A DNA stretch of 39,661 nt, taken from contig JAJRSS010000180.1 of NCBI GenBank assembly GCA_024278615.1, positions 1 through 39,661 on the forward strand. Reading direction: 5' to 3'. This document shows, piece after piece, positions 1 to 39,661 of this stretch (position 1 is its first letter; each line of letters starts with the position of its first letter). The translations under genes were made by a program, and so were the position numbers. Under the pieces are notes generated by a model. The model was not told the DNA's origin. It worked only from the letters and a program-made list of their open reading frames with translations, and did no database searches. Source of the stretch: Alphaproteobacteria bacterium. GTDB lineage: Bacteria; Pseudomonadota; Alphaproteobacteria; Rhodospirillales; 2-02-FULL-58-16.

Positions 1-213
1 CACGTCCGTGCGGCCTTGTTGCATGAGTCCGGAAATGTGCAGGGCCAGGTTGCGGACCGGCGATTGCAGGTGGTTGGATTTCGCCTCTTCCTCCAACGCA
101 CCCAATTTTTCCACCAGTTCCCGGCGCAGCACGCAGGCGCCGGGCGCCAGCCGTTCCAGGGTTTCCGTAAAGGGCGTAAGCGTGGAATCGGAATGGGCAT
201 CGGTTTGGGGCAT
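1..213 (-). CDS. N-terminus of an unidentified protein (runs off left edge)
   Basis: An open frame on the minus strand begins with ATG at 213-211 and stays open to the window edge, giving 71 residues beginning MPQTDAHSDSTLTPF. The segment is soluble, looks mostly helical and is rich in charged residues; there is no signal peptide or membrane segment. I do not recognise the family from this stretch. It lies 132 bp downstream of the methyltransferase on the same strand, so the two could be cotranscribed. Codon usage is like that of its neighbours. Confidence 0.55.
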   Translation of the reverse strand, partial: MPQTDAHSDSTLTPFTETLERLAPGACVLRRELVEKLGALEEEAKSNHLQSPVRNLALHISGLMQQGRTDV

Positions 214-345
214 GGGCGTCCCGGCTGGAAAATAACGGTTTCGTACAAAGGCCAAGCACATGGCCTCGCTATTAGGTGGCCCTTAAGTACAGAAACCGGG
301 ACTCAATGTAAAATGCGGGGCGGCGGGAAGGACGAAGACGGAGAC

Positions 346-1179
346 TCAGGACTCCCGCCGCCGCGCTTTCATCTGGATTGGAGCGATGCGGCCGTTCTCC
401 AGGTTATCCAGTATGTTCCTGAACTTGACCGGGGCGCTGGCGCCCATGATCAGGTGAGCGCCCAGGGGTGGCGGCCCATCGCCTACGGCGGCCAGTCTTT
501 TTCGCATGAATTCCAACCCGAATTGGGTCAGGTCTTCCGTTTCCACCACCTCGAACCCGGCGTTTTCCAGCAAGGCCGGCATATCTTCCGCCGTTTCCAG
601 GTGGCTGGTATCCGGCGTTTCCGCCCACGGCACGGGATACGCCAGGATTTCACCGCCCTTCTTCATCACGTCATAGAGGCAGAAGACGGCGCCCGGTTTT
701 AGCACCCGGGCGATTTCGCCGTAGAGGGCCGCCCGGTCCGGGATATTCATGGCCATATGAATGCTGATCGCGCCATCGAAAGTGGCGCCGCCGAAGGGCA
801 GGTCCAGGGCGCTGGCCACTTCAAAGGCCACCTTTTCCGCTTGGCCGGTCAATTCGGTCAGTGCCCTGGCCGTTTCAATGTATTCGGGGGTCAGGTCGAT
901 GCCGGTCACCCGGCACCCGGTTTCGGCGGCCATGGTGCGGGCCGCGCCGCCGATGCCGCAGCCCACGTCCAGGATGTGCCGGCCTTCACCGGGATCGAGT
1001 CGGGCCATGACCATTTTGGTCGCCTCGCGCCCGCCGATGTGGAATTCGTCCACCGGCGACAGGTCTTCCGGCCCCAGGGCGTCGCGGTCCAGGCCGGCGG
1101 CTTGCAGCCCGGCGAAGATCCGCTTCAGCAGGTCGTCGCGCCCATAATGCCGGGCCACCGCCGCTTCATTGTTATTCAC
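346..1179 (-). CDS. class I SAM-dependent methyltransferase
   Basis: The 277-residue protein has a clear Rossmann-type methyltransferase core. Motif I (ILDVGCGIGG) is at residues 69-78, the ribose-binding acidic loop GIDLT at 93-97, and further on are an AISIHMAMNIPD segment and the ARVLKPG strand-turn typical of UbiE/Methyltransf_11 enzymes. A helical N-terminal part of about 60 residues before the core resembles that of sarcosine/dimethylglycine-type N-methyltransferases and related small-molecule enzymes. The substrate cannot be read from the sequence. The GTG start at 1179 is chosen because a perfect Shine-Dalgarno sequence, GGAGGTGG, sits directly upstream. It is 189 bp downstream of pntB on the same strand. 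Confidence 0.85.
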   Translation of the reverse strand: MNNNEAAVARHYGRDDLLKRIFAGLQAAGLDRDALGPEDLSPVDEFHIGGREATKMVMARLDPGEGRHILDVGCGIGGAARTMAAETGCRVTGIDLTPEYIETARALTELTGQAEKVAFEVASALDLPFGGATFDGAISIHMAMNIPDRAALYGEIARVLKPGAVFCLYDVMKKGGEILAYPVPWAETPDTSHLETAEDMPALLENAGFEVVETEDLTQFGLEFMRKRLAAVGDGPPPLGAHLIMGASAPVKFRNILDNLENGRIAPIQMKARRRES

Positions 1180-1368
1180 GGGCCACCTCCGTTACCGCCG
1201 GGTTCAGGTATCCAGGACGCTGAGCGAAGGATCAAGATTTTTTTCGTGGTGCTTCCGCCGCCCCACCGACGAGCCGTGGACGGGCTGGCGTACCCGCCAG
1301 CGACTGGCCGTGCCCGCCGGACAATTCTTTTATGGGGTTGGACGCCGGCCCCTATCCGCCAAAAGCCA

Positions 1369-2763
1369 TCACCCCAGCGCCTGGACGATTTCCTCGGTCA
1401 TTTTTTTGGCGTCGGCGAACAGCATCATGGTGTTATCGGCATAGAACAGCGGATTATCGACGCCCGCATATCCGGGGCTGAGCGAGCGCTTGACGAACAG
1501 CACCGTTGCCGACTTTTCCACGTCCAGGATAGGCATGCCGGCGATGGCGCTTGTCGGGTCAGTCTTGGCAATGGGATTGGTGACATCGTTGGCGCCGATG
1601 ACGAAGGCGACATCGGCGGTGGCGAATTCGTGGTTTATCTCTTCCAGCTCGAACACCTCGTCATAGGGCACGTTGGCTTCGGCCAGCAAAACGTTCATGT
1701 GACCGGGCATACGGCCGGCCACCGGATGGACGGCGTAGGCCACTTCCACACCCTCGGCCTTGAGTTGGTCGGCCATTTCGCGCACCGCATGTTGGGCCTG
1801 GGCCACGGCCATGCCATAGCCGGGGACGATGATTACCTTGGAGGCGTTCTTCATGATGAAGGCGGCATCGTCAGCCGAGCCCGCCTTGGCCGACCGGCCG
1901 TCGGATGTGGTGGTCCCGGCCGCACCGCTGCTCTCACCGCCGAAACCGCCCAGCAGCACGTTTATGATGGACCGGTTCATGCCCTTGCACATGATGTAGC
2001 TGAGGATGGCGCCGGAAGAACCCACCAGGGCGCCGACGATGATCAGCGCCACGTTGGAAAGAGTAAAACCGATGCCCGCCGCCGCCCAGCCCGAATATGA
2101 ATTGAGCATGGAAACCACCACCGGCATGTCAGCGCCGCCGATGGGGATGATGATCAGGAATCCGATGGCGAAGGACGCCAGCACCAACAGCCAGAAAACG
2201 GTCTCCGATCCGGTGGTCACCAGCACGAAGATCAACACCGCGATGCCGATGCCCACGAGGGCGTTCAGCTTGTGTTGACCGGCGAAGGTGATGGGGTTGC
2301 CTGACATGATGCCCTGCAGCTTGGCGAATGCGATGACCGAGCCCGAAAAAGTGACGGCGCCGATGGCGGTGCCGAGGCTCAATTCGATCATCGAGACGGC
2401 GAAGATGTCGCCGAACACCCCAATGCCATAGGCTTCCGGGTTGTAGAAGGCGGCCACGGCGACGAACACGGCCGCCATACCGACCAGGGAATGGAAGGCG
2501 GCAACCAGTTCGGGCAAGGAGGTCATCTGGATTTTCTTGGCTACCACCGTGCCGATGCCGCCGCCGATCACTACCGCCAACAGGATATAGCCGTAACTGA
2601 CGACGTCGGGGTCCATCAGGGTGGTAAGCACAGCAACAGTCATGCCGGCTATGCCGAACATGTTGCCCTTGCGCGCAGTTTCGGGCGACGATAAACCGCG
2701 CAGCGCCATGATGAAACAGATAGCGGCGATCAGGTAGGCGAAGCCGGTCAGATTTTCACTCAT
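1369..2763 (-). CDS. pntB: NAD(P) transhydrogenase subunit beta
   Basis: This 464-residue protein is the beta subunit of the proton-translocating NAD(P)+ transhydrogenase of the inner membrane, which drives NADPH formation from NADH with the proton gradient. The first half carries many membrane helices, starting with the N-terminal segment [20 protein letters not shown] and including the [14 protein letters not shown] loop. The C-terminal part is the NADP(H)-binding dIII domain, with the fingerprint [16 protein letters not shown], then [19 protein letters not shown] and the IGANDVTNP motif. The length fits the three-subunit form known from Rhodospirillum rubrum. Its start codon overlaps the pntAB stop (ATGA, 2760-2763), showing translational coupling. 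Confidence 0.97.
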
Positions 2764-3185
2764 GACGCGACTCCTGCTTTACGTTCTTTCTTCTTGAACA
2801 TGGCCAGCATGCGCTGGGTAACGATGAAGCCGCCGAAGATGTTAACCGATGCCAGCATCACGGCCAGAAAACCCATGACCGACGAGAAATCCATGCCCGC
2901 CGGGCCGACGGCAAGAAGACCGCCGACCACAATCACCGAGGAAATGGCGTTGGTGACACTCATCAGCGGTGAATGAAGGGCCGGGGTGACGCTCCACACC
3001 ACGTAGAAGCCAATGAAACAGGCGAGTACGAAAACGGTGAACAGGAACAGGAAGGGGTCTCCTCCCGACGTTTGCTGAACCACCACGTTGGCGGCTTCAT
3101 CGGCCAGGCTCAAGGCATCCTCGGCCAGACGGGCAGCCTGGTTGGAAAGCTGCATCGATTTTTCGGCGATGGAATCCAGGGACAT
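2760..3185 (-). CDS. pntAB: NAD(P) transhydrogenase subunit alpha part 2
   Basis: The 141-residue protein is the short membrane part of the split alpha subunit. A charged, helical N-terminus of about 40 residues is followed by three or four hydrophobic segments, including [19 protein letters not shown], the conserved [17 protein letters not shown] loop and a final segment ending [14 protein letters not shown]. With PntB it forms the proton channel (domain II). It lies 45 bp after pntAA and overlaps pntB by four bases, so the order pntAA-pntAB-pntB is one operon. A separate PntAB is typical of Rhodospirillales and other alphaproteobacteria, in contrast to the fused PntA of enterobacteria. Confidence 0.95.
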
Positions 3186-3230
3186 GTCTATGTACTCTAT
3201 TTTTGGATTTGGCTTCTTGGGGTCAGGTCT

Positions 3231-4483
<1,253 letters not shown>

Positions 4484-4550
4484 TTGCGGGAGTTCCCTAG
4501 AACTGGCGGCGTAAGATTATCGAATGCATATCCGGATTTATGCCCCGTCA

Positions 4551-4571
4551 CGGCCCATTTAACAAGGGCCG
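4551..4571. other. small hairpin between rquA and pntAA
   Basis: CGGCCC (4551-4556) and GGGCCG (4566-4571) form a perfect six-base stem with a nine-base AT-rich loop. It lies in the 163 bp between the rquA stop and the pntAA start. There is no clear U tract after the stem on the minus strand, so it is weak as a terminator and may equally be a chance palindrome. Confidence 0.25.
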
Positions 4572-4646
4572 CGTCGCCCGGATTGGCGCTTTATTCATGC
4601 ACTGGAAGATCGGAGAGATTGGTCAATCCCTCCCTAACCCCGGCCC

Positions 4647-5429
4647 CTAGTTCCTGACAGCAATGGTTTTCTGATAAAGGCCGCCGAACAAGGTTTCGGT
4701 GGTCCAGGTGAATTCGCCGGCCTTTTCCGGCGCAAGGTCTTTGATGGTGGTACGCCACAGGCCCTTGGCATAGGGCTCCAGGGTGTCGAAGATCAAGCTC
4801 ATGACCGGCTTTAAGGGATGCAGCCAGTGGGGCTTGTGATAATCAACAAACACCGCCTTGCCGCCGGGACCTACCGATTGCAATAGGGCGTGGGCGGCGT
4901 CGCGCTTGTCCGGGCCGGGCAGTTCGTGCAGCAGGAAAAAGGAAATCACCGCATCATAAGTTCGGCCCGACGGACGGCGGGCATCACCCCGGTGGATCTC
5001 TGTCCGGGCCTGGTTTTGTGGCGAACCGGCCAGCTTGCGGCGGCAATTGGCGACCTGCACGGGGGCAATGTCCATTACCTCCAGTTCGCTATCAACGCCT
5101 AGAAAACGGGCCAGTTCGGGGATGAAGCTGCCGTAAACATGGGTGGACTGAAGGACCGATTGCCCCGGCGCCAGTTCATCGAATACCGCTTGGCGCAGGC
5201 GTTTCCTGTTACCCCACAAAATAAGCGAGACGATCCAGTCCCGGTCCAACATTTGGACATTGCCCGGGTCAAGATAGGCCCAAGTGTATGTATCCTTCAG
5301 GTAATCCGGCAGTTCGTCGGACTCGGCGGATACTGGCGGAACGATATGGATAGGAGGCCGGTTCCCAATGAGGGCGGCGGCTGGACCGGCGACAGCGCGG
5401 TTGATTTGGTGGTGAATCTGAGATCCCAT
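4647..5429 (-). CDS. rquA: RquA-type rhodoquinone biosynthesis protein
   Basis: The 260-residue protein matches what I recall of RquA, the methyltransferase-fold enzyme that converts ubiquinone to rhodoquinone using SAM as amino donor. Diagnostic segments are AYLDPGNVQMLDRDWIVSLI (51-70), LWGNRKRLRQ, an unusual motif I with VLQSTHVYGSF (92-102) in place of the glycine-rich DxGxGxG loop, EVMDIAPVQVANCRRKL (117-133), SFFLLHELPGPDKR, GGKAVFVDYHKPHWLHPLKP, and the end FGGLYQKTIAVRN. True UbiE/UbiG methyltransferases keep the glycine loop. The start at 5429 has GAGGGG upstream. Its neighbours are pntAA on the same strand and the divergent hydroxyacid-oxoacid transhydrogenase. A role in anaerobic fumarate respiration is inferred from the family. 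Confidence 0.85.
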   Translation of the reverse strand: MGSQIHHQINRAVAGPAAALIGNRPPIHIVPPVSAESDELPDYLKDTYTWAYLDPGNVQMLDRDWIVSLILWGNRKRLRQAVFDELAPGQSVLQSTHVYGSFIPELARFLGVDSELEVMDIAPVQVANCRRKLAGSPQNQARTEIHRGDARRPSGRTYDAVISFFLLHELPGPDKRDAAHALLQSVGPGGKAVFVDYHKPHWLHPLKPVMSLIFDTLEPYAKGLWRTTIKDLAPEKAGEFTWTTETLFGGLYQKTIAVRN

Positions 5430-5456
5430 GACGCCCCTCTTGTTCTCGCTTGGAGG

Positions 5457-5611
5457 TTGAATATCTCTATTCGCATTATTATACGGTAATTATAAATGAA
5501 ATGCCATCGCGGTGGCGACCACCTTCGCATGGCAGCATCGCGCTATTCGCATGGCAGTTTACGATTCCCTTTGACCGCCGACCCGGCAAAGAGGAGAACG
5601 GTCCTTCTCCT
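5457..5611. promoter_or_regulatory. divergent promoter region of rquA and the HOT gene
   Basis: The 209 bp between the two divergent starts hold an AT-rich core. On the minus strand TATAAT (5478-5483) is a perfect -10 candidate for rquA. On the plus strand TTGAAT (5457-5462) and TATACG (5480-5485), 17 bp apart, could serve the other gene. The motif TTCGCAT occurs three times (5470-5476, 5524-5530, 5546-5552); the last two copies extend to TTCGCATGGCAG. A seven-base hairpin, AGGAGAA/TTCTCCT, lies at 5592-5611 in the HOT leader. No start sites are known, so this is pattern evidence only. Confidence 0.35.
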
Positions 5612-5638
5612 GGAATCACCATCACGAGGGGATGCACC

Positions 5639-6970
5639 ATGGACAAACCGGTTTATTACGCCGCCACGGAAACCGGCGAGAAGGTATTCCAGGTAGCCGC
5701 GCCGGGGCTGAAGTTTGGCCCCGGGGCCCTGGCCGAAGTCGGCGGTGACGCCCGAGACATGGGCATGAAGCGAGTGGCGCTGATTACCGACGCCAACGTA
5801 GGCGCGACGGAATCGGCGGTGGTGGTCATGGAAAGCCTGAATAAGGCCGGACTGGACGTGGCCGTGTATGACCAATCCCGTGTCGAGCCCACCGACTCAT
5901 CTTTTTTACAGGCGGCGCGATTCGCCGGCGAAGGGAATTTCGACGGCTATATTTCCCTGGGCGGTGGCTCAGCGATCGATACCGCCAAGGTGGCCAACCT
6001 GCTGGCCTGCTATCCCGACGACCTGATGGCCTACGTCAACGCCCCCATCGGCGCCGCCAAGCCGGTGCCGGGACCGGTCAAGCCCCACATCGCCTGCCCC
6101 ACCACCTGCGGCACGGGCAGCGAGACCACCCAGGTGGCGGTCTTCGACCTGGTGGCGCAACAGGTCAAGACGGGCATTTCGTCCAAGTTCCTGAGGCCGG
6201 TGCTGGCGGTGGTCGACGCCACCACCATCGACAGCCTGCCGCCGGGTATCGTCGCCGCCACCGGCTTCGATGTGTTGACCCACGCCATCGAATCCTACAC
6301 CGCCAAGCCCTATACGGCCCGGCCCCGGCCAGGAAGCCCGGCGGCGCCGGGACCCCGCCCGCCCTATCAGGGCGCCAACCCGTTCAGCGACATGGGCAGC
6401 CTGAAGGCCATCAAACTGGGCGGCAGGTACTTGGTGCGGGCGGTCAGGGCCCGCACCGACACGGAAGCCCGGGACGGGCTGATGTTGGCGGCGACCCTGG
6501 CCGGCATGTCTTTCGGCAATGCCGGTGTCCACATTCCCCACGCCATGTCCTATTCGGTGGCCGGGCTGAACCATACCTACCGGGCCCCCGGGTATGAAAA
6601 AGTGGACCCCATGGTGCCGCACGGCATTTCGGTCGTGCTCAACGCCCCGGCGGCCTTCCGCTTCACCGGCCCGGTGGCCCCGGAACGGCACCTGGAGGCG
6701 GCCCTTGCCCTCGGTGCGGAAGCGGACGCCAGGAAAATGGGTGGCGGGGAAGCCGGTGGCGCGGGAGAGGCCCTGGCCACCCGCCTGATCGCCATGATGA
6801 AGGAAACGGGACTGGCGCCGGGCCTGGCGGAAATCGGATACGGTGAAGCCGACATTCCGGCCCTGGTCAAAGGGGCCTATGCCCAGCAGCGGCTATTGGC
6901 CCAGGCCCCCTGCCCGGTGAGCGAGGATGACCTCGCCAGCCTGTACCGGGCGGCGATGAAATACTGGTAG
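5639..6970 (+). CDS. hydroxyacid-oxoacid transhydrogenase (iron-containing ADH family)
   Basis: The 443-residue enzyme belongs to the group III iron-containing alcohol dehydrogenases. It shows GGGSAIDTAKVANLL for nucleotide binding, PTTCGTGSETTQVAVFDL, and the metal-site segments FDVLTHAIESYTAKPY and MVPHGISVVLNAP. The stretch YTARPRPGSPAAPG followed by RPPYQGANPFSDMGSL is the insert I associate with the ADHFE1/HOT subfamily. HOT couples 4-hydroxybutyrate oxidation to 2-oxoglutarate reduction without free cofactor. The frame is open upstream to 5450, but ATG 5639 is preferred: it has GAGGGG upstream and begins the conserved protein (MDKPVYYAATETGEKVFQ). It is divergent from rquA. The exact substrate is inferred. 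Confidence 0.85.
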   Translation: MDKPVYYAATETGEKVFQVAAPGLKFGPGALAEVGGDARDMGMKRVALITDANVGATESAVVVMESLNKAGLDVAVYDQSRVEPTDSSFLQAARFAGEGNFDGYISLGGGSAIDTAKVANLLACYPDDLMAYVNAPIGAAKPVPGPVKPHIACPTTCGTGSETTQVAVFDLVAQQVKTGISSKFLRPVLAVVDATTIDSLPPGIVAATGFDVLTHAIESYTAKPYTARPRPGSPAAPGPRPPYQGANPFSDMGSLKAIKLGGRYLVRAVRARTDTEARDGLMLAATLAGMSFGNAGVHIPHAMSYSVAGLNHTYRAPGYEKVDPMVPHGISVVLNAPAAFRFTGPVAPERHLEAALALGAEADARKMGGGEAGGAGEALATRLIAMMKETGLAPGLAEIGYGEADIPALVKGAYAQQRLLAQAPCPVSEDDLASLYRAAMKYW

Positions 6971-7096
6971 GGGACATTTCGTCAATCGCCCCCAGCATGT
7001 TTTTTTCACTGGGGAATGAACAGGAATCAAGGGTTATTGAGGGGCATGAAGGGCCCGCTTCTTCCGTTGGACCGCAAAGCGTATACTCTTCAACCC

Positions 7097-8014
7097 ATGA
7101 CCGTGCGCTTTTTATCGACCCGATTCGTCTTGGCTCTCTTGGCCGTCTTCGCCGGGTATGTTCCATCGCCGGGTCTGTCCCTGGCCGCCGGGCCGCCGCC
7201 CGGGGTTGTGAAGCCGCAATCGCCACCCAGCGCGGCCACGTCTATCACCAATAGGGAAACCCACCTCCGGTTCGAAGCCTATTGGGGCGGCTTCCACACG
7301 GCCGATTTTGTCCTTTCGCTGCGCAACGGGGGCAAGGCGTACAACAATACCTTCCGCCTGGAAACCCGGGGATTGGCCGACTTGTTTCTGCGCCTGAAGA
7401 TAATCGCCCGTTCAAGGGGCGAAGCGATTTTGGACCCGCCCGGGGATGGGCCGACTGGGGATGAAATTGGCGCTTACGCGCCAACCCTATATGAATTGGA
7501 CTACACCAACCGCCGCCGGGAACGCAGCGTAAGGGTCGCCTTTGGAAACGGCCATGCCCGGCCCACCATCCGCACCAAGGGAGCGACGGCGGAGGAAGAC
7601 CGGGAGAAAGAAAAAAAAGTGGCGGAGAAATACCGCACCGGCGTGATGGACCCGCTGACGGCGCTGGCGGAAATCTTCCGCCGGGCGGGGGCGCACCTCA
7701 AGGGCGGTCCGGCCAGTTTCCGCCTCGCCGTATATGATGGGCGGCGGCGGTTTGATTTGGTGGGTGAATTCCGGGGCCGCACCCGACGCACCATCCTGCG
7801 CCGCGGTTACGATCTGTATCACGTGCGCGTCCGTGCCCGCCCCATCGCCGGGTTCAAAGACAGCCATAAGGAATTGTGGAACGATCAGGCCTACGACATC
7901 TATCTTTCCACCGATGGCGCCCTGCTTCCCATCCAGATCATGTCCATCGGCAACGGCCCGGTGATGAATTTGCGGGAAGTCTGCCCCGGCCCCTGCCGGC
8001 TTGAGGGGGGTTAG
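7097..8014 (+). CDS. secreted DUF3108 family protein
   Basis: Read from ATG 7097, the protein has 305 residues and starts with a good signal peptide ([20 protein letters not shown], with a likely cleavage after SLAAG). The mature part contains [92 protein letters not shown] and the end [16 protein letters not shown], the pattern of periplasmic DUF3108 proteins. The function of that family is not known. The frame is open further upstream to 7016, but only the 7097 start places the signal sequence at the N-terminus. Its stop overlaps the end of the convergent ybjQ-like gene by four bases. Confidence 0.8.
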
Positions 8015-8334
8015 CCCAGCTTCACCGCCGTACCGTTGGCGCTGACCATGAGCATGGATTTGTCGTCGCCGCCGATGGTTTCGTAATCCATGTCAACGCC
8101 GATGACCGCGTCGGCGCCTGCGGATTCGGCGTCTTCCACCATTTCCCGCAAAGCCACCTCGCGGGCTTCCTTCAGCTCCTTTTCGTAAGAGCCGGAACGG
8201 CCACCGACGATATCGCGGATGCCGGCAAACAGGTCGCGAAAAATGTTGGTACCCATCACCGCCTCGCCGGCGACAATGCCCACGTAGGCGGTGATTTTCC
8301 TGCCTTCAACGGTTGGGGTGGTGGTGACGATCAT
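8011..8334 (-). CDS. YbjQ/UPF0145 family protein
   Basis: The 107-residue protein has the UPF0145 pattern: [59 protein letters not shown], and the Ala/Gly-rich strand [20 protein letters not shown] followed by [11 protein letters not shown]. Members form small oligomeric folds, sometimes described as putative heavy-metal-binding; their role is unknown. GGAGGCCTCC just upstream provides the ribosome site. It is the last gene of a same-strand run after the ABC1 kinase gene, with a 36-bp gap. Confidence 0.9.
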
Positions 8335-8370
8335 GGAGGCCTCCTTCGGACGTAAACGGGATGGTCATTT

Positions 8371-9738
8371 TCAATCGGCGGCGGGGATGGAAAATTCCTT
8401 GAGCGCCTTTTCCTGCCGCCGCCCCAGGGCCGCCGTATCGAAATCGTCGATCAGGCGGTGGAATAGTTGGTGCCAGTTGATTTCCGCCTTCAGGTGCAAA
8501 AAGACGCTGCCCAGGCCAATGGCGGCCCGGTCCATGAGGACGAATTCCCGGGGCGGGGTGACTCCGCCCAGGCGGCGTATTTCCCGGTGCACCTTGCCGG
8601 CCACCTCCGCCCCGTACATGCCGGTAGGCTTGTCCTGGATCAAGCGAACGCGGTCTTCAAGCAAGGGGGCGTAAAGAAACCGGGCCCACAGGTTCAGGAT
8701 GCCGATCATTTCCCGGGTCAGCCCTTCGAACCCCCAGGTTTCATAGGCGTGCACGGCCAAGTCCTGATCGTCGTCGCGGATCGCCTTGTAAAGATCGATC
8801 ACGGCGCCGATGAAATCCGGTTTGAACACCCGAATGCAGCCGAAATCCAGCAGATTGATGGTACCGTCGGGCCGTACGGTGTAGTTGCCCAGGTGCGGGT
8901 CGCCGTGAATGACGCCGTAATAGTAAAAGGGTACGTACCAGGCGCGAAACATGTTGATCGCCACCCGGTTACGGTCTTCCAGGTCGCCGCCGATGAAATC
9001 CATCAACGGCGCGCCGTCAAGCCAGGTCATGGTCAGCAGCCGGCCGGTGGATAGATCGGGCACGGTCCGGGGCACATGCACCCCGTCTTCCTTCGCCAAC
9101 ATGCGGGTGTAGAGGCCCATATTGGCGGCTTCCCGGCGGTAATCCAGTTCTTCGCGCAGGCGGGCGGATAATTCGCTGTGTATTTCAGAAGGATCAATGG
9201 CCCGGTCGTAGCGGCGGTAAATGGCGAAAACCAGCTTGAGCTGTTTCAGGTCCGCCTCCACCGCCGCGCCCATGTCCGGGTATTGCAGCTTGCAGGCCAG
9301 GTCACGGCCTTCCAGGCCCACCGCCCGGTGCACCTGGCCCAACGAGGCGGCGGCGGCGGCTTGGTGTTCAAAAGTTTTAAAACGGGCCTGCCAATCGACC
9401 CCCAATTCGGTCGCCATGCGCCTTTTGACGAAGGCCCAGCCCATGGACGGCGCGCCGGATTGAAGCTGCGCCAGTTCGGCGGTGTATTCACCCGGCAGAA
9501 GGTCGGGCACGGTGGCCAGGATCTGCGCTACTTTCATCAGTGGCCCCTTGAGGCCGCCCAGCGCCGCCCTGAGATCAGCGGCATGTTCCAACTTGTCCAC
9601 GGGCAGGCCCAGGATGCGGCCACCGGCCAGTCTTATGGCCTGCCTGGCGGCGAGGCCGCCCATGGCCGTGCCCACCCGGGCATAACGCCGCACCCGGCCA
9701 CCGGCAGTGTTTCCGCTGGTAGGATTTCGTTCAGTCAT
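8371..9738 (-). CDS. ABC1/UbiB-like atypical kinase
   Basis: The 455-residue protein is an ABC1 (ADCK/UbiB) atypical kinase. The N-terminal signature LKGPLMKVAQIL replaces the usual KxGQ with KVAQ. The Ala-rich nucleotide loop appears as QAAAAASLGQVHRAV, followed by ACKLQYP with the ATP-contacting Lys, a Glu in REELDYRREAAN, the catalytic segment YYGVIHGDPHLGNYTV and the metal-binding LLDFGCIRVF. The C-terminus has no obvious membrane helices, unlike UbiB proper, so I do not call it ubiB. Family members support ubiquinone and lipid homeostasis through ATPase or kinase activity. Its start lies eight bases inside the upstream cyclase gene, so the two are translationally coupled. Confidence 0.9.
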   Translation of the reverse strand: MTERNPTSGNTAGGRVRRYARVGTAMGGLAARQAIRLAGGRILGLPVDKLEHAADLRAALGGLKGPLMKVAQILATVPDLLPGEYTAELAQLQSGAPSMGWAFVKRRMATELGVDWQARFKTFEHQAAAAASLGQVHRAVGLEGRDLACKLQYPDMGAAVEADLKQLKLVFAIYRRYDRAIDPSEIHSELSARLREELDYRREAANMGLYTRMLAKEDGVHVPRTVPDLSTGRLLTMTWLDGAPLMDFIGGDLEDRNRVAINMFRAWYVPFYYYGVIHGDPHLGNYTVRPDGTINLLDFGCIRVFKPDFIGAVIDLYKAIRDDDQDLAVHAYETWGFEGLTREMIGILNLWARFLYAPLLEDRVRLIQDKPTGMYGAEVAGKVHREIRRLGGVTPPREFVLMDRAAIGLGSVFLHLKAEINWHQLFHRLIDDFDTAALGRRQEKALKEFSIPAAD

Positions 9739-11029
9739 CGGCCGGGGCGAAAACCTCCAGGCGTTCGGCGACGCCCCTGAGTTCGTGCTCGCCGAAAGAT
9801 TTCCAGGGGCCTTCCGTATGGCCGGCGAATTCGGCGCTGACCAACAGGGGCTGGCCTAGCGCCTTGGTCAGGTCTTCGATACGCGCCACCTCGTTGGCGG
9901 CGGAGCCGATCACCGAAAACTCCAGGCGTTCGGGCACGCCAATATTGCCGTAAAGCACGTTGCCCACGTGCAGGCCGGTGCCGAAAGCCAGGGGGCTGAT
10001 CCCCCGGTCGGCGCATGTCCAGTTGGTTTCGACAAGCCGGGCCTGGGCGTCATGGGCGGCGGCCAGGGCCTGGGCACAGGCCTTTTCCACCGTTGCTCCG
10101 CCATCGCGGATGGGAAAGATGCCCAGCACCGCGTCGCCGATGAAACGCAGTACTTCGCCGCCGTGGGTCAGGATAGATCCCGCCGTGCAATCGAAATAAC
10201 AGTTGACGGCGGTAAGGAATTCTTCCGGCGGCAGGGATTCCGCCAGGGCGGTTGAATTGCGCATGTCGCTGTACCAGATCACCGCGTGAATGCGCTCATA
10301 GGCGCCGCGCTGGATCTGCCCCTCCAGCACCTTGTTGCCGGCGTCTGGCCCCAGGTAGGCAACGAGAATGTTGCGGGTGACCTGTTCCTTGAGAGCCACC
10401 TTGACCGCCACCGCCAGGCGCTGCTGGATGCGGATCAGGGCACGGACCTGAGCTTCGCTGAACCCCGCCGGGTGATCGGTCAGCCAGGAGCCGATGATGC
10501 CATCTTTGGGGAAACCGTCGATGGACGAATTACCCCCGGAGGAATCGCCGAAAGGGATGGCGTAGGCCAGGTAATCGGTGCCTCCCTTGTCGTGAAATTC
10601 CTCAAGCACCGGAAAATCCAGCAGGGCATTTTCGCCGGTCAGCCGGCGGCGCAGGATCGGCATGCCCGTCTTGATCATGTGATGATAGGGGCTTTGCTGC
10701 CATGCTTCGCTGATCTCGGGGTCGGCGTGGCGGATACCCCGGGAACCCAATTCTTCGTCGCGGTTCCAAATTATTGCGATGGCGGTAAACAGAGGATGAA
10801 GGGTACGGTAGGACAGATGGGCGCGGAACAGCGGGATGCCGGCGGCGCGCAAGCGGTTGTGGCATCCCTCGGCCAGGGCTTCCATATCCACATTGCCCAG
10901 GGCCTGGGTCATCAGCCAGTCGGCGATGTCGTCGATCAGGCTGCCGCCTTCCCGTGTCGCCGGATATTCCGTATCCAAAATCTTTTCCTTAATACTGCCC
11001 CCGCAGGGGACTGATTCAAATGGTATCAT
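9731..11029 (-). CDS. class III adenylate/guanylate cyclase with N-terminal sensor-like region
   Basis: Of 432 residues, the last ~190 form a class III cyclase catalytic domain. The first metal site is in HAVIWYSDMRNSTALAESLP, the second in LRFIGDAVLGIFP, and the transition-state Asn and Arg are in SVIGSAANEVARIEDL. The usual Lys before FIGD is Arg here, and Glu stands where Asp often precedes the TVIG-like motif, so base specificity is uncertain. The first ~235 residues (with RAHLSYRTLHPLFTAIAIIW and a helix-rich AQVRALIRIQQRLAVAVKVA linker) are soluble and recall a module shared by many alphaproteobacterial cyclases. It sits between the oligopeptidase (35-bp gap) and the overlapping ABC1 kinase gene. 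Confidence 0.9.
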   Translation of the reverse strand: MIPFESVPCGGSIKEKILDTEYPATREGGSLIDDIADWLMTQALGNVDMEALAEGCHNRLRAAGIPLFRAHLSYRTLHPLFTAIAIIWNRDEELGSRGIRHADPEISEAWQQSPYHHMIKTGMPILRRRLTGENALLDFPVLEEFHDKGGTDYLAYAIPFGDSSGGNSSIDGFPKDGIIGSWLTDHPAGFSEAQVRALIRIQQRLAVAVKVALKEQVTRNILVAYLGPDAGNKVLEGQIQRGAYERIHAVIWYSDMRNSTALAESLPPEEFLTAVNCYFDCTAGSILTHGGEVLRFIGDAVLGIFPIRDGGATVEKACAQALAAAHDAQARLVETNWTCADRGISPLAFGTGLHVGNVLYGNIGVPERLEFSVIGSAANEVARIEDLTKALGQPLLVSAEFAGHTEGPWKSFGEHELRGVAERLEVFAPADD

Positions 11030-11064
11030 GTTGAACGAGTGGGGCCTAGTTCCGGTCCTTGGTA

Positions 11065-12858
11065 CTATTGCATCGCCTCCAACTCGTCGATAAAGCCGGA
11101 AATGACGTTCAGCCCCCGCCGCCAGAAGGCGGGATCGCCGGCGTCCAGGCCGAAGGGCGCCAACAGTTCCTTGTGGCGGAGCGTGCCACCGGCCTTCAGC
11201 ATGTCGATATATTTAGCCTGGAAGCCCGGGTGGCCTTGCTGAAACACGTCGTACAGGGAATTGACCAGGCAATCGCCAAAGGCATAGGCGTAAACATAGA
11301 ACGGCGAGTGAATGAAGTGGGGGATATACGACCAAAAAGAACGGTAATCGTCATCCAGGACGATCGCCGGACCAAGGCTTTCTGCCTGCACCTCCATCCA
11401 GATTTCCTCCAGCCGGCCGGCGGCCAGTTCGCCCGAACGGCGTTCTTCGTGGACGCGGGTTTCAAACCCGTGAAAGGCGATCTGGCGAACCACCGTGTTG
11501 AGCATGTCCTCCACCTTCCCTGCCAGAAGCACCTTGCGACGCTGTGGCTCGCTTTCCCCATCCAGCATGGAACGGAAGGTCAGCATTTCACCGAAAACCG
11601 ACGCGGTTTCGGCCAGGGTCAATGGCGTGTCCGCCATCAGCGTTCCTTGCGGCGCCGCCAGCACCTGATGAACGCCATGGCCCAGTTCGTGGGCCAGGGT
11701 CATCACGTCCCGCGCCTTGCCGTGAAAGTTCATCAGAATGTAGGGGTGGACGGAAGGCACCAGGGGATGGGAAAAAGCGCCCGAGTCCTTGCCCGGTCTC
11801 AGGGCGGCGTCGATCCAGCGGCAATCAAAAAACCGGCCAGCGATTTCCGCCATGCCTGGGTCGAAGCCTGAATAGGCGCCGAGCACGGTTTCCTTCGCCT
11901 CGGCCCAGGTGTAGGCGAGGCCGTCGGCATCGGGCAGGGGCGCGTTGCGGTCCCAATAGGGCAGCGCATCGACCCCGAACCATTTCGCCTTGAGCCCGTA
12001 ATACCGGTGCGAAAGATCGGGATAGCTTTCGCTGACCGAGGACACCAGGGCGTCGACCACCTCATCTTCCAGCCGGTTTCTCAGGTTCCTTTCCGAGACC
12101 GGGCGGGGATAGTTGCGCCACTGGTCCTCGATTTCCTTATCCTTGGCCAGGGTGTTGGTGATCAGCGCGAACAGGCGCCGTTTTTCACCCATCACCGCGC
12201 CCAGCGCCTTGGCCGCTTTCTTGCGCGACTCGCCGTCCGGGTCGGACAACCGGTTCAGGACTTCCGTCATGGTCAGGTCCCCGCCGTCGACGGGGAAGCG
12301 CAGGCCGGTGGTGGTTTCGTCGAACAGCCGGGTCCAGGCGGCTGAACCCGTGAGCACTTTTTCATGTAGCAGCTTTTCCAGGTCGTCGGACAACTGATGG
12401 GGACGAAAGACCCGAACGTCCCGAATCCAGGACGCATAATGGGCCGTCGCCGGGTCCTTGAGCTGGCCGGCCAACACGTCGTCGTCCAGGCGGTTCAGTT
12501 CCAGGGTGAAGAACAGCACTTCGGTGGTCACCGCTACCATGCGTTCCTGAATATTCTGGTGAAACCGGCCGGTTTCCGGGTTGCCCGTATCGGCGGCGAA
12601 AACAAGCTGGGCGTAGCCCATGGCCTTGTAGAGGGTTTCCTCCAGGCTTTCGTATTGGGCGATGGCGGCGCCCAGGGCGGCGCCGTCCAGTTTCGAAAGC
12701 CGCCCCCGATAGCGCCCTTGGAATACCTTGGCCTCCTTCATCGCCTGGGAAAGATCGGCTTCGAGCCCGGGATCGTCGGGACCCGAATACAAATCGCTCA
12801 AATCCCATTCCGGCCGGTCTTCGCCTTGCCGTTCCGCCGCCGCCGTACGTTTGCTCAT
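11065..12858 (-). CDS. M3 family oligoendopeptidase F
   Basis: The 597-residue protein is a cytoplasmic zinc oligopeptidase of family M3 (PepF group). The zinc motif HELGH is in VMTLAHELGHGVHQVLA, with the third ligand region in LAETASVFGEMLTFRSML. Upstream are the PepF-type WDLSDLYSGPDDPGLEADLS opening and VFRPHQLSDDLEKLLHEK; near the end are IPHFIHSPFYVYAYAFGDCL and GTLRHKELLAPFGLD. ATG 12858 is chosen over an upstream start at 12885 because GGGAGCAAGAA precedes it. The family cleaves short peptides during turnover. It heads the minus-strand run with the cyclase, ABC1 kinase and YbjQ genes and is divergent from the acyl-CoA synthetase. Confidence 0.93.
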   Translation of the reverse strand: MSKRTAAAERQGEDRPEWDLSDLYSGPDDPGLEADLSQAMKEAKVFQGRYRGRLSKLDGAALGAAIAQYESLEETLYKAMGYAQLVFAADTGNPETGRFHQNIQERMVAVTTEVLFFTLELNRLDDDVLAGQLKDPATAHYASWIRDVRVFRPHQLSDDLEKLLHEKVLTGSAAWTRLFDETTTGLRFPVDGGDLTMTEVLNRLSDPDGESRKKAAKALGAVMGEKRRLFALITNTLAKDKEIEDQWRNYPRPVSERNLRNRLEDEVVDALVSSVSESYPDLSHRYYGLKAKWFGVDALPYWDRNAPLPDADGLAYTWAEAKETVLGAYSGFDPGMAEIAGRFFDCRWIDAALRPGKDSGAFSHPLVPSVHPYILMNFHGKARDVMTLAHELGHGVHQVLAAPQGTLMADTPLTLAETASVFGEMLTFRSMLDGESEPQRRKVLLAGKVEDMLNTVVRQIAFHGFETRVHEERRSGELAAGRLEEIWMEVQAESLGPAIVLDDDYRSFWSYIPHFIHSPFYVYAYAFGDCLVNSLYDVFQQGHPGFQAKYIDMLKAGGTLRHKELLAPFGLDAGDPAFWRRGLNVISGFIDELEAMQ

Positions 12859-12949
12859 TTCTTGCTCCCAACGCCTTGTTGTCATATAGGTTTAGGTTGA
12901 CGCGGGGGCAATCCTAAGAATTGAATTCCGGGCGGGGGCTAACGAGATC

Positions 12950-14752
12950 GTGAACGCCGAAACCTGGCCTAACCTGGCCGCTATGTTCTATCGGCAGGCC
13001 CTGCGCCTGGGTGATAAGCCGTTCCTGTGGGCGAAAGAGGATGGCAAATACAAGCCCCTTTCCTGGCGGCAGACGGCTGAACGGGTATCGCGGCTGTCCA
13101 ACGGGCTGACGGCGCTGGGGGTGGAGCCCGGCGACCGGGTTGTGCTGGTTTCCGAAAACCGCCCCGAATGGCTGATCGCCGATGTGGCGATCATGGCCGC
13201 CGGCGCCATCACCGTCCCCGCCTACACCACCAACACCGGGGAGGATCACCTGCACGTGGTCGCCGACAGCGGCGCCAAGGGCGCCATCGTTTCAAGCCAG
13301 TCCCTGATGGCCCGGTTCCTGCCCGCCGCCCGCAAGTCGGCGTTGATGGAATTCACCGTCGCCATGGACGATCACGCGGTCAGCCAGCAATCGGATATGC
13401 GGGTCATCCCCTGGCAACGGGTCCTGGCCGGCGAAGGCCCCGGGGATAACCTTGGGCGGGCGGCGGATAAGGCCGGGCAGTGGAAACCCACGGACACCGC
13501 CTGCATCATATATACCTCGGGCACCGGTGGTGCGCCCAAGGGGGTGATGCTCAGCCATCAAGCCATTCTGCACAATTGCGCCGGCGCCCGGGACGCGCTG
13601 GAAGAGTTGGGGCTGGGCGACGAAGTGTTTTTATCTTTCCTGCCCCTTTCCCATTCCTATGAACATTCCGCCGGACAGTTCTTTCCCATGTCCATCGGCG
13701 CCCAGATTTACTACGCCGAAGGGCTGGAGGCCTTGGGCAGGAACATGATCGAAGCCCGGCCGACCATCATGACCGCGGTGCCCCGGCTGTATGAAATGCT
13801 GCAGGACCGAATCACACGCGGCGTCCGGCAGGCGGGCGGCATGAAGGAAAAGCTGTTTTTCAAGACCGTCGACCTGGGCTGCCGCCGCTATGACGATGCC
13901 AAGGGATTGGGCCTGTTGGACCGCGTGACGGATAGCCTGCTGACCGTCCTGGTGCGCAAAAAGGTGGCGCGACGGTTCGGCGGCCGGCTCAAGGCCATGG
14001 TTTCCGGCGGTGCCCCCCTTAACCCGGACGTGGGAAAGTTTTTCATCGCCCTGGGGCTGGGCATCCTGCAAGGCTATGGGCAGACCGAAGCGGCGCCGGT
14101 GATCAGCGTCAACCGGCCACGGAAAGTGAAAATCGATTCCGTCGGCCCGCCCATCCTGGATACCGAAGTGCGCATCGCCAGTGACGGGGAAATCTGCGTT
14201 CGCGGGGCGCTGGTCATGCAGGGGTACTGGCGCAACGAAAAAGCCACCCATGAGGTCATTCGGGATGGCTGGCTGCACACCGGCGACGTCGGCATGATCG
14301 ACGGCGACGGTTATATCCGCATCACCGACCGCAAGAAGGACATCATCGTCAATTCAGGCGGCGACAACCTGTCGCCCCAGCGGGTGGAGGGCATCTTGAC
14401 CCTGGAGCCGGAAATCGCCCAGGCCATGGTTCACGGCGACAAACGGCCCCACTTGGTGGCGGTGATCGTTCCCGGCAAGGACTGGGCCGAGGAATGGGCC
14501 AGAAAGTCAGGCCGGCCGGCGGACCCGGTGGACCTGGCGGGCCTGGCCGGTGACGACGAATTCCGTAAGGCCATCGGCCGGGCGGTGGATACGGTCAACG
14601 CACGCCTGTCCAACACCGAGCGGGTGCGTAAGTTCATCCTGGCGGTGGAGCCTTTCACCATCGACAACGGCCAATTGACGCCGACCATGAAAATCCGCCG
14701 CCACGTCATCCACGAGGTGTATGGCGAGTCCCTGGAAGCGCTTTATCGCTGA
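12950..14752 (+). CDS. AMP-dependent synthetase, long-chain fatty acid-CoA ligase type
   Basis: The 600-residue enzyme activates a carboxylic acid to an acyl-adenylate and then a CoA thioester. Adenylation motifs are in order: the P-loop-like YTSGTGGAPKGVMLSHQ, LSFLPLSHSYEHSAGQF, GYGQTEAAPVISVNRP, GWLHTGDVGMIDGDGYI, ITDRKKDIIVNSGGDNLSPQ and the C-terminal catalytic Lys region NGQLTPTMKIRRHVI. The layout matches the FadD15/ACSL-like group of about 600 residues. The start is a GTG at 12950; no better codon lies upstream in frame. Its end overlaps the convergent EamA gene by ten bases. The chain length preferred cannot be read here. Confidence 0.93.
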   Translation: MNAETWPNLAAMFYRQALRLGDKPFLWAKEDGKYKPLSWRQTAERVSRLSNGLTALGVEPGDRVVLVSENRPEWLIADVAIMAAGAITVPAYTTNTGEDHLHVVADSGAKGAIVSSQSLMARFLPAARKSALMEFTVAMDDHAVSQQSDMRVIPWQRVLAGEGPGDNLGRAADKAGQWKPTDTACIIYTSGTGGAPKGVMLSHQAILHNCAGARDALEELGLGDEVFLSFLPLSHSYEHSAGQFFPMSIGAQIYYAEGLEALGRNMIEARPTIMTAVPRLYEMLQDRITRGVRQAGGMKEKLFFKTVDLGCRRYDDAKGLGLLDRVTDSLLTVLVRKKVARRFGGRLKAMVSGGAPLNPDVGKFFIALGLGILQGYGQTEAAPVISVNRPRKVKIDSVGPPILDTEVRIASDGEICVRGALVMQGYWRNEKATHEVIRDGWLHTGDVGMIDGDGYIRITDRKKDIIVNSGGDNLSPQRVEGILTLEPEIAQAMVHGDKRPHLVAVIVPGKDWAEEWARKSGRPADPVDLAGLAGDDEFRKAIGRAVDTVNARLSNTERVRKFILAVEPFTIDNGQLTPTMKIRRHVIHEVYGESLEALYR

Positions 14753-15726
14753 TCCTGGCGGGGAAACTTCAGGTTGGCGATGGTGACGCCGGCCAGGATC
14801 AGGGTCAGGGCGGCCACGTGCTGGATGGTTATCCGTTCACCCAGCAGCAGCGCTCCCCACACCACTCCCATGACCGGAATCAGGTAATTGATGGTAGCCA
14901 GGAAATTGGCGCCCCTGATGGCCAGCACCTGGAAGTAGATGATTGTGGCGACAGCGGTGGGGAACAGCCCCAGGTAGAGGGCGGCGGTCAAGGAGCCCGC
15001 CGAGGGGACCAGTGTCCAGGGCCGATCGATCACCAGGGAAAACACCACCATCTGCACGGTGGCGCAGATCATTACCGCCGCGGCGCGGACCGTCGGCGAT
15101 GACGGCGGCAGGCGGCGGGCGGTGGTGACGGCGATGGCGTAGCATAGGGCGCCCAAGGCCACCGCCAGTTGCCGCGCCGCATTGCCGCCCAGGCCCCGCA
15201 AAGCTTCCGGCCCGACCAGCACAACCACCCCCATCAGTCCGGCCAGCAAACCGGCCAGCTTGGCCCTGGTCATCGGTTCATCGTCGGTGAAGAAATGAAC
15301 CAGCACCATGGTCGCCAAGGGCATGATGGCCATGAGGATGGCGGCCAGGCTGCTGTCCACTTCCACCTCTCCCCAACCGATGAGGGTGAAAGGCAGCCCG
15401 TTGCCGAAGACGGCGATGGAGAAATAAAGGCCCCAGGCGCGGCCCCAGGGCGGCAGCTTTTCGCCCCTGGCCAGGGTATAGCCGTAGAGCACCACCACCG
15501 CCAAGAGGACGCGGGAGGCGGCCAAGGTCACCGGCGGGATGGTTTCCACACCGATTTTGATGGCCGAAAAAGCCGAGCTCCAGATGCCGGCCAGGATCAG
15601 GAGCAGTAAGACAGAACGGACGGTGTTATTCGAGGATATGGCGGTTCTCCCGGGTTTCTGGGCCAACCTTGTGGCTCGATTCCGATATTTGGCGCCGATG
15701 CTGGCACGTCCGCCCGGCACGTTCAA
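14743..15726 (-). CDS. DMT superfamily (EamA) transporter
   Basis: The 327-residue frame holds about ten hydrophobic helices in two EamA repeats, beginning LLLLILAGIWSSAFSAIKIG and including AILMAIMPLATMVLVHFF and the second-repeat helix ATINYLIPVMGVVWGALLLG. The first ~35 residues are hydrophilic and not typical; a later non-ATG start is possible, but no ATG lies between there and the first helix. EamA proteins export amino acids or other small metabolites; the substrate is unknown. It overlaps the acyl-CoA synthetase tail to tail and is divergent from the Nfu gene. Confidence 0.88.
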   Translation of the reverse strand: MNVPGGRASIGAKYRNRATRLAQKPGRTAISSNNTVRSVLLLLILAGIWSSAFSAIKIGVETIPPVTLAASRVLLAVVVLYGYTLARGEKLPPWGRAWGLYFSIAVFGNGLPFTLIGWGEVEVDSSLAAILMAIMPLATMVLVHFFTDDEPMTRAKLAGLLAGLMGVVVLVGPEALRGLGGNAARQLAVALGALCYAIAVTTARRLPPSSPTVRAAAVMICATVQMVVFSLVIDRPWTLVPSAGSLTAALYLGLFPTAVATIIYFQVLAIRGANFLATINYLIPVMGVVWGALLLGERITIQHVAALTLILAGVTIANLKFPRQDQR

Positions 15727-15822
15727 CGGCGCCTTTTACATCTGGAAATTTGCCCATCCATGCCTATGTTATCCTCAAGATACCTGTTATCGGGCGGCGA
15801 GGCCCCCAACGGAGACTTTTCG

Positions 15823-16686
15823 ATGTTCATTCAGACCGAACCCACGTCCAATCCCGCGACCCTGAAATTCCTGCCCGGCCGGCCGGTATTGTCTTCCGGC
15901 ACCCTGGCATTCACCAGCCTGGGCGAATCAGGCCGCTCACCCCTGGCCCGACGGCTGTTCGCCATCGCCGGCATCGAGGGCATCCGGCTGGAGCTGGAAG
16001 CGGTGGTCGTCAGCAAGGCGGAAACCATGGACTGGGAGTCGCTCAAGCCGTCCATCCTGAGCGCTATCATGACCCATTTCACCGAAGACCACCCGGTCGT
16101 CGTCGAGGGCGAAGACCCGGCGCCCACCGCCGATGGGGCGATGGAAAGCTGGGACGAGGACAACGAGGTCACCGACAAGATCAAGGAACTGCTTGAAACC
16201 CGCATCCGCCCGGCGGTGGAGCCGGACGGCGGCGATGTCACCTACCGGGGCTTCAAGGATGGCGTGGTTTTGCTGGAATTCATCGGGCCCGCCTTCAACA
16301 TGTTGGGCGGCATCGAGAATATTTTGCGCCACTACGTGCCGGAAGTGACACGGGTCACCGACTTCCGCGACGCCATGCCCAAGCCGGGCATGGAAACGGA
16401 AGAGGCCCGCGCCATCCAGCAGCTTCTCACCGAACGCATCAATCCGTCCATCGCCTCCCACGGCGGGCGCATTACCCTGGTCGACGTGCAGGACGACACC
16501 GTTTACGTGCGCCTGGAAGGCGGCTGCCAGGGCTGCGGCATGGCCGACGTTACCCTGAAGCAAGGCGTCGCCCAGGAAATTCAGCGCTTGGTGCCGGCCA
16601 TCACCCAGGTGCTGGACGTGACCGATCACGCCGGCGGCGAAAACCCCTACTATCAGCCCGGCAAGGGGGGCATGAGCGACTATTGA
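15823..16686 (+). CDS. Nfu-type Fe-S scaffold with two NifU domains, the first without cysteines
   Basis: The 287-residue protein starts with a typical Nfu N-terminal domain (MFIQTEPTSNPATLKFLPGR; GRSPLARRLFAIAGIEGI; residues 1-88). Two NifU-type domains follow. The first (about 115-182) has the usual RPAVEPDGGDVTYRGFKDG opening, but the cluster-binding CxxC is replaced by FIGPAFNM (153-160). The second (about 195-268) keeps CQGCG (Cys235, Cys238). Ordinary bacterial Nfu proteins of this type have one NifU domain and about 185-200 residues. ATG 15823 is chosen because it opens the conserved domain, although the frame is open to 15760. Nfu proteins deliver 4Fe-4S clusters to targets. The ATP-grasp gene follows after 29 bp. 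Confidence 0.9.
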   Translation: MFIQTEPTSNPATLKFLPGRPVLSSGTLAFTSLGESGRSPLARRLFAIAGIEGIRLELEAVVVSKAETMDWESLKPSILSAIMTHFTEDHPVVVEGEDPAPTADGAMESWDEDNEVTDKIKELLETRIRPAVEPDGGDVTYRGFKDGVVLLEFIGPAFNMLGGIENILRHYVPEVTRVTDFRDAMPKPGMETEEARAIQQLLTERINPSIASHGGRITLVDVQDDTVYVRLEGGCQGCGMADVTLKQGVAQEIQRLVPAITQVLDVTDHAGGENPYYQPGKGGMSDY

Positions 16687-16715
16687 AAGGCAACGCCAAT
16701 CGGCGATAACGCGCC

Positions 16716-17960
16716 ATGACACGGCTGTTGTTACTCATCCCCACCCTTTCCTATCGTACCGCCGATTTCATGGCCGCCGCCCATCGCCTGGACGTTCGGG
16801 TAACCGTCGGCTGCAACCAGCGCCAGGTACTGGAAGACCTGGCCGCGGGCGGCGCCCTGACCGTGGATTTCGGGGATTGGGAACGCGGCGTGGCGCAGAT
16901 CACCGCCTTCCACCGGGACTACCCCTTGACCGCCATTGTCGGCGTCGATGACGAAACGGCGGTGATGGCGGCCCGCGCCTCGGAGGCCCTGGGCCTGCGC
17001 CACAACCGGGCCGAATCGGTGGAAGCAACGGAAAATAAGTACCGCCTGCGCTCCCGGCTGGCCAATTCGGGCCTGCCGGCGCCGCCCTTCAGGGTGCATG
17101 CGGTCAGCGAAAATGCCGAACAGGCGGCGGCGGAAGCCCCCTACCCCTGCGTCCTCAAGCCCCTAGCCCTATCGGCAAGCCGGGGGGTCATCCGCGCCAA
17201 CGGGAAAGAAGAGTTTGTCCTGGCCTTCCGGCGCATCGCCGCCATTCTGGAACGGCCCGACGCCCAGGGCCCAGCCGACGTGCGGGGAAAGATATTGGTG
17301 GAAGGCTATATCCCGGGCCGGGAAGTGGCGGTGGAAGGGCTGTTGGAAAACGGACGGCTGAATATTCTCGCCCTGTTCGACAAGCCCGACTCCCTGGAAG
17401 GCCCGTTCTTCGAGGAAACCCTTTATGTCGCTCCGTCCCGGTTGCCGGAAAAAGTCCAGGCTGAGGTGCGGGCGGCGGCGGAAACGGCCTGCGCCGCGCT
17501 GGGTCTCGGGCACGGCCCCATGCACGCCGAGTTCCGCATCAACGACGGCGGCGTGTGGCCGGTGGACGTGGCCGCCCGTTCCATCGGCGGGCTGTGTTCG
17601 CGGGCGCTTCGGTTCGGCCCCGGGTTTAGCCTGGAAGACCTGATCCTGCGCCAAGCGCTCGCGCACGAAAACGGGGACCACCCCCTTCCGGCCCGCGAAC
17701 GGGAAAAAGCGGCGTCGGGGGTGATGATGATCCCCATCCCCAACGGCGGAGTCCTGAGGCGGGTTGACGGCCTGGAGGAAGCCCGGGCGGTGAAGGGCAT
17801 CGACGATGTCACCATTTCCATTCCCGTGGGCGGCGAAGTCGTGCCTTTACCGGAAGGCTACCGTTACCTGGGCTTCATCTTCGCCCGCGCCGAAACCCCG
17901 GAAAAAGCCGAAGCCGCCCTGCGCGCCGCCCACGGTTTTCTTCAATTCTCCATTGACTAA
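16716..17960 (+). CDS. ATP-grasp domain ligase of unknown substrate
   Basis: The 414-residue protein has an N-terminal pre-ATP-grasp fold (MTRLLLLIPTLSYRTADFMA, with VGVDDETAVMAARASEALGL). The ATP-grasp core follows: NKYRLRSRLANSGLPAPPF, YPCVLKPLALSASRGVIR with the ATP-binding Lys, the acidic stretch ILVEGYIPGREVAVEGLLEN, and the metal-binding HAEFRINDGGVWPVDVAARS. A C-terminal lid-like domain has GGEVVPLPEGYRYLGFIFAR. The pattern resembles carboxylate-amine ligases of the BacD and carbamoyl-phosphate-synthase-like class, which join an acid to an amine using ATP. The partner molecules are not known. It is 29 bp after the Nfu gene, probably in one transcript, and converges on the creatinase-like gene. 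Confidence 0.85.
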   Translation: MTRLLLLIPTLSYRTADFMAAAHRLDVRVTVGCNQRQVLEDLAAGGALTVDFGDWERGVAQITAFHRDYPLTAIVGVDDETAVMAARASEALGLRHNRAESVEATENKYRLRSRLANSGLPAPPFRVHAVSENAEQAAAEAPYPCVLKPLALSASRGVIRANGKEEFVLAFRRIAAILERPDAQGPADVRGKILVEGYIPGREVAVEGLLENGRLNILALFDKPDSLEGPFFEETLYVAPSRLPEKVQAEVRAAAETACAALGLGHGPMHAEFRINDGGVWPVDVAARSIGGLCSRALRFGPGFSLEDLILRQALAHENGDHPLPAREREKAASGVMMIPIPNGGVLRRVDGLEEARAVKGIDDVTISIPVGGEVVPLPEGYRYLGFIFARAETPEKAEAALRAAHGFLQFSID

Positions 17961-17979
17961 GGTTTATCGGGATCGAAAA

Positions 17980-19161
17980 TCAAATAACAATAACCCCTCG
18001 CTCAAATCCGTTGAGCACTTCGTTGCCGCCTTCCCTGACCAGCAGGATATCGTGATGGCGGAAACCGCCTATGCCTTCGATGGAAATCATGGGCTCGATG
18101 GAAACCACCATGTTTTCCTCTAGCACCGTATCGTTATAGGGACGAAGTTCGCCCCCTTCCTCCCGCCCGTACCAAAAGCCCAGGATGCCAAAGGAATGGC
18201 CCGTGCCGAAGGTGCGGTTTTCCAGGTAGCCGGCTTCCTCGTATACCGGGTTGACGACCTTGTCGATGTCCGAACACTTCGCCCCCGCCCGCACTGCCTC
18301 GATGCCCACCATATGGGCGGCCACGTTGACCTCGAACGGCTTGCGGACTTCATCGGGCAGGTGACCCAGCACCAGACTGCGTTCCAGGGCCGCGTAGTAG
18401 CCGGCAATCATGGGGAAGCAGTTTAGGATTAAAGGTTCGCCGGCACGAATCTTGCGCGGCGTATTCAGGTTGTGGGCACCGTAGGAACGGCTAGCCCCCG
18501 ATTGGAACCAGCACCAAGTGGCGTCCACTTCCACATTCGGATAGCGGCGAACGATTTCGTCCTCCATGGCGGCCACCGCCGTACGCGCAATGACGTATTC
18601 GGGCACTCCCTCCTTGCAGGCGTCGACACAGGCCTGGCCGCCGATGTCGCTGATCTGGGCTCCGTCGCGGATAACCTTGATCTCTTCTTCCGATTTGATC
18701 AGCCGTTGGCGCATGGTGGCTTCAGCGATGTCGGCGAATTCGAAAGCCGGAAACGCTGCCTTCAATTTTTCCTGCAAGGCGATGGAAACCGTGTCTTTCT
18801 CGATACCCAGGCGGCCTTTTATGACGCCGTTGTCCGATAGAATACCTTCGATGTGCTTCAGGGTGCCGGTGACCGCATCGGTATGGTCGTTGTAGATGCG
18901 AGTATCCTCGAACCAGGTGTTGTTCCTGGGCCGGTCGTATTCGACCAACGGACCAATCACCCCGGGAGTTCCCCGGCGGGGAATTACCGCCGCATGCAGG
19001 CGGCCGAAGGGCGCCATATAGAAACTGCTGTAATAAAGCGTGTTCTGGATTGAAGTGGTGATCACCGCATCCAGGCCCAGCCGGTCCATGATCCCGTAGA
19101 GGCATTCCAGCCTCCGATTCATTTCGGCACGGGTGAACACGCTTTGGCCGTATTCAGACAT
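17980..19161 (-). CDS. creatinase-like M24 family hydrolase
   Basis: The 393-residue protein has the pita-bread fold of the M24/creatinase family and resembles, as I recall it, Pseudomonas creatinase across its length. Matching segments are RLIKSEEEIKVIRDGAQISD, ATWCWFQSGASRSYGAHNLN (the His corresponds to the catalytic His232), LILNCFPMIAGYYAALERSL, TFGTGHSFGILGFWYGREEG and VLEENMVVSIEPMISIEGIG. The metal-binding set expected of a metallopeptidase is not kept, as in creatinase. Creatinase hydrolyses creatine to sarcosine and urea (EC 3.5.3.3). No sarcosine oxidase, creatininase or urease gene lies near, so a related guanidino substrate is possible. The start at 19161 has AAGGAGA upstream. 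Confidence 0.8.
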   Translation of the reverse strand: MSEYGQSVFTRAEMNRRLECLYGIMDRLGLDAVITTSIQNTLYYSSFYMAPFGRLHAAVIPRRGTPGVIGPLVEYDRPRNNTWFEDTRIYNDHTDAVTGTLKHIEGILSDNGVIKGRLGIEKDTVSIALQEKLKAAFPAFEFADIAEATMRQRLIKSEEEIKVIRDGAQISDIGGQACVDACKEGVPEYVIARTAVAAMEDEIVRRYPNVEVDATWCWFQSGASRSYGAHNLNTPRKIRAGEPLILNCFPMIAGYYAALERSLVLGHLPDEVRKPFEVNVAAHMVGIEAVRAGAKCSDIDKVVNPVYEEAGYLENRTFGTGHSFGILGFWYGREEGGELRPYNDTVLEENMVVSIEPMISIEGIGGFRHHDILLVREGGNEVLNGFERGVIVI

Positions 19162-19179
19162 TTGGCGTCTCCTTGAAAA

Positions 19180-19391
19180 TCAGGGTTGTTGTTCCCGTAG
19201 TTTCGGCTCGGACTTGCGCTCTGCCCTTCCGGTCGGCAGCAGGGTGAAGACGAACAGCAAGGCGCCAGCGTATCGAAACGTAAGCGCGGCCACGGGAGCA
19301 CCACAGGCATCGTAGGTCAATTGGGCAAGGATGGTTAAACGACAAAGGAAACGGCCGACATCAAAGCCCAAAAGATGCTTTTGTCTTTTAT
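19180..19391 (-). pseudogene. decayed N-terminus of an EamA-type transporter
   Basis: Between the creatinase-like gene and the large oxidoreductase gene, two overlapping frames read as one broken EamA N-terminus. The first gives KDKSIFWALMSAVSFVV and then a stop at 19335-19337. A shift of frame continues as LTILAQLTYDACGAPVAALT and FRYAGALLFVFTLLPTGRAE, ending at 19180. This is the helix 1-2 pattern of DMT transporters (compare LxYDAGxxPxxLxxxRF). The expected start codon reads ATA at 19391-19389, five bases after a GGGGAG ribosome site. The remaining eight helices are absent. Recognition rests on about 55 residues, so this is a moderate-confidence call. Confidence 0.5.
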
Positions 19392-19722
19392 CTGCTCTCC
19401 CCGAAAGAACAATGTATTGATTTTGATTCCATCCAAGTGGATGGAATAGATGTTTCTTCTATGGGCTGAACCACCGTCGGGGCAAGCGGAATTCGACCGC
19501 AGCGAATAAATAGTCCCAAAATGCAAATAATCATCGTTCGCCGACAGGCCCCAGCGGGCAATATTCAGCTCCGTTCGAGGCGCCGGTGGAGGCATTGTTT
19601 CACAATACCGTCAAGGCCCGTGGTTCATATTGTCTTCAAAGTCGCCAGCCGCTACCCTTAACCATGCCTCGGGAAGAAAAGGCCACCGCCCATCAGCGAA
19701 ATGTTTTTGAGTGGGGTTCCTG
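19392..19722. other. noncoding stretch before the large oxidoreductase
   Basis: About 330 bp without a recognisable gene. A minus-strand frame of moderate length runs through it into the transporter remnant, but its sequence is not protein-like. The base composition is more AT-rich than the flanking genes. It contains the inverted repeat at 19426-19447 and presumably the promoter of the plus-strand gene starting near 19723. I see no RNA gene. Confidence 0.4.
19426..19447. repeat. perfect 9-bp inverted repeat
   Basis: ATTCCATCC (19426-19434) and GGATGGAAT (19439-19447) are exact reverse complements around AAGT. It lies about 35 bp upstream of the transporter remnant and 276 bp before the plus-strand oxidoreductase start. 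No U tract follows on either strand, so an operator is more likely than a terminator. It may be a relic of the regulation of the lost transporter. Confidence 0.6.
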
Positions 19723-22700
19723 ATGGCCCTGGCCAAAGTCGCGCTCGACGATAAATACACCGCCCTGGAAGGCCGGATCTATCTGACCGGCACCCAGGCG
19801 CTGGTGCGCCTGCCCCTGGTCCAGCGGCGGCGGGACCTGGCAGCCGGGCTCAACACCGCCGGGTTCGTTACCGGCTATCGCGGTTCGCCGCTCGGCAACG
19901 TGGACAAGGAGTATTGGCGGGCGGAAAGCCTGCTCAAGGACAGCCATATCCATTTTCAGCCGGGCGTCAACGAAGACCTGGCGGCCACCGCCATCTGGGG
20001 CAGCCAACAGGTCAACCTGTTCGAAGGGGCGCGTTACGACGGCGTTTTCGCCATGTGGTACGGCAAGGGGCCGGGAGTGGACCGTTCCGGCGACGTGTTC
20101 CGGCATGGCAACTTCGCCGGCACCTCGGCCCATGGCGGGGTTCTGCTGCTGGCCGGCGACGATCCGGCATGCAAATCGTCCACCGTGCCCAGCCAGAGCG
20201 AACATGCCCTCGCCGACGCCCAGATCCCGGTGCTCAACCCGGCCAACGTGCAGGAAGTCCTGGATTTCGGCATCATCGGCTGGGCCATGTCGCGGTATTC
20301 CGGCTGCTGGGTAGGCATGAAGACGATCACCGAAAACGTGGACGCCTCGGCCGCCGTTCGGGTTGACCCGGACCGCATCGCCATCACCCTGCCCGATGAT
20401 TTCGAAATACCCGAAGGCGGGCTTCACATCCGCTGGCCCGATCCGCCCTTGGATCAGGAACGGCGCTTGCAACAATACAAGATCTACGCCGCGCTGGCTT
20501 TCGCCCGCGCCAACGGCCTCGACACCATGGTCATCGACAGCCCCCGGCCGAGGCTGGGCATTATCTCCACTGGTAAATCGTTCCTCGACGTACTCCAGGC
20601 CCTGGAGGATTTGGGTATCGACGAATCCCAAGCCGCCGAAATCGGCCTTCGGGTTTACAAGGTGGGCATGCCCTGGCCCCTGGAACGGGAAGGCGTGCGC
20701 CATTTCGCCGAAGGGCTGGAAGAAATCCTGGTGGTGGAGGAAAAGCGCGCCGTCATCGAAAACCAGATGAAGGAGCAGTTGTACAACTGGCGGGCCAGCG
20801 TGCGCCCCCGGGTGGTGGGCAAGTTCGATGAGGAAGGAACCTGGATCCTGCCATCGGCCGGCGAATTGACCCCGGCCCGCATCGCCCGGGTGATCGCCGA
20901 ACGCATTGACCGCTTTTACACCAGCCCCCGCATCAAGGAGCGGCTGGAGATTCTGGAACGGCGGGAAAAGGTGGTGCAGGGCCCCCTGCCCGACATCCAG
21001 CGGGTCCCTTATTTCTGTTCCGGCTGTCCCCACAACACGTCCACCAAGGTTCCCGAAGGGTCGCGGGCATTGGCCGGCATCGGATGCCACTACATGGTGA
21101 CGTGGATGGACCGGGACACCCAGACCTTCACCCACATGGGCGGCGAGGGGGCCAGCTGGATTGGCCAGGCGCCGTTTACCAAGACGGAACATACGTTCGT
21201 CAACCTGGGGGACGGCACCTATTTCCATTCCGGCCTGTTGGCCGTGCGCGCCGCCGTCGCCGCCGGCGTGAACATTACCTACAAGATTCTCTATAACGAC
21301 GCCGTCGCCATGACCGGCGGCCAGCCCATGGACGGGCCGTTGAGCGTTCCCATGATTACCCGCCAGCTGAGCGCCGAAGGGATCGGCCGTATCGCCGTGG
21401 TTTCCGAAGGAAAGGACCGGTATGCCGTGGGTGATTCCTTCGCCCCCCACGTCACCTTCCACGGCCGCGGGGAGATGGATGCCCTGCAACGGGAACTGCG
21501 CCGGTGTAAGGGGGTTTCGGTCCTGGTGTACGACCAGACCTGCGCCGCGGAATTGCGGCGAAGACGCAAGCGGGGCCTGGCCGCCGACCCGCCCCGCAGG
21601 GCCTTCATCAACCAGGCGGTATGCGAAGGGTGCGGCGATTGCGGCGTTCAATCCAATTGCGTTTCCATCATTCCGGTCGAGACCGAATGGGGGCGCAAGC
21701 GGGCCATCGACCAGTCATCGTGCAACAAGGATTTTTCCTGCATCAACGGCTTCTGCCCCAGCTTCGTTACCGTGCACGGCGGGGGCCTGCGCAAGCAGGC
21801 CGGCGCCGGCGCGGACGCCGGCTTCCCTGATCCGGGCGAATCCGGCCTGCCCGAACCCCGCCTTCCCGGCGTCGCGGAACCTTATGGCATCGCCATTACC
21901 GGCATCGGCGGCACCGGGGTGGTCACCGTCGGCGCCCTTCTGGGCATGGCCGCCCACATGGAAGGCCGCGGCGTTTCGGTGCTGGACATGGCGGGGCTGG
22001 CACAGAAGAACGGCGCCGTGGTCACCCATGTGCGCATCGCCGAAAAACCCGAACGAATCCACGCCGCCCGCATCGCCGCCGGCGGTGCCAACGTGCTTTT
22101 GGGCTGTGATCTGGTCACCGCCGGCAGCGCCGAAACCCTGGGCAAGATCAGGGCCGCCCTGTCCCATTCGGTGATCAACAACCACCAAACCATGACCGCC
22201 GCCTTCACCCAGGACCCGGACGTCAAGTTTCCCCAGAAGGGACTCATGGAAACCATCGCCCAGTCCTCGAAGGATGCCCATTTCATCGACGCCACCGGAC
22301 TGGCCACGGCGTTGATGGGAGATTCCATCGCCTCGAACCTGTTCATGGTTGGCTTCGCCTACCAGAAGGGACTGCTGCCGGTATCGGCGGAGGCCATTAT
22401 CCAGGCCATCGGGTTGAACGGGGTCGCCGTGGACTTTAACAAAAAGGCCTTCCTGTGGGGCCGGCGCGCCGCCCATGACATGACGGCGGTGGAAAAGACC
22501 TCCGGCCTGGCGCCCAGAATGCCGGATACCCCTTCGGCGACGACACGGCAAGATACCGTCAGGCGGCATAGGGAAGCCCTGACCGCCTATCAGGACAACG
22601 CCTATGCGGAACGCCACCGCGCCCTGGTGGAACAGGTACGAACGAAGGAAACAGAGAAGGGCCTGGCGGGGCTGGCGGAAACGGTGGCGGAGAATTATTA

Positions 22701-23196
22701 TCGCCTGTTGGCCTACAAGGATGAGTACGAGGTCGCCCGTCTTTATTCCGCGGACGCCTTCCGCAGACAACTGGACCGGCAGTTCGAAGGCGACTTCACC
22801 CTGTCCTTCCATCTGGCGCCGCCGTTGTTGGCGACCCGGGACCCGGTGACTGGCGTTCCACGCAAGAGGGAGTACGGCGGGTGGATGATGAATGTGTTCA
22901 ACATCCTGGCCAAGGGCAAGGGACTGCGCGGCACGGTATTCGACATCTTCGGTTACGGGCAGGAGCGCAAACTGGAACGGGCGCTGATCGGGGAATACGA
23001 GCAGACGGTGGACCAACTGCTGGCCGGACTGAACGCCGATAACCACGCCCTGGCGGTGGAGATCAGCGCCCTGCCCCAAACCATTCGCGGCTTCGGCCAC
23101 GTCAAGCTGGCGGCCATGGAACGGGCCAAGGCCCGGCGGGCGGAATTGATGGACGCCTTCCGCGATCCGGCCCTTCGCAAGACCGCCGCCGAATAA
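19723..23196 (+). CDS. indolepyruvate ferredoxin oxidoreductase family protein (fused subunits)
   Basis: This 1157-residue protein fuses the subunits of a 2-oxoacid:ferredoxin oxidoreductase. The N-terminal part has GFVTGYRGSPLGNVDKEYWR and HFQPGVNEDLAATAIWGSQQ. The thiamine-diphosphate half shows YFCSGCPHNTSTKVPEG, GEGASWIGQAPF and NLGDGTYFHSG. A cysteine-rich iron-sulfur segment follows (VCEGCGDCGVQSNCVSI, then SSCNKDFSCINGFCPSF), and then the gamma-like domain with GIGGTGVVTVGALLGMAAHM and MAGLAQKNGAVVTHVRIAEK. The family oxidises aryl or branched 2-oxoacids to acyl-CoA. The true substrate is uncertain for the fused type. ATG 19723 is preferred; a GTG at 19711 is an alternative. It converges on pyk, six bases apart. 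Confidence 0.92.
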   Translation: MALAKVALDDKYTALEGRIYLTGTQALVRLPLVQRRRDLAAGLNTAGFVTGYRGSPLGNVDKEYWRAESLLKDSHIHFQPGVNEDLAATAIWGSQQVNLFEGARYDGVFAMWYGKGPGVDRSGDVFRHGNFAGTSAHGGVLLLAGDDPACKSSTVPSQSEHALADAQIPVLNPANVQEVLDFGIIGWAMSRYSGCWVGMKTITENVDASAAVRVDPDRIAITLPDDFEIPEGGLHIRWPDPPLDQERRLQQYKIYAALAFARANGLDTMVIDSPRPRLGIISTGKSFLDVLQALEDLGIDESQAAEIGLRVYKVGMPWPLEREGVRHFAEGLEEILVVEEKRAVIENQMKEQLYNWRASVRPRVVGKFDEEGTWILPSAGELTPARIARVIAERIDRFYTSPRIKERLEILERREKVVQGPLPDIQRVPYFCSGCPHNTSTKVPEGSRALAGIGCHYMVTWMDRDTQTFTHMGGEGASWIGQAPFTKTEHTFVNLGDGTYFHSGLLAVRAAVAAGVNITYKILYNDAVAMTGGQPMDGPLSVPMITRQLSAEGIGRIAVVSEGKDRYAVGDSFAPHVTFHGRGEMDALQRELRRCKGVSVLVYDQTCAAELRRRRKRGLAADPPRRAFINQAVCEGCGDCGVQSNCVSIIPVETEWGRKRAIDQSSCNKDFSCINGFCPSFVTVHGGGLRKQAGAGADAGFPDPGESGLPEPRLPGVAEPYGIAITGIGGTGVVTVGALLGMAAHMEGRGVSVLDMAGLAQKNGAVVTHVRIAEKPERIHAARIAAGGANVLLGCDLVTAGSAETLGKIRAALSHSVINNHQTMTAAFTQDPDVKFPQKGLMETIAQSSKDAHFIDATGLATALMGDSIASNLFMVGFAYQKGLLPVSAEAIIQAIGLNGVAVDFNKKAFLWGRRAAHDMTAVEKTSGLAPRMPDTPSATTRQDTVRRHREALTAYQDNAYAERHRALVEQVRTKETEKGLAGLAETVAENYYRLLAYKDEYEVARLYSADAFRRQLDRQFEGDFTLSFHLAPPLLATRDPVTGVPRKREYGGWMMNVFNILAKGKGLRGTVFDIFGYGQERKLERALIGEYEQTVDQLLAGLNADNHALAVEISALPQTIRGFGHVKLAAMERAKARRAELMDAFRDPALRKTAAE

Positions 23197-23201
23197 ATTT
23201 T

Positions 23202-24617
23202 CTACTTCATCCAGGCGATGCGCAGGATATTGGTGGCGCCGGGGGTGCCGAAGGGAACGCCGGCGGTCACCACCAGCCGGTCGCCCGATGTGGCGAATTC
23301 CTCCCGCAAGGCCATCGCCATGGCCATGCCGACCATTTCGCTGAAACTGCTCAGTTCCTTGGTATGCACCGAATGCACGCCCCAGGCCAGGGCCAGCTTG
23401 CGCGCCGTGACAGCGTTGGCGGTGAGGCCCAGGATAGGCACCTGCGGCCGTTCGCGGGCGGCGCGCAAGGTGGTCGAACCGGAAGAGCTGAAGGTGACGA
23501 TGACCGCCGCCGAAATGGTATGGGCCACTTGGCGGGCGGCGGCGGTGATGGCGTCGGCGGCGGTGGCCTCGGGCTCCCGGCGGCCGGCGTCCATCATTTT
23601 GCGGTATTGAGGGTCAATTTCGACCCGGTTGACGATGCGGTCCATCATCGCCACCGCCTCCACCGGATAAGCGCCCACGGCCGTTTCCGCCGACAACATC
23701 ACCGAATCGGCGCCGTCGTAGATGGCGGTGGCCACATCGGAAGCTTCGGCCCGGGTGGGCGTCGGCGCATGAACCATGGAATCCAGCATCTGGGTGGCGA
23801 CGATCACCGGCTTTCCGGCGAAGCGGCAGGCGCTGATGATTCTTTTTTGCAGGGCGGGAACGTCCTCGGGCGGCACTTCGACGCCCAGGTCGCCACGGGC
23901 GACCATTACCGCGTCGGCCAGGTCGATGATTTCAAAAAGGTGATCCATGGCCGCCGGCTTTTCCAGCTTGACCAGGATGCCCGCCTTGCCGCCGATGAGC
24001 TTACGGGCCTCGGCCACGTCTTCGGGGCGTTGAACGAAGGAAAGGGCAATCCAGTCAACGCCAAGGTCAAGGGCGAACTGAAGATCGGAGCGGTCTTTTT
24101 TGGTCAACGGCGTCAACCCGGTGACCGCCGCCGGAATGTTCAGCCCCTTGTGGTCGGAAAGTTCACCGCCGGTAATGACCACCGTTTCAGCGTAGTCGGC
24201 GCCGCAATCGACCACCCGAAGGCGGACCTTGCCGTCATCCAGCAACAGATCGATGCCTGGATGCAGGGCGGCGAAAATTTCGGAATGGGGCAGAGGCGCC
24301 CGGTGTTCGTCGCCGGGCGTTTCCGCCAGATCGACCCGGAACTTGGCGCCTTCGACCAGACGCACGGGTCCGTGGGCGAATTCACCGATGCGCAGCTTGG
24401 GCCCCTGCATATCGGCAACAATACCGATGGGCCGGCTGAAATGAACCTCCAGCACGCGGATAATATCATACAGCTTCTTGTGGTCTTCGTGGGTGCCGTG
24501 GGAAAAATTGAGGCGAAAAACATCGGCGCCGGCGGCGAATAAGGCGGCGATGGATTCCTTATCGGCGACGGCGGGTCCCAGAGTGGCGATTATTTTTGCG
24601 TTGCGGTTTCGGCGCAT
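23202..24617 (-). CDS. pyk: pyruvate kinase
   Basis: The 471-residue enzyme converts phosphoenolpyruvate and ADP to pyruvate and ATP. It starts RRNRNAKIIATLGPAVADKE, with VFRLNFSHGTHEDHKKLYDI carrying the substrate-binding Arg, Asn and Ser, then VADMQGPKLRIGEF, the lysine and metal site KLEKPAAMDHLFEIIDLADA, VMVARGDLGVEVPPEDVP, ATQMLDSMVHAPTPTRAEAS and DSVMLSAETAVGAYPVEAV. The small C-terminal domain follows. An upstream in-frame start at 24653 exists, but ATG 24617 gives the usual N-terminus. It is 63 bp after the glycerate 2-kinase gene and probably cotranscribed, linking the product 2-phosphoglycerate (through enolase) to pyruvate. Confidence 0.97.
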   Translation of the reverse strand: MRRNRNAKIIATLGPAVADKESIAALFAAGADVFRLNFSHGTHEDHKKLYDIIRVLEVHFSRPIGIVADMQGPKLRIGEFAHGPVRLVEGAKFRVDLAETPGDEHRAPLPHSEIFAALHPGIDLLLDDGKVRLRVVDCGADYAETVVITGGELSDHKGLNIPAAVTGLTPLTKKDRSDLQFALDLGVDWIALSFVQRPEDVAEARKLIGGKAGILVKLEKPAAMDHLFEIIDLADAVMVARGDLGVEVPPEDVPALQKRIISACRFAGKPVIVATQMLDSMVHAPTPTRAEASDVATAIYDGADSVMLSAETAVGAYPVEAVAMMDRIVNRVEIDPQYRKMMDAGRREPEATAADAITAAARQVAHTISAAVIVTFSSSGSTTLRAARERPQVPILGLTANAVTARKLALAWGVHSVHTKELSSFSEMVGMAMAMALREEFATSGDRLVVTAGVPFGTPGATNILRIAWMK

Positions 24618-24680
24618 GGCCGAATCATAGGCACACCATGGGTTTCGGGCCAATGATTATTTTGTTTCCACTCCTTGGCA

Positions 24681-25925
24681 TCAAGCGCCGCCCTCGATGA
24701 CGATCGCCCTGAAATCGTTGACGTTGGTCATTGTCGGTCCACTGATCACCAGATCACCCAGTTCCTGGAAAAAACCATAGGCGTTGTTGTCATCCAGCAT
24801 CGCCTGGGGGTCCAGACCCTTGGCTTTCGCCCGTTCCAGGGTGTCCGGACCGATGATAGCGCCGGCGTTATCCTCCGAGCCATCGATGCCGTCCGTATCG
24901 CAGGCAATGGCCCACACCGCCGGCCGGCCGTCGAGGGCGATGGCCAGGGCAAGCAGGTATTCGGCGTTGGGGCCACCCCGGCCCTGGCCGCGGATGGTCA
25001 CCGTGACCTCGCCGCCGGAAAGCAGAACCGTGGGCCGGGAAAATCCCTTGCGAACCTCTTCCGCCTGTTCGCGGGCCACCTCCCGGGCTTCCCCTTCGAT
25101 GGCGTCGCCCAGGATTACGGCGTCAAACCCGGCCTTCCTCGCCGTACCGGCGGCCGCCTCCAGGGCATCGGCCGGACGCGTTACCAGTTCGGTCCGCACC
25201 CCGGCCAGCCGGGGGTCGCCTGGCTTGGGGGTTTCCTGTTCGGCCCGGTCCAGGTGGGCGATCACGGATTGCGGCGGGATAATGCCGTACTTTTCGATCA
25301 CCCGACGGGCGTCGGCGAAGGTTGTGGGGTCCGGCACCGTTGGACCCGAAGCGATCACCGACAGATCATCGCCGGGCACGTCCGATATGGCCAGCGCCAC
25401 CACTTTGGCCGGGTATGCCGCCGCCGCCAAGCGGCCGCCCTTGACCGCCGACAGGTGTTTCCGGACGCAGTTCATTTCGGTGATGTTGGCGCCGCAGCGA
25501 AGCAGCGCGGTGTTCACCGCCTGTTTGTCGGCCAGGGTGAGGCCGGGCGCCGGCAAGGTCAGCAACGCCGAACCGCCGCCGGAAATGACGCACAGGACAA
25601 GGTCGTCCTCGCCCAATCCCTGAACTGCATCCAGAATGCGGGCCGCCGCCGCCACGCCCGCGGCGTCGGGAACCGGGTGGGATGCTTCCAGCACTTCGAT
25701 GGTGCGGCAGGGCCGGGCGTGCCCATAGCGGGTAACCACCAGTCCGTGGAGTGGCCCCTTCCAGTTCTCTTCGACCGCCCGGGCCATGCTTGCGGCGGCC
25801 TTGCCCAATCCGACCAGCACGGTTTTTCCCTTGGGCGGGGGTGGAAGAAACGGCGGCACGGCATTTTTCGGCTGGGCGGCGGCGACCGCCGATTCAAACA
25901 GGGAGCCGAGAAGCGGTTCATTCAT
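24681..25925 (-). CDS. glycerate 2-kinase (MOFRL/TtuD family)
   Basis: The 414-residue protein has the layout of type II glycerate kinases. The N-terminal domain carries GKTVLVGLGKAAASMARAVE, VVTRYGHARP, VLEASHPVPDAAGVAAA, VLCVISGGGSALLTLPAPGL and VRKHLSAVKGGRLAAAAYPA. The C-terminal MOFRL domain has PTVLLSGGEVTVTIRGQGRG, GPNAEYLLALAIALDG, IACDTDGIDGSEDNAGAIIG and the end GPTMTNVNDFRAIVIEG. It phosphorylates D-glycerate to 2-phosphoglycerate, as in tartrate, glyoxylate or serine-derived routes. A pyruvate kinase gene directly downstream is a pairing known from ttuD-ttuE loci, which supports the call. Confidence 0.93.
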   Translation of the reverse strand: MNEPLLGSLFESAVAAAQPKNAVPPFLPPPPKGKTVLVGLGKAAASMARAVEENWKGPLHGLVVTRYGHARPCRTIEVLEASHPVPDAAGVAAAARILDAVQGLGEDDLVLCVISGGGSALLTLPAPGLTLADKQAVNTALLRCGANITEMNCVRKHLSAVKGGRLAAAAYPAKVVALAISDVPGDDLSVIASGPTVPDPTTFADARRVIEKYGIIPPQSVIAHLDRAEQETPKPGDPRLAGVRTELVTRPADALEAAAGTARKAGFDAVILGDAIEGEAREVAREQAEEVRKGFSRPTVLLSGGEVTVTIRGQGRGGPNAEYLLALAIALDGRPAVWAIACDTDGIDGSEDNAGAIIGPDTLERAKAKGLDPQAMLDDNNAYGFFQELGDLVISGPTMTNVNDFRAIVIEGGA

Positions 25926-26061
25926 GGGTGGTGCGGACCTTGACGGTTGGTTTTTAGCGGCGCGCCGGCTTAGCCGAATATGGAAAATTTATCCTTTGGA
26001 AAGCGTCCGGTGCGTAGGGTTGGTGGAAATTCGACGTGAATTGGCGTGAATAGGGCCGGGT

Positions 26062-26364
26062 ATGTTCAGGTTCGTCTCCGATGCTTTGTTGTCCCTGGTG
26101 ATGGACAAGACGGCCAGAAACAAGTTGCGAAATTCGCGAGCACGGCGGAAAGTGACCGCCCGCGAGATAAAAATCAATGAACTTCAGGAAACCGTGGACA
26201 GGGTGATGACCCCCGAACGTCAGGCCCTGATCCTGAAGGCCATGAAGATACAGCGGGCCAAGTCCAAAATCCTCAATGATCTCAAGGACGAAGACAAACA
26301 GAAGCTATACGCCCTGGCGGTCAAGAAACTGCTTCGGGAGGGGGAAGAGGCGAAGAATGAATAG
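26062..26364 (+). CDS. small charged helical protein of unknown function
   Basis: The 100-residue frame (MFRFVSDALLSLVMDKTARN onward) is followed by an orphan CheZ-like gene on the same strand 212 bp later. After a short hydrophobic N-terminus it is almost wholly charged and helical (TAREIKINELQETVDRVM, then LILKAMKIQRAKSKIL), with a coiled-coil look. I do not recognise the family. It is divergent from the glycerate kinase gene (136-bp gap). The ribosome site is weak (GGGCCGGGT). Composition and codon use suggest a real gene. A flagellar or chemotaxis link is only a guess from the neighbour. Confidence 0.65.
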   Translation: MFRFVSDALLSLVMDKTARNKLRNSRARRKVTAREIKINELQETVDRVMTPERQALILKAMKIQRAKSKILNDLKDEDKQKLYALAVKKLLREGEEAKNE

Positions 26365-26576
26365 CGCTCAAAGTCTTCATTTCATCCCGCTACAAAAAGA
26401 AATTATTAAGGAAATACAGCCACTTTAGTTACCTGGATTTGATAAAGCCCTGCTGTACTAGCGATTCGCAATATACTCGGCGGTACGTACAGGGTTCACC
26501 GTTGATGGGTGCCCGGTTCAGCCCAAGCCGGCACGGGAATACCAATGTGGATATGTGTGGAAATGCGGAAGGCCCC

Positions 26577-27110
26577 ATGACGACAGAACCCATAGACCAA
26601 TCCCTGAAAAGCGAACTGACCGGCCTTTTTCAGTATATCCAGCGTGTGCGTCAGGAAATTGCCGCGATCAACCGGCCCGCCGACAAGGACCACCGTTTCG
26701 AAACCATGGGCGAGCAGTTGGACGCCATTGTCAAGGCGACGGAACAGGCGACCAATACGATCATGGAGAACATGGAACAAAGTGGCGAACGGCTGAACCT
26801 GTTGCGCGGCAAACTGGAGAACGATGACCAATTGAAATTGATCGACCGCCTGCTGGAAAACAACAACGCGGTCATCGAGGCCTGCTCTTTCCAGGACATC
26901 ACCGGCCAGCGCATTTCCAAGGTGGTGAAGTCCGTCACCTACGTGGAAGACCGGGTCAACGCGCTGATCCTGGCCTGGGGCAAGGACGAGCTGGACAAGA
27001 TCGAGGTAAAACCCGATCACGAAAAGACCGAAGACGAAAAGCTGATGCACGGCCCCCAGGATCCGGAAAGGGCCATCAGCCAGTCGGAAATCGACGCCCT
27101 TTTCGATTGA
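26577..27110 (+). CDS. cheZ: CheZ-like CheY-P phosphatase
   Basis: Read from ATG 26577 (GGAAGG upstream), the protein has 177 residues. It is helical, with a long hairpin-like part (IMENMEQSGERLNLLRGKLE) and the CheZ signature ACSFQDITGQRISKVVKSVT, in which Gln of QDITGQ is the catalytic residue that positions water on phosphorylated CheY. The C-terminus ends AISQSEIDALFD after a charged linker. In CheZ this tail binds CheY, and the same motif (SQxEIDALL) stands at the N-terminus of FliM. It is shorter than enterobacterial CheZ (about 214 residues), as usual in alphaproteobacteria. No other chemotaxis gene lies in the window. The frame is open upstream to 26439. Confidence 0.88.
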   Translation: MTTEPIDQSLKSELTGLFQYIQRVRQEIAAINRPADKDHRFETMGEQLDAIVKATEQATNTIMENMEQSGERLNLLRGKLENDDQLKLIDRLLENNNAVIEACSFQDITGQRISKVVKSVTYVEDRVNALILAWGKDELDKIEVKPDHEKTEDEKLMHGPQDPERAISQSEIDALFD

Positions 27111-27189
27111 TCGCGGCACGAAAACCGATAATTGTTAGCAGGAATCGTGCCCCGCCTTCCCGCCGGGACAAACGAGAGAGGTCTATTTC

Positions 27190-27810
27190 ATGCCATCCTT
27201 GTTCAAACCAGCCCTATTCAAACCAGTCTTATTCAAACCGGCCTTGGCAGGTAAATTGAAATGGCGCCTTTGGGTTTCGATAATCGCCGCATTCTTCTTT
27301 GTGGTTGCGGCCGAAGGCGCCCGGGCAGCGGGCGATCCTGAAAACACCCTGTACCTCGACCTGAAATACGGCCGGGTGGTCATCGACCTGCGGCCCGACA
27401 TCGCGCCGCGCCACGTCAAGCGGATCAAGGAACTGGTGCGCCAGGGCTTTTACGACGGGCTGACCTTTCACCGGGTGATCGGCGGCTTCATGGCCCAGAC
27501 CGGCGATCCCCGGGGCGACGGCACCGGCGGCTCGGGGGTCAAGATACCGGCCGAATTTTCCGATTTTTCCCATGTGCGGGGCACCGTTTCCATGGCCCGT
27601 TCGCGGGACCCCGACAGCGGCGATTCCCAGTTCTTCATCGTCTTCGCCGCTTCCCCCTGGCTGGACGGCAAATACACCGTCTGGGGCCAGGTAAGCGAAG
27701 GCATGGCCTTCGTCGGCAAGATCAAACGGGGCGACAAGACCCGCAACGGCGTCGTCGACAATCCGGACCGCATCATCCGCATGCGGGTCGCCGCCGACGT
27801 CAAGGAATAG
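27190..27810 (+). CDS. secreted cyclophilin-type peptidyl-prolyl isomerase
   Basis: The 206-residue protein has a signal or anchor segment (VSIIAAFFFVVAAEGARAAG) after an unusual 24-residue N-terminus, then a cyclophilin domain: LDLKYGRVVIDLRPDIAPRH, GFYDGLTFHRVIGGFMAQTG with the catalytic FHR, GTVSMARSRDPDSGDSQFFI and WLDGKYTVWGQVSEGM. The domain matches bacterial PpiA/PpiB enzymes, which isomerise prolyl bonds; the signal places it in the periplasm. The N-terminal LFKPA/LFKPV/LFKPA repeat is odd (see the repeat entry). Methionine 1 has GAGAGAGG upstream. It is 79 bp after cheZ and converges on the channel gene. Confidence 0.92.
   Translation: MPSLFKPALFKPVLFKPALAGKLKWRLWVSIIAAFFFVVAAEGARAAGDPENTLYLDLKYGRVVIDLRPDIAPRHVKRIKELVRQGFYDGLTFHRVIGGFMAQTGDPRGDGTGGSGVKIPAEFSDFSHVRGTVSMARSRDPDSGDSQFFIVFAASPWLDGKYTVWGQVSEGMAFVGKIKRGDKTRNGVVDNPDRIIRMRVAADVKE
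27199..27243 (+). repeat. three tandem 15-bp copies in the cyclophilin leader
   Basis: Three successive units, TTGTTCAAACCAGCC, CTATTCAAACCAGTC and TTATTCAAACCGGCC, encode LFKPA, LFKPV and LFKPA in frame. The copies differ only at synonymous third positions, the first base of the Leu codon, and one Ala-to-Val change. They lie before the hydrophobic signal segment, so they lengthen the positively charged n-region. Confidence 0.9.
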
Positions 27811-27842
27811 AGCCGCTCTTTGATAGTTGAGGATGGAATGCT

Positions 27843-29243
27843 TTAGGAGCCGCTTCTTTCCGGCGTAATCTCCAAAGGCACCACCGATTTCAGGTGAATG
27901 TCCCGTTGCGGGAAGGGGAATTCAATACCGTTTTCGGCGTAGGCGTCCCATATCCCCAGCAGCACCTCGCTTTTGACGTTGGCGACGCCCCGCTGTGGGT
28001 CCCTGATCCAGATTCGCAGTTCCAGATCCACCGAGCTGTCGCCGAAACCGGTCAGGTGGCAAAGGGGCGCCGGGTCGGCCAACACCCGTTCCACCGACGA
28101 TGCCGCTTCCTGGGCCAGTTCCTTGGCCTTCTTGACGTCGGAAGAATAGGAAATGCCGAAAGGCAACCGGAAACGCACCAACTGATTGCTGTAGGACCAG
28201 TTCTCCACCCGCTGGCTGATCAGTTCCTCGTTGGGGATCAGGTGTTCGGTGCCGTCCCGGGTGATTACCGAAACGTAGCGGGCGCCCAGGGAATTGATCC
28301 AGCCGAAGGTGTCGCCAACGGCGATGACGTCGCCGGGCTTGACCGATTTGTCCAGCAACAGGATGACGCCGCTGATCAGGTTGGAGACCACCTTTTGCAG
28401 ACCGAAACCGAGTCCTAAGCCGACCGCGCCGCTGAATACGGCGAAGGCGGTGAGGTCTATGCCAACGCTATCCAGGGCCAGGGCGATGGCCAGGGTATAA
28501 AGGCCGATGCGGAGAAACTTGCCGAACAGCACCCGGGCCGATGGGGAAAGGTTGGAGGCGGTATCGATTCGCCGTTCCAGGATTCGCGACACGACCCCGG
28601 CCAGCCATAACAGGATGATCAGCGCCAGGGCCGCCTTGCCGACGCCGAGAACGGAAATCCGCAGCTCGCCCACCTGGATTGCCATGCCGTCGAGAACGGC
28701 CAGGGTATCATCCAGCAGGTCGACGATGTTCAGCGCCGCCAGGGTCCAGGCGATGACGGCGATGGTCCGCGACCAGGTGGGGTCCCGGACCACGCCGGAG
28801 GCCAGCCGGATGCCCACCCAGGCGGTCAGCAGGCCGACGACGCCGGTAACGAACTGATGGGGCCAGCCCGCCTGCCGCGCCGCCACCGCCGCCAGCCAAA
28901 GCAGAACCAGCATGACCACCGGCAGGGTCAGCGGGGTCAGGGCACGAATTACCGGGTCAAGAAATTTCTGAAACCGCGGCGAGGTTTTGGCGCTTTCGAT
29001 TCTTTTATGGATTCGGGGTTCGGCCGCCTTGGCGATCAGGAAAACGAAGCCGATGATCAGCAACTGCACCAGGTTGCTGAGGACGAAGACATTCTCGGTC
29101 ACCCAACGGGCGACGAAGGCCACCAGTTTTTGGATCTTATCCAGATCGACAATGTTTTCCACGAAACCCCAATTTGCCGGCGGGCCGTCACCGGCGGTTG
29201 GCGCCGCCCCCGATGCAGTCCTCGTGCCCCACCTCGTGCCCAC
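27843..29243 (-). CDS. MscS family mechanosensitive ion channel
   Basis: The 466-residue membrane protein has several N-terminal helices (LVQLLIIGFVFLIAKAAE; LTLPVVMLVLLWLAAVAARQ; LALIILLWLAGVVSRIL) and then the MscS core. The pore-lining helix region is FAVFSGAVGLGLGFGLQKVV, followed by SNLISGVILLLDKSVKPGDV and the beta domain VGDTFGWINSLGARYVSVIT, RDGTEHLIPNEELIS and VENWSYSNQLVRFRLPFGIS. It opens under membrane tension to release solutes. The start is uncertain: GTG 29243 yields the repetitive GTRWGTRT N-terminus, and GTG 29162 (MENIVDLDKIQ) is an alternative. It converges on the cyclophilin gene. Confidence 0.9.
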   Translation of the reverse strand: MGTRWGTRTASGAAPTAGDGPPANWGFVENIVDLDKIQKLVAFVARWVTENVFVLSNLVQLLIIGFVFLIAKAAEPRIHKRIESAKTSPRFQKFLDPVIRALTPLTLPVVMLVLLWLAAVAARQAGWPHQFVTGVVGLLTAWVGIRLASGVVRDPTWSRTIAVIAWTLAALNIVDLLDDTLAVLDGMAIQVGELRISVLGVGKAALALIILLWLAGVVSRILERRIDTASNLSPSARVLFGKFLRIGLYTLAIALALDSVGIDLTAFAVFSGAVGLGLGFGLQKVVSNLISGVILLLDKSVKPGDVIAVGDTFGWINSLGARYVSVITRDGTEHLIPNEELISQRVENWSYSNQLVRFRLPFGISYSSDVKKAKELAQEAASSVERVLADPAPLCHLTGFGDSSVDLELRIWIRDPQRGVANVKSEVLLGIWDAYAENGIEFPFPQRDIHLKSVVPLEITPERSGS

Positions 29244-29253
29244 TTCGTGTCCC
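29221..29253. repeat. imperfect 11-12 bp tandem repeat at the channel gene start
   Basis: CTCGTGCCCCAC (29221-29232), CTCGTGCCCAC (29233-29243) and TTCGTGTCCC (29244-29253) are three successive related units. Read on the minus strand they create GTG/GGCACGAGG units spanning the annotated channel start. Confidence 0.6.
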
Positions 29254-29288
29254 TGGGGCGCGGAATGAACTTAAGTGCACCCCGGCCA

Positions 29289-29322
29289 GGGATCAAGGGA
29301 GTCCTGGGATCAAGAGAGTCCT
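29289..29322. repeat. two tandem 17-bp copies in the gap between channel and MFS genes
   Basis: GGGATCAAGGGAGTCCT (29289-29305) is followed immediately by GGGATCAAGAGAGTCCT (29306-29322), differing at one base. They lie in the 100-bp gap downstream of the MFS gene and upstream of the channel gene. No function is evident. Confidence 0.8.
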
Positions 29323-29343
29323 GGCGCTATCCGTTTGAACGGC

Positions 29344-30561
29344 CTATTCGGCGGCCGCTGCGGGAGCAGACCGGTAGCGGCCCACCAGGGCCACGTTTTC
29401 CGGTGTCGGCGTTTCCGGAATCATCAGGGAAAACAGCAGGGAAACCCCGGCCATGACGGCGCCAAAGATGAATACCGCCGACGGGGAAATCACCCACAGG
29501 AAACCGAAAGCCACCGGAATGATCACCGCCGCGATGTGGCTGATGGTGAAACTGACCCCGGCGGTGGAGGCGATGTCCGCCGGGTCGGCGATCTTCTGGA
29601 AATAGGTCTTGATGGCGATGGCCATGGCGAAGAACAGGTGATCGATGATGTACAGCCCGACAGCGATCCAGGCGGTATCGACAAAGGCGTAGGCGGTGAA
29701 CACGCCGATCAGCCCGATGTATTCGAATATCAGCGCCCGGCGCTCCCCCCAGCGGCCGATCAGCTTGCCGATTCTGGGCGCGACCAGGATATTGAGGGCG
29801 CCGTTGGCCAGGAACATGAGGGTGATGGCGGCGGCGTCGAAGCCGAATTTTTCCACCATCAGGAAACCGGCGAAGACGACGAAGATCTGCCGCCGGGAAC
29901 CGGCGATGAATACCAATGCGTAATAGAGCCAGTAGCGGCGGCGCAGCACCAGGGACTTGCGCTGCTCCACCTTGGCCGGAAAACGGGGGAATGCGCCCCA
30001 GGCGAAGAGCGCGATGATCAGGCTGACGCCACCGCCGATAAGATACACCCAGCGCATGGCCAGCCCGCCCAGGTCCAGGGCCAGGTAAATGAGGGCGAAA
30101 GCGCCAAGGGAAGCGAAGGAGCCATAAGCGATGAGCTTGCCCAGGAAATGGGGAGCCTTGGCCTTGTCCAGCCATTGCAGGGCCAGGGATTGGTTGATGG
30201 TCTCGAAATAGTGGAATCCGACGGACATGAGCACGGTAGTCAGGTAAAGGCCGATGACCGTGGGAAAAAACCCGGTCATCGCCGTGCCGATCCCCAGCAG
30301 GCACATTGAAATTAGCGCCAGGGGCTGTTCGCGCACGATCAGCAGCAGGAAGACCACGGCGAAGGACAGGAAGCCGGGAATTTCCCGCAGGCTTTGCAAG
30401 ATGCCGATTTCGACCCCGGTGAACGCCGCCTGCTCCAGGGCGAAATTGTTGAGCAACGCCCGCCAGACGCTGAAGCTCAAGGGCATGGCCACGGCCATCA
30501 GCACCAGGAATACCTCGGGCCGCCGCCAGCCGCCGGAGTTGGGGGCCGAAACTTGCTTCAT
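29344..30561 (-). CDS. major facilitator superfamily transporter
   Basis: From ATG 30561 (MKQVSAPNSGGWRRPEVFLV) the protein has 405 residues and about twelve hydrophobic helices with a central cytoplasmic loop (FPRFPAKVEQRKSLVLRRRY). Segments such as GILQSLREIPGFLSFAVVFL, MLFLANGALNILVAPRIGKL and IGRWGERRALIFEYIGL fit the MFS fold, with the GRWGERR loop matching the 8-9 loop signature. The substrate is unknown. The frame stays open far upstream to 31464, but that extension runs antisense-like across the next transporter and is not protein-like. The start could also be slightly upstream. Confidence 0.88.
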   Translation of the reverse strand: MKQVSAPNSGGWRRPEVFLVLMAVAMPLSFSVWRALLNNFALEQAAFTGVEIGILQSLREIPGFLSFAVVFLLLIVREQPLALISMCLLGIGTAMTGFFPTVIGLYLTTVLMSVGFHYFETINQSLALQWLDKAKAPHFLGKLIAYGSFASLGAFALIYLALDLGGLAMRWVYLIGGGVSLIIALFAWGAFPRFPAKVEQRKSLVLRRRYWLYYALVFIAGSRRQIFVVFAGFLMVEKFGFDAAAITLMFLANGALNILVAPRIGKLIGRWGERRALIFEYIGLIGVFTAYAFVDTAWIAVGLYIIDHLFFAMAIAIKTYFQKIADPADIASTAGVSFTISHIAAVIIPVAFGFLWVISPSAVFIFGAVMAGVSLLFSLMIPETPTPENVALVGRYRSAPAAAAE

Positions 30562-30722
30562 CACGACACACTCTACCCCTGTGGTTTTCAGCGATTCCAA
30601 AACGGGCCTTGGCACTATCCCCTGAAAAGGGTGGCAAATACAGGCCATGGAGATAAAAAATATCGAGAAACGGACACCTGAACCCAACCGGTGCAATGAT
30701 CGGCTTATGGAGCCCGTCGTTT

Positions 30723-31733
30723 TTATTCGGGCGGATGAACCGAACCGGCCCGCCGGCGGCTTTCCAGCCGTTCCCGCCAGGCGACGAAGATGCCGGACCC
30801 GGCGATCATGGCCATGCCGAGAAAGGTCAGGGCATCGGGCACGTAGCGCCAGAAGACAAACCCCCAGAAGGTGGCGAAGATCAGGTAACTGTAGTCGAAG
30901 GGCGCCAGCCAGCTTGCCTCGGCGCTTTGGTAAGCCTTCGCCAACCCGATATTGGCGGTCATGTTCAGGACCGAACACACGGCGATCAGTCCAAGCACCC
31001 GAAGATCGATGGCATGCCAGCCGGTGAACAGGTAGGGCCAGTCCCGCGCCAGATCGCCGCCGGTCAAGGGAACAAGCACCGTCATCCCCAGGGTTCCCAG
31101 GATTATAAAGGCGATGGCCACGCCGCAGGTGAGGGTCACCGGTGATTCCGCCCGGCAAAGCCGCCGCGTGGTGAGGATGGTCGCCGCGTAGCACAGCGCG
31201 GCGGCCACCGGCATCAGCGCCATCGGCCGGAAGGCGTCGGTTCCCGGTTTCAGGATCAGAAGGGACCCGCCAAAGCCGGCGAGGATGGCGACGATGCGGC
31301 GCGGCCCCACGTGTTCGCCGAGCACAAGCGCCGAAAGCACCGCCACGAAAAGGGGGAAGACGTACAGGCCGGCGGCGATCTCCGTCAGGCTGAGAAAGGG
31401 TATGCCGCCGAAAAATAACACCATGGCGGTGACCAGGAACAGGCTGCGCAGGGCCACCGCCCAAGTGCGCTGGGGCCAGGGGATGGCGGCGCCCCAGACG
31501 CCGTGCGCGAGAAGGATCAGCAAGGCGAGGTTAAAAACCGAGCGAAGCACCTGGAATTGCCACAGGGAAACGTCCGCACTGGTCAGCTTGACGATACCGT
31601 CCTGAAACCCCAGCATGAACAGGGCCGAAACCATGAGCAACGCCGCCTGCCCCGGCCGGTCGGCGGTGGTGCCGGAAAGAAAACCGCCACCCCGTTCAGG
31701 GCCCGGGCCCGGATCTGATACTGGCGTATTCAT
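30723..31733 (-). CDS. DMT superfamily (EamA) transporter
   Basis: The 336-residue protein has about ten helices in two EamA repeats: ALLMVSALFMLGFQDGIVKL, VALRSLFLVTAMVLFFGGIP, GLYVFPLFVAVLSALVLGEH with the conserved E-H end, AALCYAATILTTRRLCRAES and PFDYSYLIFATFWGFVFWRY. The N-terminal ~25 residues are Gly/Pro-rich and hydrophilic. It probably moves small metabolites; the substrate is unknown. It is downstream of alaS on the same strand, after a 93-bp gap, and 161 bp before the MFS gene. Confidence 0.9.
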   Translation of the reverse strand: MNTPVSDPGPGPERGGGFLSGTTADRPGQAALLMVSALFMLGFQDGIVKLTSADVSLWQFQVLRSVFNLALLILLAHGVWGAAIPWPQRTWAVALRSLFLVTAMVLFFGGIPFLSLTEIAAGLYVFPLFVAVLSALVLGEHVGPRRIVAILAGFGGSLLILKPGTDAFRPMALMPVAAALCYAATILTTRRLCRAESPVTLTCGVAIAFIILGTLGMTVLVPLTGGDLARDWPYLFTGWHAIDLRVLGLIAVCSVLNMTANIGLAKAYQSAEASWLAPFDYSYLIFATFWGFVFWRYVPDALTFLGMAMIAGSGIFVAWRERLESRRRAGSVHPPE

Positions 31734-31826
31734 CGCCTGGTTGCCCGGTTCATGGCTTGATTATCCTACGGCAATGCTACAGACGCGACACGGGAATGAC
31801 GCGGACCGGAGTCCGGAATCGAAAAA

Positions 31827-34484
31827 TCAGCCCAGCGCCGCTTCGATGGCGTCCAGGGCGGCTTGCGCGTTGGCGCCGTCGGGCCCGCCGGCCTGGGCCA
31901 TGTCGGGTCGGCCGCCGCCACCCTTGCCGCCGACCGCCACCGAGCCGGCACGCACCAGATCGATGGCGTTGACCTTGGCGGTCAGGTCGTCGGTGACGCC
32001 GACCACCAGGGACGCCTTACCTTCGTTGACACTGACCAGGGCGACGACGCCGGAGCCCATCTGGCCCTTCAGGTCGTCGGCCAGGCCCTTCAGTTCCTTG
32101 GCCGGCATGCCATCCAGAAGCCGGGGCGAGAAGCTGATGCCGCCGATATCCCTGACCTGGACCGAGGCCGCCGCTCCGCCGCCGCCGGTGGCGGCCAGTT
32201 TCTTGCGGGTTTCTGTCAGTTCCCGTTCCAGCGCACGGCGTTCTTCGACCAGCGCCCGGACCCGGGCCGGCACCTCGGGCGGCGGAGTCTTCAACAGCGC
32301 CGCGGTTTCGGCCAGGGCGCTTTCCTGTTCCTGCAGGTAGCCAAGGGCTTCCTCGCCGGTCAGGGCCTCGATGCGGCGCACGCCGGCGGCGACGGCGCTT
32401 TCCGATACCACCTTGAACAGGCCGATGTCGCCGGTGCGGCGCACGTGGGTTCCGCCGCAAAGTTCGGTGGAAAAGCTTCCCTCATCATCGCCACCCATGG
32501 AAACGACGCGTACCTCGTCGCCGTATTTTTCACCGAACAACGCCATGGCGCCGGCTTTCACCGCCTCGTCCGGTTCCATCAGGTGGGTTTCCACGGGCGT
32601 GTTCAGGCGGATGCGGCGGTTGACTTCCGATTCCACCGCCGCCAGTTCAACCGGGTCCACCGGCTTGGGATGGGAGATGTCGAAACGCAACCGGTCCGGC
32701 GCCACCAGCGATCCCTTTTGGGTGACGTGATCGCCCAACTGGCGGCGAAGCGCCGCGTGCAGTAGATGGGTGACCGAGTGGTTGGACCGAATCCGGCTGC
32801 GCCGGGGGCCGTCAACGGAAAGGGCCACGTCGCCGCCGACGGACAAGGTTCCTTGGTCCACCCGGCCCAGGTGCACATGCAGGTCGCCGACTTTCTTCTG
32901 GGTGTCGGTGACCGTAAGGCGCATGACATCAGCCGAATGAATGATGCCGGTATCGCCGGTCTGGCCACCGGATTCGCCGTAAAACGGTGATTGGTTGACA
33001 ACCACGGCCACGTCTTCGCCGGCGGTGGCCCGTTCCACCCGCTTGCCGCCAACAACGATGGCCAGGACCAGGCCTTCCGCCTGTTCGGTTTCGAAACCGA
33101 GAAATTCGGTGGCCCCCACGTCTTCGCGAATCTGGAACCAGACCTCATCCGTCGCCGCCTCGCCGGAGCCGGCCCAGGCGGCGCGGGCTTCGGCCTTCTG
33201 GCGTTCCATGGCGGCGTTGAAGCCGTCCAGGTCGACGCTCAGGCCCCGGGCGCGGAGCGCATCCTGGGTCAGGTCAAGGGGGAAACCGAAGGTGTCGTAA
33301 AGCTTGAAGGCGGTTTCGCCGGCCAATTCACCACCCTGGTCACCGCCGGTGTCCATGCCCGCGGTGGCTTCGTCCAGCAGCTTCAGGCCCCGTTCCAGGG
33401 TCTTCTTGAAGCGGCTTTCCTCCAGCTTCAGGGTTTCGCTGATCAGGGATTCGGCGCGGACCAGTTCGGGGAAGGCTTGGCCCATCTGCGCCACCAGGGC
33501 GGGGACCAGTTTCCACACCATCGGCTCCTGGGCGCCGGTCAGGTGGGCGTGGCGCATGGCCCGGCGCATGATTCGGCGCAACACGTATCCCCGGCCCTCG
33601 TTGGAGGGCAGCACCCCGTCGGCGATGAGGAAGCTGGTGGCCCGCAGGTGATCGGCGATGACCCGGTGGGAAACCCGGTGTTTGCCTTGCGCATCGGTGC
33701 CGGAGGCTTCCGCCGAGGCGGCGATGAGGGCCTTGAACAGGTCAATCTCGTAGTTGTCGTGGGTGCCCTGCATGACGGCGGCGACGCGCTCCAGCCCCAT
33801 GCCCGTATCGATGGACGGCCGGGGCAGGTCGATGCGCTTTTCCGGGGTGACCTGCTCGTATTGCATGAACACCAGGTTCCAGATTTCGATGAAGCGGTCG
33901 CCGTCTTCGTCGGCGCTGCCGGGGGGGCCGCCGGGAATATTCTCGCCATGGTCATAGAAGATTTCCGAGCACGGCCCGCAGGGGCCCGTATCGCCCATGG
34001 CCCAGAAATTGTCCGACGTGGGAATGCGCAGGATACGGTCTTCGGGCAGGCCGGTGATTTTTTTCCACAGGTCGAAGGCCTGATCGTCTTCCGCATAGAC
34101 GGTGGCCAGCAGTTTTTCCTTGGACAGGCCGAATTCCCTGGTGATCAGGTTCCACGAAAGCTCGATGGCCAGTTCCTTGAAATAGTCGCCGAAAGAGAAG
34201 TTGCCCAGCATTTCGAAGAAAGTGTGGTGGCGGGCGGTGTAGCCGACGTTTTCCAGGTCGTTGTGCTTGCCGCCGGCGCGAACGCATTTCTGCGAGGTGA
34301 CGGCGCGCGCGTAGCCGCGCTTTTCCACCCCGGTGAAAACATTCTTGAACTGCACCATGCCTGAATTGGTGAACATCAGGGTGGGATCGTTGCGGGGCAC
34401 CAATGGCCCGGAATCTACTACCTCGTGCCCGTTGGCGGCTAAGTAGTCCAGGAAGGCCTGGCGAATATCGTTGACGGTCTGCAT
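31827..34484 (-). CDS. alaS: alanine-tRNA ligase
   Basis: The 885-residue enzyme charges tRNA-Ala. It starts [20 protein letters not shown], followed by class II core segments [74 protein letters not shown] and [19 protein letters not shown]. The editing domain has the zinc ligands [16 protein letters not shown] and [13 protein letters not shown]. The C-Ala domain ends with [16 protein letters not shown]. The frame extends 29 codons upstream, but ATG 34484 with GGAGGG in the leader matches the family start. It lies between recA upstream and the EamA gene downstream, on the same strand, the common recA-alaS order in alphaproteobacteria. Confidence 0.98.
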
Positions 34485-34573
34485 GGAGGGTAATCTAGGG
34501 CCGGAGGACAAATAAGCAAACGGTTTTAAGGAAAAAAACCCCAAGAATTCAGGCTTTTCACCCAAAACCAAAA

Positions 34574-34601
34574 GCGGCCCCCCCGCCAGGGAGGGGGCCG
34601 C
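34574..34601 (-). terminator. rho-independent terminator of recA
   Basis: GCGGCCCCC (34574-34582) and GGGGGCCGC (34593-34601) form a nine-base GC stem with a ten-base loop. On the minus strand the stem is followed by TTTTGGTTTTGG, a T-rich tail. It starts 31 bp beyond the recA stop and lies before alaS, so it should end or attenuate the recA transcript. Confidence 0.8.
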
Positions 34602-34631
34602 GCTTGGGCGCCACCGGTTAGAAGCGCTGGT

Positions 34632-35717
<1,086 letters not shown>

Positions 35718-36059
35718 GAGTTCCTCTCTTATTTCACAGGGATTGGCGGGTTACAACGAGATTGAATGTGCCTGTTTTGTTCCCATAAGCAAGCACTTTT
35801 TTTATATCATTGAAATATAACAATATTTTGCACTTTTATTCCTGCTATGTTCCGCCGTAAATAGGTTTATCAACCAAATGCCGACCGTTCCGGTAGGGGA
35901 CGGTTGCAGAATCGATATTATTTCCCCGCCGGCCAAAGGCAGACAGGCTCCTATGTCCCCCGCCTTCCTGTTTCCGCCAACGCCGATCCGGGCTAGGCAT
36001 GGGATTGGAGTTCATGCTTGGCTGGCTTTCCAGGAACCGAATAAGGAAAAAGACAACCC
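35718..36059. other. recA-aminotransferase divergent intergenic region
   Basis: 342 bp with no supportable gene. The recA-proximal half is strongly AT-rich. It holds the candidate recA promoter at 35833-35861 and a hairpin, ACCGTTCC/GGGACGGT, at 35884-35904 (one G-T pair). The aminotransferase-proximal half is ordinary in composition; short open frames there are not protein-like. Confidence 0.5.
35833..35861 (-). promoter_or_regulatory. candidate recA promoter with LexA-like box
   Basis: On the minus strand TTTACG (35856-35861) and TAAAAG (35833-35838) are 17 bp apart. Between them and reaching into the -10 element lies GAACATAGCAGGAAT (35838-35852), which matches the alphaproteobacterial SOS box GAACN7GAAC at seven of eight fixed positions. 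It is about 120 bp before the recA start. The -10 match is modest. Confidence 0.4.
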
Positions 36060-37238
36060 ATGACTATGGATATTGCCAGGGCCAGGGCCGAAACCCCGGG
36101 AGTGGACCACGTTGCCCATTTCAACAATGCGGGTTCTTCCCTGATGCCCGGCTGCGTCCTGGATGCCCAGGTAGACCACCTGACACTTGAAGCCTCCATC
36201 GGCGGATACGAAGCCGCCGACCGGGAAGCGGAGCGCATAGACAATGTGTATACATCCATCGCCAGGTTGATTGGCGCCCACAGGGATGAAATCGCCGTGG
36301 TGGAGAACGCCACGGTGGGTTGGGACATGGCCTTCTATGCCCTGCCCTTTGCCGAGGGCGACCGCATCCTGACGGCGGAAGCGGAATACGCGGCCAACTT
36401 CGTCGCCTACCTTCAAGTGGCGAAAAGAACCGGCGTCAGGGTGGAGATAATTCCTTCCGCGCCCACGGGGGAAACTTCGCCGGAAGCGCTCGAAAATATG
36501 ATCGACGAACGGGTAAAGCTGATTTCCGTCACCCACGTTCCGACCAACGGCGGGTTGGTCAACCCGGTCGAGGAAATCGGCCGCATCGCCAGACGCAACG
36601 GCATTACCTACATCATCGACGCCTGCCAGTCGGTGGGGCAGATGCCCATGGACATGGAGCGCATCCAGTGCGACGTGCTTTCGGCCACGGGCCGGAAATA
36701 CCTGCGCGGCCCCCGGGGCGTCGGTTTCGTCTATGTGCGCAAGGCGCTGTTGAAAACCCTGGAGCCACCCTTTATCGACCTTCGGTCGTCAACCTGGGTA
36801 GCGCCGGAGCGGTATGAACTCAGCCCCGACGGACGGCGGTTTGAAAACTGGGAAAACAACTACGCCGCCAAGCTGGGCCTGGGTGCCGCCGTGGACTACG
36901 CCCTTTCCTGGGACCTGGCGGAAATCGAAGCGCGGGTGACCCGTCTGGCGGAAACCCTCCGCCGGGAACTGGCGGCCATTTCCGGGGCAACGGTGTGGGA
37001 CACCGGCCAGAAGAAATGCGGCATCGTCACCTTTACCGTCGAAGGCACCGACCCGCGGGAAGCGAAGAACCGCCTTGGCGGTCAAAACATCAATGTTTCG
37101 GTCTCGAACCCATCAAGCACCCTCCTGGATGCCACGGCGCGCCGCCTGCCGCCGGTCATTCGCGCCTCGGTGCATTATTTCAACAGCGAAGAAGAACTGG
37201 ACCGGCTGCTGGCCGCGGTCAGCACCCTGGCCGGATAG
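36060..37238 (+). CDS. class V aminotransferase family PLP enzyme
   Basis: The 392-residue protein has the fold-type I pattern of class V aminotransferases and cysteine desulfurases. It shows HFNNAGSSLMPGCVLDAQVD, VVENATVGWDMAFYALPFAE, VTHVPTNGGLVNPVEEIG, YIIDACQSVGQMPMDMERIQ with the PLP-pyridine Asp and Gln, and VLSATGRKYLRGPRGVGFVY with the Schiff-base Lys. The C-terminus has VRLPP-like RRLPPVIRASVHYFNSEEEL. It resembles selenocysteine lyase/isopenicillin epimerase-like proteins; the substrate is not clear, and no sulfur-trafficking partner is adjacent. AAGGAAAAAG precedes the ATG at 36060. Confidence 0.88.
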   Translation: MTMDIARARAETPGVDHVAHFNNAGSSLMPGCVLDAQVDHLTLEASIGGYEAADREAERIDNVYTSIARLIGAHRDEIAVVENATVGWDMAFYALPFAEGDRILTAEAEYAANFVAYLQVAKRTGVRVEIIPSAPTGETSPEALENMIDERVKLISVTHVPTNGGLVNPVEEIGRIARRNGITYIIDACQSVGQMPMDMERIQCDVLSATGRKYLRGPRGVGFVYVRKALLKTLEPPFIDLRSSTWVAPERYELSPDGRRFENWENNYAAKLGLGAAVDYALSWDLAEIEARVTRLAETLRRELAAISGATVWDTGQKKCGIVTFTVEGTDPREAKNRLGGQNINVSVSNPSSTLLDATARRLPPVIRASVHYFNSEEELDRLLAAVSTLAG

Positions 37239-37267
37239 GTTCCCCTGTTCCTCCAGTACGCGGTTTC

Positions 37268-37284
37268 GGGGTCAAATCTTGCAT
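37268..37284 (+). repeat. left copy of flanking repeat GGGTCARRTCWTGCA
   Basis: GGGGTCAAATCTTGCAT lies 30 bp after the aminotransferase stop. A related copy in the same orientation is at 38529-38543 (12 of 15 bases equal), so the two bracket the nucleotidyltransferase gene. I recall such GGGTCAGGTCTTGCA sequences near REP-associated transposase genes, but I cannot verify this here. Confidence 0.5.
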
Positions 37285-37326
37285 GTGTGTTCTTACGGCG
37301 CCGCTTGTGTCGATGCCGCCGCCGCT

Positions 37327-38343
37327 TTACACGGCCGACCGCAAATCAGCCGGGAAGGCCCGTAGATCATCGTCGGTAAACGCATACTGCGGCAGGCGCT
37401 CACGGACGAGTTTTGCGACCAGTTTCGCTTGTTCCAAGTCACGAAACTTTTTGACCGGATCGCGGTTGGGTTGCTCGCAGAGCCATGCTTTATGAAGGGC
37501 AAAGGCGCGTGGATCGGGTACGACCATACGGACGGGATAACCACTCCCGTCTATCGCGATTGATTCCAAACGTGGGCTGCTGATAAGCCATTCCAATCCT
37601 CTTATTGGCGCCGCCGTAAGATCATCCGCCCCGCCGATCCGTTCGGGGTCAGTAGGCTTCCATGGAGGATCGGAAGGCTTCCATGGAGGATCGGATTCCG
37701 GCCGAATAAGGTCCACCATATAGCCCTCTCGGTTGATGGCCCTGTACTCTTTCCCTTCTTGACGGGAAAATGATTTATCGACCCTCTGGAGCATGCCGAG
37801 AATCCCTTCCCGGGAATAATCGGAGACCGCCAGGCGCAAGCGGCTTCGGCTATCCCATAAAATATCCAGATCACTTGCGGCCAGAGCCTCGCCGGAGAAA
37901 AAAACACCCGCCAGCGCCTCATAACCGTAGATAGCGTTGGTGCCAACGATTAGGACGTTTCGCCCCAACAAGCCGGTATCATCAAGGCGGCGGCAGACCC
38001 GGGCGACCAATAATGGAACCCTGCCTAAAAGCGTTGCCTTGTTGACTTTCGCAAGATGGTTGAGTTGACCCTTGATTGTATTGAGCCGGTCTTTCAGGGC
38101 ATGCTTGCCGGATACGAATGCGTTGCGGGTCTCCTCTGTCTTCGCGGAACGCGCACCCAACCCCACATCGCCTCCGAGACCGTTGGAGCGAACCAGGTAT
38201 TCCTTACCCCTCACTTCCTTCCAACGCATGCTGCCACGATAACGCTTGGCCAGTTCCCTTTTTGTCGCGGTGAGGACCTCGAATTGCTGGCGCGTATCGA
38301 CTAGCTGACGGCGTTGTTCTGAATTTAAATCTTTGAATTCCAT
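37327..38343 (-). CDS. GSU2403-like nucleotidyltransferase-fold protein
   Basis: From ATG 38343 (MEFKDLNSEQRRQLVDTRQQ) the protein has 338 residues. A helical, basic N-terminal part (about 1-115) precedes a minimal nucleotidyltransferase domain: VLIVGTNAIYGYEALAGVFF (G-T-N helix) and the acidic pair ASDLDILWDSRSRL, then EGYMVDLIRPES. The C-terminal part contains RLESIAIDGSGYPVRMVVPD, FALHKAWLCEQPNRDPVKKF and DLEQAKLVAKLV, the pattern of the GSU2403/NTP_transf_8 group. Function is unknown; related folds occur in toxin-antitoxin and defence loci. An upstream ATG at 38376 is rejected because it falls in the -10 element; ATG 38343 has GGAAAAG just before it. Composition is more AT-rich than core genes. 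Confidence 0.8.
   Translation of the reverse strand: MEFKDLNSEQRRQLVDTRQQFEVLTATKRELAKRYRGSMRWKEVRGKEYLVRSNGLGGDVGLGARSAKTEETRNAFVSGKHALKDRLNTIKGQLNHLAKVNKATLLGRVPLLVARVCRRLDDTGLLGRNVLIVGTNAIYGYEALAGVFFSGEALAASDLDILWDSRSRLRLAVSDYSREGILGMLQRVDKSFSRQEGKEYRAINREGYMVDLIRPESDPPWKPSDPPWKPTDPERIGGADDLTAAPIRGLEWLISSPRLESIAIDGSGYPVRMVVPDPRAFALHKAWLCEQPNRDPVKKFRDLEQAKLVAKLVRERLPQYAFTDDDLRAFPADLRSAV
37654..37695 (-). repeat. perfect 21-bp in-frame tandem duplication
   Basis: AGGCTTCCATGGAGGATCGG plus A occurs at 37654-37674 and again at 37675-37695 without mismatch. On the coding strand it duplicates seven codons, giving SDPPWKPSDPPWKP just after the acidic nucleotidyltransferase motif region. The absence of differences suggests a recent duplication. 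Confidence 0.95.
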
Positions 38344-38347
38344 TACT

Positions 38348-38403
38348 TTTCCGGTAACGCACTGGATTTTTACCATAATACAGGAAAAGGCTTTTATGTC
38401 AAT
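38348..38403 (-). promoter_or_regulatory. proximal promoter with palindromic operator (copy A)
   Basis: On the minus strand TTGACA (38397-38402) and TATTAT (38375-38380) are 16 bp apart, a strong sigma70-type promoter. An inverted repeat, TTTTCCGGTA (38347-38356) with TACAGGAAAA (38379-38388, one mismatch), covers the region from the -10 to the ribosome site. The expected leader is only about 25 nt before ATG 38343, so a protein bound here could block both transcription and translation start. Confidence 0.65.
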
Positions 38404-38458
38404 AGGTTAGACTAAACATCAGTTATGCCCGTAAAATAACCATCTGTAATAAGTGACG

Positions 38459-38514
38459 TTTCCGGTAACCAGCCTAAATTTGAGCGTAATACCGGAAAAC
38501 GTTTTTATATCAAT
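38459..38514 (-). promoter_or_regulatory. distal duplicated promoter with palindromic operator (copy B)
   Basis: This 56-bp segment is 42/56 identical to copy A and lies exactly 111 bp upstream of it on the coding strand. TTGATA (38508-38513) and TATTAC (38486-38491) are 16 bp apart. The inverted repeat TTTCCGGTA (38459-38467) with TACCGGAAA (38490-38498) is perfect. Between B and A only tiny frames exist (for example ATG-initiated MVILRA), so B either gives a longer leader or is the relic of a duplicated gene start. Confidence 0.6.
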
Positions 38515-38528
38515 CGAGTAATATATAT

Positions 38529-38543
38529 GGGTCAGGTCATGCA
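38529..38543 (+). repeat. right copy of flanking repeat GGGTCARRTCWTGCA
   Basis: GGGTCAGGTCATGCA in the same orientation as the copy at 37268-37284. It coincides with the point where the HsdR-like reading ends (38537), so it marks a junction. Confidence 0.5.
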
Positions 38544-38671
38544 ATTACATCGCCAAAGCTCACGCGTTCCGGTGCGGGGCCGACCGGCGCGATCCGGGTT
38601 CCGAACGGGGTCTCGTAACCTAGGTCTTTGAATCAGTTGAGTCCGGCTTCCTCGACCGTGGCTTCGGACAT
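38537..38671 (-). pseudogene. N-terminal stub of type I restriction subunit HsdR
   Basis: Read from ATG 38671 on the minus strand, the sequence gives MSEATVEEAGLN, a stop, then FKDLGYETPFGTRIAPVGPA and PERVSFGDVIA before a final stop at 38537. This is the standard opening of HsdR (MSxxxVEEAxLxWLxxLGY, then GxDIAPxxPxxERxxYGDVVL), with the conserved Trp codon changed to TGA. Homology ends at the flanking repeat, so about 95% of the gene is missing. It begins nine bases after the DUF4268 gene stop, as expected if the two once formed an operon. The call rests on about 40 residues. Confidence 0.7.
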
Positions 38672-38679
38672 GCCCAGGG

Positions 38680-39661
38680 TCATTCAGCATTTTCTTCGTC
38701 AGCTAATTCGGTCAATAGATCAAGATTGCGCACCCGATCCCGGAAGGCCTTATCGAAATTTCTAAGCGTCTCATCGAACCACGCGAATTGCCCAGGCCAA
38801 TCCTCTTCGTTGGATGGGTCCGTTTGCAGTCGACGAAGCAGAACACGAGATGCTATGCGACCGGGTAGTTTTCGCCAGTCAAGCGCCGCGCCGATTGTTG
38901 CCTCGATGGCCTCTTTGTCTTCCAATAATTGATCAATACAGGTACCGTTTGGGTCCCGGCGAATGTAGAGTTCCACGGCGATGGATTTTTCCTGAACACT
39001 CGCGAGCGCGCCCAGCCTTAGTCCGCTCCGTCCGATCCCAAAATTGTACCAGTGCTGCGGGCGCGGAGCTTGCAGGCGCAACGGGTTGTTGCTGGCGTTC
39101 AGATGCTCTCTCAAACCCGTCCAGTAACGGAGATATGTAGCCTTAGTTTCCGTCAGTTCTTCCTCGCTCAGGCGTCTCGCGGCCTGGCTGACCGAACGAG
39201 ACCAATCGTTGGGCTTGGAGATGACGTTGAACTTCGGTGCGGGCGGCGATTCCCCTATGCGCCATAATTCCACCTCCAATCCGAAAAAACGGAAGCTGTC
39301 GTCGGTGATGTCGTTCAACCAGTCGAGGGTCGCACGGTGTTCGTCGGTGAAGTTGGCGGCGATCCATACAATGGTGACGACGTGGAGCCCAGCGGCGTAT
39401 GTGAGCAACTGGCCGAGATGGATGTGATCCGTCCTCTCCAACTGGTTCTCGATCAGCACCCAGGAACTGTCATCGGTATTCTTGCAGAGAATATCAGCGC
39501 GGAACGGCCCCACGCTCTTCTCCTGGGCCTCGACTTCCAGGTCCATGTTTATGGTCTCTGCCAAGACCTTCAGATTTTCTTCCCGAGCAAGCCACGGCGT
39601 GAAGTCTTGGGCCTCTGTCGCCCAAATGTCGCGGAGGTCAACGCGTTGAAGGCGGCCTAAC
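38680..39661 (-). CDS. DUF4268 nuclease-like protein (N-terminus beyond right edge)
   Basis: The minus-strand frame is open to the window edge; the visible 327 residues begin LGRLQRVDLRDIWATEAQDF, close to the family start, so few residues are missing. The N-terminal half has LEVEAQEKSVGPFRADILCK with an Asp, and WVLIENQLERTDHIHLGQLL, where an E-x-Q pair stands in the place of the ExK of PD-(D/E)XK nucleases, then TYAAGLHVVTIVWIAANFTD and EHRATLDWLNDI. The C-terminal DUF4268 part includes YNFGIGRSGLRLGALA and FDETLRNFDKAFRDRVRNLD. Such proteins are often encoded beside type I restriction genes; the adjacent HsdR stub fits. Function unproven. Confidence 0.85.
   Translation of the reverse strand, partial: LGRLQRVDLRDIWATEAQDFTPWLAREENLKVLAETINMDLEVEAQEKSVGPFRADILCKNTDDSSWVLIENQLERTDHIHLGQLLTYAAGLHVVTIVWIAANFTDEHRATLDWLNDITDDSFRFFGLEVELWRIGESPPAPKFNVISKPNDWSRSVSQAARRLSEEELTETKATYLRYWTGLREHLNASNNPLRLQAPRPQHWYNFGIGRSGLRLGALASVQEKSIAVELYIRRDPNGTCIDQLLEDKEAIEATIGAALDWRKLPGRIASRVLLRRLQTDPSNEEDWPGQFAWFDETLRNFDKAFRDRVRNLDLLTELADEENAE

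What the first reader, a model, noticed from the sequence alone, without database searches (positions are those of the whole stretch)
38344..38528. Duplicated promoter-operator pair 111 bp apart driving a nucleotidyltransferase-fold gene
Two 56-bp segments, 42/56 identical, each combine TTGAYA-N16-TATTAY with a TTTCCGGTA...TACCGGAAA palindrome. In the proximal copy the palindrome overlaps the ribosome site and the leader is about 25 nt. This is the architecture of tightly autoregulated toxin-antitoxin or defence genes, yet no antitoxin or regulator gene is visible, so the protein itself or a distant factor may bind.
Basis: partly seen in the sequence, partly recalled or inferred. Interest (0 to 1): 0.65.

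Follow-up and report, generated by a model that had tools for sequence, protein, structure and literature searches.

The report
Self-operator of an orphan nucleotidyltransferase gene
An uncharacterised toxin-like enzyme gene carries two copies of a 40-bp mirror-image DNA site at its own promoter, and relatives across bacteria and phages carry the same site layout with different letters, so the protein most likely switches off its own gene and evolves its DNA code together with its site.

Summary
In detail: 44/59 bp repeated 111 bp apart, each copy holding a promoter-like pair and TTTCCGGTA-N22-TACCGGAAA (the proximal copy has one arm mismatch). It drives an orphan PF12281 (NTP_transf_8, 'GSU2403') gene whose start is ATG 38343. 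The key result comes from relatives. Of 29 family members below 60% identity, 22 have a spaced inverted repeat of about 40 bp ending at the start codon (shuffles: mean 0.5, maximum 2; control genes 4/50). The half-site letters differ by clade (TTTCCGGTA, TTTCAACA, TTATCCCT, TTTGTTGTC, TTTCGGTAT and others). Several clades also have two copies, and both copies carry the same letters. The site is essentially private to this gene in every genome searched. In a phage clade the operator changed from TTTCAACA to TTTCCACA in both copies on one branch. No neighbouring gene recurs. The best explanation is autorepression by the protein itself, probably through a basic N-terminal three-stranded-sheet domain fused to an AbiEii/MenT-like nucleotidyltransferase: AbiE-like control without a separate antitoxin. 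Binding, toxicity and defence are untested. The N-terminal domain has no detectable known relative, and the recognition-residue evidence (K42) is only suggestive. I found no literature on this family.

The parts
37327..38343 (-). PF12281 (NTP_transf_8, GSU2403-type) gene, 338 aa, start ATG at 38343
   Evidence: Pfam E 7e-61; start set by alignment with homologues MDFQELN../MSKFKEL... ORF listed from ATG 38376 is 11 codons too long.
38152..38232 (-). Codons 38-64: three-stranded sheet of the basic N-terminal domain (b38-44, b47-53, b59-64, between helices 8-34 and 67-103); candidate DNA-reading module, including K42
   Evidence: AlphaFold2 pLDDT 83-96 there (also confident in the shallow model). 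DNA-binding role is inference; K42 ranks 3rd of 325 columns for association with operator letters and is one of 14 columns fixed at an operator switch.
37366..38007 (-). Nucleotidyltransferase domain: GTNA (134-137) and D158xD160, with D211
   Evidence: Pfam boundaries; D158 and D160 >=90% conserved and D158/D160/D211 invariant; Foldseek nearest solved folds are nucleotidyltransferases 5uvd and TglT 6j7s (weak, E 0.0035 and 0.03).
38348..38387 (.). Proximal operator: arms 38348-38356 and 38379-38387, 22-bp spacer, 40-bp span; one arm mismatch
   Evidence: same layout at homologues' start codons.
38459..38498 (.). Distal operator: perfect TTTCCGGTA-N22-TACCGGAAA, arms 38459-38467 and 38490-38498
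38375..38402 (-). Proximal promoter-like pair TTGACA-N16-TATTAT; upstream arm lies in the spacer and overlaps the first two bases of the -10 box
   Evidence: Consensus 11/12.
38486..38513 (-). Distal promoter-like pair TTGATA-N16-TATTAC (weak -10), same relation to its operator
   Evidence: Read from sequence; not called by the scan.

Best explanation
A self-contained autorepressor circuit. The gene encodes a two-part protein: a basic N-terminal helix/three-stranded-sheet/helix domain and a C-terminal nucleotidyltransferase (NTase) related to the AbiEii/MenT toxin fold. Dimers or higher oligomers of the protein bind a 40-bp operator made of two 7-9-bp half-sites about three helical turns apart, one against the -10 box and one against the start codon, and block RNA polymerase. 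A second identical operator upstream (111 bp here, about 66 bp in Bradyrhizobium and phages, about 81 bp in Phyllobacterium) tightens repression. The NTase is thereby kept low and can rise when repression is relieved, which suits a toxin- or defence-like effector carried on plasmids and phages without a separate antitoxin. SHOWN: the operator, its family-wide geometry, its lineage-specific letters, its privacy to the gene, the absence of a partner gene, and the fold class. INFERRED: binding by the protein itself, repression, the N-terminal domain as reader, and a toxin or defence role.
For: 22 of 29 members (<60% identity) have a scoring inverted repeat at the start codon versus mean 0.48, max 2 in shuffled sets and 4/50 unrelated gene starts (Fisher p 7e-10); at least three of the misses (L025, L043, L023) have one a little further from the called start. 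Span is 38-42 bp, and exactly 40 in all ten TTATCCC sites, where 38-42 was allowed. Letters differ by clade but match between arms and between the two copies of one genome. Sites elsewhere in the genome: none exact; one extra in about 43 Mb of Bradyrhizobium. On one branch of the phage clade the operator changed TTTCAACA to TTTCCACA in both copies; 14 of about 340 protein columns separate the groups, three of them at 42, 43 and 45 in the first sheet hairpin. K42 also ranks 3rd of 325 for association with operator letters family-wide. Solo gene with varying neighbours on 22 annotated plasmids; sporadic spread, 17/289 genomes of the class. Phage copies run antisense beside the tape-measure gene, like a moron with its own promoter. 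Fold.
Against: No binding or expression data. The N-terminal sheet as a whole is not enriched for operator-associated columns (p 0.84); phylogeny dominates that signal. The domain has no detectable relative of known function. Three of 29 members have no clear site (L024, L080, L082). NTase fold match to toxins is weak (E 0.03).
Confidence: 0.72

Rival explanations
1. A separate trans-acting regulator, encoded elsewhere by host or element, binds the operator.
For: Protein-DNA binding by the NTase itself is untested; AbiE-type systems use a separate antitoxin-repressor (PMC7319586).
Against: No conserved neighbour. The site occurs essentially only at this gene in whole genomes, so such a regulator would serve one gene and have no site at its own promoter. 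Letters change with the gene's own lineage, also in phages and plasmids that change hosts.
Confidence: 0.15
2. The inverted repeat acts in RNA: a hairpin over the start codon controls translation.
For: The proximal repeat ends at or covers the start codon in nearly all members; complementarity is kept while sequence changes.
Against: In the window the upstream arm lies between -35 and -10, so a transcript from the consensus promoter lacks it. The second copy is not near any start codon. Arm mismatches show no clear wobble excess (5 of 21 G-T type). A 9-bp stem with a 20-26-nt loop of fixed length has no obvious reason in RNA.
Confidence: 0.07
3. The repeats are substrate sites (recombination or end-processing) for the NTase or a mobile element rather than an operator.
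For: Mobile context; inverted repeats.
Against: Sites are only upstream, never flank the gene as ends, and sit at a fixed position relative to promoter and start codon in diverse contexts.
Confidence: 0.04

Closest known systems
AbiE / Rv2827c-Rv2826c type IV toxin-antitoxin promoters (PMC7319586)
   Same: NTase-fold toxin gene controlled through inverted repeats over the promoter; Rv2827c has two sets of repeats; sites are specific, with no cross-binding between AbiEi and Rv2827c repeats.
   Different: There a separate AbiEi antitoxin (N-terminal winged helix) binds 23-bp repeats 3 or 13 bp apart. Here there is no second gene, half-sites are 7-9 bp with a 40-bp span, and the candidate binding domain is on the NTase itself and is a three-stranded sheet.
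MenT/TglT nucleotidyltransferase toxins (PDB 6j7s; PMC11375011)
   Same: NTase fold; nearest bacterial solved structure; conserved DxD.
   Different: Fold match is weak; different Pfam family; cognate MenA antitoxin genes lie alongside MenT, none here.
Controller-protein circuits of restriction-modification systems and phage repressors (from general knowledge)
   Same: Small autogenous regulator with two operators whose letters differ between specificities.
   Different: Those regulators are helix-turn-helix proteins without an enzyme domain.
Three-stranded-sheet DNA readers (Tn916 integrase N-terminal domain, plant AP2/ERF)
   Same: Predicted sheet-then-helix topology and basic charge (AlphaFold2 model).
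   Different: No sequence relationship found: scores no better than shuffled controls. Analogy only.

Membership tests
PF12281 NTP_transf_8 (GSU2403 family nucleotidyltransferase fold) | Match above the curated Pfam cut-off | tested here: met
   206 bits vs cut-off 26.3.
PF12281 NTP_transf_8 (GSU2403 family nucleotidyltransferase fold) | NTase active-site acidic residues (GT.A then DxD, third D) | tested here: met
   D158, D160 near-invariant; D211 invariant.
AbiE-type toxin-antitoxin | Adjacent AbiEi-type antitoxin/repressor gene | tested here: not met
   Upstream neighbour is DUF4268; no recurring partner in 22 plasmid loci.
AbiE-type toxin-antitoxin | NTase toxin of the AbiEii/DUF1814 family | tested here: not met
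   Pfam gives only PF12281; PADLOC no hit.
AbiE-type toxin-antitoxin | Inverted repeats over the promoter bound by the system's own protein | tested here: inconclusive
   Repeats present; binding not testable here.
AbiE-type toxin-antitoxin | Toxicity neutralised by a partner | not testable with these tools
   No experiment possible.
Known anti-phage defence system | Match to a curated defence model | tested here: not met
   No PADLOC hit for the NTase.
AP2/integrase-type sheet DNA-binding domain | Sequence or fold similarity to solved members | tested here: not met
   hhalign probability 0.7% and 0.1%, below shuffles; no Foldseek match to a DNA-binding domain of this type.

The most novel reading that the evidence does not exclude
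PF12281 proteins are single-gene, self-silencing NTase effectors: toxin, repressor and operator form one movable unit. The N-terminal sheet is a new DNA-reading fold whose code diverges quickly, so that different lineages form separate immunity-like specificity groups, with operator-bound protein possibly also catalytically silent.
Probability: 0.2. Interest if true: 0.8.

Novelty: new variant of a known kind. Interest (0 to 1): 0.62.

Why it matters
A large, unstudied family of NTase-fold genes on chromosomes, plasmids and phages gains a testable mechanism: own operator, own reader, no antitoxin. The many natural operator versions with one geometry, and a one-branch operator switch with only 14 separating protein positions, make protein-DNA code-breaking directly testable and would add a regulated orphan class to the AbiE/MenT toxin world.

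Tried and rejected
Searching other genomes for the window's own letters alone would have missed the family, because the letters differ; the search was done through homologues instead. The AP2/integrase-domain idea was tested by Pfam, PDB profile search, hhalign with shuffled controls and Foldseek and is not supported. Family-wide association between protein columns and operator letters is dominated by phylogeny and not enriched in the sheet. The first AlphaFold2 run was too shallow (pLDDT 48.7) and was replaced. No match in GenBank phages, though IMG/VR contigs have relatives. Viral scans with three further queries found none. Literature searches for GSU2403, PF12281 and NTP_transf_8 found nothing on this family.

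Full report
OBSERVATION. The duplicated segments exist as described: 38345-38403 and 38456-38514, 75% identical, 111 bp apart; the best 59-bp self-match in 300 shuffles was 32/59 against 44/59 observed. Each copy holds, on the minus strand, a promoter-like pair with a 16-bp spacer and a TTTCCGGTA-N22-TACCGGAAA inverted repeat. The distal repeat is perfect; the proximal one has one mismatch. The proximal pair is a near-consensus promoter (11/12), the distal pair is weak. The pattern is unique in the 3.46-Mb genome. With three mismatches allowed, only these two sites score 0 or 1; other matches (one with 2 mismatches, the rest 3) are about as frequent as matches of the reversed control.

GENE. 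The gene is PF12281/NTP_transf_8. Alignment sets the start at ATG 38343, so one arm of the proximal operator abuts the start region and the other abuts the -10 box. It is the only PF12281 gene in the genome.

THE FAMILY-WIDE OPERATOR. Homologues came from genome collections, plasmids and viral contigs. Almost all carry a spaced inverted repeat whose inner-gene arm ends at or over the start codon, with a 38-42-bp (mostly 40-bp) span and arms that begin TTT or TTA. The rest of the arm differs by clade: TTTCCGGTA (window), TTTCAACA (Bradyrhizobium), TTATCCCT (Phyllobacterium plasmids and another alphaproteobacterial genus), TTATCTATA, TTATGCA, TTTGCCACT, TTTCCCACT, TTTACCTGT, TTTGGTA, TTTGTTGTC, TTTCGGTAT, TTTCAGTAT, TTGTCCCGT and more. 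In 29 members below 60% identity, 22 pass a score that shuffled sets reach 0.48 times on average and at most twice; 4 of 50 unrelated annotated gene starts from the same loci pass (p 7e-10). L025, L043 and L023 miss only because the site lies somewhat upstream of the start used. L024, L080 and L082 lack a clear site. More distant PF12281 members have a related but shorter repeat (GTTATACT arms, span about 28-34 bp).

TWO COPIES. Duplication recurs: about 66 bp apart in Bradyrhizobium, about 81 bp in Phyllobacterium and L038, about 69 bp in phage contigs, 111 bp in the window; also in distant members L058, L098, L099. In each genome both copies carry the same letters, so they evolve in concert.

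PRIVATE SITE. In six Bradyrhizobium records the operator occurs only at this gene, with one extra site in an unrelated context (G749:C150). In two complete 4.7-4.8-Mb genomes and four Phyllobacterium plasmids it occurs only at this gene, each time with exactly 40-bp span although 38-42 was allowed. Reversed-pattern controls gave none. This argues against a regulon or a host regulator.

A NATURAL OPERATOR SWITCH. Within phage contigs, a strongly supported clade of five (100/100) has TTTCCACA while its relatives and Bradyrhizobium have TTTCAACA; the change affects both repeats. Only 14 columns of about 340 separate the two groups, including 42, 43 and 45. Position 42 is K in the CC group and A/I/L/M/N/S/T/V in the CA group, and ranks third of 325 columns for association with operator letters in the whole family. 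As a whole, however, the sheet region is not enriched (p 0.84). I treat position 42 as a lead, not as proof.

PROTEIN. A good AlphaFold2 model (pLDDT 84.6, pTM 0.83) shows helix 8-34, strands 38-44, 47-53, 59-64, helix 67-103, then the NTase domain. Nearest solved folds are NTases, including the toxin TglT (Rv1045), weakly. The N-terminal domain matches nothing by Pfam, PDB profile, hhalign or Foldseek. It is strongly basic (sequence 28-52 holds ten K/R).

CONTEXT. Neighbours differ at every locus. Spread is sporadic: 8/100, 17/289 and 38/398 genomes at order, class and phylum level, and 134 plasmids. In the phage contigs the gene runs opposite to tail genes next to the tape-measure gene, as expected of a moron expressed from its own promoter.

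MECHANISM. Steps shown: operator, geometry, co-variation with lineage, privacy, no partner, fold class. Steps inferred: own-protein binding, occlusion of RNA polymerase at the -10 box and start region, cooperative action of two operators, and a toxin- or defence-like NTase output. The closest characterised circuit is AbiE and especially Rv2827c, with two sets of inverted repeats and no cross-recognition between systems (PMC7319586). Here the repressor would be built into the NTase. It is not filed as an AbiE member: the antitoxin gene and the AbiEii family match are both absent.

VERDICT. Real, ordered and informative; autoregulation likely; function of the enzyme open. New variant of a known kind (autoregulated NTase effector).

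Noticed in passing
window 38680-39660, minus strand: Upstream neighbour is a DUF4268 protein that matches PADLOC candidate defence family PDC-S11 (E 6e-126); not conserved beside other PF12281 genes.
   Followed up: partly
window 37655-37696: 21-bp perfect-looking tandem duplication inside the gene giving DPPWKPSDPPWKPTDP; relatives have one PPWK unit.
   Followed up: no
L088-L097, L103-L108 (IMG/VR contigs): PF12281 gene sits antisense between tail genes of related phages, always with two operators: a probable moron.
   Followed up: partly
L114 1501-1540 (G749:C150:5937-5976): One extra TTTCAACA-N24-TGTTGAAA site in a Bradyrhizobium genome, not next to a PF12281 gene.
   Followed up: partly
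L099 and L101 (same IMG/VR contig): Two apparently identical distant PF12281 copies with two operators each on one 36.8-kb contig; duplication or assembly effect.
   Followed up: no
L058, L018, L081: C-terminal fusions of PF12281 to DUF1488 (L058, L018) or a KfrB domain (L081).
   Followed up: no
L048, L050: An in-frame TGA interrupts the homologue's match in these genomes: decayed copies or misalignment.
   Followed up: no
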